A stretch of DNA of 64,000 nucleotides from Pelatocladus maniniholoensis HA4357-MV3. GTDB taxonomy: Bacteria; Cyanobacteriota; Cyanobacteriia; Cyanobacteriales; Nostocaceae. The notes under the pieces are model-generated. The model was not told the origin of the DNA and ran no database searches. It saw only the letters and a program-made list of their open reading frames with translations. The stretch lies in assembly GCA_019359115.1 (NCBI GenBank), contig JAHHHW010000070.1, positions 1 to 64,000 of the forward strand, in the 5' to 3' direction. Shown piece by piece: positions 1-64,000 of this stretch (its first letter is position 1; every line of letters begins with the position of its first letter). A program made the translations under genes and the position numbers.

Positions 1-2
1 GT

Positions 3-677
3 TTAACTAAGGTTGACCACGTGAAAAATATGCTGCTAGGTCTTGTATATCAAAAGCTTCTGCCTTTTGATACGGTTTTAATGGATACGTGGTATGCAGT
101 CAATAATTTAATGCTTTATATTGATAGCCTAGATAAAACTTATTATTGTCCTTTGAAAACTAATCGTTTAGTTGATGATACTTTTGGCAAAGAAAAGTAT
201 AAAAATATTGAATCATTATCATGGAGTAATGAGGAATTAGAATGTGGTAAAATCATAAAAATTAAAGCATTCCCTGGTGAGAAGAAAGTGAAACTATTCC
301 GGGTTACTATCTCTACCGATAGAACGGATTATATCGCAACTAATGATTTATCTCAAAGTTCTACGGATGTTGTACAAGAGGTGTGTAAAATCCGTTGGAA
401 AATAGAGGAGCCAGCGCGTTGCGGGGGTTCCCCCCGTTGTAGCGACTGGCGTGAGTTTCACAGAGAAATTAAACAATTAACTGGCATTGAATCATGTCAA
501 TGTCGTAAAGCTCGCCTTCAGAGAAATCATATTGCTTGTTCAATGTTGGTTTGGCTTAGACTTAAAAATTTAGCTTATCAAACAGGTCAAACTATTTATA
601 CAATTAAGCACAACTTGCTTTCTAATTATCTGATTCAGCAACTAAAACGTCCAGACGTTTGTATGTGTTTGGTCTGA
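3..677 (+). pseudogene. DDE transposase, 3' part, with in-frame repeat insertion
   Basis: The reading frame is already open at the left edge (LTKVDHVKNM precedes the first GTG), so the gene begins outside the window. It encodes the C-terminal part of an IS4-superfamily-like DDE transposase: VLMDTWYA around nt 75-100 looks like the second catalytic Asp region, and the conserved block WKIEEFHREIKQ with RKARLQRNHI looks like the Glu region. That Glu block is interrupted by 15 extra residues encoded by a GC-rich palindromic 45-bp repeat at about 408-452. The frame survives, but the catalytic Glu helix is split, so the protein is probably inactive. The family assignment is from motif memory; the IS name is not known. 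Confidence 0.8.
408..452. repeat. 45-bp small dispersed palindromic repeat inside transposase
   Basis: The sequence is GC-rich with complementary ends (GCCAG...CTGGC) and a G5/C6 core, unlike the AT-rich gene around it. It splits the expected residues IE/EFHRE, adding exactly 15 codons, and GAG occurs on both sides, which fits a short duplication. Such small dispersed repeats are known in filamentous cyanobacteria. Confidence 0.75.
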
Positions 678-722
678 TTTAAAGTACCGCGTGGCGGGGC
701 TTCGCCCCGCCCGCTCTTTGTG

Positions 723-740
723 CCAGTTGCGTAAGTCCTG
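723..740 (+). mobile_element. Right terminal inverted repeat of the transposase element
   Basis: CCAGTTGCGTAAGTCCTG lies 46 bp after the transposase stop codon and is identical to the right end of the MITE at 14701-14823. This marks the likely right boundary of the insertion element at position 740. A hairpin (GGCGGGGC 693-700 pairing with 704-711) lies between the stop codon and this end. The left end is outside the window. Confidence 0.7.
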
Positions 741-1389
741 TTATTGAGCCGATACAATTTTACTTAGTATTATATGAAGCAAACAAGCTAAAAGTAAGCC
801 ATACCTAACATGTGGGTTTTGAGAAGAGTAATTCAAGAAAAGAAAAAGTCAAGGAGCTATACCCCTTGACCAAATTCAATCAAGTTTTACAACACACAAC
901 CACACATAACTAGTGAGGTCTACAACTATGTTAAATAAATCATAAGCTTTAGTCCATGATATATACCTTAAATTACTACTTTTTTAGTAGAGGCGATCGC
1001 AACGACACTGTAAACATGCTTGTTTCATAGATTTGTGTTCTACGAGGAAATTCTAGACAGCTTCTACATTGTCAGCTATGGTTTTAAGAATCCGCTTCTG
1101 TGCTCTTTGTTTAAAAGCCTGCGCTATTTCTGGGCTTCGGCTCCCGCAGCTTCTGTGGATATTCCGCATGTGGTCCATTGATTAATCAAGGAGTTTACCG
1201 CTCTAGTTTTTTTTGGGGACAATGCAAATGAGACTGCGATTTCAATCGCAGGTTTTTTTATCCTTTCTTATTTGGATATTAATACGATTGATTCTTATTG
1301 ATAATACTTTTTTAAATATTTATCACTGTTGTATACGTATTCAGTAGAACAATCGCTATATTGGATATGTAGAGTGAGGAAATAGTGCT
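741..1389. other. Gene-poor intergenic stretch
   Basis: No convincing coding region is seen on either strand. It is AT-rich, contains isolated HIP1 sites, and ends with the terminator-like hairpin listed at 1234-1259. A short unannotated transcript could end there, but no RNA family was recognised. Confidence 0.5.
1234..1259 (+). terminator. Rho-independent terminator-like hairpin
   Basis: CTGCGATT (1234-1241) pairs with AATCGCAG (1244-1251) and is followed by GTTTTTTT. No recognised gene lies just upstream on this strand, so it may end a small RNA or an unannotated transcript in 1000-1230. The part before the T-run could equally be one of the many small palindromes. Confidence 0.5.
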
Positions 1390-1536
1390 TTGACTGAAAA
1401 AATGAGCCGGACTAGTGTCACAATTCCAGAACCAGTGTTTGATTGGTTTAAGCAGTATTGCAATAAGCAAAAGCGATCAGTCTCAGCTCAAATCAGCTAT
1501 ATGATTGAGCAACTTAAAGAATCTGAGGAAAAATAA
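1390..1536 (+). CDS. Small ribbon-helix-helix (CopG/Arc-like) protein
   Basis: This is a short frame of 48 codons from TTG at 1390, or 44 from ATG at 1402. The TTG start is favoured because TGAGGAAA lies 8 nt upstream of it but 20 nt from the ATG. The sequence reads SRTSVTIPEPVFDWFKQYC then SVSAQISYMIEQLKESEE, which is the beta-strand, helix, helix pattern of ribbon-helix-helix DNA-binding proteins such as CopG antitoxins and Arc. The family predicts a dimer that binds an operator through the N-terminal strand. No toxin gene lies next to it, so a toxin-antitoxin role is only a possibility. Confidence 0.55.
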   Translation: MTEKMSRTSVTIPEPVFDWFKQYCNKQKRSVSAQISYMIEQLKESEEK

Positions 1537-1600
1537 GTCATCCTCTTAAGGATTTTGGAATTAACTCCACGGATAAATCCGGGAGTTTTGAAGTTGCTTT

Positions 1601-1834
1601 TCAAGCAGTTTTAATATTCTCAATAGAAGATTCTTCTGGAGAAGCTTTTAAACGCGTGACTGTGCTTTTACGGATGCGATCGCTCATCAGAAATACATTA
1701 GATCCTCGACTTCGCAAAAGTTGTCGGGGATCTTTCCCTGTTACAAAAGTCTGCTCGTCCTCATTATCCCAAGTAATAAAACAGGCAAATCGCCAAAATA
1801 TCTGGAATTTTTCGTCATAATTTTGGGTATGTAG
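1601..1834 (-). pseudogene. Remnant of an unknown gene, cut by a repeat
   Basis: On the minus strand an open frame without a good start reads QNYDEKFQIFWRFACFITWD, continues DEQTFVTGKDPRQLLRSRG, and ends SIENIKTA before TGA at 1601-1603. The composition looks like a real protein. Upstream the frame runs into a palindromic GAGACGCG-type repeat (about 1831-1876) instead of a ribosome binding site, so this appears to be the 3' remnant of a gene truncated by a repeat. The family was not recognised. Confidence 0.4.
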
Positions 1835-1917
1835 AGACGCGTAGCAAGATCCCGCAGGGTATTTCGCGTCTTTGGTGGGTTAAAATGTCAATTGATTTGT
1901 CCTATCCGAACCGTATT
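1831..1917. repeat. Truncated copy of the GAGACGCG / CCGAACCGTATT repeat
   Basis: GTAGAGACGCG and the following GCGTC-type palindrome, then TCCGAACCGTATT at 1905-1917, match the internal palindrome and right end of the element at 51326-51438. The left arm AATACGGTTCGG is missing here. From 1918 to 2179 only low-complexity sequence is seen, including GTGTAGGGG-type tandem repeats. Confidence 0.55.
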
Positions 1918-2179
1918 GAGACTGTCTTGCTTCTACAAATTTATGCAAATTTCTACAAAGTTTTGCAATTTGGAAACAATAATCACGAACAAATTGCTAA
2001 ACTTCTGTGATTAAAAAACAAATGACTATTGCTGTAAAGAAATGGGTGTAGGGGTATGAGGGTGTAGGAGTGTAGGGGTGTAGATAGATAGCATTAGTTG
2101 AAAATTATTTGTCTTACACCCCTATCCCCTTACTCCCCTATTCCCTTACCCCCTACACCCCTAATTTACTGGAGTAAGT

Positions 2180-4741
2180 ATGAAAAGTGACATGGCGATC
2201 GCACAACTGAGCCACTATAAAGAATATGGGGAATCTGTTCTCCAAAGCTTGGAGTTAGTCTCACAAAACCCGCCTCCCCAGGAAAGCTGGTTCCCTCAAA
2301 GTATCCATCAGAACATTCAAAGTTTAAAAGAATCTGCCCAAAGAGTAGTAGAAATTGCCTCTTCACCTGTGAAAATTGGCGTGATGGGTGAATTCAGTAG
2401 CGGCAAAACTTTATTGATTGGTAGTCTCATTGGCTACGCCGATGCTTTACCTGTCAGTGAAACCCCTACTACCGGGAACGTCACTGCAATTCATTTGCGC
2501 CAACAAGCAGATTTACAAACTACCCAAATTGGTAAGTACACCGTTCAGTATCTCTCCGATGAAGGTGTGAAAGAGTGTTTGCGGTTTATGCTTCAGGAAG
2601 TGGAAACACGAGCCAAAGCATCAGAAATATCACTGGACTTGCTGACTAGTCTGAAAAACCTGCACCCGACAACAATTGTCGATAGCAACGGAATCTTGAG
2701 ATGGTGCGAACAAGCTTGGAATCAGACGCAAAGTTTAGAACTGCGATCGCTACTGCGAGAAATAGTAGTGTATATGCGTACCTACAACACTTACGGCAAA
2801 TTTATTGGCGGTAAAAGCTACCAGATTGATCATACTACCGCCAAAAAAGGGCTGAGATTATCTGAACCACCGATGAATATCTTAGAACTCAGCTTTGATC
2901 AACTTCCACCACCTCCGCAACCGTGGACAAATTTTGCTCAACCATCAGCTGTAGATTTACAGAGAAGCTTTTCTTTAATTCGCCGTATTGATGTCACCGT
3001 TGAAGTATCCAAGGAAATTTGGGATTTATCTGCACTCCAAGGAACAAATGAATTTGTTTTGCTAGACTTTCCCGGTTTAGGTTCAGCAGATTCTGGGGTG
3101 CGGGATACCTTTTTATCACTGCGGGAACTCAGAGATGTGCAAACTCTGCTGCTGCTACTCAACGGTAGATATCCAGGTGGTGCGATCGCCTCAAAAATTC
3201 GTACAATGTTGGAACGCGATAAAGGACACGATTTAAGAGATAGAATCATTGTTGGTGTCGGACGCTTCAATCAACTTCCCCTGACTCAAAGTGACGAACG
3301 CGCCCTTGATGAACTCGTAGACGAACCATTACTTTCCGAAGCCAATATCTTAGAAAGTCTGGGCATTCTCCAACTTACCATTGCCAGTGCCAGCAATTTA
3401 ACCACAGAGAAAAAAAATATAGTTTTACTCTCCCAACTCCACGGTTTAGCGAAACTGGCGGAACTTTCTTCGTTAATTCAAGTTTCCTCTCCAGAATTTT
3501 TGCCAGAATTAGATATCCCCAACAAACTCTCCGAAGTTGAACTGCGAGAAAAATGGCAACAACTAAGTAAAATGTTACCGCCATCGAGTACCCTGCAAAA
3601 ACAACTCGGTGACTTTGCAGAAGACGGAGGAATCAGCAGACTACGCGCCTTACTCAAAGATCATGTCGCCCAAAACGGTTTAAAACAACTTGTAGAAGAT
3701 ACCCAAAGAACCGTCAAAGCTTTGCAAAAAGAGCAAGATAACCTCAAAACCCTCCTCGAACAAGTACCCGCTTATATCCCCGTCGAAGAAAACCCAAAAT
3801 TTATTGAACTGCGCCAAGGAATCGAAAATCTCGTAACTATTTACAGACAATTTCAAGAAGAATTAGAAAAGCAACCAATATTAAAAAATCGTGATGGCGT
3901 CGCCGTTAGTGATGTCGTCAAAGACGAATTAACTAATAAAATCTTCTTTGAATGGAGTGAATGGACATTACTATTTGATAGAACTAAAAATGGGACAATT
4001 TCTCTCACCAAAGCCGACAGCTTTTTTGGTGACGAAGAAGTAGAAGACACCATCCCAACCAAAAGCGATGATTTTTACTCTGCATTTGTCCAAACCATTC
4101 AAGAAATGCAAACTTTTGCTCATGATCGCACCACAGAAGCAGTGATCGACTTTTTCAAAAAACTATCAATCGAAGTTGCAGACGAACGTAACACAGTTAA
4201 TTCTGTGTTATCACCAGATATTGAAAGATACATACAAGACAACTTTGGGAAAAATCAACTCCGCCTATTTCGTAACTTCTTACGCGCAGTTGATCCAGCA
4301 AATAAATGGCAAAGATTAATTATTGATCACAGTGGATTAGCTAATAATAATCATGCCATCAACGCAGATGCTTTATTTCCCTTAGCGCGTCAAGATGACA
4401 AACATCCCAACGGACAAATTTTAGACTGGAGTCCTGATAAACAATTTCCCACTCCTCCCAGACCATTTAATCATCAAATAGCCGTTTTGCGCTTGCGAGA
4501 CGAAATCACCGCCAGCGCTGGTTTACATTTAGTTCAATACGTCAGTCAGTTAACTAAACAGGTGAAATCTTCCTTTTCGAGGGCGTTGAAAGAGATTGTC
4601 GATAGTTTACAAGAACTATTGAAATCCAAACACGAACCTTTACTAAGATATATCGCCGACGCAGACAAAGACAAATCAAAATCTGTTCCACCTTGGTTAG
4701 AAACCCTTTCGCAAGTATCGATGATCGGGGAGCGGGGATAA
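2180..4741 (+). CDS. Dynamin-like GTPase (SrfC-like)
   Basis: This is an 853-residue large GTPase. The P-loop GEFSSGKT is at residues 70-77, the G2-like Thr lies in PTTGN (96-100), and the G3 motif is DFPGLG (296-301). The expected T/NKxD position reads GRFN (361-364), so the base-specificity Asp is replaced by Asn. The rest is mostly helical and charged, as in bacterial dynamin-like proteins that assemble on or remodel membranes. No transmembrane helix is evident. A GGAG site 6 nt before the ATG supports the start. It is the first of three same-strand genes, followed by an Hsp70/actin-fold ATPase; this pairing recalls SrfC next to SrfB in enterobacteria. Substrate membrane and role are unknown. 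Confidence 0.85.
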   Translation: MKSDMAIAQLSHYKEYGESVLQSLELVSQNPPPQESWFPQSIHQNIQSLKESAQRVVEIASSPVKIGVMGEFSSGKTLLIGSLIGYADALPVSETPTTGNVTAIHLRQQADLQTTQIGKYTVQYLSDEGVKECLRFMLQEVETRAKASEISLDLLTSLKNLHPTTIVDSNGILRWCEQAWNQTQSLELRSLLREIVVYMRTYNTYGKFIGGKSYQIDHTTAKKGLRLSEPPMNILELSFDQLPPPPQPWTNFAQPSAVDLQRSFSLIRRIDVTVEVSKEIWDLSALQGTNEFVLLDFPGLGSADSGVRDTFLSLRELRDVQTLLLLLNGRYPGGAIASKIRTMLERDKGHDLRDRIIVGVGRFNQLPLTQSDERALDELVDEPLLSEANILESLGILQLTIASASNLTTEKKNIVLLSQLHGLAKLAELSSLIQVSSPEFLPELDIPNKLSEVELREKWQQLSKMLPPSSTLQKQLGDFAEDGGISRLRALLKDHVAQNGLKQLVEDTQRTVKALQKEQDNLKTLLEQVPAYIPVEENPKFIELRQGIENLVTIYRQFQEELEKQPILKNRDGVAVSDVVKDELTNKIFFEWSEWTLLFDRTKNGTISLTKADSFFGDEEVEDTIPTKSDDFYSAFVQTIQEMQTFAHDRTTEAVIDFFKKLSIEVADERNTVNSVLSPDIERYIQDNFGKNQLRLFRNFLRAVDPANKWQRLIIDHSGLANNNHAINADALFPLARQDDKHPNGQILDWSPDKQFPTPPRPFNHQIAVLRLRDEITASAGLHLVQYVSQLTKQVKSSFSRALKEIVDSLQELLKSKHEPLLRYIADADKDKSKSVPPWLETLSQVSMIGERG

Positions 4742-4969
4742 GTGATCAGGGAGTGGGGATTGGGGACATGGGGGACAACTAATCAGTTATCAGTGATCAG
4801 TTATCAAATTAAACTGATCACTGTTAACTGTTAACTGATTCATCCCCAATCCCCGAACGCGAGTGCGTCTCCTCTGGAGAATCCCCAATCACTTATTCCT
4901 AATCCCCGATCCCCAATCACTTATTCCTAATCCCCAATCCCCAATTTAATGTTAAGGGAATCTATAATA
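4742..4969. repeat. Low-complexity 7-mer type repeats between the two large genes
   Basis: The spacer consists of degenerate short repeats such as GTTAACTGTTAACTGAT, TCAGTTATCAGTGATCAG and CCCCAATCCC, typical of cyanobacterial short tandem repeats. It contains inverted halves able to fold (ATCAGTTATC against GTTAACTGAT) but no clear terminator or promoter. Confidence 0.6.
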
Positions 4970-7900
4970 ATGCCAATTAAAATAGAACTTTTTAATCGTT
5001 ACCAACTACGTACACATCCCAACGATCCATCTTTATTATTATTACCTGCAATTGAAATTAAACCAGTTCCGAATCCCCATTTTCCTCATATTTTCCGCAT
5101 TAATATATTTGTTGCAGGTATACCAGAAGACTTGGCTATAGCGATGCAATCGGCTTATAAAAGTGTAAACTTTGGTACGCATAAGCTTTTACAGCTCAAT
5201 ACTCCCCAGCGATTAAGACAAAGTGATTGTCGCTGGAATGAACCTTTACCCACAGGTGTGAATTGTAACTTGCAAGTTATTATCGAGTATTTTGAATCAG
5301 GCGCAACGGGTGATCCGCTTTTGTCTATTAGCAAACAGACGACTGCTGAGTGCAATATCTGGACTTATCCCATCAAAGATTACTCAATAAAAAATCCACT
5401 CATGTCTTTTACCGATTCAGTCTTAAACCCTTTTAAAAATACAGCATCCCAAACTTTACCCGATGAAGAAGTAAAGTTAGCTGCTGAAGCACCAGTGAAG
5501 CAAGTTGAAAATCAACCAGAAATTACTTATCCTGGTTGGTTTGCGATTGATTTTGGCACTTCTAATTCTACAGTGACGCTTTATGATCCCAAAGTGATTG
5601 TCACACCCCATAGTTTACCTAGTGAACAAGAAGCGAGGTTACGCGATCGCCTATCGACATGGTTAACTCAACGCCCTGTGGATAATGTAGCAGGTATTAG
5701 TCAAGATGCTTGGATGCAGGAATGGCAAAGATTTTTAATTGAAGTGAGTAAAAATATCCAGGTTGATAGTAATGTCAATTTACGTAATTTAAATGGCGAG
5801 CAATTTTTAGAAGCTATTCGGCAAATTGAAATTGCTTTGAGTAAACGTTTACCTTGGTTTCGTCGGGTTGCTAGTAAACATTTAAATCAAATTTATCATG
5901 AAGTGTTTCGCGTTCCACCCCTAGAATGGCAAAGTTTGATTTCGGTAGAGTTGGATAAAGATCGACGTTTGAGTGAAATTGCTAGCGAGTTGGAAGTTAT
6001 TGGTTTAGAACCGTTTTTACCAACCAACGATCCGCTAAAAGTCAAAGTTAGTTTGGGCGAACAAGCTAAACAACACCGTTTGGATGCAATTAGACAAGGC
6101 GAGGGAATTGATAGCAGATTTCTACATTCACCCAAACGTTATTTTGGACAAGAACGTTCTTTTCAAATTACTCTCAATGATAAAGAAGATTCCATCCCTG
6201 TTAACAAACTGTTGCAAGCGGCGTATGCTCAATTGATCGACTTAACTGAAAAATATCGCCAGCGTTCGGGTAAATGTTCCCAAGGTAAATTTTACCGCAC
6301 GGTGGTGACATACCCCACAATTGCTTCACCTTTTGTCCGGCGAGAAATTGAACAATTGGTGAAACAGCTAGATATTGAAGATGTGCAAATGGCTTATGAC
6401 GAAGCTGTTTCCGTAGCGATATTTTTTCTGTGGCGAGAATTTGGCGGCGATTTAAATTTAGGAATTGAATCTTTCAAAACTCGCTGTCGCCGGGATGGAG
6501 ACAAATGGTGGCAAAATGTGATGGTGTTGGATATTGGTGGTGGAACTACCGATTTAGCCTTGATTCGTCTTTCCCTGGAAGAAATCAATCCCTTTGAACC
6601 GGGAGAAGATCGAGGCGACGGCGGACGCTACTATAAACTTACACCGAAGTTACTCGGTTCCTCTGGACATCTGCAATTGGGTGGCGAATTGATTACCCTA
6701 CGGCTATTTTTGTTATTGAAAGCAGCAGTAGCCGATTGTTTACTGAGTGCAATTGTAGACGAAACCTTGCCCAGAGATATCTTAAAAGTTCAACCAGAAG
6801 AACTAAGCGATCGCTTTCTGCAAAACGGTAAATTCCAACCAGGTTCCCTACTCGCTTGTGTCGATAACGAAGTGCGCGAAGGTGAAGCTTACAAAGAAGC
6901 TTTAAACGACGCCGAAAAAGTCCTTCCCACCCGATGGAAAAACGCTCCATCTCGCGCCCAAACCTTCTACACACTTTGGGAACACGCCGAAGCAGCCAAA
7001 CTCACCCTCGGACAAAAACGTCAAACACTCGATACACCGTTATTCATTCTTGATGGACAAAAAATCTCCGAACTGCTAATACACAACGATATTACCTTAC
7101 CTACCAGCATTAGCGATCGCCTCAACATCACCCTCACCGTCGAACAATTTGAACAAGCAGTCGCACCCGTAGTCAAGGAAGCAGTCGGTATCGCCCAAGG
7201 ATTAATCGAAAACGCCTTTAAAAACAAATCATTCAATCCTGGTAATTCTCCTGAAACAGTCGATTGGTTAATTCTTTCCGGTAAAACCTGCAATTTAGAA
7301 ATAGTCGAACGCGAACTCTACCGAGTCTTCAGCAAATCAGACTACTTCCTGTGGAACGAAGAACGCGTCACCTTTGAACCAGAATACACCAAACTAGCCA
7401 CATCCGCCGGGGCTTGCTTTGCTGAAAAACTCCGTCAACTGAGCTTCTCTCCCCAACAAGCCAAAGACTTACTCAAAAAAGGCGCAAACCAACTATATAT
7501 AGATGTCAAAAACCTATTTTACTTTCTCCCCTGTTCCTTCGTCCGTGAAGTCATCGGCGGTAGTCCCGATCCCATCTTTCACGCTGGACAAGAATTATAT
7601 CAACTTCAAGCCACAGATGCGATCGCCAAATATCGCAGTCGTTGGATGGGAATGCAATTAACCAACAACATCAGACGTCAAGACTTCGAGAACATGAAAC
7701 TCCAACTTTGGGGTAGTTACAACGGCGATATCCTGATGAAAAAATTGGGAATAAACGAAGAAGACTTCAAAAACAACATTCAAGTCCAATTTGAAATCAA
7801 CCAAAAACTAGACATCGATTTATTATTATCACGATCTAAACCCCATTATCTCATCCCCGTTAACATACCTTGTCTTGATGCAGCCAAAGCGATCGCCACA

Positions 7901-8389
7901 CAAACAATTATTTCTGATCATGGAGAAATCGTCTGTGACATCGCCGTCAACGTCGCCGAATCAGCCAATGTCTTCAAAACCGATGCTCACACAGTACTCT
8001 TTTCCAGCAATCAAAACCAAGAAGTACAAATCTTTCGTTACAACGAAGGCGATACCCAAATCCAAGGAATAGGCTTAATCGCAGAATTACCACCCTTTCC
8101 TGTCAGTGGTAAACATACATTTTACTTCCAATTTCGCAACCCAGAATCAAATAAATGGGAACTCATCGGCGAACTTCCCCAACCAGAAATCAAATCCGAA
8201 TATCCTTGTAAATATTACGTCTCCCTCAACAAACAAGGTATCTTGCGAATCCACGCTTTTGAAGTACCTTACTGGACATCAACAAATCCCGAATGTTTAA
8301 AAATAGAGGGATGCGTTTATCGAGATTCCCTCCAAGCTCAATCTAACAACGTCGAAACAGAACGCGATCCATTTTGTGGATTGCACTAA
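4970..8389 (+). CDS. Giant Hsp70/actin-fold ATPase (SrfB-like)
   Basis: This protein of 1139 residues has an actin/Hsp70 ATPase fold. The phosphate-1 motif DFGTSNST is at residues 194-201, phosphate-2 DIGGGTTD at 521-528, and an adenosine-like LILSGKT at about 767-773. Some 190 residues precede the fold, a long insert separates phosphate 1 from phosphate 2, and about 350 residues follow, far larger than DnaK (about 640). This architecture resembles SrfB, a putative virulence-associated protein family. ATG 4970 is preferred to the in-frame ATG 4949 because AAGGGA precedes it by about 11 nt. It lies between a dynamin-like GTPase and an unknown protein on the same strand, suggesting one functional unit. 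Chaperone versus filament activity cannot be decided from sequence. Confidence 0.8.
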   Translation: MPIKIELFNRYQLRTHPNDPSLLLLPAIEIKPVPNPHFPHIFRINIFVAGIPEDLAIAMQSAYKSVNFGTHKLLQLNTPQRLRQSDCRWNEPLPTGVNCNLQVIIEYFESGATGDPLLSISKQTTAECNIWTYPIKDYSIKNPLMSFTDSVLNPFKNTASQTLPDEEVKLAAEAPVKQVENQPEITYPGWFAIDFGTSNSTVTLYDPKVIVTPHSLPSEQEARLRDRLSTWLTQRPVDNVAGISQDAWMQEWQRFLIEVSKNIQVDSNVNLRNLNGEQFLEAIRQIEIALSKRLPWFRRVASKHLNQIYHEVFRVPPLEWQSLISVELDKDRRLSEIASELEVIGLEPFLPTNDPLKVKVSLGEQAKQHRLDAIRQGEGIDSRFLHSPKRYFGQERSFQITLNDKEDSIPVNKLLQAAYAQLIDLTEKYRQRSGKCSQGKFYRTVVTYPTIASPFVRREIEQLVKQLDIEDVQMAYDEAVSVAIFFLWREFGGDLNLGIESFKTRCRRDGDKWWQNVMVLDIGGGTTDLALIRLSLEEINPFEPGEDRGDGGRYYKLTPKLLGSSGHLQLGGELITLRLFLLLKAAVADCLLSAIVDETLPRDILKVQPEELSDRFLQNGKFQPGSLLACVDNEVREGEAYKEALNDAEKVLPTRWKNAPSRAQTFYTLWEHAEAAKLTLGQKRQTLDTPLFILDGQKISELLIHNDITLPTSISDRLNITLTVEQFEQAVAPVVKEAVGIAQGLIENAFKNKSFNPGNSPETVDWLILSGKTCNLEIVERELYRVFSKSDYFLWNEERVTFEPEYTKLATSAGACFAEKLRQLSFSPQQAKDLLKKGANQLYIDVKNLFYFLPCSFVREVIGGSPDPIFHAGQELYQLQATDAIAKYRSRWMGMQLTNNIRRQDFENMKLQLWGSYNGDILMKKLGINEEDFKNNIQVQFEINQKLDIDLLLSRSKPHYLIPVNIPCLDAAKAIATQTIISDHGEIVCDIAVNVAESANVFKTDAHTVLFSSNQNQEVQIFRYNEGDTQIQGIGLIAELPPFPVSGKHTFYFQFRNPESNKWELIGELPQPEIKSEYPCKYYVSLNKQGILRIHAFEVPYWTSTNPECLKIEGCVYRDSLQAQSNNVETERDPFCGLH

Positions 8390-8678
8390 GGAACATAGGG
8401 ATTGGGGAGCGGGGAGCAGGATAAAAGGAAGCATCCCAAATGTTCAAAAAACCCGCCTGCGATTGAAATCGTCTCATAGCTAAAGACTGCTTAATCTATT
8501 TGAGTCGTATGAATACGACTTGTGCTATGAGCAAAGGGTTTAAACCCTTTGCGGTATATTGAAAAAATTGGGATGCTCCCGGATAAAACATAACGAGAAT
8601 TCTTCCTTGTTCTCCAATCCCCCTTATCCCCAACCCTCAATCCACAATCCCTAGTTTTGCAGAAATAATGGAGAGAAC
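8390..8678. repeat. Intergenic repeats including a dispersed palindrome
   Basis: The spacer holds the palindrome AAAGGGTTTAAACCCTTT (8534-8551) followed by a block starting CGGTATATTGAAAAAATTGG (8552 on) that recurs at 40003-40026 with one mismatch just after it. It also has GAGTCGTATGAATACGACT and GGGGA-type low complexity. No gene is seen. Confidence 0.6.
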
Positions 8679-9854
8679 ATGCAGCACCTCAGCAAATTAT
8701 TGGAAATTGAGAACTCAAAATTAGCTTGGGTACTGCGGTTAAATTTATATGGACTGCGGACTCAATTACAAGAAGCACTCAAGGAAGATACAACAGATCC
8801 AGGTAACAGCGCTTGTCAGGAATTGGTGGGCGAATTAGATCAACTTTTGCAACCACAGAAATTAGAGATCATTACTCCCCAAACTCCCCCACCTTCCCCC
8901 ACTTCCTCCACTTCCTCCACTCCTCCTACCTGGGAAGATGTGTTGGAACCAATTCAGTTGGAAATTCCTAAAGAACAGAAACTTAAAGACATTGGTGATG
9001 CTTTGCTGGCTGATCAAGAATTGTTGCAATATGTGGGTGCGTACAAGTTTCAAAGTAACAATGATCTTGATTTGTGGAACGAGATCCAACGCTTGCTGCT
9101 AAGAGTACCGGAAAAACTAGCTGATACTTGGCGCGAATGCATTTTGGCAGAAGTGAGTCAGTTCGGTGCTTTGGAAGAGAAATTTGCTGTCCAACAGATT
9201 GGCTTTAGCCGCAATCAACCTGTTTATCCTGGTTTACAGGGAAGTGTTTATGCAACTGGCTTGTTTTTATCAGATCAGGTTGATTTTGATCCACAGTTGC
9301 AAGTAGAAAAAAGAGGCGGGAAACTAGATGTATTAGCCGGGATTGTATCTGTTTGTCTCAAGTTTATCGAAATAGATCCGTGTTTACGTCATGCCTTAAA
9401 AAGTGTAGACCGCTTTGGTGTTAGACCTTTAAATTCAGATTCGGAAAGTTCTAAGTATATGACGGCACTTGTAGAACGGTTTCAGCGTGTCCTTACTACT
9501 ACCAATGCTGACCCCGCGATCGCACTCCGTGCCAGACTAGATTTAGATGAGGCAATTCATTCTTTAGTATATTTGCCACCGTGCGATCGCTTTTCTTGGT
9601 GGGGAAAACTCCAACAAGAAGCCCGTCGTACTCTTGATGGCGTCGTGGAAAAAGCCCGTAATGCTGGTTATCAGGTACAGGTTCGTCCATTGTGGGGAAC
9701 CTACGCCGATATTTACACTTGGTCAAAAGACGATTTACAACTAGAGATTGGTGGTGTACCAGGAGAAGTGTCCGCCTGTCTGCGGGTGTATGCCAAGATT
9801 AACGATGAGGTAATTCCAGGACGCGTTTTGTTCCGTTCTTCATTGGAAGGGTAA
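8679..9854 (+). CDS. Unknown third protein of the dynamin/SrfB-like cluster
   Basis: This 391-residue soluble protein has no recognised domain. Residues 1-65 look helical (LLEIENSKLAWVLRLNLYGL). They are followed by a Pro/Ser/Thr-rich linker at about 68-86 (TPPPSPTSSTSSTPP) and then a mixed helical region and a C-terminal part with strands (IYTWSKDDLQLEIGG). GGAGAG about 7 nt before the ATG supports the start. Its position suggests it is a partner of the Hsp70-like ATPase, possibly equivalent to SrfA or a nucleotide-exchange factor, but no sequence motif proves either. No signal peptide or membrane helix is visible. Confidence 0.7.
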   Translation: MQHLSKLLEIENSKLAWVLRLNLYGLRTQLQEALKEDTTDPGNSACQELVGELDQLLQPQKLEIITPQTPPPSPTSSTSSTPPTWEDVLEPIQLEIPKEQKLKDIGDALLADQELLQYVGAYKFQSNNDLDLWNEIQRLLLRVPEKLADTWRECILAEVSQFGALEEKFAVQQIGFSRNQPVYPGLQGSVYATGLFLSDQVDFDPQLQVEKRGGKLDVLAGIVSVCLKFIEIDPCLRHALKSVDRFGVRPLNSDSESSKYMTALVERFQRVLTTTNADPAIALRARLDLDEAIHSLVYLPPCDRFSWWGKLQQEARRTLDGVVEKARNAGYQVQVRPLWGTYADIYTWSKDDLQLEIGGVPGEVSACLRVYAKINDEVIPGRVLFRSSLEG

Positions 9855-10333
9855 GAAATTTCGCTACTACACAAACAAAGTCTACTTAATTGAGCTGAAT
9901 CAAACAACCCGCGCAGGCGGGTTTCGTTTGTGTAGCCGCGATTTATAATCGCCAGGGCTGAATAAAATTTTAATCACAATTTCAATTTTGCCAACTGTAT
10001 GAGATTAAACTGATAACTTAATTAATCTATGCCAGCTTTAAAGGGATGTTTTTAATTCTTTAACAGAAAAACTCATGCCGGTTAAGGTTGAGGTTCTAGT
10101 CAAAGTTGGTAATCTCATTGTTAAAGTCCGCGTTTTAGTCAAAAAAGGCGTTGGTGTGAGAGTCAACGTTATTGTCAAAGACAAATCAAAAATTGCTCAC
10201 CAGTCCGAGTCTAGTGAGAACCAAGCCGGAAAACTGATCAGACAGGTGGAAAGATAGCTAAACTTGGTGTCTTAGTGTCTTTGTGTTTCAAAAAAACATT
10301 TTCACCATCAAGTCACAAAGACACAAAGATAAA
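9855..10333. other. Intergenic stretch after the triad
   Basis: This holds the large foldback listed separately at 9867-9935, then AT-rich DNA. A 60-codon frame at 10075-10257 is composed almost wholly of Val/Lys alternation with no ribosome binding site and was not accepted as a gene. The end of the stretch abuts the 3' end of cysK. Confidence 0.5.
9867..9935. repeat. Nested foldback downstream of the triad
   Basis: CTACACAAAC (9867-9876) pairs with GTTTGTGTAG (9926-9935), enclosing an inner hairpin ACCCGC/GCGGGT (about 9908-9922). It starts 13 bp after the stop codon of the third triad gene and may end that transcript, though there is no clean T-run. It may also be a dispersed repeat. Confidence 0.6.
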
Positions 10334-11269
10334 TTACCAATTTTGAAACATCGGTGTACTCAAATAACGTTCTCCAAAGGAAGGTTGAATCACCACAATC
10401 AACTTCCCCGCATTCTCCTGTCGTTTAGCTACTTGTATTGCTGCACACAAGTTTGCACCCGAAGAAATACCAGATAATAAACCTTCTTCCCTCGCCAAAC
10501 GTCGTCCAAATGCGATCGCTTCTTCATCACTGACTGCGATCGCTTCATCTATTAAATCTGTGCGGAGAACTTCAGGAATAAAACCCGCGCCAATACCTTG
10601 AATTTTATGTGAACCTGGTTGTCCACCAGAAATAACGGGACTATTTTTTGGTTCAACTGCGATCGCTTGAAAATTCGGTTTACGCGCTTTAATTACTTCA
10701 GCAATACCCGTAATTGTTCCGCCAGTTCCCACCCCAGCGACGACAATATCTACTTGTCCATCTGTATCTGTCCAAATTTCTTCTGCGGTGGTTTCGCGGT
10801 GAATTTTGGGGTTGGCTGGGTTGCGGAATTGTTGCAGCATGTAAGCATGGGGAGTGTTAGCCACAATTTCTTCGGCTTTACGAATTGCTCCCCCCATCCC
10901 TTGGGTTCCTGGCGTCAACTCCACACCCGCACCATAAGCTTTTAACATCGCCCGTCGTTCTACACTCATAGTTTCAGGCATAGTCAAAATTAAACCATAA
11001 CCGCGCGCCGCCGCCACCATCGCCAGTCCAATTCCTGTGTTTCCAGATGTTGGCTCTACTAAAATACTTTTTCCTGGTTCAATTAATCCAGCCATTTCTG
11101 CTGCTGTAATCATACTTACAGCAATCCGATCTTTAACAGAAGCAGCTGGATTCATTCCTTCGAGTTTAATCACAATTCTGCCCACACATCCCTCAGTTTG
11201 AGGAATTTTATTCAGTTGAACTAACGGAGTACGTCCAATTAATTCAGTAACATCACCAGCAATTCGCAT
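10334..11269 (-). CDS. cysK: Cysteine synthase (O-acetylserine sulfhydrylase)
   Basis: This PLP enzyme makes L-cysteine from O-acetylserine and sulfide in the cytosol. The PLP lysine is K46 in [10 protein letters not shown], the substrate loop TSGNTG is at 74-79, and a [10 protein letters not shown] phosphate-binding loop follows. The 311-residue length is normal for CysK. The start at 11269 ([10 protein letters not shown]) has AGGAGA 7 nt upstream; a longer in-frame extension to 11362 is repeat-derived and rejected. It is divergent from the region to the right and not in an obvious operon. CysK and CysM are hard to separate by eye, so the symbol is probable. Confidence 0.92.
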
Positions 11270-12190
11270 AAATAAATCTCCTGATTGGGGAATGGGGAGA
11301 CAAGGAGGAGAATAAACACCAATAACACCAATAACAAATGACCAATGACCAATGATCAACAATCTTAAAAGTTAACCTAGTTTATTTCTGTAATTTTTAA
11401 TGATAGTTTTAATTTTTTATGCCAAAATGCTTAAAAATAAAATTATATGATGTTTCTATATTTTTAATGTTCATCAAATGTATATTTACTCAGGAATACT
11501 TCCTGGAAATCCTGACTTTTTTCTTACTAAAATTTTGCACAATTTTCAATACTTTGAGGCTGAGTACTAGCCAGAAAAATTCAGTTTATATTTTTAGCTT
11601 TTGATTTTTGGCTCTTGAGCTTTGATTTCCAGAAATGGTGATTGAGTACATTAATTCCAGCACCTTAGTTGAAAAATGCGAGTCCCTATACCTCAAAATA
11701 CTAGTACCCATACCCCAAAAAATTTTTTAAATACTGCTGCGATAGGAATTATCAGCTTTGAGTACAAACTTAATTAATTTAATAATCTTGATCCGGCTGC
11801 AAATAAATCTTCTCGACTAAGCCAGCTGCTATAAAACCTATAGGATTTACGCAGAGATTCCCCTCTACCCCCCCCTGCAAAGGGGGGGACTTCTTAAACC
11901 CTCACAGCTTTAAACAAGATGAACTAAGATATGAGGCGGCTTTGAATGTGTAAGTTCTCTGACAAAAATTCAGCTTTGTCCAACATTAGTTACTATTTAC
12001 TTCTTGCTGATTATCAGTTTTCACATTTGTATGTTCATTGATAACTGATAACTGATAACTGATAACCGATAACTGAGAACTGATAGGGCTTAACTTTTGG
12101 GTGTTCATACCTTAATTATTATACAGGGTAAATTAAGACAAAAAGGTACCGTCTCACGGGGTGCATACTGCCTAGCAAGGGAGAGCCAAA
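11270..12190. other. Long repeat-rich intergenic region
   Basis: No credible gene is seen. It contains an AT-rich stretch (11360-11650), a block at about 11840-11900 with facing homopolymer arms (CTACCCCCCCC and GCAAAGGGGGGG), and AACTGAT 7-bp tandem repeats at about 12040-12085. A 61-codon frame at 11419 has no ribosome binding site and looks like chance. Confidence 0.5.
12040..12085. repeat. 7-bp short tandem repeat (AACTGAT type)
   Basis: Five to six near-perfect copies of a 7-mer (GATAACT / AACTGAT) occur in tandem. The same unit recurs at 22360-22410. Short tandemly repeated heptamers are characteristic of heterocystous cyanobacteria. Confidence 0.8.
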
Positions 12191-12646
12191 ATGAGACTAC
12201 AAATTTCCAAGTTTCTCACAGTTTGTTTACTGACTTTAATAGTGCTTTCACCTGAGCTAGTAGTATTGAGTGTGGTTTGGGAGCAGCATATGCAGTTAGT
12301 AGAAATACAGCATTTAAGCTGTAAATTAGAGCAAATACAAGCAGGTGTATTTAGTATTATTGGCAGCCAAAATTTTGATTTATTCACTCTTGATCAAGAA
12401 TGTCAAAATTTCGCTCAAGATGCAGCTACCATTAAATTTTTTGATGCCAATTTTCTGCATATCTTGCTCACTCCTACTCAACTATATAAACTTGTTGATT
12501 GCTTGAAATGGTTCTTTTTGTTATTTCCTATAGGTTTAGGTATATTCTTTTTTTTATATGACAGGTATCTTGTTTATCGCGCTACAGTTTTTCAACAACA
12601 AGTAGATAAGCTAGAAAGGTTATGGCAAGAAAGTATCGAACAATAA
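12191..12646 (+). CDS. Small two-helix membrane protein, unknown
   Basis: This 151-residue protein has an N-terminal hydrophobic segment (about residues 8-28, FLTVCLLTLIVLSPELVVLS), a middle portion of about 80 residues with three Cys (CKLEQ, DQECQ, DCLKW), and a second membrane segment (about 107-127, WFFLLFPIGLGIFFFLYD). It ends in a charged tail (QQQVDKLERLWQESIEQ). AGGGAGAG lies 6 nt before the ATG. It is followed by two small same-strand genes that may be co-transcribed. No family was recognised. Confidence 0.65.
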   Translation: MRLQISKFLTVCLLTLIVLSPELVVLSVVWEQHMQLVEIQHLSCKLEQIQAGVFSIIGSQNFDLFTLDQECQNFAQDAATIKFFDANFLHILLTPTQLYKLVDCLKWFFLLFPIGLGIFFFLYDRYLVYRATVFQQQVDKLERLWQESIEQ

Positions 12647-12664
12647 GGAACGTACAATAAAAGC

Positions 12665-12931
12665 ATGACAATTACAGAAGAACGCCAAAATCTATACTTT
12701 GATTTGATTGATAAGTTACTTAGCTGTCCTAATGGTCAGGAACCAGAAGTTTTAGAAACTCACCCAGAATTACTTGATGCTGGTTTTATAAAAACAATAC
12801 TACAAGTTGCTGCTGTATTTGCACATCAAGGTAATGATGAAGGAGCAAAGTTTTTAATTCACATTGCACGTGAATTATCAAAACAACTAGGATTATATCC
12901 TGAAATTCCTGAAGTCCCAGCTAAGGAGTAA
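12665..12931 (+). CDS. Small protein resembling the N-terminus of CHAT/TPR proteins
   Basis: This 88-residue acidic helical protein carries ERQNLYFDLIDKLLSCPNGQE, then VLETHPELLDAGFIKTIL. From memory, cyanobacterial CHAT and TPR proteins often start with a similar block (a helical lead with CPxGEE, then VDAGLV). Here the block stands alone, with no TPR or protease following. It is separated by only 2 nt from the next gene, so the two are probably translated from one mRNA. Function is unknown; an adaptor role is a guess. Confidence 0.65.
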   Translation: MTITEERQNLYFDLIDKLLSCPNGQEPEVLETHPELLDAGFIKTILQVAAVFAHQGNDEGAKFLIHIARELSKQLGLYPEIPEVPAKE

Positions 12932-12933
12932 AG

Positions 12934-13245
12934 ATGTTATTGACTGCAACTGACGCAGGACAGATCGCTTTAGAATTTCTGATGGCTGAATGGAATGTTT
13001 TAGAAGCAGATAGAGAGTGGTTTGTCATTGTAAATTCTCGTCTGATTGGCATGAGTTGGTACATTGTAGAAATAGCCATAGAGGGATTTCCTGATCGGTG
13101 GTATATGCAAGTTTATGACACCGGAGAATGTGACCCAGACTATACATTTATTTCTCCGATTCGCGGTTCAGAAGGATACGCTGATCTGACAGATTTACCA
13201 AGATTGGTAGCTGAGGTCTTAGTGTCAGAACGTCATTTTCGCTAA
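12934..13245 (+). CDS. Conserved-looking hypothetical protein
   Basis: This 103-residue soluble protein has an alternating strand pattern (REWFVIVNSRLIGMSWYIVEIAI, then RWYMQVYDTGECDPDYTFISP). AAGGAG sits 5 nt before the ATG inside the end of the preceding gene, indicating translational coupling. The compact alpha/beta layout suggests a small globular domain. No family, signal peptide or membrane segment is recognised. Confidence 0.65.
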   Translation: MLLTATDAGQIALEFLMAEWNVLEADREWFVIVNSRLIGMSWYIVEIAIEGFPDRWYMQVYDTGECDPDYTFISPIRGSEGYADLTDLPRLVAEVLVSERHFR

Positions 13246-13601
13246 TCAGTAAGAATAAGAAATCAAATTTTTTAGATATTGCTTGTGTGTTGTTCTGTTT
13301 GTGACGAAAATTTTTACTTGTCACAAACTTTTCTTTTTTCGTATTTAGTTTATTAATAAAATATGTGGTTTTGATATTATTAAATTCAAAACTTTTAGTG
13401 TTTATTCTATGATTTAGTCATGTAAATATGACAAAATTATGCTATATTAATATTGTGATAAAGCTTACAAAAATAGTGCATGGTGGCTGAAAAAAACTAT
13501 TGATTTGAAAGCGTATTAAGAATGAAAAATGAAGTGTTTATTTTCATCATTCATTATTCAGGCTTAATTATGCCTTTTGCCTTCTTGCAATAGGTTTTGT
13601 C
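13246..13601. other. AT-rich intergenic region
   Basis: This is very AT-rich with no gene seen. Two facing arms GTGACGAAAATTTTT and AAACTTTTC do not form a convincing terminator. It probably contains the promoter of the gene at 13602. Confidence 0.4.
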
Positions 13602-13943
13602 ATGATTAGAGAAGACATATTATCCAAAGAATACCTGAGAATCGTCAAAAAATACTACCCCAAAATCGGAGAATTATTAGATGACTGTTATGTGAAAGTC
13701 ATCACCAATTATTGGGGACGACCTCCAAAACGCTTGCGCTACATTGGAATTTATTGTTCTGATGAAATAATGCCTCTTGTGCAAGTCCACAAAGAAATAC
13801 TCCGAGATTTAGCAGAGAATATGGGGTTAGTTCAGGTAGTTTTCTTGAATGCTTCACGACTGTTACGCGATCCAATGTCGAAAATCAAGCAAGCAGATCC
13901 GCGCTTGTGGTTAGATTTGCATTGGGTTGCAATGTCTGAATAA
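13602..13943 (+). CDS. Hypothetical protein
   Basis: This 113-residue soluble protein reads MIREDILSKEYLRIVKKYYP and later LRYIGIYCSDEIMPLVQVHKE, with a helical C-terminal half. It is a plausible cyanobacterial conserved hypothetical by composition. No clear ribosome binding site precedes the ATG. The downstream gap (13944-14113) holds HIP1 sites and low-complexity CAACAAACAACG sequence. Function is unknown. Confidence 0.55.
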   Translation: MIREDILSKEYLRIVKKYYPKIGELLDDCYVKVITNYWGRPPKRLRYIGIYCSDEIMPLVQVHKEILRDLAENMGLVQVVFLNASRLLRDPMSKIKQADPRLWLDLHWVAMSE

Positions 13944-14113
13944 TAGCGATCGCAATGAAAACTGGAATTTTTTACGAAAACCATCATCAACACATTCATG
14001 GCGATCGCATAACGATTGACTGCAAACCTTTTCAGAAGTTGGTTGTTGATTGTTGATTGGTAAACACCAAACAACAAACAACGATCAACAATCTTAAATC
14101 AAGGGCTAACATA

Positions 14114-14482
14114 ATGAAAAAACCCTTCTTACCTCCAGATGACATGCCACCCAATGAGGTGACGCCACAGGATAGAATGCTGTATCTGGAATTAGAACAA
14201 TCAATTGGTGCATGCTTTTTTCAAGCGTGCGATCGCATCACACAAATGTTGTTGTCTACTTGTCAGTGGTATCTCACAACCAAAGACGGTAGTCTCAAAT
14301 TAATCATTGACTCCCCAGACATCGTAACCTATTGGCATATCGTCAACAATATTCCTCAGCTAGGAAGTAAGCTAGAAAAATATAGCAGTGACGCCAAAAT
14401 CCGCGTTTATCCTCCCATGGGTAAAGGAAGACCATTTGAAATTAGCGTCAATGAAATTTCGGCTTATCGAGATTGGCTTTAA
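14114..14482 (+). CDS. Hypothetical protein
   Basis: This 122-residue soluble protein has a Pro-rich start (MKKPFLPPDDMPPNEVTPQD), a helical middle (LYLELEQSIGACFFQACDRI) and a strand-rich end. The ATG at 14114 is chosen over the frame start at 14057 because the extra 19 residues are encoded by low-complexity CAACAA repeats. No known domain is recognised. The neighbours give no functional clue. Confidence 0.55.
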   Translation: MKKPFLPPDDMPPNEVTPQDRMLYLELEQSIGACFFQACDRITQMLLSTCQWYLTTKDGSLKLIIDSPDIVTYWHIVNNIPQLGSKLEKYSSDAKIRVYPPMGKGRPFEISVNEISAYRDWL

Positions 14483-14561
14483 TTTGTATTGTCCAGATCC
14501 CCGACTTAGGACACAGCTGGCGAATGGTGGGTTTGACCCCTCATTCGCCCACAAATTGGCT

Positions 14562-14592
14562 TGTAGAGACGTAGCATTGCTACGTCTCTACA
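14562..14592. repeat. Perfect 15-bp-arm palindrome
   Basis: TGTAGAGACGTAGCA (14562-14576) is followed by one T and then its exact reverse complement (14578-14592). The GTAGAGACG core belongs to the dispersed GAGACGCG-like repeat family seen elsewhere in the window. There is no T-run, so it is not a typical terminator. Confidence 0.8.
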
Positions 14593-14700
14593 TCTGGTGG
14601 AATGACGAAAAATCGTTGATGAGAGATGTCACCCCTGATTCGCCAGCTGTATCCTTTAAGAAGTTAGGGATCTAGCTTGTCAATATATTTGTCTTAATCT

Positions 14701-14823
14701 CAGGACTTACGCAAGTGTCACAAAAATTTCAAAATTTTGCTTGTAGTGAGGACTTTAGTCCTTATTTTGAGGACTAAAGTCCTCACTACGAACTTAAAAT
14801 AATATCCAGTTGCGTAAGTCCTG
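14701..14823. mobile_element. 123-bp MITE with 14-bp inverted ends and 5-bp target duplication
   Basis: The left end CAGGACTTACGCAA (14701-14714) is matched by TTGCGTAAGTCCTG (14810-14823). AATCT flanks it on both sides (14696-14700 and 14824-14828), a clean target duplication. Inside is a long palindrome around GAGGACTTTAGTCCT / AGGACTAAAGTCCTC. The right 18 bp are identical to the end of the transposase element at 723-740, so that transposase family probably moved it. It carries no open frame. Confidence 0.85.
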
Positions 14824-14923
14824 AATCTAAACAGTATTGGAACGCATACTGGTGAAATTTGATGTAAAAAAATATTTATACCGGATTTTTGAGTTAAAAA
14901 TCTGTTTTATGACTTGTGAAGCT

Positions 14924-15043
14924 AATTTACAACTCAAAAACTTAATTTACAACTCAAAAACTTGATTTACAACTCAAAAACTTGATTTACAACTCAAAAA
15001 CTTAATTTACAACTCAAAAACTTAATTTACAACTCAAAAACTT
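14924..15043. repeat. Six tandem copies of a 20-bp unit
   Basis: Six consecutive copies of AATTTACAACTCAAAAACTT differ only at the first base (A or G). The 20-bp period is not a multiple of three, and no frame runs through it. A partial seventh unit follows. Function is unknown. Confidence 0.9.
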
Positions 15044-15217
15044 GATTTATTTCAAGATAACGAGGTAAAGCATACAATCACACTTTTTTATTTAAGTACT
15101 TAAACGGTATTTAGTTACACATATTGTTTCTTCATTCCCTATTCCCTATTCCCTGTTAAGAGTTTCCTATCTCCACGAATGAATTTAATTTTGTCGAACT
15201 GCTTATTTTGAAGAAAT

Positions 15218-15457
15218 TTACACAGTAGAGGGGAAAATGTACCAAGTTTTCTTGATTTGACAAACTTGCTCTTTGGCCGATGTGAAACGATAACGTGGAC
15301 TCACCGTCTTTTCAACTTTAGCCCATTTGGATGACTCCATATAAAGTCCTGTACCAGCATTAATTTTGACTCGCTGTTCCTTAATTCGTTGATCATCCAC
15401 GTCTGACTTTCCTACAACAGGCTTAAAAAGGGCAGATTTCTGGGTTTTGATGTTCAT
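15218..15457 (-). CDS. Small basic hypothetical protein
   Basis: This 79-residue Lys/Val-rich frame reads MNIKTQKSALFKPVVGKSDV and later AKVEKTVSPRYRFTSAKEQV. Composition looks protein-like and it ends cleanly, but the ribosome binding site is weak (AAAGAAAA) and no family is recognised. It stands alone between repeat tracts. A chance frame remains possible. Confidence 0.4.
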   Translation of the reverse strand: MNIKTQKSALFKPVVGKSDVDDQRIKEQRVKINAGTGLYMESSKWAKVEKTVSPRYRFTSAKEQVCQIKKTWYIFPSTV

Positions 15458-15848
15458 TGATTTTCTTTGCTATAATTTCTAGTCTTATTTTCTATAGCAT
15501 AGACTGATCTGAGAATTAACTATATAGTTGGCAGCGATTAAAGTGTCACAGCTAAAATATCCTCCCCCGAAGGATAGAAATTTATTGAATCGCGATCGCA
15601 CAATCGTACAGATGCTTTTGACAGATACTTTACAGGGATCGAAGCAATAGTCCATGCGACAATAGGAAAACAAGCTTCAAAATAGTCTTAGCCAAGATTT
15701 TCATATAATTTAAGTCTTTTGACGACATTTGCTGCATAATTCCCTGTTTGCAATTCCCATACATAAATAGCAACATCTTGTCTTGGATATTTTGAGGACT
15801 AGGTTGACTCATTAACAGTTGACCTCAGCAAAAAGCAGAGGACACTTC
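15458..15848. other. Intergenic region before the sigma-like gene
   Basis: No convincing gene is seen; short minus-strand frames lack ribosome binding sites. It probably holds the promoter of the gene starting at 15849. Confidence 0.4.
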
Positions 15849-17516
15849 ATGAAAAAACGTGAAGACATCATAGAAAAGTTCTCAACGTTTCTCAGTTTTG
15901 GTAATCCCGGTAGTGATGGAAATCCTATTTGGCGAACAGATCCAGAACTAGAACGTTGTATGAGGAGTTTAGTAGAGTCACAAAGAGATGCTAATGAAGA
16001 ATTTTGGGCGCAATACTTTCTAAAAGTAATCAGAGAGAAATCAACACAACAGGAGACGGAGACACAAGAACAAGGGGAACAAGGAGGACAAGGAGGACAA
16101 CAGGACACGGGAAATTTCTCTGCATCACCGCATCACCCTTCGGGTGGTTCCCTCCGGGACGCTGCGCGAACGCAGTCGCTACAACGGAGGGTACCTCCGC
16201 AACGCCCTCCTCACCGCATCACCACGTCTTCTTTCATCGCGGGGAAACATTTATCTGCATATTTGCAAGAAGCTTGCTTGTGGGCTTCTCAAAAATCTTA
16301 TCAAAGATTTAAATATCTCCAGCATAAATATCCACTAGAAGAATTTTTTCAAATTGCTAATGCAGCTGCTAATCCAGCAAGTAAACTTCTCAAAAATTTT
16401 AATTTTGAATATCCACTGACGAATATTGAAGGATATGCTAAAACAGCAATCATAAGACTAATCAGCAATACCATTTATCAACATGATCTAGAAGCAAAGA
16501 GAGGAAAATTTTCTGATTATGGTTTACTAAAAGATTTAAACACTAAAGAATTACGCGAAGCATTGCTTTATCAAGGGATCAATCACACAAAACTTGATTT
16601 ATACTGCTTGGTTTGGCAATGTTTAGATAAAATTTATCAGCCAGCACGTTGTCAAGGAGGGCGTAGTTTAGAACCTCCAAATCAACAGCATCTACAAGAA
16701 ATTGCCTATTGCTATAATCAAAAAATCAATAAACTAGATTTTCCTACAACCTCAATTTCTAGTGAAAAAGTTCAACATATGTTATCAATTTGTGTGCGAT
16801 CTGCTCGTGATTATCGCACAAAACGTTTTTTACCATTAGAAGAATATGATAATGTTTCTGATCCCATACCTACACTTTGGGATAATCTCATACAACAAGA
16901 AACATGGGAGCAAGTTCAGTCAATTGTTTCAAATTTATTTGCATCTCTGCCAGAAGCTGGTCAAACCATATTTAAACTTTGGCAAGGACTAAATTTAACT
17001 CAAACTGAAATAGCGATAATTTTAAAAAATAAGTATCCAGACTTACAAAAACAATATCAAGTAGCTCGTCACTCAGATAGATATATTAGAAATCTATTAA
17101 AAAAAATAGCTATTGAATTGAATAAGCTTGACCCAGATATTTGCTTTAAAAATGAAAAAGAATTGGAAAATATCAAGGATGCTATGAATGAATGTTTGCG
17201 CTTTCATTGTCAAAAAATATTTTACTCGACATTAGATAAGATTGTAGAGCAGTTTCCAGAACAAGAAAAAATATCAATGCTTACAAATCAAATTCATACT
17301 TTAGAGCAAACAAATTATCAACAAATAACTGTCTTTATTTCCGAAGGCTCTCAGATAATTTCACATTTAAAAAAATATCTAGCTATATGCTTCAAAAACG
17401 AATTAGAGGAGAGTATAAAATTAGAAAAAAATTCTTTGGCAATAGTCAATCACAAAATAGCTGATTTTGTTGAAGAATGGTTAAAAACTAAATTTTATTT
17501 TACTAACCAGGGATGA
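15849..17516 (+). CDS. Sigma-70 region-4-like regulatory protein
   Basis: This 555-residue protein has one recognisable part, at about residues 358-424, which resembles sigma-factor region 4 or a related HTH (LPEAGQTIFKLWQGLNLTQTEIAIILKN, then YIRNLLKKIAIELNKL). The N-terminal half is helical and could hold a diverged region 2, but no clear -10 recognition motif is visible. Residues about 75-135 are unusual (Gly/Gln then Arg/Pro-rich) and are encoded by a GC-rich repeat. ATG 15849 is favoured over the frame start 15819 by its typical MKKRED start. Its stop overlaps the next frame. It heads a module with DUF1822, CHAT-CHASE2 and DUF928 genes and is the likely transcriptional component. Confidence 0.65.
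   Translation: MKKREDIIEKFSTFLSFGNPGSDGNPIWRTDPELERCMRSLVESQRDANEEFWAQYFLKVIREKSTQQETETQEQGEQGGQGGQQDTGNFSASPHHPSGGSLRDAARTQSLQRRVPPQRPPHRITTSSFIAGKHLSAYLQEACLWASQKSYQRFKYLQHKYPLEEFFQIANAAANPASKLLKNFNFEYPLTNIEGYAKTAIIRLISNTIYQHDLEAKRGKFSDYGLLKDLNTKELREALLYQGINHTKLDLYCLVWQCLDKIYQPARCQGGRSLEPPNQQHLQEIAYCYNQKINKLDFPTTSISSEKVQHMLSICVRSARDYRTKRFLPLEEYDNVSDPIPTLWDNLIQQETWEQVQSIVSNLFASLPEAGQTIFKLWQGLNLTQTEIAIILKNKYPDLQKQYQVARHSDRYIRNLLKKIAIELNKLDPDICFKNEKELENIKDAMNECLRFHCQKIFYSTLDKIVEQFPEQEKISMLTNQIHTLEQTNYQQITVFISEGSQIISHLKKYLAICFKNELEESIKLEKNSLAIVNHKIADFVEEWLKTKFYFTNQG
16066..16245. repeat. Repeat-derived insertion inside the sigma-like gene
   Basis: The stretch starts with AGGACAAGG-type repeats and continues with GC-rich palindromic repeats (CTTCGGGTGG, GACGCTGCGCGAACGCAGTC, AACGGAGGG). 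This composition is typical of intergenic repeats in this window and unlike the AT-rich gene around it. The frame stays open through it. Boundaries are approximate. Confidence 0.6.
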
Positions 17517-17521
17517 TTTAT

Positions 17522-18760
17522 ATGAACTTAGAAATGGATGAATTGATAACGCTTTATCCAGAGAAATTATGGTTAGAATTATCATCTCAAGAACAAGAAT
17601 ATGCATGGCAAATATCTGCTCAAAACTATTATTCTAACCCTGCTGCTCGTTGGAATTCCTACCTAAATTCTTTATGTTTGAATTCTTTTTTAAATATGTT
17701 GAAACAAGACCCAGATTTGGGTGAAACTCCAAATGTGTGGCCAAGCTATCATCAGTTACCCAGTTTTTGGGAATTTGTAAATGGTACTTGTATAACTTTG
17801 GGTGATCTGCGACTAGTGTTAATCCCCACCGATAAAAGTAATCTGAGAGAATTTCGCATCCCTCAAGAATGGGTTGATATTCCCAACTGGGTAGCGAATT
17901 ATTATCTAGCTGTGCAGATCAATCTAGAAGAAAACTGGTTAGGAGTGTGGGGATACACAACTCACCAACAAATTCGCGAGCAAGCTAATTTTGACCTGAT
18001 AGACCGAACTTATTTATTAGATGAAGAGGATTTAATTGCAGATATAAATGTCATGTGGGTAGCACGAGAAATATGTTCTGTACAAAAACCAGAGGTAAAC
18101 ATTTTGCCAACATTGTCAAGCATACAAGTAGACAAATTACTTAAGCAACTAGATCAATGGACTCCTGATTTACCCGAAAATATAAGTCATGAAGAATGGA
18201 TGGCACTACTAGCACTAGATGAAGAAAGGCAAGATTTGTACCAAAAAAGGCTTTTAAAACATCAAGGGAATCTTGTTGAATACAACCACTCTTTGGTAAA
18301 CAACTTAAGTAAATGGTTTCAAAATGTCTTTGAAGCAGGTTGGGACTCTTTTGACACCTTCTGTAGCTCACAACAACATACTTTAGCTGTGCAATTCCGG
18401 AGTGATGCTACTTTGAATGAAGTTCGGGTTAAGGGAGCTAAGTTAATTGATTTAGGGATGCAATTAAGGGATACTGCTGTTGTACTGCTGATTGGTCTAA
18501 CATCAGAGATCGATGAGAAAGTTAGTATCCGTGTCCAGCTACATCCAGCCAATGAAGAGGTGTATTTACCACCTGATCTAAAATTGCTTTTGCTTTCGGG
18601 GTCAGGAAACATTATTCAGGAAGTACAATCTAGAAGTCACGACCATTTTATTCAACTCAAAAAATTTAAATCTCCTCCAGGAAAAAGTTTTAGTTTACAG
18701 GTCGCTTTAGGTGATATCAGTATTAAAGAAAAGTTTATGCTTGAGAAGCTTGTTGGCTAA
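17522..18760 (+). CDS. DUF1822 family protein
   Basis: This protein of about 412 residues matches, by memory of the family, cyanobacterial DUF1822 proteins. It opens with LYPEKLWLELSSQEQEYAWQ, followed by helical segments and a strand-rich C-terminal half (AVVLLIGLTSEIDEKVSIRV) that may form a beta-sandwich. ATG 17522 has AGGGA at good spacing; the ATG at 17513 overlaps the previous stop by 4 nt and is the alternative. It is followed after 5 nt by the CHAT-CHASE2 gene, so the three genes look like one operon. DUF1822 proteins often lie near sigma-like and CHASE2 genes, but their biochemical role is unknown. Confidence 0.75.
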   Translation: MNLEMDELITLYPEKLWLELSSQEQEYAWQISAQNYYSNPAARWNSYLNSLCLNSFLNMLKQDPDLGETPNVWPSYHQLPSFWEFVNGTCITLGDLRLVLIPTDKSNLREFRIPQEWVDIPNWVANYYLAVQINLEENWLGVWGYTTHQQIREQANFDLIDRTYLLDEEDLIADINVMWVAREICSVQKPEVNILPTLSSIQVDKLLKQLDQWTPDLPENISHEEWMALLALDEERQDLYQKRLLKHQGNLVEYNHSLVNNLSKWFQNVFEAGWDSFDTFCSSQQHTLAVQFRSDATLNEVRVKGAKLIDLGMQLRDTAVVLLIGLTSEIDEKVSIRVQLHPANEEVYLPPDLKLLLLSGSGNIIQEVQSRSHDHFIQLKKFKSPPGKSFSLQVALGDISIKEKFMLEKLVG

Positions 18761-18765
18761 GAGCC

Positions 18766-21126
18766 ATGAGTAAACTGGTTGTATTAAACCTGGGAAAGGG
18801 TAATTTAAAGCAAGGCTTTCCCTCTGTGACTGCTGCACTGTGGGAAGATGGTAATCCAATCGCCATGCAATTTACGGGTAGCCTACCACCTGCACCAGAA
18901 CTTTGGTCACTCTACAAACGTTGGCAACTGCTTTATCAATTACTTTATGAAACTCTCTATCCTGGCTCTGATTGGCGTAATTACACAGATGACCTAGAGG
19001 ATATAGATATCGAAATAGATGAAGAAGATGTCACGAATGTTTCCTCTATTGATTTTAGTAATTTATGCGATGATTTACACAAACAAATTAATTCCTGGTT
19101 GAAATCTGAGCCATTTCGTCACATCGATCAAAAATTACGCACAAAATTAAACCCAGATGATGAAATACGCTTAATTTTAGCAACAGAAGACAACCAAGTT
19201 AGGCGTCTACCTTGGCATTTGTGGAATTTTTTTGAAGATTACCAAAAGGCGGTGGCATGTTCAAGCATTTTAGAGGTTGAGCAAGTTAAGCCGTTACGTA
19301 AAAATTCTGGACGAAAAATCAGGATATTAGCAGTGCTGGGTAATAGTCAAGGAATCGATGTCCAACAAGATCGGACGATTTTAGAGCAATTACCAGGCGC
19401 GGAAATTATTTTTTTAGTCGAACCACAAAGACAAGAATTGGATCGGTGGCTTTGGGATAAACGAGGCTGGGATATGCTGTTTTTTGCAGGCCATGGTTCA
19501 ACGGATGTGGAAAAAGAAAATGGTCGAATTCATCTCAATCAAACAGATACTTTGACGATCGCCCAATTAAAAAATGCTCTCAAAGCAGCGATCGCACGGG
19601 GTTTAAATTTAGTCATTTTTAACTCCTGCGAAGGTATAGAATTAGCACGGGAATTGGGTTCTCTGCAAATTCCGCAAATGATTGTCATGCGAGAACCAGT
19701 CCCCGATTTTGTCGCCCAGGAATTTTTAAAGCACTTTCTAGAAGCTTTTGCTCATGGGGAATCTTTCTATCTAGCGGTGCGGGAAGCACAGGATAAATTA
19801 CAGGGTTTGGAAAATGAATTTCCCTGTGCTAGCTGGCTACCAGTAATTTGCCAGAACCCAGCCGCAGAACCGTTAGTTTGGCCAGAACAGCGTGTGAGCG
19901 ATCGCCGCCCAATTTTGCCCAAGCGACGCATTCTCCCACTCATCTTGAAAGCAAGTTTAGTAATAACAACCCTTGCTATTGGTATCAGATCGCTAGGAAT
20001 TTTGCAGTTGGGAGAACTCGCAGCCTTTGATTTATTGATGCGATCGCGCCCTCCTGAAAAAACCGATCCTCGTATACTTATAGTAGAAGTGACAGAAGCT
20101 GATGTCAGCGCTCAACCTGCCACAGAAAGAGCAGGAGCATCACTATCAGACAAAGCATTGGCTCAAGCAGTGAAAAAACTGGAACGCTTCAACCCTCATG
20201 TTATTGGTTTGGATATCTATCGCGAAAATCCAGCCAAACCAGAATATGCAGATTTAGCCAAAACGATGCAAACAAGCGATCGCTTTATTGCTATATGCAG
20301 AGCCAGTGAAGACAAAACTAATCCTGGTGTTCCACCACCCCCAGAAGTTTCTACCCAAATCCAACGTCAAGGTTTTAGTGATGTCATTGATGATCCTGAT
20401 AACGTTATCCGTCGCCAAATTTTGGCTATGGCTCCTGCACCTCCCTGCGCGACTGATAAATCTTTTAACTTTCGCCTTGCTAGCCGTTACTTAAAAAACC
20501 AAGGTATTCAACCTAAACTGACACCTGAAAATAATTGGCAGTTTGGCAATGTGGTCTTTAAAACTTTAGAGCAAAACAGTGGCGGTTACAGTGATATAGA
20601 TAATCTCGGTTATCAAGTTTTATTAAATTGGCGTGCTGCCGATCCAGTCGCCCAAACAGTTACTCTCAAAGAGGTTCTCAACGATCAACTCACTGCCGAA
20701 TTAGTCCGCGATCGCATAGTGATTATTGGTACAACTGCCGAAAGTTTTCACGATTACTGGTCTACTCCCTACACTAGCCAAATGTGGCCCCACAAGGAAA
20801 TGCCAGGAGTTGTTGTACAAGCACATATGGTTAGTCAGATTCTCAGTGCTGTGCTGGATCATCGACCACTATTATGGGTTTTACCAAAGTGGGGTGAAAA
20901 CCTGTGGATTTGGGTTTGGTGTTTAGCGGGAGGTGTACTGGCTTGGCAGTTGCGATCGCGCTTACACTTGATCATTGCCTTAATCGGTGCGATCGGTCTT
21001 TTATATCTGGCTTGTTTGTTCTTATTAATACAAGGATTATGGATACCACTGCTTCCATCAGCACTAGTCTTATTAACAGGTGGAGCAACAGTGGCTACCT
21101 TAAGTTCATCTCAAAGTGAAGAATAA
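18766..21126 (+). CDS. CHAT protease fused to a CHASE2 membrane sensor
   Basis: This 786-residue protein starts with a CHAT (caspase-like) protease domain of about 390 residues; the His/Cys dyad is H243 in FFAGHGS and C288 in FNSCEG. A membrane helix follows (about 390-410), then a CHASE2 sensor domain (FDLLMRSRPPEKTDPRILIVEVTEADV) on the far side of the membrane, and a cluster of membrane helices at the C-terminus (WIWVWCLAGGVLAWQL onward). Both catalytic residues are present. There is no kinase or cyclase after CHASE2, so the protease is the only visible output and the architecture suggests signal-gated proteolysis. The substrate is unknown; the neighbouring sigma-like protein is one candidate. 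Confidence 0.85.
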   Translation: MSKLVVLNLGKGNLKQGFPSVTAALWEDGNPIAMQFTGSLPPAPELWSLYKRWQLLYQLLYETLYPGSDWRNYTDDLEDIDIEIDEEDVTNVSSIDFSNLCDDLHKQINSWLKSEPFRHIDQKLRTKLNPDDEIRLILATEDNQVRRLPWHLWNFFEDYQKAVACSSILEVEQVKPLRKNSGRKIRILAVLGNSQGIDVQQDRTILEQLPGAEIIFLVEPQRQELDRWLWDKRGWDMLFFAGHGSTDVEKENGRIHLNQTDTLTIAQLKNALKAAIARGLNLVIFNSCEGIELARELGSLQIPQMIVMREPVPDFVAQEFLKHFLEAFAHGESFYLAVREAQDKLQGLENEFPCASWLPVICQNPAAEPLVWPEQRVSDRRPILPKRRILPLILKASLVITTLAIGIRSLGILQLGELAAFDLLMRSRPPEKTDPRILIVEVTEADVSAQPATERAGASLSDKALAQAVKKLERFNPHVIGLDIYRENPAKPEYADLAKTMQTSDRFIAICRASEDKTNPGVPPPPEVSTQIQRQGFSDVIDDPDNVIRRQILAMAPAPPCATDKSFNFRLASRYLKNQGIQPKLTPENNWQFGNVVFKTLEQNSGGYSDIDNLGYQVLLNWRAADPVAQTVTLKEVLNDQLTAELVRDRIVIIGTTAESFHDYWSTPYTSQMWPHKEMPGVVVQAHMVSQILSAVLDHRPLLWVLPKWGENLWIWVWCLAGGVLAWQLRSRLHLIIALIGAIGLLYLACLFLLIQGLWIPLLPSALVLLTGGATVATLSSSQSEE

Positions 21127-21540
21127 CAATAAAAATATTTCAGAGGGAACGGGGAACGGGAAATGGGAAAAAGGGAAACCCACGCTTAAAGTTTTTTTAC
21201 TCTTAACTCTTAACAAAGAACTCTTAACCTGAAGTTCCCTGTTCCCTTATTTTGTAAACATGCATATTATCAACTAAATTGTGCAAAAATTTATCATTAT
21301 TTAGCATAAAAAAATTTTATGTTTTCACACTACTCCCTAAGTGCATAATCTTAATTTAATTACACCAATGAAAATAATATAAAGGCTAGTACTACTACCT
21401 TGGAAGTTACCCATTCACACATTCACGCATTCAGAAGAACTATATTTTATAGCTTTAGCCTTTTATAAAGGGTAGATTGATTTCTGACGTACTGTACTAG
21501 ATAAACAAACTGTACTGTAGTTCAACCAAAAAAATGACAA
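21127..21540. other. Intergenic region between CHASE2 and DUF928 genes
   Basis: Low-complexity facing repeats (GGGAACGGGGAACGGG and GTTCCCTGTTCCC) at about 21145-21250 may fold, followed by AT-rich DNA. The gap suggests that the DUF928 gene has its own promoter. No gene is seen here. Confidence 0.4.
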
Positions 21541-22323
21541 ATGACTAAATCAAAATGGGCATTAGCGATCGCTTGTATGTTGCTTGTCTGGATGAGCTAT
21601 TTTGTACCAGAAATAGCCCAATCCAATCAACCAGTAAATCACAATTTGAATACTAGCAATTCTCAGAATATAGAAATTCACTTTCAAGACAAAGAACCAG
21701 ATGGATCAAGGCGAGGTAGACCTAATAATAGGGTAGGAACTGGAAGCCGTGGTGACTGTCCGTCGGTGAATGTACCAATAATTGCATTGATACCAGAAAA
21801 AAATGTCGGTTTGACGGTTGATGATAATCCTAGCTTTTGGTTTTTTGTACCGTATAAATCACAAGACACACCCGTTGGAAAATTTGTATTACAGAATGAA
21901 GCAGATGAAGAAATCTATCAGACTAAATTTACTCTGCCTAAGACGCCAGGGTTTGTGAGCTTAACAGTGCCATCTACAGTACCCTTAGAACTTAACAAAG
22001 ATCATCAATGGTACTTCAAACTTTATTGTTCTCGCCAAAGACTACTGAACCCAATATTTGTGCGTGGATGGGTGCAAAAGATAGCAATCCAACCAAACTT
22101 AAAAGGTCTTTTGAAATCAACTACTAAACCACGACAGCACATCGCAATTTATGCTGAAAATGGGATTTGGTACTCAGCCTTGTCTGAGTTAGCTAAACTC
22201 CGCTTAAATGAACCAAAAAATCCTATACTTGCCAAAGATTGGGCTAATTTGTTGGAGGATGTTGGTTTAGCAAATATTGCATCACAGCCTATTGTGGGAG
22301 AAGTTATAGAAGAAAATAGATAA
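21541..22323 (+). CDS. Secreted DUF928 family protein
   Basis: This 260-residue protein has a signal peptide (about residues 1-28, ALAIACMLLVWMSYFVPEIAQ). It then carries the DUF928 pattern: a Gly/Arg-rich segment (RRGRPNNRVGTGSRGDCPS), the phrase LIPEKNVGLTVDDNPSFWFFVPY, a strand-rich middle, and a helical tail HIAIYAENGIWYSALSELAK. It probably acts outside the cytoplasmic membrane. It follows a CHASE2 protein, and a paralogue at 39223-39963 also follows a CHASE2 protein, so it may be a partner of the extracytoplasmic CHASE2 domain. The biochemical role is unknown. Confidence 0.8.
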   Translation: MTKSKWALAIACMLLVWMSYFVPEIAQSNQPVNHNLNTSNSQNIEIHFQDKEPDGSRRGRPNNRVGTGSRGDCPSVNVPIIALIPEKNVGLTVDDNPSFWFFVPYKSQDTPVGKFVLQNEADEEIYQTKFTLPKTPGFVSLTVPSTVPLELNKDHQWYFKLYCSRQRLLNPIFVRGWVQKIAIQPNLKGLLKSTTKPRQHIAIYAENGIWYSALSELAKLRLNEPKNPILAKDWANLLEDVGLANIASQPIVGEVIEENR

Positions 22324-22359
22324 AGGGTCGGGCATGAATCAGTTAAAAGTTAACAGTTT

Positions 22360-22410
22360 AATTTGATAACTGATAACTGATAACTGATAACTGATAACTG
22401 ATAACTGATT
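22360..22410. repeat. 7-bp short tandem repeat (GATAACT type)
   Basis: Six to seven copies of GATAACT/AACTGAT lie between the DUF928 gene and a convergent methyltransferase gene. Same unit as at 12040-12085. Confidence 0.85.
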
Positions 22411-22433
22411 AGTTGTTCCTAAATCTATCAGAC

Positions 22434-23078
22434 TTATGGTGAAGCGTTATTACGTCCCTTACTCGCCTGTATCACTTGCAAACTTCCACCCGCATATAAA
22501 CTTTGCTTGTTGATACTAAACCCCATTTCCATTAATAACCCAGGTAAGTCAGTCTTCAACAACTGCCAAGCAGTGTCCGTTTCAAATAACCACAAAAACA
22601 GCCATACAGATGGCAAAAACAAGGCATTATGAGGATGATGAAAATCTATAAAAGTAAACACTCCACCTGGCTTTAGCACACGGTATACTTCTTGAATAAT
22701 TTTTCGCAATTGCTCTGGTTGCATTTCGTGTAAAGCAACACTTGTATGTACCAGATCAAATTGATTATCAGCAAAGGGCATCTCTTCCGCAAAAGCTTCC
22801 ACATATTCTGCTTGTGGTACATTCTGTTTTGCCCGTTGCAGAGATAATGGTGAAGCATCTAATCCTGTTACATTTTGTGACAATTTGACTAGAAATTGTG
22901 TTGTTTGTCCACTTCCACAGCACAAATCAAGGACTTTGGTATCTGAGTGAATTGTTAAACCTTGCAAAGCTAATTGTCGAAAACGTTGTTCACCACCAAT
23001 ACTTATAGCTGCCAAACGGGATATACCATCGTACAGCCACTGGTAACGATAACTCCAATCTCGTAAAATTGTAGCCAC
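22434..23078 (-). CDS. Class I SAM-dependent methyltransferase
   Basis: This 214-residue cytosolic methyltransferase has motif I VLDLCCGSG at residues 49-57, an acidic motif II region (VTGLDASP), motif post-I FDLVHTSVALHEM, and YRVLKPGGVFTFID, the common class I fold signature. The closest resemblance is to UbiE-like small-molecule methyltransferases, but the substrate cannot be inferred. It is convergent with the DUF928 gene and divergent from hemH, with a shared intergenic region of about 95 bp. Confidence 0.85.
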   Translation of the reverse strand: MATILRDWSYRYQWLYDGISRLAAISIGGEQRFRQLALQGLTIHSDTKVLDLCCGSGQTTQFLVKLSQNVTGLDASPLSLQRAKQNVPQAEYVEAFAEEMPFADNQFDLVHTSVALHEMQPEQLRKIIQEVYRVLKPGGVFTFIDFHHPHNALFLPSVWLFLWLFETDTAWQLLKTDLPGLLMEMGFSINKQSLYAGGSLQVIQASKGRNNASP

Positions 23079-23172
23079 TGCCTCTATCCTTAGTCGTTAA
23101 CTTATATATTTAATAAAGATATATTGTTAACATTAGTAAAAAACCTGAAAAGATTGGGGGATTGTTACTGCT

Positions 23173-24336
23173 ATGGGTCGTGTAGGCGTATTACTACTCA
23201 ATCTCGGTGGCCCGGAGAAGTTAGAAGATGTAGGGCCATTTCTTTTTAATCTGTTTTCTGATCCGGAAATTATTCGCCTACCTTTTCCCTGGTTGCAAAA
23301 ACCCCTGGCCTGGTTTATTGCTTCACGGCGTACGAAAAAATCTCAAGAAAACTACCGCAAAATTGGTGGTGGTTCTCCACTGCGGCGAATTACCGAAGCC
23401 CAAGCAGATGCGCTCAAAGAACAATTGCAAGCCTTGGGGCAAGATGCAAAAATCTACATTGGTATGCGTTACTGGCATCCTTACACCGAAGAAGCGATCG
23501 CCAGAATTATCCAAGATGGAATTGAAAAACTAGTTATATTACCTCTGTATCCGCAATTTTCTATCAGCACAAGTGGTTCTAGCTTCCGGCTTTTAGAAAA
23601 ACTTTGGCAAGAAGATCCAAGACTCCAGCAGATAGAATACACGGTTATTCCTTCTTGGTACAAACAATCAGGCTATCTTCAGGCGATGGCAGAACTGATC
23701 ACTCAAGAAATTGACCAAGTACCCAATCAAGAAGAAGCTCATGTATTCTTTAGCGCTCATGGTGTTCCCAAAAGCTATGTAGAAGAAGCAGGTGATCCCT
23801 ATCAGCAAGAGATTGAGGAATGTACCTATTTAATCATGCGGACACTTGATCGACCCAATGCCCATACATTGGCTTACCAAAGTCGTGTTGGTCCAGTAGA
23901 ATGGCTACAACCTTACACTGAAGATGCTATTCCGGAACTAGCAACGCAAGGTGTTAAAGACTTAGTAGTCGTACCGATTAGTTTTGTTTCCGAACACATC
24001 GAAACACTAGAAGAAATTGATCTTGAGTATCGAGAATTAGCAGAAGAAGCAGGAATTCATAACTTCCGTCGTGTACCTGCTCTCAACACCCATACAGTAT
24101 TTATTAGAGCTTTAGCAGACTTGGTAGTTGATGCTCTCACAGCTCCCAGTGTCAAGCTCTCCCAAGTTTACCAAATGAAGAAGAAGGTAAAAATTTATCC
24201 ACCAGAGGCTTGGGAATGGGGTATTACTACGAGTGCAGAAGTCTGGAATGGTCGCATTGCCATGCTTGGTTTTATTGCCTTAATGATTGAATTGATTACC
24301 GGACACGGTTTATTGCATATGATTGGGATTTTGTAA
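23173..24336 (+). CDS. hemH: Ferrochelatase with C-terminal CAB-like helix
   Basis: This enzyme inserts Fe2+ into protoporphyrin IX to make protoheme. The N-terminal [16 protein letters not shown], the block [12 protein letters not shown] and the catalytic-region [18 protein letters not shown] are class-defining. Residues about 347-387 form a chlorophyll-binding-like helix with [16 protein letters not shown], the extension typical of cyanobacterial and plastid ferrochelatases, which anchors the enzyme in the membrane and links heme with chlorophyll supply. The 387-residue length is normal. It stands alone and is followed by a terminator-like hairpin. Confidence 0.97.
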
Positions 24337-24367
24337 TTTTTGAATCAGGTTACAAATCTAGGTAGTA

Positions 24368-24396
24368 GGGGCGCACAGATAGACGTGCGCCCCTTT
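24368..24396 (+). terminator. Hairpin after hemH
   Basis: GGGGCGCAC (24368-24376) pairs with GTGCGCCCC (24385-24393), followed by TTTC. It lies between convergent hemH and the acetyltransferase gene. It may serve as a terminator, although the T-run is short. Confidence 0.55.
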
Positions 24397-24405
24397 CATT
24401 AAAAA

Positions 24406-25017
24406 TTAAGCTTGTTCTTTAAATCTGGGATAACGAGGACGACATGGTGTTCCCCAACAAACTTGTGCAGGTGGGATATCAGTAAAAACACTGCTACGGG
24501 CGCCAATGACTGCATTTGCACCAATTTTAACCCCAGCGCCAACAAAGCAATCTGCTGCTAACCATACCCCATTACCAATGCAGATACTCGCTGTTTTTAA
24601 CCCGAAAGCTGGATCGTACATATCATGACTACCAGTACACAGGTAGCTTTTCTGGGATATTATGCAATGTTCACCTATATGTATGTAATCCAGGCTGTAT
24701 AAAACTACGTCATCCCCAATCCAGCTATAGTCACCGATTGTGATTTTCCAAGGGTAGGTGAAGCGAGCAGTAGGTCTAATGAACACCCCTGCACCAACAC
24801 GAGCGCCAAACAGACGTAATAAAGCACAACGCAGACCATTTAGTGGGTGAGGAATCACAGGAAAAGCGATCGCCTGCACAAACCACCACAGCAGAACATA
24901 CCAACTGGGACGCCCACGGTCAAACCAAGATTGGTCATATTTGCGTAAATCTATAAATGTTTGGTAATTGGTAATTGGTAATTGGTAATTGGTAATTGGT
25001 AATTGATTATTAGTCAT
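24406..25017 (-). CDS. WcaF-like hexapeptide O-acetyltransferase
   Basis: This 203-residue enzyme belongs to the left-handed beta-helix (hexapeptide) acetyltransferases, closest to WcaF-type colanic acid enzymes that put acetyl groups on exopolysaccharide sugars. Signs are the hexapeptide rungs IGDYSWIGDDVVLYS, CIGNGVWLAADCFVGAG and IGANAVIGARSS, and the conserved YLCTGSHDMYDP. The first 19 residues (NQLPITNYQ repeated) are encoded by a 7-bp tandem repeat; the true core starts near TFIDLRKYDQ. Its ATG overlaps the stop of the upstream glycosyltransferase by 4 nt, so they are co-transcribed. Confidence 0.85.
   Translation of the reverse strand: MTNNQLPITNYQLPITNYQTFIDLRKYDQSWFDRGRPSWYVLLWWFVQAIAFPVIPHPLNGLRCALLRLFGARVGAGVFIRPTARFTYPWKITIGDYSWIGDDVVLYSLDYIHIGEHCIISQKSYLCTGSHDMYDPAFGLKTASICIGNGVWLAADCFVGAGVKIGANAVIGARSSVFTDIPPAQVCWGTPCRPRYPRFKEQA
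24962..25009. repeat. 7-bp tandem repeat forming the start of the acetyltransferase gene
   Basis: About six tandem copies of a heptamer (AATTGGT on the plus strand) read in frame on the minus strand as ITNYQLP repeats, so the N-terminus of the acetyltransferase is repeat-derived. Copy number changes would shift the frame unless compensated in threes. Confidence 0.85.
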
Positions 25018-25961
25018 TGGCTATTCTCTCCGATTCCCAATCGCCAATCCCTGATCCCCGATCCCCCTGAATTAGATTTAGAATTGAGTTTGCCGCCACA
25101 GTGGCGTAATTCGTGGAGTTTAACCCCTATTTGATATTCATATTGGCTCAACAATCTTGCGTAAATATATCCAGCCCTACCATCCAAAAAACCACGCTGG
25201 ATAAAATAGAACAATACAAATCGCAAAAATGGTTTAAATGGTAGTCGCACCCAAATTCTTTTTAAAAAGCGTTTGCGCTGTACGGCGTCACCAAATAATT
25301 TCGCGCCAATAGTACCGTGATCATGATTACCTGTAAGCAAATTATAGTAAACACGGGCTTCCCAATTAGAATAGCGGTTATGGCGTTTTAACCAATGGAA
25401 AAGGTCACGAAAATCCTCGTGAATCATATCGTTTTTGAGATATTCGACTTTTCCATCTAAGATGACGTGTTCGTGAACTTCGTTATCACCTGTATTAGGA
25501 ATATCTTCTGTATTTAGATTTTCGTAACGCCCTTTTTGATGCTTAAATAAACGCAAATTCCAATCTGGATATTTACCACCGTGGCGAATCCATTTACCTA
25601 AGAAAAATACACGACGATTTAGGTAGTAGCCATTATATTCTGGATTTTGAATTGCTTGGGCAATTTCTTCCCACAACTCAGGAGTGATACGCTCATCGCA
25701 ATCTACGATTAAAACCCATTCGTTCCGAAAATTTAGGTTTTCTAAAGACCAATTTTTCTTTTTAGGCCAGTGTCCATTGAAATAAAATTGCACGATATTT
25801 GCACTATAATTTTTCGCAACTTCGCCGCTTTGATCACTACTTTGCGAATCTACTATAAAAATTTCATCTGCTCTTTGCACACTAGCAAGACAAGCGGGCA
25901 AGTTTGCTTCTTCATTTTTAGCTGGAATTAATACAGAAACTGGTATTTTAGAAGATGACAT
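25014..25961 (-). CDS. Family 2 glycosyltransferase (WaaE-like)
   Basis: This 315-residue GT-A transferase begins VSVLIPAKNEEANLPACLAS and has FIVDSQSSDQS and the metal-binding acidic motif VDCDERI (D87/D89). The central GGKYPDWNLRLFKHQKGRYE resembles the LPS core glycosyltransferase WaaE/KdtX group. It probably acts at the inner face of the membrane in polysaccharide or LPS synthesis. The C-terminal residues after LRHCGGKL are repeat-encoded (SGGSGIRDWRLGIGE). It is coupled by a 4-nt overlap to the acetyltransferase. Sugar donor and acceptor are unknown. Confidence 0.88.
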   Translation of the reverse strand: MSSSKIPVSVLIPAKNEEANLPACLASVQRADEIFIVDSQSSDQSGEVAKNYSANIVQFYFNGHWPKKKNWSLENLNFRNEWVLIVDCDERITPELWEEIAQAIQNPEYNGYYLNRRVFFLGKWIRHGGKYPDWNLRLFKHQKGRYENLNTEDIPNTGDNEVHEHVILDGKVEYLKNDMIHEDFRDLFHWLKRHNRYSNWEARVYYNLLTGNHDHGTIGAKLFGDAVQRKRFLKRIWVRLPFKPFLRFVLFYFIQRGFLDGRAGYIYARLLSQYEYQIGVKLHELRHCGGKLNSKSNSGGSGIRDWRLGIGENSQ

Positions 25962-26064
25962 AATATTTTTGGTAGTGGTTAGTAGTTATTTGTTAATTAG
26001 ATTGCACAAACAGAGCATCTATACATTCGTGAATAGCAAATGACTATTGACAAATGACAAATAA

Positions 26065-27000
26065 CTATTGAGTATTGACTCTTTTTGATAACAAGCCTGC
26101 GATCGCAGCATTTAAATAACCAATCTGACCATAGGCATAAACAAGCTTGTCGAATCGTTCTGCTGGATCAGCAAAATATTTAACTGCTTTGTACAAACCA
26201 CGTGAAAAACGTTCGCTACCACGTTGTAGCTGACCGAAACCTGCTGTACCTGCTAGTTGTTCTCGATAACACTCGCTAATACCTTGCCACCAACCACGAT
26301 TTAAAAACCAAGAGCGTTTAAGACGTTCGGGGGCTACATTGTGAAATACGTGGGCTTGTGGTAAATACATAACTTGCCAACCTCTTTGGAGGGCAAGTTC
26401 GGTCATTTGCAGTTCTTCGTTAGATAATAAATTTTTACCTATGCGGCCAAGCCGAGGATCAAAGCCGCCTATTTCTTCTAAAAAACTACGACGTATCGAG
26501 TAATTTAAACCTCTGGGGGTTAAACCAGGCTTGTCTACGTAAACTATGTTGTCACCGAGATTGTATGCTCCTAAATTAGCCGCTAATCCTTGAGATAACC
26601 ACCGTGGTGCTTGCATTTCCTCTGACCATAACAAGCTGACTTTACCACCAGCGATCGCTAATTTTGGGTTATTTTTATAGGCGTTATATAAAACTTGCAG
26701 CCAACCTTGGCTTGCTACAGCATCATCATCAAGGTATGCCAGAATTTCACCACTTGCAACTTCAGCACCCGTATTTCGGGCTACAGATAGACCAACAATA
26801 GGTTCAAAAACATACTTCAGGTGGGGATGATTCGCTCTTTGTTCTACAACAGAACTGGTGCGATCGCTAGAACAATTATCCACCACTATCACTTCAAAGC
26901 CATCAGCAAAGTCCTGCGCTAGGAGGCTATCTATAGCAGTGCCTAAATAATTATCTCGATTGTGAGTACAGATAATGGCAGAGATTGGCGTATCTGGCAT
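26065..27000 (-). CDS. Family 2 glycosyltransferase
   Basis: This 311-residue GT-A glycosyltransferase has ISAIICTHNRDNYLGTAIDS at the N-terminus, the nucleotide-sugar region VIVVDNCSSD and the acidic motif AYLDDDA at residues 91-93. The GGFDPRLGR and QMTELALQRGW segments match cyanobacterial GT2 enzymes. The ATG at 27000 is preferred; 22 extra upstream residues to 27066 are low-complexity (NNLQKFNNQFPNQ). It lies 100 bp upstream of the other glycosyltransferase on the same strand and probably acts in the same glycan pathway. The sugar is unknown. Confidence 0.87.
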   Translation of the reverse strand: MPDTPISAIICTHNRDNYLGTAIDSLLAQDFADGFEVIVVDNCSSDRTSSVVEQRANHPHLKYVFEPIVGLSVARNTGAEVASGEILAYLDDDAVASQGWLQVLYNAYKNNPKLAIAGGKVSLLWSEEMQAPRWLSQGLAANLGAYNLGDNIVYVDKPGLTPRGLNYSIRRSFLEEIGGFDPRLGRIGKNLLSNEELQMTELALQRGWQVMYLPQAHVFHNVAPERLKRSWFLNRGWWQGISECYREQLAGTAGFGQLQRGSERFSRGLYKAVKYFADPAERFDKLVYAYGQIGYLNAAIAGLLSKRVNTQ

Positions 27001-27256
27001 GGGAAGTTTTTGGTTTGGGAATTGGTTGTTGAATTTTTGTAGGTTGTTGGTTGTTTTAATAACCACTAAGTACTAACCATAAAAAAATTCAATATTGCCT
27101 GTTCTGGAGCCAATCTATACCAAAAAATCCTGACTCACCAACCGAGTTTTTTCGGAAATCACCCTGATATCTTCTTGTAAGATGCTCATAGTTAAATTTG
27201 CTATCACCGCAAATTAAAAATTTCGAGGTCTTATTCTTAATTGCCTGTTACTTACT

Positions 27257-28024
27257 TCACTGACATTGAATGTGACCATGTAATACCACAAGCGTTTCAG
27301 CTAGTTGTGCTAGACGAGTTTCTAAGTATTGCTTGCGTCCTAACAACTGACGTAACTTTTGGTAACGAGCGATCGCCATACTCACACTTGCAACCTGATC
27401 GGGGGGACAGGGACGCGTCCACACTGTACCTGAAGCATCTAAACCACACAAACGATAGCCAGCAGAGGATGATTGAGAAGAAATTTTAGCTTGTTGAGCG
27501 CAAATTTCTTCTACGTAGTCCATCAAGCGGTTAACTTCTGCATGACGTAGCGTCGCGCTTCCTTTGGGTTCGTTGTCTGTGTGTGACTCTAACCAACCAT
27601 TAACTATTGGCCCTTCTAAATAAACGTCTTGGATTTGTCGCACGATTTTGTGCAGTTCTGCCTGCCAAGCGCCAACAATTTCTTGTATTTCTTGCAACAG
27701 ATTCATTGCCAATGCTGGATTGGCTGCATTGCGATGGTTAGTAAAGCTAGGAGTTTTGAATTTGGGTAGGCTTGGTGTTTTGTAACCGTTTTCTTCGACT
27801 TGGAATGTTTGAACACAGTCGTGATGAAACTGGGAATATTCTTGTGATTGCTCATCATATTCATCTTCAGATTGGATATCACCATTTTCTGAGTTTTCTA
27901 CTTCACCAACACTGATCCGAAATGATAAAGATTGCTTATTGACTTCTGATGACTCGGTAGTAGTGGTGTCGCGATTTACTAAATCGTGTAGAGTAGCCTC
28001 AATACGCTTTAAACCTGCTTTCAT
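27257..28024 (-). CDS. Hypothetical protein
   Basis: This 255-residue soluble protein has a charged, low-complexity N-terminal half (SENGDIQSEDEYDEQSQEYS) that is probably disordered. The helical C-terminal half has a coiled-coil-like end (YQKLRQLLGRKQYLETRLAQ). The segment AGYRLCGLDASGTVWTRPCP is distinctive but tied to no known domain. It resembles a cyanobacterial conserved hypothetical. It stands between the glycosyltransferases and cobU with its own upstream gap. Confidence 0.7.
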   Translation of the reverse strand: MKAGLKRIEATLHDLVNRDTTTTESSEVNKQSLSFRISVGEVENSENGDIQSEDEYDEQSQEYSQFHHDCVQTFQVEENGYKTPSLPKFKTPSFTNHRNAANPALAMNLLQEIQEIVGAWQAELHKIVRQIQDVYLEGPIVNGWLESHTDNEPKGSATLRHAEVNRLMDYVEEICAQQAKISSQSSSAGYRLCGLDASGTVWTRPCPPDQVASVSMAIARYQKLRQLLGRKQYLETRLAQLAETLVVLHGHIQCQ

Positions 28025-28456
28025 AATGGGTATCTCTAACTTTTCTATGACTTGTGATTGTGGATGGTGCTGAATTGATAGTTGGGATTTTTGACTTTTC
28101 CCAATAGTTACATCAATAGGATGCTGAGTGTTAATTTTATCTCTTAAAAGTTATTTGGGGTCAACAATCTCATCCCCAAAGTGAAAAATTATGGTAAAGG
28201 TTTAAATTCCTGGTTTATTCAACATATCCAGGAAACGGCTGGGAATTAAGCCAATAATTAGGAGTATTGGGAAGCTAGTGTTTTGCAGGGTTTTCCTCCT
28301 TGTAGTACTTAGGATCATTGAGCATTAAGGATTGGGGATCACTTATGAGGCAAGGGTAATGGTTATTTCTTAGTTTTAATTTATGATTCCCCTTTTCTCA
28401 TTTTATTTTTAACCTTGTGTTATGAGATTTTTATATTTGGGTTTATTGAGCTAAAA
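28025..28456. other. Intergenic region upstream of cobU
   Basis: No gene or recognised riboswitch is seen. A cobalamin riboswitch was considered because cobU follows, but no clear B12-box (GCCACTG-like) was found. Confidence 0.35.
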
Positions 28457-29041
28457 ATGAATCAAATCATTCTGGTGACTGGGCCTGCGCGTTCTGGTAA
28501 AAGTGAGTGGGCAGAGGCTTTGGCAATACAATCAGACAAACCAGTAGTTTATATAGCAACTGCTAGTCGCGATCCTGCTGATCAAGAGTGGCTGCAACGT
28601 ATTCAACAGCATCAGCAACGACGCCCCCCAGATTGGGTGACGTTGGAAGTACCAGGGCAATTGTCTGATACTCTTGCCCAAATGCCACCGAACACCTGCG
28701 TTTTAGTTGATTCTCTAGGAACTTGGGTAGCTAATCTACTCTCTCAGGAAGAAGCAATGTGGGAAAAGACTATGGAAGAATTTTTAGAGACAGTGCAACT
28801 AGTGGCAGCCGATATGATTTTTGTCGGTGAAGAAACAGGATGGGGCGTGATACCGGCTTATCCAATGGGTCGAACTTTTCGCGATCGCTTAGGTGGTTTA
28901 GTGCGACACTTAGGCACAATCTGTGAAGCTGTTTATCTAGTTACTGGTGGTCATGTTCTCAATCTCAGTTTGCTTGGTTCTCCGTTGTTTGTGGGGGATC
29001 GGGGATTGGGTAACGGGGAAGGTGGGGACTTTCAAGGGTAG
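28457..29041 (+). CDS. cobU: Adenosylcobinamide kinase / guanylyltransferase
   Basis: This bifunctional enzyme of cobalamin nucleotide-loop assembly phosphorylates adenosylcobinamide and then transfers GMP to it. The P-loop GPARSGKS (residues 9-16) and the guanylylation His in HQQRRPPDW (about H52) are visible, and VDSLGTWVANLL and FVGEETGWGVIP are family blocks. Start 28457 is preferred over the frame start at 28415. It is 194 residues; the last about 20 (VGDRGLGNGEGGDFQG) look repeat-derived and exceed the usual length of about 180. No other cob gene is adjacent. Confidence 0.9.
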   Translation: MNQIILVTGPARSGKSEWAEALAIQSDKPVVYIATASRDPADQEWLQRIQQHQQRRPPDWVTLEVPGQLSDTLAQMPPNTCVLVDSLGTWVANLLSQEEAMWEKTMEEFLETVQLVAADMIFVGEETGWGVIPAYPMGRTFRDRLGGLVRHLGTICEAVYLVTGGHVLNLSLLGSPLFVGDRGLGNGEGGDFQG

Positions 29042-29147
29042 GGGCGAAAGAAAGGAGAATAACTGATTACTATTAACCATTGACAAGCGACTCTTCTTAA
29101 GGATTAATTCCAAATTGAGTATCAAAAATCTAAATAAAATTAAGAGT

Positions 29148-29588
29148 ATGGCATCTCAAAATGAAGTTAAAAAATATCTAGCTTACTGGCTTCAGTTGGG
29201 CAAAAAAATCATCATCAATGATGGTGCAGAATCTTTGTTGCCCAAGTCTGTGATTGTAGGCGATCGCTATAGTGATGAGTTTGAAGAATGCTGGCAGAAA
29301 ATTATTTCTGAAGAAGCAGGAGATTGTTATCTTGAAGGTACGACCGAAACTATTGGCGAACTGCTAACATCCACTTGGGAAATGTATCCCTGTTCGCGCT
29401 GCACAATGCCTATACCTTTGCGAACTATAGGTATGCCTGCTGAGTTATGTCCATGCAATGATCTATCTGACTGGCCAAATACAGAAGTTCCTCTTCCCAG
29501 AGATCCTGTGAACAGTCAAATACAGTTAAAATTGATTCGCGATCGCATAGCAAAAATAAGTGAACTTTCTCATCGTTCTAATAGTTAA
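29148..29588 (+). CDS. Hypothetical protein with a Cys cluster
   Basis: This 146-residue soluble protein contains CSRCTMPIPLRTIGMPAELC, then CNDL: four cysteines (CxxC and CxC) that could bind zinc. The rest is acidic and helical. ATG 29148 is preferred to the TTG at 29115. It has its own downstream terminator (29644-29672). It looks like a conserved cyanobacterial hypothetical; no function is known. Confidence 0.7.
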   Translation: MASQNEVKKYLAYWLQLGKKIIINDGAESLLPKSVIVGDRYSDEFEECWQKIISEEAGDCYLEGTTETIGELLTSTWEMYPCSRCTMPIPLRTIGMPAELCPCNDLSDWPNTEVPLPRDPVNSQIQLKLIRDRIAKISELSHRSNS

Positions 29589-29643
29589 TTTTTGTAATTA
29601 ATTTAAATATTTTCCAATTTCTTTGATGTTTTTAATTCTAATG

Positions 29644-29672
29644 AACCCGGTTTATAGAAAAACCGGGTTTTT
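29644..29672 (+). terminator. Rho-independent terminator
   Basis: AACCCGGTTT (29644-29653) pairs with AAACCGGGTT (29660-29669), followed by TTT. It lies 56 bp after the stop codon of the Cys-cluster gene. The T-run is modest but the stem is perfect. Confidence 0.75.
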
Positions 29673-29889
29673 GCTTTTATTGGCATGTACTTTTCAGAAA
29701 TAACACTCGTATAATTCTGCTATTCATGCTTCTCAAGCAGGTAAATAAGTTTACAGAAAGTGTAAGTGACTGACAGATTAGCAAGAGTATATCGTAATAA
29801 ATAAGCAAGAAGTTGAATTAGTAAATAAAGCGGTTCAACTTTAAGTATTACACTCAACAACAACAAGATAAGCAAGGAGTTTTGCTACT
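29673..29889. promoter_or_regulatory. Probable promoter region of the peptide cluster
   Basis: This is AT-rich DNA with no gene. The first precursor gene begins at 29890 with AAGGAG 11 nt upstream. No exact -35/-10 pair could be assigned with confidence. Confidence 0.3.
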
Positions 29890-30138
29890 ATGTCTAACGA
29901 AAATTTTGCATCTAATTTGTTTAGTGAAGTAGCGGAAGAACAACAGCAGCTAGTAGCTGGTGGTAAGAGCATTTATGATAATCTCAACACTAATTACTAT
30001 GCAGATTTAACTGCTTTTTCTTTTAAAGCAGCATCTGGTCCTGGCGGTAGTGTGGTAACTCAAGAATTTGCTGAACAAGAAATTGATACCAGCGCTTACA
30101 AAACTTTTGAACTCAATCCTTACTACTATCCATACTAA
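29890..30138 (+). CDS. CTB-type bacteriocin precursor 1
   Basis: This 82-residue precursor peptide has an acidic leader LFSEVAEEQQQLVAGG ending in double glycine at about residues 24-25, the cleavage site for a C39 peptidase. The core of about 57 residues reads KSIYDNLNTNYYADLTAFSF and ends in the Tyr-rich ELNPYYYPY. The leader resembles the cyanobacterial CTB family of double-glycine peptides. AAGGAG precedes the ATG. No Cys in the core excludes lanthionine or disulfide rings. It is the first of three close paralogues; activity (toxin or signal) is unknown. Confidence 0.85.
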   Translation: MSNENFASNLFSEVAEEQQQLVAGGKSIYDNLNTNYYADLTAFSFKAASGPGGSVVTQEFAEQEIDTSAYKTFELNPYYYPY

Positions 30139-30180
30139 AAAAATCAATTTTTCAATAATCGAAATAAGGGAGTTTAAATC

Positions 30181-30432
30181 ATGTCTAACGAAAATTTTGC
30201 ATGTGATTTGTTTAGTGAAGTAGCAGAAGAACAACAGCAGCTAGTAGCTGGTGGTAAGAGCATTAATGATTATCTCAGCACTTACTTTAATGCAGATACA
30301 ACTGCTTTTGCTTTTGCAGCAGCATCTAGTCCTAACGGTAGTGTGGTAACTCAAGAATTTGCTGAACAAGAAATCAATACTAGTGCTAACAAGAGTTTCC
30401 AAGTCAATCCCTACTACTACTATCCATACTAA
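30181..30432 (+). CDS. CTB-type bacteriocin precursor 2
   Basis: This 83-residue paralogue of precursor 1 has an almost identical leader (LFSEVAEEQQQLVAGG) and a core that differs in polar residues (KSINDYLSTYFNADTTAFAF), ending VNPYYYYPY. The middle GSVVTQEFAEQEI is shared with the other copies. AGGGAG precedes the ATG. The high nucleotide identity with 29890-30138 marks a recent tandem duplication. Confidence 0.85.
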   Translation: MSNENFACDLFSEVAEEQQQLVAGGKSINDYLSTYFNADTTAFAFAAASSPNGSVVTQEFAEQEINTSANKSFQVNPYYYYPY

Positions 30433-30512
30433 GTAATCCAAAAGTTGAGTAGCCAAATCAGGTACTCAACTTTCAACACAACTATATAAACCTGAACAAG
30501 GAGTTTTTAATA

Positions 30513-30752
30513 ATGTTTAATGAATTGTTTAATGAAATAACAGAAGAACAACAGCAATTGGTTGCTGGTGGTAAGAGTATTTCCGACTACATCAATACTA
30601 ACTACTATCAAGATTTAACTGCTTTTAATTTTGCAATTGGTTCTGGTCCTCATGGTAGTTATGTTACCCAAGAATTTGCATCTTTAGAGATAGATACTAG
30701 TGCTTACAAGGATTTCTACCTCGATTCTGATGATCCATATATGGCATATTAA
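30513..30752 (+). CDS. CTB-type bacteriocin precursor 3
   Basis: This 79-residue paralogue has the leader LFNEITEEQQQLVAGG and core KSISDYINTNYYQDLTAFNF, ending DSDDPYMAY in place of the NPYYY tail. AAGGAG precedes the ATG. It is more diverged than precursors 1 and 2, especially at the C-terminus, which suggests distinct function or neutral drift. Confidence 0.85.
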   Translation: MFNELFNEITEEQQQLVAGGKSISDYINTNYYQDLTAFNFAIGSGPHGSYVTQEFASLEIDTSAYKDFYLDSDDPYMAY

Positions 30753-30999
30753 TATACTTGGATTAATTATAAACGGTGATGTTGAGCCAGAATTAATAAT
30801 CCGTTCAATTCTGCTTATATCAAACCTCACCTCCCTTCCCTCTCCTTGCTAAGGGGAGGGTTGAGGTTAAACGGGAATTATAAGTAATCATACAAACTTG
30901 AGATGAGATGATAGCTGACTATTGATAAAAACCCAAAAATTTGTGTGATACTTATAGTTTTTTAAACTGTCTATGCAGACATAGAAAAGAGGTGTAAAG
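30753..30999. repeat. Hairpin-containing spacer
   Basis: AACCTCACCTCCCTTCCCTC (30826 on) faces GGGGAGGGTTGAGGTT (ending near 30870) to form a long stem around CTTGCTAA. This could terminate or attenuate transcription between the three precursors and the downstream genes, letting precursors be made in excess. No T-run follows, and it may also be a dispersed repeat. Confidence 0.5.
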
Positions 31000-31308
31000 G
31001 TGTCTACAGATAGAGAACTAATCAAGTCCGAACTTTTTGTAGATTTGTCTGAACAGGAACAGGAGATTGTAACAGGAGGAGGTTCATCTTCACTATTTGA
31101 TTTTTTTGTTAAAAGAACAAATATTGTGACTTTTGCAAATTATGAAAATAATTTTTCAGATGGTGTACACAACATAACATCTAAGCAACAAACTGGCTAT
31201 TCACTATCAGAACTTACCTTTGGCTTTAGTTTTGGAAAAAGTGGACGTAAGTATGGTTTAAGTGGCTTGGAGGTCTTACGAAGATTGATTTTGTATCTGT
31301 TCGCTTAA
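31000..31308 (+). CDS. Diverged double-glycine peptide precursor
   Basis: This 102-residue peptide with GTG start has the leader ELFVDLSEQEQEIVTGGG, whose double glycine fits C39 cleavage. The longer core lacks Cys and ends in a basic helical stretch (SGRKYGLSGLEVLRRLILYL), unlike the Tyr-rich ends of the three upstream paralogues. An AGAGG-type site precedes the start. It lies 93 bp before the exporter gene and is probably its substrate or a modifier. Confidence 0.65.
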   Translation: MSTDRELIKSELFVDLSEQEQEIVTGGGSSSLFDFFVKRTNIVTFANYENNFSDGVHNITSKQQTGYSLSELTFGFSFGKSGRKYGLSGLEVLRRLILYLFA

Positions 31309-31401
31309 TTTAGTAGTTGGTTGCCATTATCAAGTCACTTCAATAACAAGCAAACAGATTGATTAAACCTTCAGGTTCTCAATCTTTTGGGTGGATTTCA
31401 G

Positions 31402-33552
31402 ATGAAATACAAATTTGTTAAACAGCATAGTGAAGAAGATTGTGGAGCTGCTTGTCTAGCTACTATTTCTAAGCATTATGGACGTAATTTTACTCTCAAT
31501 CACATCCGTGAAATGGTAGGTACTGGACAGTTTGGAACTACTTTATTAGGCTTAAAGCGGGGTGCAGAAGCACTTGGGTTTAATGCTCGTCCAGTGAAAA
31601 CTTCGCCAGAACTTTTAAATCGAATCAAAGAAGCACCTCTACCAGCAATTATTCACTGGGGGGGAAATCATTGGGTTGTTTTGTATGGCAAGCAAGGTCA
31701 AAAATGTGTAATTGCTGATCCAGCAGTAGGCATCCGTTATGTGTCTAAAAAGGATGTCGCAGATAATTGGACAGATTGGCTGATGTTGTTATTGCAGCCA
31801 GATCAAACTCGCTTTTTTTCTCAAGAAGACGATAAAATTAGTGGTTTTTGGCGTTTTTTACGGCGCGTTTGGGCTTTTCGCGGCATACTGGCGCAAGCGT
31901 TACCTTTAAACTTAATTTTAGGACTGTTATCTTTAGCCTCACCATTTTTGCTACAAATTTTGACTGATGATGTATTGGTGAGAGGGGATACAAAGTTGCT
32001 CACGACTGTTGCTATTGCTGTGGTTGTGATGCATTTTGTTTCTACTAGTCTTTCATTTGTTCAGTCTAATTTAATTGCTCATTTTGCCCAGCGTTTGCAA
32101 TTAGGTTTAGTGTTAGAATTTGGACGACAAATTTTGCGCTTACCTCTTTCTTACTATGAAGCTCGTCGTAGTGGAGAAATTATTAGCCGTTTACGAGATA
32201 TAGATCAGATTAATCAATTAGTAGCTCAAGTTATTGTTGGTTTACCTAGCCAATTTTTTATTGCTATCATTTCTTTTGGCTTCATGCTATTTTATAGCTG
32301 GAAGCTGACGACAGTGGCTGTAGTAATTGCTCTAGCAATGAGTATTTCTACAGTTATATTTCAGCCGACTTTACGAAATAAAACTCGTGAATTATTAGTT
32401 CAAGAAGCAGAAAATCAAGGCGTTTTAGTAGAAACTTTTAAAGGCGCGCTCACGCTCAAAACTACTACTGCATCACCACAATTTTGGGATGAATTTCAAA
32501 GCCGATTTAGTCGTCTGACAACCCTGACTTTAAATACAATTCAAATTGCAATTATCAATAGTACATTCTCAGGCTTTGTCGCTGCTATTGGCGGTGTGGT
32601 TTTGTTGTGGTTTGGTGGTAATTTGGTAATTCAACCACAGGAAAATCTTAGTATTGGGCAATTATTAGCTTTTAATGCTATGAATGCCAATTTCCTAGGT
32701 TTGATTGGTAGTGTCATTGGTTTTGTAGATGAATATACTCGCGCCAAAACTGCTGTTCAACGTCTGACGGAAGTTATCGATGCAACTCCAGAAGATGATA
32801 AAGATGCGAAAAAGCAGTTTGCTAAGATACCTGGAGATGCTGACATTATTTGTACTGATGTCAACTTCCATTATGCTGGTCGGATGGATTTATTAGAAGA
32901 TTTTTCGTTAACAATTCCAGGTGGTAAAGTAATTGCTTTTATTGGTAAATCTGGTTGTGGTAAAAGTACGCTTGCTAAATTAATTGCAGGTTTATACCCA
33001 TTGCAATCTGGAAATATTCGTATTGGATTATATAACCTAAATGACCTTGCTCTTGATTGTCTACGTCATCAGATAGTTTTAGTTCCTCAAGATGCTCATT
33101 TTTGGAGTCGTTCTATTATTGAAAATTTCCGTTTAGGATCACCTCATGTTACATTTGAACAGATTGTTAGATGTTGTCAAATAGCAGAAGCTGATGAATT
33201 TATCAGCAAACTTCCTGAGAAATATCAAACTGTTTTAGGGGAATTTGGCGTAAATATTTCTGGTGGTCAACGGCAAAGATTAGCAATAGCGCGTGCTATT
33301 GTCAACGATCCGCCAATCTTAATTTTGGACGAGTCTACTGCTGGACTAGATCCTGTCAGTGAAGCACAAGTTTTAGAGCAATTATTTCAGCATCGTCGAG
33401 GAAAAACAACAATTTTAATTAGCCACCGTCCGCGAGTAATTGGTCGTGCTGATTGGATTGTGTTTTTAGAACAAGGTAGGTTAAAACTACAAGGTTCTGT
33501 GGAAGAATTAAGTTCTCTCCCAGGAGACCATTTAGATTTTTTAACTCCTTGA
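31402..33552 (+). CDS. C39-peptidase-containing ABC exporter
   Basis: This 716-residue peptidase-containing ABC transporter (PCAT) cleaves double-glycine leaders and exports the core peptide. The C39 domain has Q8, C14 (HSEEDCGAACLA), H90 (GGNHWVVLYG) and D106 (ADPAVG). It is followed by a six-helix membrane domain (about 165-440) and an ATPase domain with Walker A GKSGCGKST (about 515-523), signature NISGGQRQR (about 617) and Walker B ILILDEST. All catalytic residues are present. ATG 31402 with GGTGGA is preferred over TTG 31387. It lies between the precursor genes and an HlyD adaptor, completing an export cassette. Confidence 0.95.
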   Translation: MKYKFVKQHSEEDCGAACLATISKHYGRNFTLNHIREMVGTGQFGTTLLGLKRGAEALGFNARPVKTSPELLNRIKEAPLPAIIHWGGNHWVVLYGKQGQKCVIADPAVGIRYVSKKDVADNWTDWLMLLLQPDQTRFFSQEDDKISGFWRFLRRVWAFRGILAQALPLNLILGLLSLASPFLLQILTDDVLVRGDTKLLTTVAIAVVVMHFVSTSLSFVQSNLIAHFAQRLQLGLVLEFGRQILRLPLSYYEARRSGEIISRLRDIDQINQLVAQVIVGLPSQFFIAIISFGFMLFYSWKLTTVAVVIALAMSISTVIFQPTLRNKTRELLVQEAENQGVLVETFKGALTLKTTTASPQFWDEFQSRFSRLTTLTLNTIQIAIINSTFSGFVAAIGGVVLLWFGGNLVIQPQENLSIGQLLAFNAMNANFLGLIGSVIGFVDEYTRAKTAVQRLTEVIDATPEDDKDAKKQFAKIPGDADIICTDVNFHYAGRMDLLEDFSLTIPGGKVIAFIGKSGCGKSTLAKLIAGLYPLQSGNIRIGLYNLNDLALDCLRHQIVLVPQDAHFWSRSIIENFRLGSPHVTFEQIVRCCQIAEADEFISKLPEKYQTVLGEFGVNISGGQRQRLAIARAIVNDPPILILDESTAGLDPVSEAQVLEQLFQHRRGKTTILISHRPRVIGRADWIVFLEQGRLKLQGSVEELSSLPGDHLDFLTP

Positions 33553-33672
33553 ATTAGTTATTGGTTAGTAGTTAGTGGTTAGTGGTTGGTGGTTGGTGGT
33601 TAATTACTAACTAATAAAAAATTTTCATAACTATCTACAACTAAACACTAAGTAAGATAACTATCAAGAATT

Positions 33673-35082
33673 ATGCTCTACACTCATAATCAAAAGTTTC
33701 TTCCTTCGGTTAATACCGATGAGTTTCTACCGCCGATTAGTCGTTGGACAACTTTGGCTGGGATATTTTTGGTTCTCAATTTTGGTACAGCGATCGCTCT
33801 GGCTTCATATATTAAATATAATGTCAGTGTCAAGACTTCTGCAACTGTACGTCCTACAGGAGATGTGCGGATTGTACAACCAGAACTAGAAGGAACAGTT
33901 AAAGGTATTTTTGTTAAGGAAAATCAGATAGTTAAACAAGGAGATATAATTGCGAAACTTGATGATATGGAACTACATATCAAAAATAGCCAATTACAAA
34001 ACAGTATTGAAGAAAGTAAATTACAATTAATTCAAATTAAAGCTCAAACTCAAGCTTTAGATATTCAAATTGATGCTGAAAAAGAACTTATCGCTAGAAC
34101 AGTTATTTCTGCAAAAGCAGATTTAGAACATAATAAACGAGATTATCGAAATGAACAAGTTAAAACTCAAAGTGAATTACTATCAGCAGAAGCAAATTTA
34201 CAAAAAGCTGAGGCGAGTTTAAAAAAAGCCAATGCTGATTTGAAATTTGCTAAACAGGATCGAGAACGCTACAAAGAACTGTCACAATATGGAGCAATTG
34301 GGAAACGTGATTATGAGCAGAGAAAATTAGCTGTTGAGCAAGCACAATTAGAAGTAGAAGCTGAGAAAAGAGCTATAGATATAGCTAAAGCAACCCTTCA
34401 AACTGCAAAAGCTGCTCTTAATCCTAGTGAAGCAACTGTGGAAATTGCTCAGGAACGTATCGCGCAAGAAAAGGCGAAAGGTCAATCTAGCATTGCTGGT
34501 TTAATCAGAGAGAAAAACAGTTTAATTCAACGACAAATTGAACTTGTAAATCAAATTAAACAATATCAACAGGAACTACAAAAAAATATCATTCAAATGC
34601 AAAGTAGCGTCATTCGTGCTACTAGTGATGGTGTGATTCTCAAGCTGAATTTACGCAATCCTGGTCAGGTGGTGCGTCCCTCAGAACCTATTGCGGAGAT
34701 TGTCCCACATCACGCGCCTTTAATTGTGAAAGCCATAATTCCTGCGGCTGAAATTAAAAAGGTGGAAATTGGTCAAAAAGTGCAGATGCGAGTTGATGCT
34801 TGTCCATATCCCGATTATGGTACTCTTCAAGGTGTTGTGACTGCTATTTCTCCAGATACCATCGCACCTGTAAATAATTCAGATGCGATCGCAGCAACTA
34901 GTACAAGTCCTGCTGCTGGATCTTTTGAAGCAATGATTCAACCTGAAAATTATAGTTTTGGAAATCAGGAAAATACCTGTAATCTACAAGTTGGAATGAA
35001 TGCTTCTGCTGATATTATTTCTAAACAAGAAACAGCTCTGCAATTCTTACTGAGAAAGACTAGGTTAATTACTGATTTATAA
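33673..35082 (+). CDS. HlyD-family membrane fusion protein
   Basis: This 469-residue adaptor links an inner-membrane exporter to the outer envelope. One membrane helix is at about residues 26-47. A split lipoyl-like domain follows (RIVQPELEGTVKGIFVKENQIV and later VIRATSDGVILKLNLRNPGQVV), with a long coiled coil between them (about 110-310, rich in Lys/Glu/Ala), then a beta-barrel end. It lies 120 bp after the C39 exporter and belongs to the same cassette. A TolC-type outer membrane partner is not in the window. Confidence 0.92.
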   Translation: MLYTHNQKFLPSVNTDEFLPPISRWTTLAGIFLVLNFGTAIALASYIKYNVSVKTSATVRPTGDVRIVQPELEGTVKGIFVKENQIVKQGDIIAKLDDMELHIKNSQLQNSIEESKLQLIQIKAQTQALDIQIDAEKELIARTVISAKADLEHNKRDYRNEQVKTQSELLSAEANLQKAEASLKKANADLKFAKQDRERYKELSQYGAIGKRDYEQRKLAVEQAQLEVEAEKRAIDIAKATLQTAKAALNPSEATVEIAQERIAQEKAKGQSSIAGLIREKNSLIQRQIELVNQIKQYQQELQKNIIQMQSSVIRATSDGVILKLNLRNPGQVVRPSEPIAEIVPHHAPLIVKAIIPAAEIKKVEIGQKVQMRVDACPYPDYGTLQGVVTAISPDTIAPVNNSDAIAATSTSPAAGSFEAMIQPENYSFGNQENTCNLQVGMNASADIISKQETALQFLLRKTRLITDL

Positions 35083-35353
35083 GTTTAATGCTCTCGTGAA
35101 TGACAAAATCCCCGACTTCTTAAAGAAGTCGGGGATCTGATTTCTCGTTATTGCTAAATTATTATTGAGCAATAAAGTTTGAATTAATTCAATATTAAAT
35201 TATCTGGGAACATTAATGCAGTTTTAGGTAATACATACAGCGCTTTTGGACAAAAATATTGTCTAATTTAAGCAATTTATTTAGGGAAAAAATAGCATAT
35301 GCTATTTAATATTCCTAGATGTAATTAGGAAAACTCTAATAACTCTATGTGCT
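35083..35353. repeat. Intergenic palindrome
   Basis: ATCCCCGACTTCTT (35108-35121) and AAGAAGTCGGGGAT (35123-35136) form a 14-bp stem with a 1-nt loop, a dispersed cyanobacterial palindrome that may also act as a transcription barrier after the HlyD gene. The remainder is AT-rich. Confidence 0.7.
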
Positions 35354-36061
35354 GTGAATTACCAATTTGCTGTACAAATTTTAATTTTGATTTTCTACAT
35401 GATTACACTATTTTTTTTAGTGATAAATTTTTATAAAACTCAACAAGCATTGCAATGGTGGTCTTGTAGACAATCACTGAAAATGTTTTTGGAAGCAGAG
35501 AAAATTCGCGATGGTCTATTACAGGAATCTTTTACTATTCGTCGCAGCTTAGAACTCTTACCAGAAGGTAATTTAGAGTTATCGGCAAATCAAACTCAAG
35601 AACTTTTAAAAAAAATTGATAATTTTCATCAATCTCTAGCGCAGTTGAGCGATCGCTTATTTCCAGTATATATACAAGATAATTTGCCTTTGGCAATTCA
35701 GTATCTATTAGAACCGTGGCTTAGATCTCATTCTCACATATATTTCCATCTTGATATGCCTCAGTCTTGGCGACATGAATCAGCAGATCGTAGCCTCATT
35801 ATTTTAAGAACTATAGAGGAGTTACTTAGAATTAGTTTACCTGATTTTTTGACACAAATTTCTATTTACATATGTCTACAACAACAAGCTAATGTCGGCA
35901 AGCTAACATTACAAATTACTTACCCTGATATTTCCACTGTCGTATTTTACAAAAATTTACCGGAGCGAGAATTTATTTGTCAAACTTTTAGATTTTTAAC
36001 ATCAGGTAAATGTTTTTGTTGTAGTAATAACCTCAGTGTCGTTTGCTACTTATTTTGGTAA
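35354..36061 (+). CDS. Membrane-anchored degenerate histidine-kinase-like protein
   Basis: This 235-residue protein has a GTG start and an N-terminal membrane helix (about 5-25). A helical segment follows (EAEKIRDGLLQESFTIRRSL) that looks like a NarL-type kinase dimerisation region but lacks the ELHD phospho-acceptor motif. The rest resembles a remnant of the catalytic domain (ADRSLIILRTIEELLRISL) without an ATP-binding GxG motif. It precedes a LuxR-type regulator and a CHASE2 kinase, so it may be a regulatory pseudo-kinase partner. It could instead be a decaying kinase. Confidence 0.55.
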   Translation: MNYQFAVQILILIFYMITLFFLVINFYKTQQALQWWSCRQSLKMFLEAEKIRDGLLQESFTIRRSLELLPEGNLELSANQTQELLKKIDNFHQSLAQLSDRLFPVYIQDNLPLAIQYLLEPWLRSHSHIYFHLDMPQSWRHESADRSLIILRTIEELLRISLPDFLTQISIYICLQQQANVGKLTLQITYPDISTVVFYKNLPEREFICQTFRFLTSGKCFCCSNNLSVVCYLFW

Positions 36062-36325
36062 ATCAACATTACTTGATTTCGTTTATACTAGTATAATACA
36101 TCTTTAAATGAATTAAAATTTACCATCTTTAATATATAGTCTAAATTCTTTTCTTCCGTAGATTAAAAATAACACGCATAGACAATTACGGTCAAAATAT
36201 ACACAGTATTTGAAGCAGAAATTTTTTAACTCTTTGTACAGACGCGAGAAAAATTACATTTATACTGATTTTTAACTTCACAATTAGCCGTAATAGTGAT
36301 CTCATCAATTGTTGAGGTGTGAATT
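36062..36325. promoter_or_regulatory. AT-rich spacer before the LuxR-type regulator
   Basis: No gene is seen and the sequence is very AT-rich. It probably holds the promoter of the response regulator, but no specific motif is identified. Confidence 0.3.
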
Positions 36326-37003
36326 ATGAAACAGGCGTTAACAAAACAAGCATTACTAAAAATTTTAGTAATAGATGATCATGAATCAGTATTAGGCGGA
36401 ACTATAGAAGTGTTACGAAAAAAGTATGTGGATGCTGAGTTTCTGACAGCTGTCACAGCTCAAGAAGCACTTTCTCAAGTAGCGAATTTGCAACCTGATC
36501 TAGTAGTGATGGATCTTTCTCTACCAGAGAGTCCTGGCAAATTTGCACGACCAGATACAGGTGTAAAATTACTCAGAAACTTAATGAAAAACCATATCAA
36601 TTTAAATATTGTAGTCCAAAGCGCTCATGTAAGAACATTAGTCCGAATTAGACCTGATATTGATATTCATAAAGGAGGTTTTACAGTTGCAGATAAAAGT
36701 CTTTCTAGCCAAGAAATGTTAACTAGAGTAGATTGGGCTTTACAAGGATTAACTCATACAAAAGATATTAAAGGTGTTCATTATGGATTAGAAGTAAAAC
36801 CAGAATGGTTAAGGGTGCTAACTCTCGCATTTGAAGAAGGATTAACAGATAAGGCGATCGCAGAACAAATGTGTGTTGGCGAACGTATGGTACGTCATTA
36901 TTGGAGCAAGCTGCAAGATGCTTTAGATGTTTATCCTGAAGACGGTAAAAATATGCGAATTCAAACAGAAATGCGAGCTAGAGAAGAAGGATTAATTGAT
37001 TAA
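36326..37003 (+). CDS. NarL/LuxR-type response regulator
   Basis: This 225-residue regulator has a receiver domain with phospho-acceptor D63 (VVMDLSLPES), acidic residues at D17/D18 (VIDDHES) and a conserved Lys near 116-124. The C-terminal HTH (LTLAFEEGLTDKAIAEQMCV) resembles LuxR/NarL DNA-binding domains but reads GLTDKAIA where GxTNKEIA is usual. It is followed by a CHASE2 histidine kinase, so the two probably form a pair. The peptide-export cluster upstream is a possible target. Confidence 0.88.
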   Translation: MKQALTKQALLKILVIDDHESVLGGTIEVLRKKYVDAEFLTAVTAQEALSQVANLQPDLVVMDLSLPESPGKFARPDTGVKLLRNLMKNHINLNIVVQSAHVRTLVRIRPDIDIHKGGFTVADKSLSSQEMLTRVDWALQGLTHTKDIKGVHYGLEVKPEWLRVLTLAFEEGLTDKAIAEQMCVGERMVRHYWSKLQDALDVYPEDGKNMRIQTEMRAREEGLID

Positions 37004-37051
37004 TTGGGGATTGGGGATTAACAACAAAAAATAATCAACAATAAATAATAA

Positions 37052-38938
37052 ATGCAGGCTGGTGTGTGGAGAATCATTAAAGAGCAAATAATAATTTGGC
37101 GTGTAGGTTTATTACCAGGAATGACAGTCATAGTGCTGGTAATAATTACTCGTTTAAGTAGTTATATGCAATCTCTAGAGTGGTTAGCTTTTGATAATTT
37201 TCTACGTATACGTCCTGCTGAACCTATTGACGAACGTATTGTGATTGTCGGAATTAATGAAGAAGATATCCACAGTGTTGGAACATATCCCATCCCAGAC
37301 AGAGAAATTGCAGAACTACTGAGAAAACTAAATTCTCTCGCACCTAGAGTTATCGGTCTTGATATAGTCAAAGATTTACCTGTTGAACCTGGTCATACAG
37401 AATTAATTAGTGCATATAAAGATATTAAAAATTTAGTTGCGATTGAAAAAGTATTACCTGAGAAATTTTCTCCCCCACCAGCATTATCTCCAGAACAAGT
37501 TGGTTTTGCAGATCAAATTATTGATACTGATGGTAAATTACGACGTAGTTTATTAGCAACACCAATAAATCAAGAATACAAATTTTCTTTGTCTATTTTT
37601 TTAGCAAAAATTTACTTAGCTAGGGAAGGTTATAGCCTAGAAAATGGTATTCGTAATCCTAAAACTATTAGGTTTGGAAATATTGAACTACCCCAGTTTT
37701 TGCCTAATTCTGGAGCATATATCAGAACTGATGCTGGTGGAATACAGATATTGCTCAATTTTCGCAGTGGTTCAAAAAGATTTAGAATTTTATCTCTTAA
37801 TGATATTAAAAACGGAAGATATCAGCCGCAGTGGATACGCGATCGCATTGTCATTATTGGTGTAACTGCTCCTAGTGTCAAAGACTTCATCACTACTTCT
37901 GCTGTCACATCCATACAACCTGCTGAGGGACGCATTTATGGAGTGGAACTTCAAGCACATGCAAGTTCTGCAATCATTAGTGCTGTGCTAGATTCTCGAC
38001 CACTTTTGAATACTTGGACAGATTGCTGGGAATATGCATGGATCATATGCTGGGGGATTTTAGGAATTGCTTTCGCTAGACTTACCAAGTCCCCGTGGCG
38101 AAATCTTATTGCTGTTGTGATTGGTAGCGCCATTTTAACAGTTGTTAGTTATTTACTTTTGTTGTTTTGGGGTTTGTGGGTTCCACTAATACCAGCAATT
38201 CTCGTTTTAAATTTAAATGGTTTTGCAATGACGGCTTTATATCAATATGATCAAGCATTGCGTTCTAGAATTGAAGCCCGTCAAGCGCTAATTGAACGTA
38301 CTTTTGAAACAATTCATAACGGACCTTTGCAAACCTTGGCTAAAGCATTGAAGAGAATTCGCGAACAAGATTTATCCCCAGAAGAATTGCTACTAACACT
38401 TGAAAAAGATTTAGAAAAATTAAACTATGAATTACGGGGAATATATGAATTTTTACAAAGAGAACCTCTAACTCAAGATAGAAGTCTTTATTTAGGAAAA
38501 GGTTTACTGCTAAATTTACAAGACCCTATTCATACACTTCTCTATCAAGTTTATGACCATACACTACAGCGAGAATTTTCCTGCTTTCATACACTTAGGA
38601 TTAAAATAGTAACATTTGATCCTATTGAAGATTATCACTTAAGTATTGACCAAAAACGGGGACTCTGTAGATTCTTAGAAGAAGCTTTGTGTAACGTTGG
38701 TAAACACGCCACAGGTATAAGTCGTTTAGAGGTAAGTTGTACCCAAAATGAAGGATGGTACACTCTGAAAATAGTCGATGATGGCTTAGGTAGCATTTCT
38801 TCTAAAGAAGGTCGAGGAACACAACAATTTAGAATTTTAGCTAAATATCTCAAAGGAAAGTTTACGCGATCGCCTCTTTCTCCTCGCGGTACACTTTGTG
38901 AATTATCTTGGCCTATACCAAAGGTAGGTTTTTGGTAA
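37052..38938 (+). CDS. CHASE2-domain sensor histidine kinase
   Basis: This 628-residue sensor has an N-terminal membrane helix (about 15-37), an extracytoplasmic CHASE2 domain (FDNFLRIRPAEPIDERIVIVG onward, about 45-310) and two to three membrane helices (about 325-400). A HisKA_3-like dimerisation helix with phospho-acceptor H422 (ETIHNGPLQ) follows, then a HATPase domain with N-box EEALCNVGKH (about 543) and VDDGLG (about 575). The preceding response regulator is the likely partner. The CHASE2 domain is related to that of the CHAT protein at 18766-21126, and both are followed by a DUF928 gene. The ligand is unknown. Confidence 0.93.
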   Translation: MQAGVWRIIKEQIIIWRVGLLPGMTVIVLVIITRLSSYMQSLEWLAFDNFLRIRPAEPIDERIVIVGINEEDIHSVGTYPIPDREIAELLRKLNSLAPRVIGLDIVKDLPVEPGHTELISAYKDIKNLVAIEKVLPEKFSPPPALSPEQVGFADQIIDTDGKLRRSLLATPINQEYKFSLSIFLAKIYLAREGYSLENGIRNPKTIRFGNIELPQFLPNSGAYIRTDAGGIQILLNFRSGSKRFRILSLNDIKNGRYQPQWIRDRIVIIGVTAPSVKDFITTSAVTSIQPAEGRIYGVELQAHASSAIISAVLDSRPLLNTWTDCWEYAWIICWGILGIAFARLTKSPWRNLIAVVIGSAILTVVSYLLLLFWGLWVPLIPAILVLNLNGFAMTALYQYDQALRSRIEARQALIERTFETIHNGPLQTLAKALKRIREQDLSPEELLLTLEKDLEKLNYELRGIYEFLQREPLTQDRSLYLGKGLLLNLQDPIHTLLYQVYDHTLQREFSCFHTLRIKIVTFDPIEDYHLSIDQKRGLCRFLEEALCNVGKHATGISRLEVSCTQNEGWYTLKIVDDGLGSISSKEGRGTQQFRILAKYLKGKFTRSPLSPRGTLCELSWPIPKVGFW

Positions 38939-39222
38939 ATGTTTTGATTAAGAATAAAAACATTTTTCATGTATTTTTCTACAATACAAATGACTAAAAT
39001 CTGAAATGAATTTACTCTGTTACTAGTAATACAATTAAAGTGGATTATGTAGCATGGTTAACAAAATACTTGTTCGCGACTAATGGTAATAGCCAATGAT
39101 GTAAAACCAATTGCTAATCTTCTATGGTTAATGGCAATTAAAAATAAACAATAACTAATTATTAACCAGCTACATCTACCAATTAGTATATTTTTTTAGT
39201 GCAATGCCAAGAGGGAAAGATC
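38939..39222. other. Intergenic region before the second DUF928 gene
   Basis: This is AT-rich with TTGCTAATC and GGTTAATGG-like short repeats. No gene is seen; a promoter for the DUF928 gene is likely. Confidence 0.35.
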
Positions 39223-39963
39223 ATGACTCACACACAGTGGCTCTTGCACAAAGTTTTTAATCCCAAGGTTTTAACAATTTGTGCTTTGACCATTCCTTTC
39301 TCGTTTAGCCAGGTAACTTTAGCTGCATATAAACCCCCACCCGATCAAAAACCACCAAGTGGTTATACAGAATCATCGGGAACTAGGGGAAGATGCAAAG
39401 CTAGTGATGCTGATTCTTTAACCCTGCTTGCTCCTGTTACACACATTGGACAAACCACTTCAACTCATCCCACCTTTGCTTGGTTTGTAAGTAATCACCA
39501 AAGAGTACTGCTAGAATTCTCTATTTATGAGTTAAGCAGTAATGAGCAGCTCAAACTAACTTATAAATCTCGATTACAAAGTTCACCAGGGATTATGAAA
39601 GTTTCTGTTCCAGAAACTTTACCCGGTTTAGCCTTGGGTAAAAACTATCTATGGCAGGTAGAAATTTTGTGTGACTTTAACCATCCTTCACGCAATTTAC
39701 TTGCCACAGCAGACATTGCAATTGTACCCATACCAGGCAGTTTACAAGATGCACTCTATCGAAAACGCGATCGCACTCAAAGAGCTAGCCTCTATGCTGA
39801 AGCCGGGATGTGGTACGATGCCTTGGGTGAAGCTTTAGCTAACAGTAGTGATGGCCAATTGGGAAAACTGGCAATAAATTTACTAAAAGACCTAGCTAAC
39901 TTAGAAAAGTCGCCACAAATTAAGGATCTATATCTCATTGCTTTAGAAAAACATAATTTTTAA
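39223..39963 (+). CDS. Secreted DUF928 family protein (second copy)
   Basis: This 246-residue protein has a signal peptide (about 1-30, VLTICALTIPFSFSQVTLA). The DUF928 pattern matches the copy at 21541-22323: GTRGRCKASDADSLTLLAPV, THPTFAWFVS, and the helical tail RASLYAEAGMWYDALGEALA. GAGGGAAAG before the ATG at 39223 favours this start over 39199. It follows the CHASE2 kinase on the same strand, repeating the CHASE2-DUF928 arrangement. It probably acts in the periplasm or envelope; function is unknown. Confidence 0.8.
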   Translation: MTHTQWLLHKVFNPKVLTICALTIPFSFSQVTLAAYKPPPDQKPPSGYTESSGTRGRCKASDADSLTLLAPVTHIGQTTSTHPTFAWFVSNHQRVLLEFSIYELSSNEQLKLTYKSRLQSSPGIMKVSVPETLPGLALGKNYLWQVEILCDFNHPSRNLLATADIAIVPIPGSLQDALYRKRDRTQRASLYAEAGMWYDALGEALANSSDGQLGKLAINLLKDLANLEKSPQIKDLYLIALEKHNF

Positions 39964-39966
39964 GTA

Positions 39967-40026
39967 GAGACGCGATATATCGCGTCTGGTACAACCCCTT
40001 AACGGTATATTGAAAAAATTGGGATG
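39967..40026. repeat. Dispersed repeats after the DUF928 gene
   Basis: GAGACGCGATATATCGCGTC (39967 on) is a palindrome that recurs around 51371. It is followed by CGGTATATTGAAAAAATTGG (40003 on), which recurs at 8552. This junction of two repeat types suggests nested insertion. Confidence 0.7.
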
Positions 40027-40054
40027 TTCCCGAAGGACGTGGGATTCTTGGTTA

Positions 40055-40178
40055 TAGACCTCTTGCAAAAATATTTTTACCCCACCCTAACCCTAAGCGT
40101 AAACGGGGAGGGAACTAAATCTTCCCCCCGTGAACGGGGGGATTGAGGGGGGTTCATTCGACTTTTGCAAGAGGTCTA
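40055..40178. mobile_element. MITE-like element with AGACCTCTTGCAAAA ends
   Basis: The left end TAGACCTCTTGCAAAA (40055-40070) is matched by TTTTGCAAGAGGTCTA (40163-40178). The interior has palindromic CCCCCGT/ACGGGGG sequence. The left 19 bp recur at 49809, marking a second, degraded copy. No clear target duplication was seen. Confidence 0.7.
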
Positions 40179-40180
40179 AT

Positions 40181-40339
40181 ACATCGGCTTACATTGTGAA
40201 TGCATCGGCTGACATTGCGAATGCATCGGCTGACATTGCGAATGTAACGGCTGACATTGCGAATGTAACGGCTTACATTGTGAATGCATCGGCTTACATT
40301 GTGAATGTAACGGCTGACATTGCGAATGCATCGGCTTAC
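40181..40339. repeat. 21-bp tandem repeat, about 7.6 copies
   Basis: Seven full copies and a partial one of a 21-bp unit (GCATCGGCTKACATTGYGAAT and the variant GTAACGG...) lie in tandem. Because 21 is a multiple of 3, frames stay open on both strands (AYIVNAS on plus, RYIRNVS on minus), producing misleading ORFs. It lies right after the MITE-like element. The variants alternate non-randomly. Confidence 0.9.
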
Positions 40340-40414
40340 CAAAGAGAGGGGATAGGGATGAGGACTAAAGTCCTGACTACAAACTCTGCAAAGCTGGTGT
40401 GGCGGACTACTAGA

Positions 40415-41059
40415 TTAAGACTTACAGAAAATATTGGCATATCCAGAGCGGAACGATCGCACAGTTTCCGTTTCTGGGTTGTATTGATGTCGCCAGCTAC
40501 AACCCATGTCATTACTGAGGACATGAATAGAAACAGAAGGTGCAAATTGTGTAGTAGTTTTCACTGTATGGATATCATTGTCAGGAGGTAAAAACTGATA
40601 GATGTCACCTGCTTTGAGTTGCCGTACTGCTAACACTTCTAATTGAGCATGACCGGGAATATTGCCTTGATCTACACGTTGGTAAACCGTTTTTTCTTGT
40701 TTGCCTTTATACAAACCAACTAACCCCCAACTTTGATGATCGTAAATCGGTGTGGAAGCTCCGGGGGGAATAACTAAACTAAAAATAGTCAGAGAACTAT
40801 CTTGAGAGCGATACAGTAACCATTGACCGATGCCACCACCTATATTACTGTCAAGATTGGGTTGAGCAAAATTGCTTGGTAGCCAACCCTCTGTTTTTAG
40901 CAATTGTGAAAAATAGGGTTCTAAGGTGCAGAGTGTATCTGCCTGTTCTGTTTTGTGCAAGCTGATTTCACGAGCGATCGCAACAAATTGCAGCAATTCT
41001 GGACTATCGATAAACCATTGATCTGCTGTTGATGCTTCTAGAGGGGTTGTGTAAATCAT
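40415..41059 (-). CDS. Cupin protein, cysteine-dioxygenase-like
   Basis: This protein of about 215 residues has a cupin-like core: IFSLVIPPGASTPIYDHQSW, then GLVGLYKGKQEKTVYQRVD, AGDIYQFLPPDNDIHTVKTT and SVSIHVLSND. The layout resembles predicted metal-dependent cysteine dioxygenase-type enzymes of the double-stranded beta-helix superfamily, with candidate metal His in YDHQSW and DIHTV. The initiation ATG at 41059 has no strong ribosome binding site; a TTG at 41122 is the alternative. The substrate is not assured. It is divergent from the amino acid transporter downstream. Confidence 0.75.
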   Translation of the reverse strand: MIYTTPLEASTADQWFIDSPELLQFVAIAREISLHKTEQADTLCTLEPYFSQLLKTEGWLPSNFAQPNLDSNIGGGIGQWLLYRSQDSSLTIFSLVIPPGASTPIYDHQSWGLVGLYKGKQEKTVYQRVDQGNIPGHAQLEVLAVRQLKAGDIYQFLPPDNDIHTVKTTTQFAPSVSIHVLSNDMGCSWRHQYNPETETVRSFRSGYANIFCKS

Positions 41060-41343
41060 AGAGAAGTAATAAACGAAATCATACGAAAGAAGCGAAAATG
41101 CCCGATTTCGGGTAACTAACAAAACCCCTGTTACCTTATCTATTAATAATACTACTTTTTTTATAAAAAATTTATAAAAAACGGTATATCGATAGAGAAT
41201 CGATTATTTATGACCTATAGAGAATATTTTCATCGGTAGCGATCAAAATTAAGTGCTTTTTGTTGAGCAAAATACGTCAGACTATTAAATTAATTTCACT
41301 TGATCCCCAATCCCCAATCCCAATTTCAGGAGATGACAAATTA

Positions 41344-42393
41344 ATGTTGATGCGTAAATGGTATAAATGGAGTTTATTGCTGTTGGCTACTCTTCCCTTG
41401 ATTTTGTCAATGACTGCTTGTACTAGCAGATCAAGAGGTAGTACTAGCCGCTTAGATACAATCAAAAATCGTGGCAAGTTGATTTGTGGTGTTAGTGGAC
41501 AATTACCAGGATTTAGCTATGTCAAGGCTAATGGCGAATATGCAGGATTAGATGTAGATATTTGTCGAGCGATCGCAGCTGCTATTTTTAATGACCCGAA
41601 AAAAGTTGAATTTCGCAACTTAAACGCCAAAGAACGCTTTACTGCTGTGCAAACTGGTGAAGTAGATATTCTCAGTCGTAACACTACTTGGACTATCAGT
41701 CGCGATACCTCTGTCGGTTTAGAATTTGCACCAGTGGTGTTTTATGATGGTCAAGGTGTCATGGTACGTAAAAATAGCAACATTAAAAAGCTAGAGGATC
41801 TCAAAGGGAAATCCATCTGTACTCAAACTGGAACTACCAATGAACAGAACCTCAGTGACCAAATGCGACAAAGAGGAATTACTTACAAACCACTTGTCTT
41901 TGAAGATGTAAATACTGCTTACACTACTTATGAACAAGGTCGCTGTGAAGCTATCACTTCCGACCGTTCGCAGCTAGTTTCTCGCCGTAGCGCCTTCCCA
42001 AAACCTGATGAGCATGTGGTGTTGGATGTAGTACTTTCTAAAGAACCTTTAACACCCGCAGTCGCCAACGGAGATTCTAAGTGGTTCGATGTTGTTAAAT
42101 GGACTGTGTATGGTTTGATGAATGCAGAAGAATTAGGTGTGAATTCGCAAAATGTGAGTCAATTAACTAATAGTACGAATCCAGAAATCAAACGGCTTTT
42201 AGGAACAGAAGGGGATTTAGGAAAAGGAACTGGTCTTTCAAATGATTTTGTCGTCAGAATTGTTAAAAGTGTGGGAAATTATGGTGAAATTTACGAGCGT
42301 AATTTAGGTAAGAATTCAGAGTTAAAACTAGATAGAGGTTTAAACAGACCTTGGAATAAAGGTGGAATTATGTACGCTCCACCATTTCGATAA
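41344..42393 (+). CDS. natF: Polar amino acid ABC transporter, substrate-binding lipoprotein (NatF-like)
   Basis: This protein of about 349 residues binds amino acids outside the membrane. The signal ends in a lipobox MTAC, giving a lipid-anchored protein. RLDTIKNRGKLICGVSGQLP and GLDVDICRAIAAAIF are typical of the general L-amino acid (AapJ/BztA) family. ATG 41344 has AGGAG upstream; the longer frame from 41260 is rejected. It begins a four-gene cluster (binding protein, two permeases, ATPase) in the order known for the Anabaena NatFGH-BgtA system. Assignment is by order and family. Confidence 0.87.
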   Translation: MLMRKWYKWSLLLLATLPLILSMTACTSRSRGSTSRLDTIKNRGKLICGVSGQLPGFSYVKANGEYAGLDVDICRAIAAAIFNDPKKVEFRNLNAKERFTAVQTGEVDILSRNTTWTISRDTSVGLEFAPVVFYDGQGVMVRKNSNIKKLEDLKGKSICTQTGTTNEQNLSDQMRQRGITYKPLVFEDVNTAYTTYEQGRCEAITSDRSQLVSRRSAFPKPDEHVVLDVVLSKEPLTPAVANGDSKWFDVVKWTVYGLMNAEELGVNSQNVSQLTNSTNPEIKRLLGTEGDLGKGTGLSNDFVVRIVKSVGNYGEIYERNLGKNSELKLDRGLNRPWNKGGIMYAPPFR

Positions 42394-42507
42394 TATTTCA
42401 ATAATTTGAAAATTCAAGAAATCTGTGGATTGATTTTTGAGGTCAATCCAAAATCTATAGACGCCCTATGGGTGGCTTATCAAAGAGTAATCCAAACTCC
42501 AAATCGA

Positions 42508-43425
42508 ATGACTCCTATTTGGTATAACCGTAAATTTTGGGCTATTGTTGCTCAACTTATTGCTGTTTTTATTGCAGTTGCGATCGCATTGATATTATGG
42601 ATAAACCTGACAGATAATTTGCAGCAACTTGGTATTCAATTGGGTTTTGATTTTCTCAATTCTCAAGCTTCTTTTGATATTGGTGAAACTCCGATTGCTT
42701 ATCAAGCTTCTGACCCCTATCGTCGGGCTTTATTAGTAGGTTTAATCAATTCTCTTCGAGTGATAATCTTTGGAATTATCCTGGCTACAGCTATTGGTAT
42801 TATTGTTGGGATAGCAAGACTATCTGATAATTGGTTGGTGCGGAAACTAGCTTTAATTTATGTAGAAATTCTGCGTAATACACCTTTACTTTTGCAATTA
42901 TTCTTCTGGTATTTTGCAGTATTTTTAAGCTTACCACAAGCAGAAAAGACAGTTTCGTTTTTGGGATTAATTGAAATTAGTAATCGGGGAGTTTTCTTTC
43001 CTTTTGGAATTCACTTTTCTCCGGAATTATCAACATTAGCTCTTGGCTTGACTTTGTACACTGGAGCTTTTATTGCCGAAATTATTAGAGCCGGAATTTT
43101 ATCAGTATCAAAAGGACAATGGGAAGCTGCAAAAGCATTGGGTTTAAAATCAGGATTAGTCTTGCGTTTAGTTATTTTTCCCCAAGCTTTGCGGTTAATT
43201 ATTCCACCATTAACAAGTCAATATCTGAATTTAGCTAAGAATTCAAGTTTAGCGATCGCGATTGGTTATCCTGATATTTACTTTGTGGCTTCAACGACTT
43301 TTAATCAAACTGGTCGAGCTGTAGAGGTGATGTTGCTAATTATGATTACCTATTTAACCATAAGTTTAGTTATCTCATTTATGATGAATTTGCTCAATCA
43401 GACTGTGCAACTCAAGGAAAGATAA
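42508..43425 (+). CDS. natG: Amino acid ABC transporter permease (NatG-like)
   Basis: This permease of about 306 residues has membrane segments near residues 10-30 and several in the 80-300 range; the EAAKALGLKSGLVLRLVIFPQ loop is the ABC permease motif. A TTG start at 42406 would add 34 residues and cannot be excluded; ATG 42508 lacks a clear ribosome binding site. It belongs to the His/Glu/Gln/Arg/opine permease family. It forms a heterodimer partner for the next permease by analogy with the Nat system. Confidence 0.85.
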   Translation: MTPIWYNRKFWAIVAQLIAVFIAVAIALILWINLTDNLQQLGIQLGFDFLNSQASFDIGETPIAYQASDPYRRALLVGLINSLRVIIFGIILATAIGIIVGIARLSDNWLVRKLALIYVEILRNTPLLLQLFFWYFAVFLSLPQAEKTVSFLGLIEISNRGVFFPFGIHFSPELSTLALGLTLYTGAFIAEIIRAGILSVSKGQWEAAKALGLKSGLVLRLVIFPQALRLIIPPLTSQYLNLAKNSSLAIAIGYPDIYFVASTTFNQTGRAVEVMLLIMITYLTISLVISFMMNLLNQTVQLKER

Positions 43426-43429
43426 GCAA

Positions 43430-44449
43430 ATGTTAAATCAAAATATTCGTAAATGGTTCAAAAAGAATCTTTTTAATACCTGGTACAACAGTATCTTGAC
43501 TATAGTTTGTGTTTGGTTACTAATTTATGCAATCACAAATATTTTTAACTGGGTATTTAACCAAGCACAATGGTCAGTAATTAAAGCTAATTTACCTTTG
43601 TTTTTAGTAGGTCGTTATCCTGCTGAACTTTATTGGCGATTATGGTTAGTACTAGCTATTATTTTAAGTCTTTCAATAGTATCATGGGCAATTTTTACGC
43701 AGCGTCTTGCTAGCCGTTTGAATCCGATTTTACCTATAGCATGGGCGCTATCTTTTCCAGTAGTGTTATTGTTAATTGGTGGTGGATTAGGGTTACAGTC
43801 TGTAGATACAAATTTATGGAATGGGTTATTACTGACTCTTGTAACTGCTGTGATCAGTATAGTGATTTCTTTCCCTTTGGGTGTTCTTTTAGCATTGGGG
43901 CGTCAGAGTAAATTATTTGTCATCAAAAATTTTTCGATCCTTTATATCGAAATTGTACGTGGATTGCCATTGATTGGTATTCTATTTTTAGCTCAGGTGA
44001 TGCTACCCTTATTTTTACCAATAGAATTTCGTTTAGATCGAGTCGTCAGAGGGATTGCTGGTTTAACTCTTTTTAGTGCTGCCTATTTAGCAGAAAACGT
44101 GCGCGGGGGATTACAATCAATTCCAAGTGGACAATATGAAGCAGCCAGAGCCTTGGGATTGAATACTGTTTTTATGATGTTATTTATTATTTTACCGCAA
44201 GCTTTGCGAGCAGTAATTCCGGCTTTGGTTGGGCAATTTATCGGTTTATTTAAAGATACTTCCTTATTATCAATTGTCGGATTGTTAGAATTAACTGGTA
44301 TTTCCCGTTCAATTTTGGCACAACCACAGTATATTAATCGTTATGCAGAAGTTTATTTATTTATTGGCTTGCTTTATTGGGTATTTTGTTATGCAATGTC
44401 CTTAGCTTCGCAGCGATTAGAAAAGCAATTGGGGATTGGGAAAAGATGA
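43430..44449 (+). CDS. natH: Amino acid ABC transporter permease (NatH-like)
   Basis: This 339-residue permease has about eight membrane segments and the motif [21 protein letters not shown]. It begins 5 nt after the preceding permease and its stop codon overlaps the start of the ATPase gene by 4 nt (ATGA), proving a tightly coupled operon. Together with NatG-like and BgtA-like subunits it would form the membrane channel for amino acid uptake. Confidence 0.87.
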
Positions 44450-45186
44450 ATATACAAGAGCCGATTATTATTGCCCAAGATGTACAGAAATGGTATGGCA
44501 AATTCCATGTTTTACAGGGTGCTAGTCTGACGGTAAACCGGGGAGAAGTTGTGGTGATTATGGGGCCTTCTGGTTCCGGGAAATCGACTTTTATTCGCAC
44601 TTTTAACGCCCTAGAAGACTATCAACAAGGACGTATAGAAATAGACGGAATTGCTTTAACAGATGATCTACGCAATATTGAAGCAATTCGACAAGAAGTA
44701 GGGATGGTGTTTCAGCAGTTCAACTTATTTCCACATTTAACGGTACTGCAAAATATAACTTTAGCGCCAATTTGGGTACGGAAGCGATCGCGTATCAAAG
44801 CCGAAGAACTAGGGATGCAGTTATTAGAACGAGTTGGAATCTTGGAACAAGCGCAAAAATACCCAGAACAACTTTCAGGAGGACAACAACAACGGGTAGC
44901 GATCGCTCGTGCTTTAGCAATGCAACCCAAAGTTATGCTGTTTGATGAACCAACATCTGCACTTGATCCAGAGATGGTACGTGAAGTGTTGGATGTGATC
45001 AAAACTCTGGCTGCGGATGGAATGACAATGGTAGTTGTCACCCACGAAGTTGGGTTTGCAAGGGAAGTAGCTGATCGAGTTATTCTTATGGATGGGGGTG
45101 TAATTGTAGAAGTAGCTACACCAGCAGAATTTTTTCAAAATCCCCAACAGGAACGTACTCGTAAGTTTTTATCTCAAATTCTTTAA
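44446..45186 (+). CDS. bgtA: Amino acid ABC transporter ATPase (BgtA-like)
   Basis: This 246-residue ATPase has Walker [10 protein letters not shown] (about 39-47), signature [14 protein letters not shown] and Walker [15 protein letters not shown], then H in [16 protein letters not shown] 44446 overlaps the stop of the NatH-like gene by 4 nt. The last 18 nt overlap the convergent efflux pump gene. In Anabaena, BgtA energises the NatFGH system, and this cluster has the same gene order. Confidence 0.93.
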
Positions 45187-48100
45187 GGGAGATTGGACTA
45201 ATACCGTTGCTCGCGTTCTGCGTCCAGAGAAATCATGTAGTAAACCCATCAGCGCAGGTACAACGGTGGGAGTCAAAATAGTGGAAAATGCCAAACCACC
45301 AGTCAGGACAATGCCTAATCCTTGGTATAATTCTGAACCCTGACCCGGTAGTACTGCTAAAGGTAACATTCCTAACACACTAGTTCCCGCAGACATGAAA
45401 ATTGCCCGTAGGCGATCGCTGGTTGCATTATAGAGTGATGCATCATAATCTTCGCCTGCTTCCTGAAGTTGCAAGGCTCTATCGACTAACAGAATGGCGT
45501 TGTTGACAACCACACCTGTCAAAATCACAAATCCCAATGCTGTAATCATATCTAACGCCACATTCATTCCGGGAATGCGGTTGGCAATAACTAGGCTTAA
45601 GAGTGCGCCACTCATTCCCATTGGTACAGTAGCCATAATTACTACTGGGTAAAGGAATGAGCGATAAAGTGCCACTAATAATAAGTATGTAATCAAAATC
45701 GAAAATGCAAACGCAGCAGCTAGTTGAGCAACAGTGGCTGCTAACTGATCTGCGGAACCCGCCAATTCTAGCCGATAGCCTGTAGGTAAATTCGCACGCA
45801 AAGGAGCGAGAATTTGATTTTCAGTACGTTCTACTAAAGTAGCAAGCGGTGCATCCGGTGCGAGGGAGACGGTGAGGCTAATTGATCGCTCTAAATCCAC
45901 GTGATTAATTACATCCGGCCCAATCGTTTCGCTGACTTGAGCAACATCACCTAGTTGCACCTGTCGTCCCTGAGCATACAGTGGCAATTGTCGCAGTTGT
46001 TCTGGTGTTTCCACGGAGGTATTTTGTAACTCCACTGAAACATCAAGTTCTTCTTTGCCATCAATGTAATCGGAAGCAATGCGTCCACCCAATGCAGCTT
46101 CTACCATTGAACCAATGTCAGCTTCCGAGAGTCCCACTTCTGCAATACGTTCTCGATTGGGAATCACTTGCAGTTCTCCGGCTCCTGTGACAAAGTTGGA
46201 ACGTACATTCTGCACTCCGGAAAGTTGTCGCAATTTACCTGTAATTTGTTTCTCCAGATCATTGATCTGATTGAGATCAGCCCCGACAATATCCACTTCA
46301 AACTCCTTACCAGGATCGCGGAAAATAGAAATGCGAGTTGGGACTATAAAGCGGTATCCAGCAAAATTGTTACTTTGGGCGCGCAACCGATCTACCATTT
46401 CAGCTAACCCAGTGGTGGTGGCAAATTCTGATTTTAAGATTGTGGCTATCCCCCGTAGTGCGCCGGGACGATCAACATACAAAATACGCTCAACTTCTGG
46501 TTGCGATCGCAAAAATTCTCGGATTGATTCAGACTGGCGAATTGCTTCGGGAATACTGGTTCCTGGTAAAGGTTCCGCCCGCAAGACAACTAAGTTACGA
46601 TTACCTTCTGGTAAATAATCCGCAGGTGGCATTAGCACAACACTGATGAAAAGTAAAGCAACAGGAATCGACAGTACTATTAATCTCCGACCAATTCGCT
46701 TGCGTCCTAGTGACCAACTAACTGTAGAAGCGAGAAAGTTTTCTAATTTACCCTGAAAATGACGAAATACGGCTGAAGATTTGGCAACCGATCGCTCCAA
46801 CAAATTACCACCTCGATATTCGCCACCTTCCATCATTTGCATTGCTTCCGATTGCTTGAGGAACAATCCAGAAAGCATGGGGACTAAAGTCAATGCGGCA
46901 AATAAGGAGAATAAGGAAGAAGCAGAAAGAGCGATCGCCATATCAGCATAAAGTTGCCCAGCTTCTCCCGTCACCATAATTAATGGCGCAAACACCACAA
47001 CGTTAGTCAGGGTAGAACCAAGCATCGCGCCCCAAACTTCTTGTGTACCTTCAATCGCTGCGCGCATGGCACTTTTACCCTGCTGCATATGGGTGAAGAT
47101 ATTCTCAATCACGACGATGGCGTTATCTACAACCATACCCACCGCAAATGCCAATCCTGCCAAACTGATAATGTTTAATGTCCGTCCCAATGCAGACATG
47201 ACGATAAACACCATAATCAGTGTAGTCGGAATTGTGATTGCCACCACCGCCACGGTACGCATGGAACCGAGGAACAAAACTAAGACAATGGTAGCTAGCA
47301 GCGCCCCACTCACCAAATTACCTTGAACAAAAGCCACCGATTGATTAATATATTGGCTCTCGTCATAGTTGAAGACAAAACGAATTCCCTGATTTTGCCG
47401 ATCAAATTCTGTTTGCAGTGCAGCAATTTCCGCGCGAACACCTTTAGCAACCTCTGGGACATTTGCCCCAATTTGCCGAATTACACCAACTGCTACCCCT
47501 GGTTTGCCGTTAAATATCAACGCACTATCTTGCGGTTTGCGCCCCATCTGTACTTGAGCCACATCCCGCAAGTAAACTGTACCGGACTGATCACGTCGCA
47601 GTACAAAGCCTTCTATTTGTGATAAATCTTGCGATCGGCTGACTGTGCGTACTCGATATTCCCGTCGTCCCAAAATTAACGGCCCACCCCGGATATCGCG
47701 GTTGTTTTCCCGCAGTACCTCCACCACGTTACCAATCGTGAGGTTGCGATCAGACAATGCTTTTGGATCAACCTTCACTTCTACTTCTCGCTCTTGTCCA
47801 CCGACTACGAGAAATTGTCCTGTTCCCTCCACTCGCCGCAAGCGGGGAATCACCACTTCTTCGGCTAAATCTCGATAGCGGTTAGCATCCGGTTGAAATC
47901 CTTGTTTTGTATCAAAAGGAATCCACATCATCGGGGAACTATTACCGCCCACCAGTTCTACACTCGATTCCTGGGCTTCTGGAGGTAAGCTTTCCACCTG
48001 CTGCAAGCGGTTGATCACATCAATCATCCGCTCTTGCAAATTAGCATCCTGAGTAAATTCTAATGTAATGCTACTGCGTCCAGATCGAGAATTACTACTA

Positions 48101-48339
48101 ATTTCCTGTACACCCAGCACCTCTTCCATTTGCTCTTCAATCGGGCGCGTAATCAGGTCTTCTACCTCCGTCGGTCCTGCTCCTGGGTATGTGGTGGTAA
48201 TCGTAATTTCCGGGCGATCGCCCCCTGGTTGCAACTCTAAAGGCAGATTCAGCAGCGAAAATACTCCCAATATTGCTAGCAAGCAAAACAGGACAAAAGT
48301 ACCATGTCGCCAACGCACAGAAGTTTCGATAAAGTTCAT
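45169..48339 (-). CDS. RND efflux pump, HAE1/AcrB type
   Basis: This 1056-residue inner-membrane proton-driven pump has an N-terminal membrane helix ([20 protein letters not shown]), two large periplasmic loops, and a membrane core with [17 protein letters not shown], where the acidic residue of the proton relay lies. The second half repeats the pattern ([17 protein letters not shown]). Length and layout fit the HAE1/hydrophobic-drug family. The 3' end overlaps bgtA by 18 nt (convergent). Its adaptor gene is upstream on the same strand with 60 bp between. Substrates are unknown. A TolC partner is not in the window. Confidence 0.95.
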
Positions 48340-48399
48340 AGTGGGATTGGGGATGAATCAGTTAACAGTTAACAGTTAACAGTTTAATTTGATCACTGA

Positions 48400-49737
48400 T
48401 CACTGATTAGTTGGATCAACTATTTTCACTGGCGCACCATCTTGCAAGCCGTCACCGCCACGTAGGACGATGCGTTGTCCGGTTTGTAGGGAGGAATGAT
48501 AAATTGCCATGTCTTTGCCCATGTCAGCAATCATTTCTACCTGAATTTGTTTGGCTTTGCCATCGGTGACTGTGAAGACAAACCATTCGTTTTGTCTTCT
48601 GGTTAAGGCATCTCGCGAGACGACAAAACTAGAACGATTTGCAGGCATCTTTAGGTTGCCTGCGATCGCCATCCCTGGTAATAATCCTGATGGTGGTTTG
48701 TTAATTTGGACACGTACTCGTTGACGACGGGAGGCACTGTCGGCAGAGGGAACGACGGCGGTGATTGTCGCTCGTTGTTTCCATTGTGGTAGGGCGCGAG
48801 CTGTGAGTTCAATTGCCATACCGGGAGTAACTCGACCAGTTAATTCTTCTGGTAACTCTAAGAAAATGTCAAAGCGATCGCCTGCTACTAGGGTGACAAT
48901 TTGATTAGAGCTTTGCACCAAATCACCATTGCTGACGTGTCGTGTCTGCACTACACCCGATTCAGATGCCACAATCCGAGTTCGTTGTTTTGCTAGTTGT
49001 ACTTGTGCGAGGTTAGCTTGGGCTGCTTCTACGTTGGCTTTCTGGGCGGCAATTTCTTCTTGAATTGGCCCTGCTTTGGCTTCTGCAAGTTCAGCTTGAG
49101 CTTCTAACAGTGTTCCCTGGATGTCATTTAAATTTGTTTGAGCTTCCACTAGTGTTCTTTGTGACAATGCACCTTCTTTCACTAGGTCACTAGTACGCTT
49201 GAGGTTATCCCGTGCTTCTTGTTCTCGTGCTTTGGCAGATGTGACGGCTGCTTGACGTTGAGCAATAATTTCTGGACGAGTACCTACTTCTAAGCGTGCT
49301 AAATTGCTACGTTGCTGTGCTAGTTGCGCCTGTGCTTGAGCGATCGCCAATTGCTGATCAGAGTCATCTAAGACAGCAATTACCATTCCTGCCTTGACGC
49401 GATCGCCTGGTTGCACTAAGATTTTTTCGACAGTTCCACTAGTTTGAGCGCGAAGTGTGGATTGTTGAGTGGCTTCCACCTGTCCCAAAAGCTGTACATT
49501 CCTGGTAGCAGTTCCAGTGGCCAGAGCGATCGTTTCAATGGGGCGTGGGGATGGTGCTTGCTGCTGTTGAGCCACAGAAGGTTGCGGTGCGCCACCAGGA
49601 GCCAGCATCCGCCAAAGGATAATACCCCCAGTGGTTAAAAACAAAATTATCAATGTCCGGAACCAGGGTTTGCCAGAACGAGTAGAACTGTCTGATTGGG
49701 TTTGATGGGTTGAAACTGGAGCTTCAGAAGTATCCAT
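48400..49737 (-). CDS. RND efflux adaptor (membrane fusion protein)
   Basis: This adaptor of about 445 residues has an N-terminal membrane anchor (about 27-46, TLIILFLTTGGIILWRM). A lipoyl-type half-domain TSGTVEKILVQPGDRVKAG follows, then a coiled coil (about 120-230), a second half TRIVASESGVVQTRHVSNGD, and a beta-barrel. It partners the downstream AcrB-type pump as a bridge to an outer-membrane channel. ATG 49737 is preferred to TTG 49752. It is cotranscribed with the pump, separated by a 60-bp repeat. Confidence 0.9.
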   Translation of the reverse strand: MDTSEAPVSTHQTQSDSSTRSGKPWFRTLIILFLTTGGIILWRMLAPGGAPQPSVAQQQQAPSPRPIETIALATGTATRNVQLLGQVEATQQSTLRAQTSGTVEKILVQPGDRVKAGMVIAVLDDSDQQLAIAQAQAQLAQQRSNLARLEVGTRPEIIAQRQAAVTSAKAREQEARDNLKRTSDLVKEGALSQRTLVEAQTNLNDIQGTLLEAQAELAEAKAGPIQEEIAAQKANVEAAQANLAQVQLAKQRTRIVASESGVVQTRHVSNGDLVQSSNQIVTLVAGDRFDIFLELPEELTGRVTPGMAIELTARALPQWKQRATITAVVPSADSASRRQRVRVQINKPPSGLLPGMAIAGNLKMPANRSSFVVSRDALTRRQNEWFVFTVTDGKAKQIQVEMIADMGKDMAIYHSSLQTGQRIVLRGGDGLQDGAPVKIVDPTNQ

Positions 49738-49808
49738 AGCGGTTGATGGCAAGCTATTGAGGATTTAGGACTAATGAGTGAGAAGCCAGAATACAGAAAG
49801 AACAATAT

Positions 49809-49912
49809 TAGACCTCTTGCAAAAATACATGAGTGCAAGAGTTGGGAAAAGGGTAAAGGGAAAAGGATTTTTCTATTCCTTTAACCTTTGCCCTGACTTC
49901 TGCAAGAAGTTT
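49809..49912. mobile_element. Degraded second copy of the AGACCTCTTGCAAAA element
   Basis: The left end TAGACCTCTTGCAAAAATA (49809-49827) equals 40055-40073. The right end near 49896-49912 (CTTCTGCAAGAAGTTTA) is a mutated version of TTTTGCAAGAGGTCTA. It lies upstream of the efflux adaptor gene. No frame is present inside. Confidence 0.65.
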
Positions 49913-50025
49913 AATCAAAATGCTGAAAGTCTTCTTAGTTTATAGTTTGATAGATAAATGTGACAAAATAATGTCAGAATTTGTAGTTTGATAGAGAAAT
50001 ATTACAAAAGAGTTTAAATCTGGAT

Positions 50026-50451
50026 TTAAATTGCGATGGTGCGATCGCTTTCACGCTTAATTTTATCTAGTCCTTGATAGCGAATTAGTTCGCTGACTCG
50101 TTCCCGTGATAAACCCAACTCGCGACTAATGTTAGCTTCAAGTTGATTAGGCTCGGTGATTGAGAACTCAAATTTCATCGTTTTGAGAGGTGAGTGATTT
50201 GTTTTCACATTCACTAGCGAAACTCCTTTGGCTTGAAGAACTTTCACCTCAATCGCCACTACCTTTTTCATGATCTGCCGTACTAATTGCGTATCCGCTT
50301 GCAGGTATTTTTTATGACTGTAGGTATGATTGAGTATTCGATCTCCCACTAAACCGCTTCCCACCCAAAAAACCAGTCCAATCAACGGTAATGATGACCA
50401 AAACACAAACCCTAATGTTTGTAATACTGGAAAAAGTTGAAGTTGACGCAT
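50026..50451 (-). CDS. Small membrane-anchored hypothetical protein
   Basis: This 141-residue protein has one membrane helix near the N-terminus (about 10-35, LGFVFWSSLPLIGLVFWVGSG). A soluble segment with strands follows (KKVVAIEVKVLQAKGVSLVN) and then a helix with RELGLSRERVSELIRYQGLD, which looks HTH-like but is probably just amphipathic. It is divergently placed next to a response regulator gene, with about 115 bp between the starts. No known family was recalled. It may be co-regulated with the regulator. Confidence 0.65.
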   Translation of the reverse strand: MRQLQLFPVLQTLGFVFWSSLPLIGLVFWVGSGLVGDRILNHTYSHKKYLQADTQLVRQIMKKVVAIEVKVLQAKGVSLVNVKTNHSPLKTMKFEFSITEPNQLEANISRELGLSRERVSELIRYQGLDKIKRESDRTIAI

Positions 50452-50566
50452 GGAAGGAATAGACTTGATTGCTTGATGTTAATTGCTGATCGTCACTTCT
50501 ATGTCACTCAGTTAGCTTAATCTTAAAACTAGCAAGTGAAATTTACAGCAAGCTGATATAAATGGG
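50452..50566. promoter_or_regulatory. Divergent promoter region
   Basis: 115 bp separate two divergent starts. The sequence is AT-rich with a possible TGATATAAA-like -10 near 50553 for the regulator. No operator repeat is certain. Confidence 0.3.
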
Positions 50567-51244
50567 ATGTTGATCTTACTGGTTGAAGACGATCTAGCCC
50601 AATTAGAACCACTGCGGGCTGCACTATTGAAAGTAGGGCATACAGTAGATGCAATTGAAGATGGAGAAACAGCACAATGGTTTGCTTTTCAAAAAGATTA
50701 TGACTTATTGATTCTAGATTGGATGTTACCTAAGATGAGTGGGGTAGAACTGTGTCAGTCATATCGAAGAGCAGGTAAAGTCGCTCCAGTACTGATATTG
50801 ACTGCAAAAGACACGGTTACAGATAAGGTAATGGGTTTAGATGCGGGTGCGGATGATTACTTAGTCAAACCAGTAGATGTATTAGAACTTTTGGCGCGGG
50901 TACGAGCATTGGGAAGGCGATCGCCAATGTGGCAAGGAGATATACTCAGCTTAAGTGGGTTACATCTGCATGTATCTAATTTGACGATTGAACTTGATGC
51001 AATCACAACTCAACTTTCTAGCCGGGAGTTCCAATTGATGGAATATTTGATGCGACATCCCCGCCAAATTTTATCTCATGATCAGATTGAGCAAGCCCTG
51101 TGGAGTAGCGGAGAAGAACCCGAAAGTAATGCAGTCACAACTTTGGTACGCCGCTTGCGCCAACGTCTGCAAATCATTGGGGCTAGAGATTGGCTCGAAA
51201 CGGTGCATCGGGTAGGCTATCGGTTGAATCCGCCGAATTCATAA
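50567..51244 (+). CDS. rppA: OmpR-family response regulator, RppA-like
   Basis: This 225-residue regulator has a receiver domain with phospho-acceptor D51 (LILDWMLPKMSG), acidic D8/D9 and conserved K101 (DDYLVKPVD), followed by a winged-helix output domain (REFQLMEYLMRHPRQILSHD, then VHRVGYRLN). The distinctive blocks LDAGADDYLVKP and GRRSPMWQGDIL resemble the cyanobacterial RppA group by memory, where RppA works with kinase RppB on photosynthesis or redox genes. No kinase is adjacent, so it is an orphan here. The rppA label is probable, not proven. Confidence 0.8.
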   Translation: MLILLVEDDLAQLEPLRAALLKVGHTVDAIEDGETAQWFAFQKDYDLLILDWMLPKMSGVELCQSYRRAGKVAPVLILTAKDTVTDKVMGLDAGADDYLVKPVDVLELLARVRALGRRSPMWQGDILSLSGLHLHVSNLTIELDAITTQLSSREFQLMEYLMRHPRQILSHDQIEQALWSSGEEPESNAVTTLVRRLRQRLQIIGARDWLETVHRVGYRLNPPNS

Positions 51245-51325
51245 CAATTCGTGGAAATAGGGTTTTAAACATTAATCATCCCAAAGACATTGAAACCTGA
51301 CACAGATGCGAGTTCGGTATAACGC

Positions 51326-51438
51326 AATACGGTTCGGAGCAGATAAATCGATTGATATTGAAACCCACTAGAGACGCGATATATCGCGTCTGGTACAATC
51401 CGAAAATTATGACGAAAAATCCTTAACCGAACCGTATT
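51326..51438. mobile_element. 113-bp foldback with AATACGGTTCGG ends
   Basis: AATACGGTTCGG (51326-51337) is the reverse complement of CCGAACCGTATT (51427-51438). The interior contains the palindrome GAGACGCGATATATCGCGTC. The right end recurs at 1906-1917. It lies between convergent rppA-like and ftsH genes. No frame is present. Confidence 0.75.
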
Positions 51439-51469
51439 AATTGTCATCCCACCAACAAACGACCAACCC

Positions 51470-53389
51470 CTAGCCGCTAACAACTAACTGTTGCTTTTCA
51501 GGTAACTGGGTATACTCAGCAACAATTTTACGGAATTGCTCTCCTTCTATAGTTTCCTGTTCCACTAATAAGTCTACAAGACGATCTACTAATGCTCGGT
51601 TTTCACGGATTATTTTTCGAGCTTGTTGGTAACAAAAAATAGCCATTTCTCGCACTTGTCTATCAATCTTGGTGGCCATTTCTTCTGAATATTCGTTGCG
51701 GCTGACCCAATCCCTACCCAAAAAGACATCACTATTTTGAGTTTCCAAAGCTACTAGTCCCAAGTCAGACATCCCGTACATTGTCACCATCTTTCGAGCT
51801 AGGTTCGCAACCATTTTCAAATCGTTACTAGCGCCACCTGTAACTTCAGATTCTCCAAATACTTCTGCTTCTGAGGCTTTTCCTCCCAGTGTCATGGTAA
51901 TGTTGTCTTGTATCCAAGCACGAGTGTAAAGACCACTATCAATCATCTCTTCATTGAGAATTTGCTGAGAGAAACCACCGACTCCACCAGAACGGGGAAT
52001 AATGGTGACTTTGTTTAAAGGGTCTGCGTGGGGTAAAAGTGTAGCCAACAAAGCGTGTCCCACCTCGTGATAGGCAATCAATCGCTTTTTGTTGCTATCT
52101 AACAATGGGTTGAGAGTTAACCCAATCGTCAGCCTATCAATAGCATCGTCAATTTCTATCTGTGTAATTAAATCTTTGCGTCTGCGTGCTGTGAGAATAG
52201 CTGCTTCATTCAACAGGTTAGCTAAATCTGCCCCTGTAAAACCAGGGGTACGGCGTGCAACAACTTCTAGGGAAACTGCTGGGTCAACCTTCTTATTACG
52301 AGCGTGAACTTTTAAAATTTCCAAACGCCCTTTCCTGTCTGGTGCATCAACAATTACCTGACGGTCAAATCTTCCGGGTCTGAGTAATGCTGCATCCAAA
52401 ACATCTGGGCGGTTAGTAGCAGCAATAATAATAATGCCTGTATTGCCCTCAAAACCATCCATTTCGGTCAGCAACTGGTTAAGAGTTTGCTCTCTCTCGT
52501 CGTTACCACCACCAATACCAGCACCCCGTTGTCTACCAACAGCATCAATTTCATCGATAAATATCAAACAAGGAGCATTATCTTTGGCTTTTTTGAATAA
52601 GTCACGGACGCGAGATGCACCCACACCAACAAACATTTCCACAAATTCTGAACCGGAAATGCTAAAGAAAGGAACACCTGCTTCCCCAGCAATGGCTTTT
52701 GCTAGTAAGGTTTTACCAGTACCCGGAGGTCCTACTAACAGCACTCCTTTGGGGATGCGTGCGCCAACAGCAGTAAATTTTTCTGGTTGTTTGAGGAAGG
52801 TAACAACTTCTTGCAGTTCTTCTTTGGCTTCTTCAATACCCGCTACATCATCGAATTTGATACCAGTTTTTGCCTCCATTTGAAAACGAGCTCTGGATTT
52901 ACCAAAATTCATGGCTTGACTAGAAGCATTCGTAGAGCGGCGTAGGAACAATAACATTAAAGCAACCAGTGGCAAAATCCACATGAGATTGATCAAAAGA
53001 CCAACAGCAGCTTTACTATTAGTAGAGGAAACCTCGTCAAATTGAACATTTCTATTAGCTTTAAGTGTATTGATTAATTCTGGGTTTTGATCCAAAAGCT
53101 TTACACGTAGCGGTTGAGCATTTGGTTCCTGTCCCTTGAGATACACATCTGCTACTTTTTCAGTTTCGTCCAAATCTACCCTGACGACTTCTCCATCTTC
53201 AATTTTTTGGAGCAGTTTACCATAGCTAAGAGTGTTGTTGTCCTGCTGCTGCTCTGCTTTTTGTGCTAAGGCTGGAGTACCTATCACAAATCCTGGCAAC
53301 ATCATCATACCAGCTACCAACGCCCCTGCCAAAGCTGTACGTTTTGTCGGTCGCTGTTTTGTTGACACCTTTTTCTCAAAACTTCTCAT
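51470..53389 (-). CDS. ftsH: ATP-dependent zinc metalloprotease FtsH
   Basis: This 639-residue membrane protease degrades damaged membrane proteins, including photosystem II subunits in cyanobacteria. It has an N-terminal hydrophobic segment (20-42), a short lumenal/periplasmic domain, a second helix (about 127-150), and an AAA module with Walker A GPPGTGKT (220-227) and FIDEID (277-282). The M41 protease site HEVGH is at 441-445. The start at 53389 has AAGG upstream. The full length is normal, so it should be functional. Which of the paralogous cyanobacterial FtsH proteins it is cannot be told. Confidence 0.97.
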
Positions 53390-53561
53390 AAGAATTACCC
53401 TTTGTCCGCTGCCATGATCTGAGCGCTGGTTTTTTTATAGCTTTTCTTTTAGTAAAGAGTAGAAATAAGCTTTTCTCACTCTAGTGTAGCTCTGCCTTCA
53501 GAATATTAGGATACCTTCTGCTTTGTGCTGTTGGTACTTCTATTTTAAAAGTAGAGAACAG

Positions 53562-53666
53562 AGATTGAGGATTGAGGATTGAGGATTGAGAATTGAGAAT
53601 TGAGGATTGAGGATTGAGGATTGAGGATTGAGGATTGAGGATTGAGGATTGAGGATTGAGGATTGG
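53562..53666. repeat. 7-bp tandem repeat (GATTGAG type)
   Basis: About 15 copies of GATTGAG/GAGGATT with single changes (AATTGAG) lie in tandem. It is one of the longest heptamer tracts here, upstream of ftsH on the far side of its promoter. No coding function is seen. Confidence 0.9.
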
Positions 53667-53876
53667 GGATTATTAATCCTTTTATAGCAAGCGCCATGTT
53701 GGTTAGGACACTAGAGCTAGGACATACTCCATGGCTTCTCGCAATGTTCCAAAATTCTCCAGTTGTTTGCGAATCCGACTTTTTAACCATGACCAAGATT
53801 TTTCAATCCGGTTTAAATCTGGTGAATAAGGTGGTAAATACCAAACCTCACAGCCTGCTGCTTGGACCAGTTCTTC

Positions 53877-54002
53877 AGGGATCTCCAAATAATAAAATGC
53901 CCAGCCGTCGAGGCGCGCCTCTTAGGCGAAAGCGCCTAAATTCTTGGGAAGGCGCCAAAATATATTTAATACGGCGCTTGCTTTTATTACTTGGAAGTGC
54001 CT
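53877..54002. mobile_element. Nested foldback 1 inside the IS630 transposase
   Basis: The left arm AGGGATCTCCAAATAATAAAA (53877 on; 21 nt) is matched on the other strand by a near copy ending at about 54002 (TTTTATTACTTGGAAGTGCCT). The interior is GC-rich and palindromic (AGGCGCGCCT and GGCGAAAGCGCC). It splits GGRIE from ELVQAAG in the transposase, shifting the frame. Confidence 0.7.
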
Positions 54003-54367
54003 CAATGCGTCCACCTTTATGAAAAGTGGCATTGTCAATGACAAGTTTCTGTCCTGGTTTCAAGGTGGGAATCAAGCAGGTTTCTAACCAAGTTTCAAAT
54101 ACCTGACGGTTGCAAGCTCCTTCAATTGTGAACGGTGCTAATATCTGTTGACCACAAAGTGCAGCAATCATGTTAACTCGACCTGTCCTGCGACCAGACT
54201 TCAGGTCATGAAAGCGTTCCCCTTGAGGACTATAGCCATAACCATAATCTTCTCGATGATCCATGCCTGACTCATCGGCATAAACAATCTCCTCATTCTT
54301 CAAGGGGGCTAGCTGTTCCACAAAGGCTTTGCGTTTGGCTTCATCTGTTTCACGGTAGCCGTAGGTC

Positions 54368-54375
54368 TTTTTTTT
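54368..54375 (-). other. Slippery A8 run, possible programmed -1 frameshift
   Basis: The minus-strand codons CGA AAA AAA AGA contain the heptamer A AAA AAA in the X XXY YYZ arrangement. A -1 shift there continues into TYGYRETDEAKRKAFVEQLA, joining the two transposase pieces exactly. This may be a natural programmed frameshift in the IS630 family or a simple homopolymer deletion. Confidence 0.6.
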
Positions 54376-54577
54376 CGCGTAAACCCAATCTTCTTCAAAG
54401 CACGTGATATTGTGCGATCGCTAATGTCACCTTCCCACAGTTGAGCCATCTCCACTTGAGTTTTGTCGCCATGAGTTTCCACAAAAGCTCGAAATTTCTC
54501 CCAGTCAGTGATTTTATGACCAATTAAGCGATTTTCTCTGACTTTGGCTTGAAAGTCACCCCCTTGGACAAATAAGA

Positions 54578-54713
54578 GCAAAACTGGGCAACCTTATATA
54601 TTTTGCCCACATTTAATATCTAGGAGTGGAGGTGGCAGCAAGGGGGTAAGTAGAGTGGAATACAATTCATTCTCTAATCAAACCCCCTTGCTGCAAAGGT
54701 TGCCCAGTTTTGC
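54578..54713. mobile_element. Nested foldback 2 inside the IS630 transposase
   Basis: The outer arms GCAAAACTGGGCAACCTT (54578-54595) and AAGGTTGCCCAGTTTTGC (54696-54713) enclose inner arms GCAGCAAGGGGGT (54635-54647) and ACCCCCTTGCTGC (54682-54694). It separates RRRET from GDFQAK in the transposase. It carries no frame. Confidence 0.8.
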
Positions 54714-55026
54714 ATACTCAAGAGTGAAACCGTTTCCCTACGACGTTGGAACCATGTATTGATTGTATTACGGCTGATATTGAAGAATTCACTCGCCTCC
54801 GAGCGCTTCATCCCATCAAGTTCAATCGCTTCAATCACTTTTCGCCGCAGATCATAACTGTAAGCCCTTGCCATTGGAATGTCCAAACTAATCACTTCTT
54901 TATCTATCTTAGATTATGTCCTAACTAGCCCGGCGGTTGCTATACTACCTGAAATATTAAACCTCCTTAATAGAGATTCTACTAAGGAGGTCAAAAGCGG
55001 CACAATAATATCACACCCTGGGGTTC

Positions 55027-55536
55027 CTAAAAATCATCCAAATACTGACTCAGACGGCTAATTACAGGATCAACATCTTGAGGAAGTGCAGCAGTATAAG
55101 AAGCAGCAACACTATGATTTACTACTTCTGGCACTGGTGTTGATGGCGACGGTGAGTGTATGGCTTGTGTTTGATTCACCATAATTGCCAGTTGTGCCAC
55201 TTGTTGGCTGAGTTGCGTCAGGTGGCGTTCTATCATCTCTAATCGATGAGATTCTTTGGCAAAAAAACGTTCCTCAAGGTCAGCCAATTGCCTTTGTATT
55301 TCAGCTATTTGTGGTTCTACTCCTTTTGTTAGTACTGATTGGGGAGTAGGCGGTGGGCTTGGTCTTACTGATTCTGGCACGCATAAAGCCTGCCACAGGG
55401 CCTCTTTACAGAGGTCGCTGAAAGTCTTGTTGGGATCTTTCTCCAATTGGCTTTCGATAAGCGCTAATAAGCTTTCGTCAGCCACCCCTGGGTTGAACGT
55501 AACCGATTTAACCACCTTTTTTGACCATTGGAACAT
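55027..55536 (-). CDS. ParR-like ribbon-helix-helix protein
   Basis: This 169-residue protein has an N-terminal ribbon-helix-helix (VVKSVTFNPG strand, ADESLLALIESQLEKD helix, KTFSDLCKEALWQA helix). A Pro-rich linker (SPPPTPQ), a coiled coil (about 75-115, AEIQRQLADLEERFF) and a variable tail follow. RHH plus coiled coil, 5 nt downstream of an actin-like gene, fits the ParR adaptor that couples DNA to ParM filaments. No centromere-like iterons were identified nearby. The start has only a weak AGGG ribosome binding site, but overlap context supports it. Confidence 0.7.
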   Translation of the reverse strand: MFQWSKKVVKSVTFNPGVADESLLALIESQLEKDPNKTFSDLCKEALWQALCVPESVRPSPPPTPQSVLTKGVEPQIAEIQRQLADLEERFFAKESHRLEMIERHLTQLSQQVAQLAIMVNQTQAIHSPSPSTPVPEVVNHSVAASYTAALPQDVDPVISRLSQYLDDF

Positions 55537-55541
55537 TATTT

Positions 55542-56690
55542 TTAAGCCCTAGAAGAGCGATTAGCGGATAGTTGTGCCTCTGAATAAATAAACTGACCTA
55601 GAGCATTAGCTTGTCGAGATGGTGATGCTAAGTGGGCATTAATTTTTGCTTCTTTCAATAGACGTTGAACGTCTTCCCAGAAAAACTCCCCACCGCCACC
55701 AGTGAGAATCACATCAGTGACGCGCTCTGGTAGCCATGCTAACACACGACTGCAAATTTCACGCGAAAACATTTCTATTAAATTGGGAAGAAAATCATCT
55801 AGATTGGCGGGTTTACCTGCACCTCTAGGACGATAGTAGCGATCGCCTTTGGGGCGGTTAACAGCAGCAATTAAAGCCAAAGATTGGCTATCGGCTCCAT
55901 CAATTTCGGCAGCTACGAGTTCATAAAACTTGCTCATACCGAAGTCTTCACTCTTAGAAGCACCTCTAGCAAAGCGGAAATTATCTACCATCAAGCAATC
56001 GATGGTTTGATGTCCAATGTCCACGATTGCTACTGACACCTTAGTGAAATCTGGCATTGCGGCGGTTTTTTTCGGTTGGGCTTCACACCATAGTAAACTA
56101 CCATAACCTTCTGGCATTACCCAAACTTTACTGATATTTAGCGACACATCCTCACCACGGAACTTCATCGTGTGAGGACCGCTTAATTGGCTAATCAACT
56201 GGGCTTTTTCCTTTTCAAACTGTTCTTGGGAAAGGTAAGGCAAACCCATGACAACAGAGATATCATCTTTCAACTTGAAATAACCAGCACAAGCTAAGGT
56301 TTTGACAAGCGCATCTTCTACTTTGGATTGACCTACACCTAAATTAGCACCGAAGTCGGCAGCTAGTTGACCTACAGCATATCCACTACCTTGATACTCC
56401 AACCACAAATCCATCAAAGGATCTGTTGCACGGGCTTCAAAGACACCTCCGCGCACTTGTTCCATTGACATTTCTTTCACATTGGCGGAGACAAATATTA
56501 CATTTCCTGGTTCGCGGCTGACACAAGCTTTTGTGGAAGTTCTACCTAAGTCAACACTGAGAATCTTTTTACTTGTGGCACCACCCACATTTGGGGTAGG
56601 AGTAGCATTGATCGGAGTAGAGGCCGATACTCTATTCATGGGTATGGCAGCAGCATTCATCGGGGTGGCTGCGGAAGGTTGGTCTGTCAT
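55542..56690 (-). CDS. ParM/StbA-like actin ATPase
   Basis: This 382-residue actin-fold ATPase carries phosphate-1 ILSVDLGRTSTKACV, phosphate-2 VAIVDIGHQTIDCLMV and adenosine motif ILTGGGGEFFW. An N-terminal extension of about 40 residues rich in Ala/Thr/Asn/Pro precedes the fold. AGGAG is 6 nt before the ATG. With the ParR-like gene 5 nt downstream, it forms a possible ParMR-type segregation pair, usually plasmid-borne. Alternatives are a bacterial actin with another cargo (for example AlfA-like). No hallmark plasmid replication gene lies in the window. Confidence 0.8.
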   Translation of the reverse strand: MTDQPSAATPMNAAAIPMNRVSASTPINATPTPNVGGATSKKILSVDLGRTSTKACVSREPGNVIFVSANVKEMSMEQVRGGVFEARATDPLMDLWLEYQGSGYAVGQLAADFGANLGVGQSKVEDALVKTLACAGYFKLKDDISVVMGLPYLSQEQFEKEKAQLISQLSGPHTMKFRGEDVSLNISKVWVMPEGYGSLLWCEAQPKKTAAMPDFTKVSVAIVDIGHQTIDCLMVDNFRFARGASKSEDFGMSKFYELVAAEIDGADSQSLALIAAVNRPKGDRYYRPRGAGKPANLDDFLPNLIEMFSREICSRVLAWLPERVTDVILTGGGGEFFWEDVQRLLKEAKINAHLASPSRQANALGQFIYSEAQLSANRSSRA

Positions 56691-56951
56691 GAAAGCTCCT
56701 AGTACTTACTTATGCTTAAAAAAGTTACCATGCTCATCTTACAAAAATGCGTGTATCAGAAATTTTTGGTTACGTTAACATTTAGCTGAAAACTTGCCAA
56801 AAATTACTGAATTAGTGAATGTGAGTTAGTTTACTAAGGCTATGCTGAAGCAAAGTTCAATAGCAACTCACAAGTAGCTTGTTCTCATTCATAGGGCTAC
56901 TTTTTACACCAAAACAGTTGTTTTTGTAGATTCTAATCCGGGGCAAGGTTT
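56691..56951. other. Intergenic spacer
   Basis: No gene is seen. It is AT-rich and probably contains the promoter of the ParM-like gene and the 3' end of the DedA gene transcript. Confidence 0.35.
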
Positions 56952-57566
56952 TTATCTTCTCCTATGTTTGTGCTTCCGCTTTAATACCAAAACAAGAAAT
57001 GCTAAAAGTATAACCGCAAGCACAATTTTTGATACAGGAGCAAGGTACTTGTCCACAAGTTCATATTGACTACCCAATATGTATCCTGAGTATGTTAGCA
57101 AACCTACCCAAGCAGCGCTACCCACAGTTGTATAAAATATAAAAGATGGTAAAGGCATATTGCTGAGTCCTGCGGGTACAGAAATCAAGGTACGAATTCC
57201 TGGTACTAGGCGACCCATCAGAACAGCTTTGTTACCCTGCCTATCAAACCAATGCTTAGACTTAATGATGTCTTTACTACTTATGGTTAGCCACTTACCA
57301 TATTTGTCAGCCCAAACTTTTAAGCGGTCTTCACCAAGAAACTTACCAGGATAGTACCAGATGAGTGCGCCGAACACAGAACCTACTAGTCCTGCAAAAA
57401 ACACACCAATAATATTGAGCTTTGCATCTGGTAGGTTTGCTGTATATCCTGCTAGAGGCATAATCAATTCTGAAGGAATGGGAGGAAAAAGATTTTCAAG
57501 GAACATTAATAAGGCAATTCCCACATAGCCCATAGATTCGATAGTAGTTTTGATCCAATCAGTCAT
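56952..57566 (-). CDS. DedA-family membrane protein
   Basis: This 204-residue integral membrane protein has NLFPPIPSELIMPLAGY near the N-terminus, the DedA hallmark, then GLVGSVFGALIWYYPGKFLG and RLVPGIRTLISVPAGLS, the conserved Arg-rich motif. About 5-6 hydrophobic segments are seen. DedA proteins act as lipid scramblases or transporters for membrane homeostasis. The ATG at 57566 has TTAGGA upstream; the TTG at 57602 is less likely. Confidence 0.92.
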   Translation of the reverse strand: MTDWIKTTIESMGYVGIALLMFLENLFPPIPSELIMPLAGYTANLPDAKLNIIGVFFAGLVGSVFGALIWYYPGKFLGEDRLKVWADKYGKWLTISSKDIIKSKHWFDRQGNKAVLMGRLVPGIRTLISVPAGLSNMPLPSFIFYTTVGSAAWVGLLTYSGYILGSQYELVDKYLAPVSKIVLAVILLAFLVLVLKRKHKHRRR

Positions 57567-57818
57567 TGAGTTAATTCCTAAAATTGCTAAGTAGTTGGAC
57601 AAAATTAAATTGATTTGATTTGTGGAGATCAGGAACTCTTAACTGGAAAAAATCTGTGTAATTAGTTGTGTCTGAGTACTTATTGAGTTCTGTTTGGTAA
57701 ATTTTGTGTGTTGTTTGTTGTTTGGAGAAAGCAACTATCAACAACTCACATTAAAAGAGAGGGAAAGAGTAATTTCTTACTTTTCCCCCTCTGTTGCTGT
57801 TTTACTCTCCTACTCTTG
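57567..57818. other. Intergenic spacer with tandem short repeats
   Basis: This contains GTTGTTTGTTGTTTGGAG-like repeats and a GAGAGGGAAAGAG...TTTCCCCCTC inverted stretch (about 57760-57792). No gene is seen. Confidence 0.4.
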
Positions 57819-58910
57819 TTAAACGGTGGGTGTTAAAGATTGCACTCTCGATTCAGATTCCCAATCTAATGGGTTCCAAACTCTTTCTTCCATAGCCATC
57901 TGTTCAATTAGACTTGCTAGTCTTAAGGCTTTAAGTGCTTGTTCACCACCAACTGAAGGTTGGTTTCCACCACGCACACAGTTGACAAAATGTTCCAATT
58001 CTGCACCCAATTTATCAGTGTTGCTAGTATAAACTTTTTCAATCACACCATCTTGCTTGTAAAGGACTTTCCGATAGTCTGTCACAGAGTTAGGTGTAGT
58101 GTGACGATGAATCAAAATTTCATTTTTGAGAAAATCTGCCTCTGTATATGAACTTTTACAATGAGCGACTATACTGCGGATTTTGCGGTGAGTGACTTTG
58201 CTAGCAGTCAGGGTGGCAACAATGCCATTAGCAAATCCCAAGGTCGCACTCACATAGTCCAAATAACCAGAGTCTAAGGTATGATTGCCACTAGCCGTTA
58301 ACTTCACCACTGGTGAGGCGGCTAATTCTAATAGTAAGTCAATATCATGGATCATTAAATCCAAAACAACTGAGACATCGTTGGCACGGTTTGAGTAGGG
58401 ACTCATGCGATGGGCTTCTAAGGCCAGCACTTCTTCAGTTTTTAATACTTTACTTAATTCTTGAAAAGCTGGACTGAAGCGCTCAATGTGACCTACTTGG
58501 AGAATACAACCAGATTCAGCTGCGGCATTAACTAGCGATTCTGCTTCGGAAATACTGGCTGCGATCGGTTTTTCTACCAAGACGTGGATTCCTGCCAAAA
58601 GACAAGAAATTCCCACGGCGTAATGTAAACGCGTGGGGACAGCAATGCAAACCGCTTCCACATGTGGCAGCAGATCGCAGTAATCCTCAAAAAAACGCAC
58701 CTTGTATCTACTGGCGGTTTCTAATCCTCGTTCAACATTTATATCTGCAACCCCAACCAGTTCAACATCTTTCATGGAACTTAGGATACGGGCATGATGT
58801 TGCCCCATATTACCCACCCCGATCACGCCTATGCGGATCGGGTGGGGCTGGGTGCGGTGTCCGTGTCCGTTTTGTTCTCCTGCTGACATACTGCTATCTT
58901 GCACTCTCAT
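57819..58910 (-). CDS. Gfo/Idh/MocA-family oxidoreductase
   Basis: This NAD(P)-dependent dehydrogenase of about 363 residues has the Rossmann motif IGVIGVGNMGQHHARILSS at about residues 27-45, the EKP motif VLVEKPIAASI, and a C-terminal domain with SVVLDLMIHDIDLLLELAAS. ATG 58910 has GAGGAG directly upstream; the frame extends to 58928. The family oxidises or reduces sugars and inositols, so substrate is unspecified. It is not linked to an obvious sugar cluster here. Confidence 0.9.
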   Translation of the reverse strand: MRVQDSSMSAGEQNGHGHRTQPHPIRIGVIGVGNMGQHHARILSSMKDVELVGVADINVERGLETASRYKVRFFEDYCDLLPHVEAVCIAVPTRLHYAVGISCLLAGIHVLVEKPIAASISEAESLVNAAAESGCILQVGHIERFSPAFQELSKVLKTEEVLALEAHRMSPYSNRANDVSVVLDLMIHDIDLLLELAASPVVKLTASGNHTLDSGYLDYVSATLGFANGIVATLTASKVTHRKIRSIVAHCKSSYTEADFLKNEILIHRHTTPNSVTDYRKVLYKQDGVIEKVYTSNTDKLGAELEHFVNCVRGGNQPSVGGEQALKALRLASLIEQMAMEERVWNPLDWESESRVQSLTPTV

Positions 58911-58997
58911 TCTCTCCTCAACCACCAATTTAGAGACGCTACAATAATCGTCGGCTTTGATACTTAAACTGCCACTGATTTAGTCGTCTAAAACCAT

Positions 58998-59076
58998 CCA
59001 GATGGTAACATAGAGGTTCTATTTATGAAGAATTTCAAAGTTTGTTATGAGTTCCCACCATCTGGGTCTGTTTTTT
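58998..59076 (+). ncRNA. Candidate hairpin RNA / terminator upstream of queC
   Basis: CCAGATGGT (58998-59006) pairs with ACCATCTGG (59057-59065) about 50 nt later, followed by GTCTGTTTTTT. This could be a small structured transcript ended by its own hairpin. No known RNA family was recognised, and it may be a chance inverted repeat. From 59080 to 59514 only AT-rich and short repeats (GGGTGTAAG) are seen. Confidence 0.35.
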
Positions 59077-59514
59077 ATACTCAGTAGAGTTTGATGTTTA
59101 TTTCTAAACTTTACAAATAAATAAACTAGTACTATTTTTGGCCTTAAAAAACAAGTATGGTAACAGCATATGTTTATTAGTGAGACTCAAAAATCAATTT
59201 GCGGTATAATTATCTAATTATTCCCACTAAAAATAAATAATTTTTTGCCAGTTAAGTTACTAACTATAGAGAGATTTTGATTTAGAAAGGCTTTATTGGA
59301 ATAGCATTTATCTGCATTAAAATCAGCAAGAAAGTCAGCAATTATTCTTATCTGTCAACCAGAGATGGGTTTAAGGGGAAGTATTAGGTATCTCATCGAT
59401 GTAGATTTTTCACCCTTTGCCCAAAAAATATTGCTTTTAGGGTGTAAGGGTGTAATATAAACCAATTTATCTATATCTCTATACCCTTATATCCCCATAC
59501 ACCCAAACGTAAAT

Positions 59515-60198
59515 ATGAAAGCTGTAATTTTATTGTCTGGTGGATTAGACTCTTCGACTGTTCTCTATCAAGCACTGGTGGATGGTTGTGAGTGTTATGC
59601 TATTTCCTTTGATTACCAACAACGGCATCGAAGAGAATTGCACTCAGCATTAGCGATCGCCCAAAAAGCAGGTATCGTCCAAAATCAAATAGTAACCTTT
59701 GATTTACGGCAGTGGGGTGGTTCGGCACTTACAGATGACACGATTGATTTACCCCAAAAGCGTTCTTTAGAGGAAATGTCACAAAATATTCCTGTTACCT
59801 ACGTACCTGCACGGAATACAATTTTTTTGAGTTTTGCTCTTGCTTACGCTGAAACTATCGCCGCAGAACGTGTCTACATTGGCGTCAATGCTTTAGATTA
59901 CTCTGGATATCCTGATTGTCGTCTTGATTATATCCAAGCAATGCAGGAAGTCTTTCGTTTAGGAACAAAACAAGGACGCGAAGGCAAGCCGATCACCATT
60001 GTTGCACCTCTACTTGAGCTAAAAAAAACTGATATTATCCAATTAGGTAATAAATTGGGAGTTCCTTGGGAACTTACTTGGTCTTGCTACGCTGGTGATG
60101 AAATGGCATGTGGTGTCTGCGATTCTTGCCGTTTACGTCTTGCTGCTTTTGCTGAATTAGGACTTAAAGATCCGTTGAATTATGCTTCGCCTTGTTGA
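59515..60198 (+). CDS. queC: 7-cyano-7-deazaguanine synthase
   Basis: This ATP-dependent enzyme makes preQ0 in queuosine or 7-deazaguanine biosynthesis. The PP-loop LSGGLDSST is at residues 7-15. The zinc ligands are C191, C199, C202 and C205 in CYAGDEMACGVCDSC. The ligand spacing and 227-residue length are normal. No other queuosine gene is adjacent. A preQ1 riboswitch was looked for upstream and not found. The product could also feed DNA modification (Dpd-type), but no such gene is here. Confidence 0.97.
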   Translation: MKAVILLSGGLDSSTVLYQALVDGCECYAISFDYQQRHRRELHSALAIAQKAGIVQNQIVTFDLRQWGGSALTDDTIDLPQKRSLEEMSQNIPVTYVPARNTIFLSFALAYAETIAAERVYIGVNALDYSGYPDCRLDYIQAMQEVFRLGTKQGREGKPITIVAPLLELKKTDIIQLGNKLGVPWELTWSCYAGDEMACGVCDSCRLRLAAFAELGLKDPLNYASPC

Positions 60199-60550
60199 CC
60201 AAACAAGGCAAAAGTCACTCATTCAAAAGGCACTTCCTAAGAAAAAGTGCTGGTACTAAGCCCCTAAATTTATTTATGGAACGATCAGGAAAACATTTAT
60301 TACTCTCCGAGAAGCCGCTACGCGTCTATGAGATGCTCCCGCACCGAAGTTGCTATGTCCGTGGTTATTTCCCCTCAATTTATTTATGGGGATTATCTTT
60401 TTACTTTTTACTTTTTAAGAGGTTTTGGAAGATACACAGAGTAAAAGACATAGCGACAGGGAGAATCTATCAAGAATGTCCCCCCCCGTGTCTCCCGTGT
60501 CCCCCTTATTCCCCTTGTCCTCCGTGTCTCCTTCCCCTTGTTCTTAAATT
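60199..60550. other. Repeat-rich intergenic region
   Basis: This is a mix of dispersed repeats (GCCGCTACGCGTCTATGAG, and TGTCCCCC/GTGTCTCC runs) between queC and the convergent CBS gene. A 120-codon frame through it is composed of repeats and was rejected. Confidence 0.5.
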
Positions 60551-61930
60551 TTAAATTTTAATTGTTTTGTCCCCGCGTCCCCCGTCCTCCTCAAAGCGCC
60601 GTACTTGAATTTGATGCAAGCGAGGCCCATCAACTGATGTGACAGTTAATTCCAAATTTTGGTAACGGAGAGTTTCACCCAAGGCAGGAATTTTTTGCAA
60701 TTGATATAGCATAAAACCTGCAAGTGTTTGATATTCTCTTCCCAAAGGCAAATTAAGATGTAATACATCGTTCAACTCTTCTAAATTAATTTGCGCTTGC
60801 ACTAAGAATGTCTGGTTATCTATAAACTCAATTAGCAATTCATCGTGATTTTCTACAATACCAATATCACCAATAATTTGGGCAATTACATCTTCAATGG
60901 TGACTAGTCCAACCGTTCCACCAAATTCATCCACTACTATTACCATTCCCAGCTTTTCTTGCTGCATCATTGGTAATAATTCACCTAATGGTGTGTGTTC
61001 TGGAACAAATCTTACCGGACGTATCAAATATTGAATTTGTGTTTCTAAAACTAATTTGCTTACAACTAAAGGTTTTGCTAAATCTTGAAAGTAAACGACA
61101 CCAATAATATCTTCTAGAGATTCTCCAATAATTGGGAAACAATAGTAACTCGTAGCTGCCATTTGTTCAAGAAAAATCTGTAAAGTCGCATCTTGAGGTA
61201 AAGCTACTATATTATTACGAGGAACCATAACTGCTTGTGCTGTTACTTCTCCGAACTCAAAAACATTTTTGAGTAGTTCTCGTTCTCCCGCTTCTAATCC
61301 AGTAGATTCACGTTCTGTAGAAATAATTAACTGTAATTCTTCAGGTGTAACAGGTGGTCTCCAACTTTGACCAGTATATTGAATGCCAAATAATCGCAAC
61401 AAACAGCGAGTTGATTGGTTGAGAATCCAAATAAAGGGATTAAAAAACCTAACGATCGCTTTCACAGAAGGGCCTAAAAATCGTGCTAGCTGTTCTGAGT
61501 ACAGCATCGCTACTGATTTAGGACACAGTTCCCCTAAAACTATTTGCAAATAGGCAATGAAAAAAAAGGCGATCGGGATTGATAATGAATGAGCGATCGC
61601 AATATTCATTCCTCCGGGAAGAGGCAAGGATTGTAGCCATGATTTGACTATAACAACAATCGTGCTTTCTCCAATCCACCCCAGCGCCAAACTTGAGAGA
61701 GTAATCCCTAGCTGAGTTGTAGACAGCAATAGGTCTATACTACGCTGTAGAACTTCAACGGATAATGCTTGTATATCACCAGCTTGTACTAACTGATGAA
61801 TACGCGATCGCCGTACTGTTACCATCGAGAATTCTGCTGTTACAAAAAAAGCGTTGATGGCAATCAGCAGCAGCACTGACAACACTCGCAGCCATACATC
61901 AGTCCAATTCAAGCTAGGAAAACCTATCAC
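60551..61930 (-). CDS. CNNM/CorC-type CBS membrane protein
   Basis: This 459-residue protein has a DUF21 transmembrane domain (about 10-200, with FVTAEFSMVTVRRSRI and WIGESTIVVIV). A pair of CBS domains follows (about 215-340, AQAVMVPRNNIVALPQD and QIQYLIRPVRFVPEHTP), then a C-terminal CorC_HlyC domain (VQAQINLEELNDVLHL). Families of this type are linked to Mg2+/Co2+ handling; older annotation calls them hemolysins. The exact substrate is unknown. The very end (EDGGRGDKTIKI) may be repeat-derived. Confidence 0.9.
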   Translation of the reverse strand: MIGFPSLNWTDVWLRVLSVLLLIAINAFFVTAEFSMVTVRRSRIHQLVQAGDIQALSVEVLQRSIDLLLSTTQLGITLSSLALGWIGESTIVVIVKSWLQSLPLPGGMNIAIAHSLSIPIAFFFIAYLQIVLGELCPKSVAMLYSEQLARFLGPSVKAIVRFFNPFIWILNQSTRCLLRLFGIQYTGQSWRPPVTPEELQLIISTERESTGLEAGERELLKNVFEFGEVTAQAVMVPRNNIVALPQDATLQIFLEQMAATSYYCFPIIGESLEDIIGVVYFQDLAKPLVVSKLVLETQIQYLIRPVRFVPEHTPLGELLPMMQQEKLGMVIVVDEFGGTVGLVTIEDVIAQIIGDIGIVENHDELLIEFIDNQTFLVQAQINLEELNDVLHLNLPLGREYQTLAGFMLYQLQKIPALGETLRYQNLELTVTSVDGPRLHQIQVRRFEEDGGRGDKTIKI

Positions 61931-61949
61931 TGCAAAGCCCGTGTAAAAT

Positions 61950-62373
61950 GCACACCAAGTTGGGAATTGGGGATTAGGGATCGGGGATCGAGGATCGGGG
62001 AACTGGGGGCCCTCTTTGGGGATTAGGGGCGAAGGGAGAAGGGGGATTCTCCAGAGGAGACGCTACGCGTAGACGCGCAAGCGGTGAGACAGCGCGGTCT
62101 ACCCTACGGGTAGACACGGAGTGGCTTCCAAAGGTAGCCGAAGAAGGCGCGTCTATGGGGGTTTCCCTCATGTAGACGCGCTCATAGACTTCTCGTAGAG
62201 TGCGACTACGTTCGTGTAGACACTGAGCGGCGCAGGTAGCGTTCCGGAGGGAACTACCCAAAGGGCTTCTCACAGAGTATGAGGATTAGTGATTCTCCGC
62301 GTGTCCTCACGTCTCCCTGCTCCCTGCTCCCTTCTCCGTGATCCCCAATTCCCAATCCTCAATTCCCGATCCC
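61950..62373. repeat. Cluster of GC-rich dispersed repeats
   Basis: Several different palindromic repeats are packed together (GAGACGCTACGCGTAGACGCG, TACCCTACGGGTAGAC, GTAGACGCGCTCATAGAC, CGTTCCGGAGGGAACTACC, GGGGATCGAGGATCGGG). GC content is far above the surroundings, and any frames across it are artefacts. It appears to be a landing zone for small repeats. Confidence 0.85.
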
Positions 62374-63069
62374 CTACTGCCTTCCTACAGGAATATCTAA
62401 CACTTCCAAATTCAGTTGTTGAGCTGGATAATCTGTTAGAGAAAGTGAAATGCTTTTGACATCATCAAGCAAAGCTGTGGGAATGCTAACAGTACCAGTA
62501 TATGTTGGGCTGTTGTTTGGTAATTCTGATGGTAAACCATCTGTACTAGCACTCAGGGTTCGTCCTTTATCATCTGAGACATCTAAAAAACTGTAGAGGA
62601 AGCGTACAGAATCTTTACTTTTGTTCTGCATTTTAACTCGCAGTTGCAATGCACCGCCAGAATAACGAGCAGATTGTACCGAAAGACTGACGCCTTCATT
62701 TTCAGCAGAAACTGGAAATCCTGGCTGGGGTTTTTCTTCAACTTCTGTCTGGGGTTTGTCCTGTGGCTTCTGTTTGTTGTTAACAGTTTCGTCTTCTTCT
62801 TGTTCTGACTTAGGGGTTTTGGTTTTGCCCTCTATTCTTGCCTTTACAGTTTTGAGAATTTCTTGCTCTTTTAAAAGCACCAGCCCTTCATGCTGAGAGT
62901 TACCGCTTTTAGCACTGGCAAACTTGGTAGTGGGGCGAGAATCTGGTGCAGTCACACCTTTGAGTGCTTTACTACCAATATCAAATCCTAAAAAGGCACT
63001 TACAGAACCAGCTCCCAACATCAGGGCTAATAAAGTTAAAGTTAGAACTACGGTAGAATTTAGTTTCAT
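62374..63069 (-). CDS. Secreted or membrane-anchored protein with lipoprotein-like N-terminus
   Basis: This protein of about 231 residues has a hydrophobic N-terminal segment (about 6-26, VVLTLTLLALMLGAGSVSA) that could be a signal peptide. A charged, low-complexity region follows (about 65-115, PKSEQEEDETVNNKQKPQDK, probably disordered), then a beta-rich C-terminal domain (GVSLSVQSARYSGGALQLRV, RFLYSFLDVSDDKG). The domain resembles extracytoplasmic DUF4352-like immunoglobulin folds. The start ATG at 63069 is preferred to TTG 63078. Role is unknown. Confidence 0.7.
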   Translation of the reverse strand: MKLNSTVVLTLTLLALMLGAGSVSAFLGFDIGSKALKGVTAPDSRPTTKFASAKSGNSQHEGLVLLKEQEILKTVKARIEGKTKTPKSEQEEDETVNNKQKPQDKPQTEVEEKPQPGFPVSAENEGVSLSVQSARYSGGALQLRVKMQNKSKDSVRFLYSFLDVSDDKGRTLSASTDGLPSELPNNSPTYTGTVSIPTALLDDVKSISLSLTDYPAQQLNLEVLDIPVGRQ

Positions 63070-63243
63070 TGCTCGCAAGCTATGGCAAAAAAATATTGGA
63101 TTGTTTTAAACTGTGTTTTTCAGGGACTTAATTAATATTAGTCTGCACTATAGCAATATCAAATTATCTAGTGTTAAAACCTAAAAAGTAAGTTGCGATC
63201 GCACACAATTAATAAAATTATGCTATAATCTATCAGACAATAA

Positions 63244-63316
63244 CCAGGGTTGGCCGAGCGGTTGAGGCAGCGAACTCATAATTCGCCTTAGGCAGGTTCA
63301 ACTCCTGCACCCTGGA
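63244..63316 (+). tRNA. tRNA with CAU anticodon (Met elongator or Ile2)
   Basis: The 73-nt cloverleaf has acceptor CCAGGGT/ACCCTGG, D-arm GCC...GGC, anticodon stem GCGAA/TTCGC with loop CTCATAA (CAU), a 5-nt variable region and T-arm GCAGG-TTCAACT-CCTGC, then discriminator A. The C1-G72 pair and lack of a C1xA72 mismatch exclude the initiator tRNA. The D-arm and loop resemble the plastid tRNA-Ile(CAU) by memory, so it may be the lysidine-modified Ile2 tRNA rather than elongator Met. No CCA is encoded. Confidence 0.9.
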
Positions 63317-63391
63317 TTTCAAAAGTATTAGTTATGAGTTAAACAGTCAATAGTCTCTAACAGACTGCTGACTGTTGCTTATAGTAGAACC
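63317..63391. other. Spacer after the tRNA
   Basis: Short spacer with no gene; GTCAATAGTCTCTAACAGACTGCTGACTGTTG has weak inverted character. Confidence 0.3.
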
Positions 63392-63832
63392 TTAACGAGG
63401 AGGTATTTGTTCAAACCGAAACTCAGTACCAACCTTAAGCTTGTTAGCATTTAAGCCTGGAGACATTAACAGCGAAGTGTTGTAAGGATTGGGTAAATCG
63501 GGACTACGAAGATAAGGATCATTACTAACCTGTTGGTAGAGAATGTCTCGATAGAGAATGTGAACTAACTCACTATCTCTGGCTATTTGATTTTCCGGAA
63601 AACTGTTTCGGGAAAATGAACCAAGACCAAAAATATCGTTTATGTCGCTTTGACTGGTGATACTACCAAAAAAATCAGGAGAATTTTTAAAGTAAGCTCG
63701 TTCAAAAGCTTCATTTGGTGTTATATACTCATTATTCGATGTTTGTGCTTCATCTTGAGCTAAAGCCGGAATTGCGATCGCAGTAGTAAACATTACTAAT
63801 AATCCACCCAAAATTTTGAATTTTAAAGCCAT
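63392..63832 (-). CDS. Secreted hypothetical protein
   Basis: This 146-residue protein has a signal peptide (about 1-25, ILGGLLVMFTTAIAIPALAQ, cleavage after ALAQ). The mature part has no Cys and several aromatic residues (EAFERAYFKNSPDFFGS). AGAGGAAA lies 8 nt upstream of ATG 63832, which is preferred to the frame start at 63859. It probably faces the periplasm. No family was recognised. Confidence 0.75.
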   Translation of the reverse strand: MALKFKILGGLLVMFTTAIAIPALAQDEAQTSNNEYITPNEAFERAYFKNSPDFFGSITSQSDINDIFGLGSFSRNSFPENQIARDSELVHILYRDILYQQVSNDPYLRSPDLPNPYNTSLLMSPGLNANKLKVGTEFRFEQIPPR

Positions 63833-63859
63833 TTTTATTTTTCCTCTGTCTTTGTGCAA

Positions 63860-64000
63860 ATCTTCATTTATCCTTATCTTGAGAACTTCTAGTAGTGACT
63901 GTTAGTAGTTAGTGGTTAACAACTAATTACTACCTACTAATAAATTTAATGGTTATCTTTTTTACGCCTGTTTACTGAGAAGCTCAACCATTGGTTTAGC
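63860..64000. other. Right edge, no gene seen
   Basis: AT-rich DNA with TAGTAGTTAGTGGTTAAC-like repeats. It probably contains the promoter of the secreted protein gene. Nothing else can be supported. Confidence 0.3.

Follow-up and report, generated by a model that had tools for sequence, protein, structure and literature searches.

A CHAT-CHASE2 gene next to DUF1822 and sigma-factor genes in a cyanobacterium: a candidate receptor-driven sigma switch

How might a caspase-like protease that carries its own membrane sensor be connected to a transcription factor encoded beside it? The question is raised by 4 genes in the 64,000-nucleotide stretch of Pelatocladus maniniholoensis HA4357-MV3 DNA analyzed here (the window), all on the + strand and positioned as the initial annotation had given them: sigma-like (15849..17516), DUF1822 (17513..18760), CHAT-CHASE2 (18766..21126), and DUF928 (21541..22323). 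That annotation had proposed a signaling-proteolysis module in which an external signal triggers proteolysis, perhaps of the sigma-like protein. Part of this proposal is supported: the gene set is conserved, the His/Cys dyad is intact, a CHAT-membrane-CHASE2 topology is predicted, and a sigma-family protein is encoded alongside. We tentatively favor a version in which action of the membrane receptor-protease on DUF1822 would set the sigma factor free, which would then drive its own operon and DUF928.

Gene order and its conservation

The sigma-like and DUF1822 genes overlap by 4 bp. The start of the former is most likely ATG 15849 and not TTG 15819, since ATG 15849 aligns with relatives, giving a protein of 555 aa. 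DUF928 had been counted as part of the same unit, but it lies outside the tight operon; with a 414 bp gap to CHAT-CHASE2 and a promoter-like site to itself, it is probably transcribed separately.

Among the 80 closest relatives of the locus, sampled by anchoring on DUF1822, the sigma gene is directly upstream of DUF1822 in 76 of 79 testable cases, the two genes overlapping or lying almost end to end (median gap 5.5 nt), and CHAT is directly downstream in 71 of 77 (median gap 21 nt). An order-wide search anchored on the sigma gene gave 20 loci (the stronger matches, 2-21 of 38), in which DUF1822 adjoins in 19 and CHAT in 6. One of these loci, L055, has the sigma gene without DUF1822. Three were scored as lacking an adjacent CHAT gene although related genes occur nearby: in L045 an N-terminal-type CHAT gene lies 1.7 kb from sigma on its opposite flank, in L049 an ORF matching CHAT is found some 4 kb downstream, and L058 has a TPR-CHAT gene in convergent orientation. 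In a further sigma-anchored set, DUF1822 adjoins in 14/14 loci and CHAT in 6/14. Because of relatedness among the sequences, and because the two sources share some contigs, neither these counts nor those given below for the motif are independent. It had been considered that the genes might not be conserved together; the co-occurrence survey instead found sigma and DUF1822 to be strongly conserved as a pair (76/79, 19/20, and 14/14), while CHAT adjacency is weaker outside the closest relatives (6/20 and 6/14), from which we expect that many sigma-DUF1822 pairs function with no CHAT gene beside them.

The 14/20 and 8/14 sigma-anchored loci in which CHAT is not adjacent could be taken to mean that these genes encode regulators that are expressed together but share no pathway. 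We consider such a loose association quite improbable, as the identical small-gap gene order recurs across many genera, and outlying loci and the divergent class II ones show it as well. Relatives of the CHAT protein differ in their C-terminal half, which can be CHASE2, nSTAND1, nSTAND1-WD40, or a periplasmic-binding-protein-like domain, with another variant combining nSTAND1 with a sub-threshold GUN4 match. A different caspase, Peptidase_C14-nSTAND1, occurs near sigma-DUF1822 in at least 5 of the 20 loci, all of them outside the CHAT-adjacent 6; this is a lower bound, the family having been sought in selected large neighbors. Because the C-terminal half of CHAT is exchangeable and another caspase family is found nearby, sigma and DUF1822 look like an output core to which exchangeable caspases and sensors are attached. 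Cyanobacteria commonly encode DUF1822 and CHASE2 proteins, which in a sample of 60 genomes of the order were found in 53 and 56 genomes, respectively.

The sigma-like protein and DUF1822

The sigma region 4-like sequence described in the initial annotation is present, but it does not stand alone: profile and fold comparisons suggest the presence of domain 2 too. The 565-aa ORF matches the TIGR02937 sigma70-ECF model over residues 148-420 with E 6.7e-8, and the score, 32.3 bits, does not reach the curated threshold of 42.9. A profile of the sigma-like relatives finds sigma factors in PDB at E 3.3e-9, with similarity over both regions that is weak for region 2. The predicted structure (pLDDT 82.2) comprises sigma domain 2, a helical middle, sigma domain 4, and a C-terminal helical extension, and its N-terminal part superposes on fragments containing region 1.2. 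All 50 among the structural matches listed are sigma factors. Domain 2 superposes on SigA 4x8k with Z 9.6 (3.1 Å, 109 residues), a value to be read with caution since Z below 13 is cautionary for helical proteins, and the best Foldseek E is 0.15.

ECF (group 4) sigma factors possess sigma domains 2 and 4 only. The window protein has both domains, as expected of the sigma-70 family, but its sub-cut-off score, its N-terminal part with likeness to region 1.2 fragments, its long middle, and its C-terminal extension are not those of the ECF group, and we therefore file it as a divergent sigma-70-family protein. The same gene slot is occupied by this window type (class I) and by a class II sigma of ~216 aa, whose profile matches ECF SigK (E 1.3e-5). 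Profile-profile comparison of the 2 classes fell short of significance (E 0.056, with a probability of 1.0 out of 100), and thus common descent is not shown by that test.

DUF1822 (415 aa; PF08852, E 1.8e-89) has no hydrophobic segment by hydropathy. Its predicted structure (pLDDT 87.4) consists of an alpha/beta N-terminal part and a C-terminal beta-sandwich with a low-confidence stretch between them. Structural matches found with VIA-align reach Z 7.0, this being the N-terminal part against Hjc 2wj0, a PD-(D/E)XK nuclease fold (2.8 Å, 109 residues); Z below 8 may reflect a common arrangement. The catalytic residues of PD-(D/E)XK enzymes are D...E-x-K. In class II DUF1822 proteins D81, G88, E91, and C92 are kept in 22/22 sequences, and in the alignment these residues are absent from the window protein. 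Searching the DUF1822 profile against PDB chain sequences returned 12 matches within the E limit of 1, all weak and unrelated; Csx30 is not named among them. HEAT_2 matches were found in 3 of 8 scanned DUF1822 proteins.

DUF1822 is a candidate anti-sigma factor or adaptor, and distance correlations would place it between sigma and CHAT. For 60 complete triples, the distance matrices gave partial correlations of 0.51 for sigma-DUF1822, 0.38 for DUF1822-CHAT, and 0.14 for sigma-CHAT; in the long-sigma subset (30 triples) they were 0.49, 0.54, and -0.03. The sigma-CHASE2 partial correlation in the long-sigma subset, 0.48, is not predicted by the model in which the receptor-protease acts on DUF1822. 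A natural sigma-DUF1822 fusion was also considered as evidence of contact. None occurs among the matches listed, from a profile search in which 4 candidates were scored per genome, making its count of 61 of 386 a lower bound; the one candidate, the 828-aa open frame G309 of locus L159, proved to be 2 separate ORFs with no read-through.

These correlations bear on the proposal that the sigma-like protein is itself the substrate of CHAT and is activated or destroyed by the cut. The genes are neighbors and the model of the window protein has a low-confidence linker at residues 82-122. This linker is, however, partly a repeat-like in-frame insert (16135..16215, + strand, limits approximate) that is missing in 6 aligned relatives, and the linker between the N-terminal part and the remainder of the protein is variable and in many relatives short. 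Since CHAT in addition correlates more with DUF1822 than with sigma, cleavage of sigma looks like the less likely version, and we give it little credence. The repeat-like insert has no part in the mechanism; a diverged copy of it is found elsewhere in the genome.

The receptor-protease and related systems

The candidate receptor-protease (786 aa) combines a CHAT domain (PF12770, residues 135-351, E 3e-16), preceded by a conserved N-terminal region, with CHASE2 (PF05226, residues 401-723, E 1.8e-65). The His243/Cys288 dyad reported earlier is at these positions and is invariant in 32/32 aligned CHAT-CHASE2 proteins, the window's included. Fusion to an extracytoplasmic sensor is likewise supported, hydrophobic segments at ~388-416 and 731-780 predicting a cytoplasmic CHAT domain. 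The CHAT-CHASE2 profile had no match among PDB chain sequences at E up to 0.1. The DUF928 protein (260 aa; PF06051, E 7.5e-60) begins with a signal-peptide-like hydrophobic stretch at residues 7-26, and its gene follows 37 of 66 CHASE2-type members versus 0 of 9 other members, making it a candidate extracytoplasmic partner of CHASE2. In the mechanism we favor, CHASE2 would read an extracytoplasmic signal, perhaps together with exported DUF928, and would activate the cytoplasmic caspase-like CHAT domain; DUF1822, which at rest would keep the sigma-like protein inactive, would then be cleaved or remodeled by CHAT, releasing the sigma factor.

An account of EACC2-caspase systems, reportedly by Kaur, Burroughs, Iyer, and Aravind, appeared in eLife in 2021. 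According to the sections of that article used here (PMC8195603), the N-terminal part of these systems is constant, with an alpha+beta domain and, at its end, a domain of caspase type, the C-terminus is variable and can be CHASE2, and a sigma factor and DUF1822 are neighbors in most TRADD-N-independent neighborhoods. The window locus shares the caspase-type domain and the neighboring sigma factor and DUF1822, and among relatives of its CHAT protein the C-terminal domain is highly variable; this kind of gene neighborhood is already published. In the same sections DUF1822 is called a TPR protein, whereas no TPR match was obtained for the window protein, whose model shows an alpha/beta part and a beta-sandwich. 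DUF928 does not occur in the main text, and we found no promoter motif in the sections used. New here are the promoter-like motif, the observation of DUF928 beside CHASE2-type members only, and the distance correlations that would put DUF1822 between sigma and CHAT.

An autoproteolysis model close to the proposal for EACC2 systems in those sections (PMC8195603) would have CHAT cut its own receptor polypeptide upon signaling, with the released part carrying the signal in place of a DUF1822 fragment and sigma being one output among others. The direct fusion of CHAT to sensor domains that vary suits this model, but it accounts neither for the partial correlations nor for the position of DUF1822 as the nearest invariable partner of sigma, and we regard it as unlikely. 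Immunity and apoptosis are the frame in which the same source sets such neighborhoods, and sensor swapping, nSTAND NTPases included, would also fit a defense or programmed-death module whose sensor detects a threat, whose CHAT domain kills or arrests the cell, and whose sigma factor mainly controls module expression. We rate this lower still: no PADLOC defense model fits the 4 window proteins (one chance-level match, E 0.051), no death-effector Pfam family was recognized in them, and for the receptor, sensing is predicted to take place outside the membrane.

Action of CHAT on DUF1822, as we favor, would have counterparts elsewhere. The Craspase study that appeared in Science in 2022 is said to have Strecker as first author. 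In Craspase (type III-E CASP), as given in the portions of PMC10028731 used here, the CHAT protease Csx29 (TPR-CHAT) cuts Csx30, which binds and inhibits CASP-sigma; that system and the window both have a CHAT protease, a middle protein, and a sigma factor in one locus. The trigger differs, being target-RNA binding by Cas7-11 in Craspase, while the window CHAT is fused to a membrane sensor. In DegS-RseA-RpoE and RsiW-type systems a stress signal likewise leads through a protease to sigma release (PMC10028731, same portions), but in those systems it is the anti-sigma factor that sits in the membrane, to be cut by separate proteases. In the window the membrane protein itself would be the protease, and DUF1822 shows no hydrophobic segment. 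A broader claim, which we consider doubtful, is that DUF1822 is a new anti-sigma family and a substrate of caspase-like proteases. The module would then be a counterpart of Csx29-Csx30-sigma that is CRISPR-free and driven by a receptor, with the protease fused directly to a sensor that can be exchanged; it would be widespread in cyanobacteria, in multiple copies, and its long-sigma branch would have a TGCATAA-N16-CCCATA promoter and self-induction that includes exported DUF928 as co-sensor. If caspase-like proteases were sigma switches and not executioners, this would bear on the debate over "programmed cell death" proteases in cyanobacteria. We found no published experiment on the module in the open-access literature, subscription papers being mostly outside the search.

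Promoter-like sites

A promoter-like site, TGCATAA-N16-CCCATA (15733..15761, + strand), begins 116 nt 5' of the sigma-like ATG, and a second, TGCATAA-N17-CAATG (21342..21370, + strand), begins 199 nt 5' of the DUF928 ATG. Similar motifs with fixed spacing are found upstream of the sigma operon and DUF928 in divergent genera. Among 33 TGCATAA cores upstream of sigma, C[AC]AT[AG] occurs at spacing 17 in 15 and at spacing 21 in 2, and at none of the other spacings from 10 to 24. When sequences are chosen by the first box, information content is low between the boxes and climbs again at the second box. The full motif is present in 21 of 98 sigma upstream regions (101 before 3 duplicates were dropped) and 5 of 52 DUF928 upstream regions. 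For the 1006 other ORFs in these loci the count is 5, and 2 of the 5 are DUF1822 genes. By class, it is found in 22 of 51 long-sigma upstream regions and missing from 29, while in the short-sigma class the first box is found in 1/50 and the full motif in 0/50. Frequent words in the short-sigma class (e.g., TGCGTCC) were considered as a separate motif, but they are the coding start (MRPRQ and variants) and not a promoter. Once released, the sigma factor would direct RNA polymerase to the TGCATAA-N16-CCCATA promoters of its own operon and DUF928, which would amount to positive feedback; with a predicted promoter, the idea is directly testable by reporter.

The window's own genome has 10 motif matches versus 0 for a reversed control, 2 of them at this module. 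In 59 other genomes of the order there are 96 versus 59 for the control, so the motif is not rare genome-wide. Genes downstream of some of the sites encode a glycosyltransferase, a HEAT-repeat protein, a papain-family peptidase, a PNKP-type ligase, a TPR protein, and an ABC transporter, with no theme visible, and a genome-wide regulon was rejected. Given the control counts and the lack of a visible common theme, we restrict the claim to the module's own 2 sites. The DUF928 site is present in related genomes too, and in the Calothrix clade the footprint lies 5' of both the sigma and DUF928 genes.

Conservation of the gene neighborhood

The window is contig C70 in a cyanobacterial genome of 6.7 Mb, and the four genes that the initial annotation had grouped as one signaling module are all found on the + strand at 15849-22323. 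The sigma-like gene (15849-17516) is first and overlaps the DUF1822 gene (17513-18760) by 4 bp, the CHAT-CHASE2 gene (18766-21126) follows after a gap of 5 bp, and the DUF928 gene (21541-22323) after a gap of 414 bp. Sigma, DUF1822, and CHAT-CHASE2 appear to form a single operon, with DUF928 separate. The DUF1822 protein is 93% identical to its counterpart in Fischerella muscicola PCC 73103. Upstream of the module, a 20-bp unit (TAATTTACAACTCAAAAACT) is present in 6.3 tandem copies (14923-15049), and 12191-14482 holds five small ORFs without a Pfam match, two of which also precede the module in a related genome (L197, 613-1494). TGATAAC heptamer arrays lie at 12039-12085 and 22364-22409.

A DUF1822-only query (12-sequence alignment) was run against 84,980 species genomes, and neighbors were called with local profile HMMs at the best 80 of 355 relatives, a set biased to close kin. 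Within these 80, a sigma gene is found no more than 500 bp upstream of DUF1822 in 76 of the 79 loci with enough flank, CHAT no more than 1.5 kb downstream in 71/77, and both together in 67/76; two of the three loci without an upstream sigma gene (L147 and L151) have it downstream of CHAT. The sigma-like protein occurs in 22 of the 60 genomes sampled from the order (E 1e-5), and its profile in at least 61 of the 386 from the phylum (E 1e-15). At the 20 next-best places of the order-wide sigma search, DUF1822 adjoins in 19 and CHAT in 6. Among 18 further stretches picked for variety, 14 had a sigma match, and DUF1822 came next in all 14; CHAT was directly next in 6 of the 14 (L161, L163, L166, L168, L170, and L171) and more distant in L167 and L172, while the contig ends in L160. 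In the window's own genome, all four DUF1822 genes adjoin a CHAT gene. The co-occurrence survey that the initial annotation had proposed thus bears out the sigma-DUF1822 pair in every set, and CHAT in close kin but more weakly in the wider sets.

At least 5 of the 20 next-best places (L047, L049, L051, L056, and L057) have a Peptidase_C14 caspase fused to nSTAND1 within 2.4 kb, with gaps of 31-2337 bp, two on the same strand and three divergent; four of the five proteins also carry WD40 repeats. The presence of these genes near sigma-DUF1822 pairs that lack an adjacent CHAT suggests that the caspase family is itself exchangeable.

The module is real and conserved, and its kind has been published. 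PMC8195603 describes EACC2-caspase proteins with variable C-termini, CHASE2 among them, and notes that most TRADD-N-independent neighborhoods also contain an ECF sigma factor and DUF1822; activation by autopeptidase action and an output at the level of transcription are proposed there. Within the open-access literature searched, DUF1822 is named in one other paper, a strain comparison (PMC9679502), and DUF928 in one paper (PMC5587647). CHAT is absent from the main text of a survey of cyanobacterial sigma factors published in 2024 (PMC11119718), and we found no experimental test of such a module in the open-access literature searched.

The sigma-like and DUF1822 proteins

In a single-sequence scan, the sigma-like protein matched TIGR02937 (sigma70-ECF) at E 6.7e-8, under the curated cut-off. 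A profile of 25 sequences, including the window's, matched solved sigma factors: the 1l0o sigma factor (E 3.3e-9) and FliA in region 4, and weakly WhiG 7lq4 (E 0.0013) and 8b3z (E 0.0017) in region 2. The 50 structural matches listed for the AlphaFold model (pLDDT 82.2, pTM 0.44) are sigma factors, mostly as whole-chain alignments with rmsd >20 A. Residues 50-213 align with SigA domain 2 (4x8k; Z 9.6, 3.1 A, 109 residues), whereas the longer stretch 2-212 aligns with an RpoS fragment that covers region 2 and part of region 1.2 (5h6x; Z 8.4, 2.7 A, 96 residues); E-values from a Foldseek search with the model were nonsignificant (best 0.15). Because of these combined scan, profile, and structure comparisons, the protein is called a divergent sigma-70-family member, not an ECF factor. 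At approximately 16135-16215, the gene contains an in-frame repeat-like insert, missing from all six aligned relatives, with a diverged copy elsewhere in the genome, inside a different open frame (contig C140, 22513-22680).

At many loci, DUF1822 is short and the gene upstream of it codes for about 216 aa (class II, versus class I, the window type). Six of 10 single class II members had no NCBIfam match at E 0.01, and the class II profile matches ECF SigK at E 1.3e-5, so that both classes have a sigma-like gene ahead of DUF1822. Six loci of the Calothrix group (L093, L094, L096, L098, L100, and L103) combine the two classes, a class II sigma-DUF1822 pair being arranged head to head with a class I module; its CHAT gene is there on the strand opposite DUF1822.

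The DUF1822 model (pLDDT 87.4, pTM 0.65) has an N-terminal alpha/beta part and a C-terminal beta-sandwich, with low-confidence stretches at about residues 250-320 between them. Residues 50-185 resemble Hjc resolvases (Z 7.0) and the protein also resembles Ig-like domains (Z up to 6.6); these best matches are modest and, by the tool's note, may reflect common arrangements. D81, G88, E91, and C92 are invariant in 22/22 class II DUF1822 proteins; in the alignment, the window's protein is without matching residues. The class II residues and the Hjc match are hints of a nuclease-like fold, which we offer as speculation. A Pfam scan found no TPR in the window's protein, and HEAT repeats occur in three of eight relatives scanned.

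The receptor-protease, DUF928, and a promoter-like motif

The intact His243/Cys288 dyad of the CHAT domain reported in the initial annotation is present, and it is invariant in 32/32 aligned proteins, the window's included. Hydrophobic segments at about 388-416 and 731-780 lie on either side of CHASE2, which usually forms an extracytoplasmic sensor; together these predict that CHAT lies in the cytoplasm and the sensor outside the membrane. Some relatives have the CHAT-CHASE2 frame broken into two or more ORFs, namely L079, L087, L096, L102, L105, and L149, through either decay or sequencing error.

DUF928 follows 37/66 CHASE2-type versus 0/9 other DUF1822-linked CHAT genes with enough flank (Fisher p 0.002, kinship ignored), and 14/16 versus 0/8 once the 80 DUF1822-query loci are left out. 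Its N-terminus is signal-peptide-like, and DUF928 is a candidate extracytoplasmic partner of CHASE2; the family is widespread (55/60 genomes).

Aligned upstream regions from Fischerella and relatives share a conserved block before the sigma gene. Among the 33 TGCATAA cores found ahead of sigma genes, C[AC]AT[AG] occurs at a spacing of exactly 17 in 15 and of 21 in 2, at no other spacing between 10 and 24, and GATA occurs at 17 in 6 more. A second rise in information, CCCATA, lies 16 nt past the first box with little in between; only this rise counts as a result, since the first box was set by the choice of sequences. The full pattern is found upstream in 21/98 sigma, 5/52 DUF928, and 2/20 class II sigma regions, against 5/1006 other ORFs of the same loci, two of these five being DUF1822 genes; antisense matches numbered 1 and 2. 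With 22/51 long-sigma versus 0/50 short-sigma regions, the motif belongs to the long-sigma branch. The window has sites upstream of both sigma (15733-15761) and DUF928 (21342-21370), as do two other fetched Fischerella-group genomes (L197 and L198). At 5/6 Calothrix-clade loci, one base of the sigma site's first box is altered; the DUF928 site reads GCATAAAA, without the CCCATA box, at 5/6. We take the motif as putatively recognized by the sigma factor of the module itself, which would give autoregulation plus control of DUF928. Genome-wide matches were nonselective and without a common theme, which counts against a large regulon.

A possible signaling route

Across 60 complete triples, partial correlations of distance matrices were highest at 0.54 for DUF1822-CHASE2, 0.51 for sigma-DUF1822, and 0.38 for DUF1822-CHAT, whereas the sigma-CHAT value was low (0.14). 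Restriction to the 30 long-sigma triples gave 0.49 for sigma-DUF1822, 0.54 for DUF1822-CHAT, and -0.03 for sigma-CHAT, but 0.48 for sigma-CHASE2. This pattern weakly favors DUF1822 as a go-between of sigma and CHAT. Most likely, the receptor-protease would act through DUF1822 to switch on a dedicated sigma factor under regulation. The cleavage step is proposed by analogy with Craspase, the working analogue, in which Csx29 cuts Csx30, the inhibitor of CASP-sigma (PMC10028731). The initial annotation had also raised a death-like response, for which nothing found gave support.

At L155 (7980-17160), DUF1822 and CHAT-CHASE2 are separated by an RTX-repeat gene and one for two-partner secretion; next comes a TPR gene that has the promoter-like motif 61 nt ahead of it. 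L187, from a same-genus genome, encodes a telomere resolvase (ResT/TelK) catalytic-domain protein at 617-1759.
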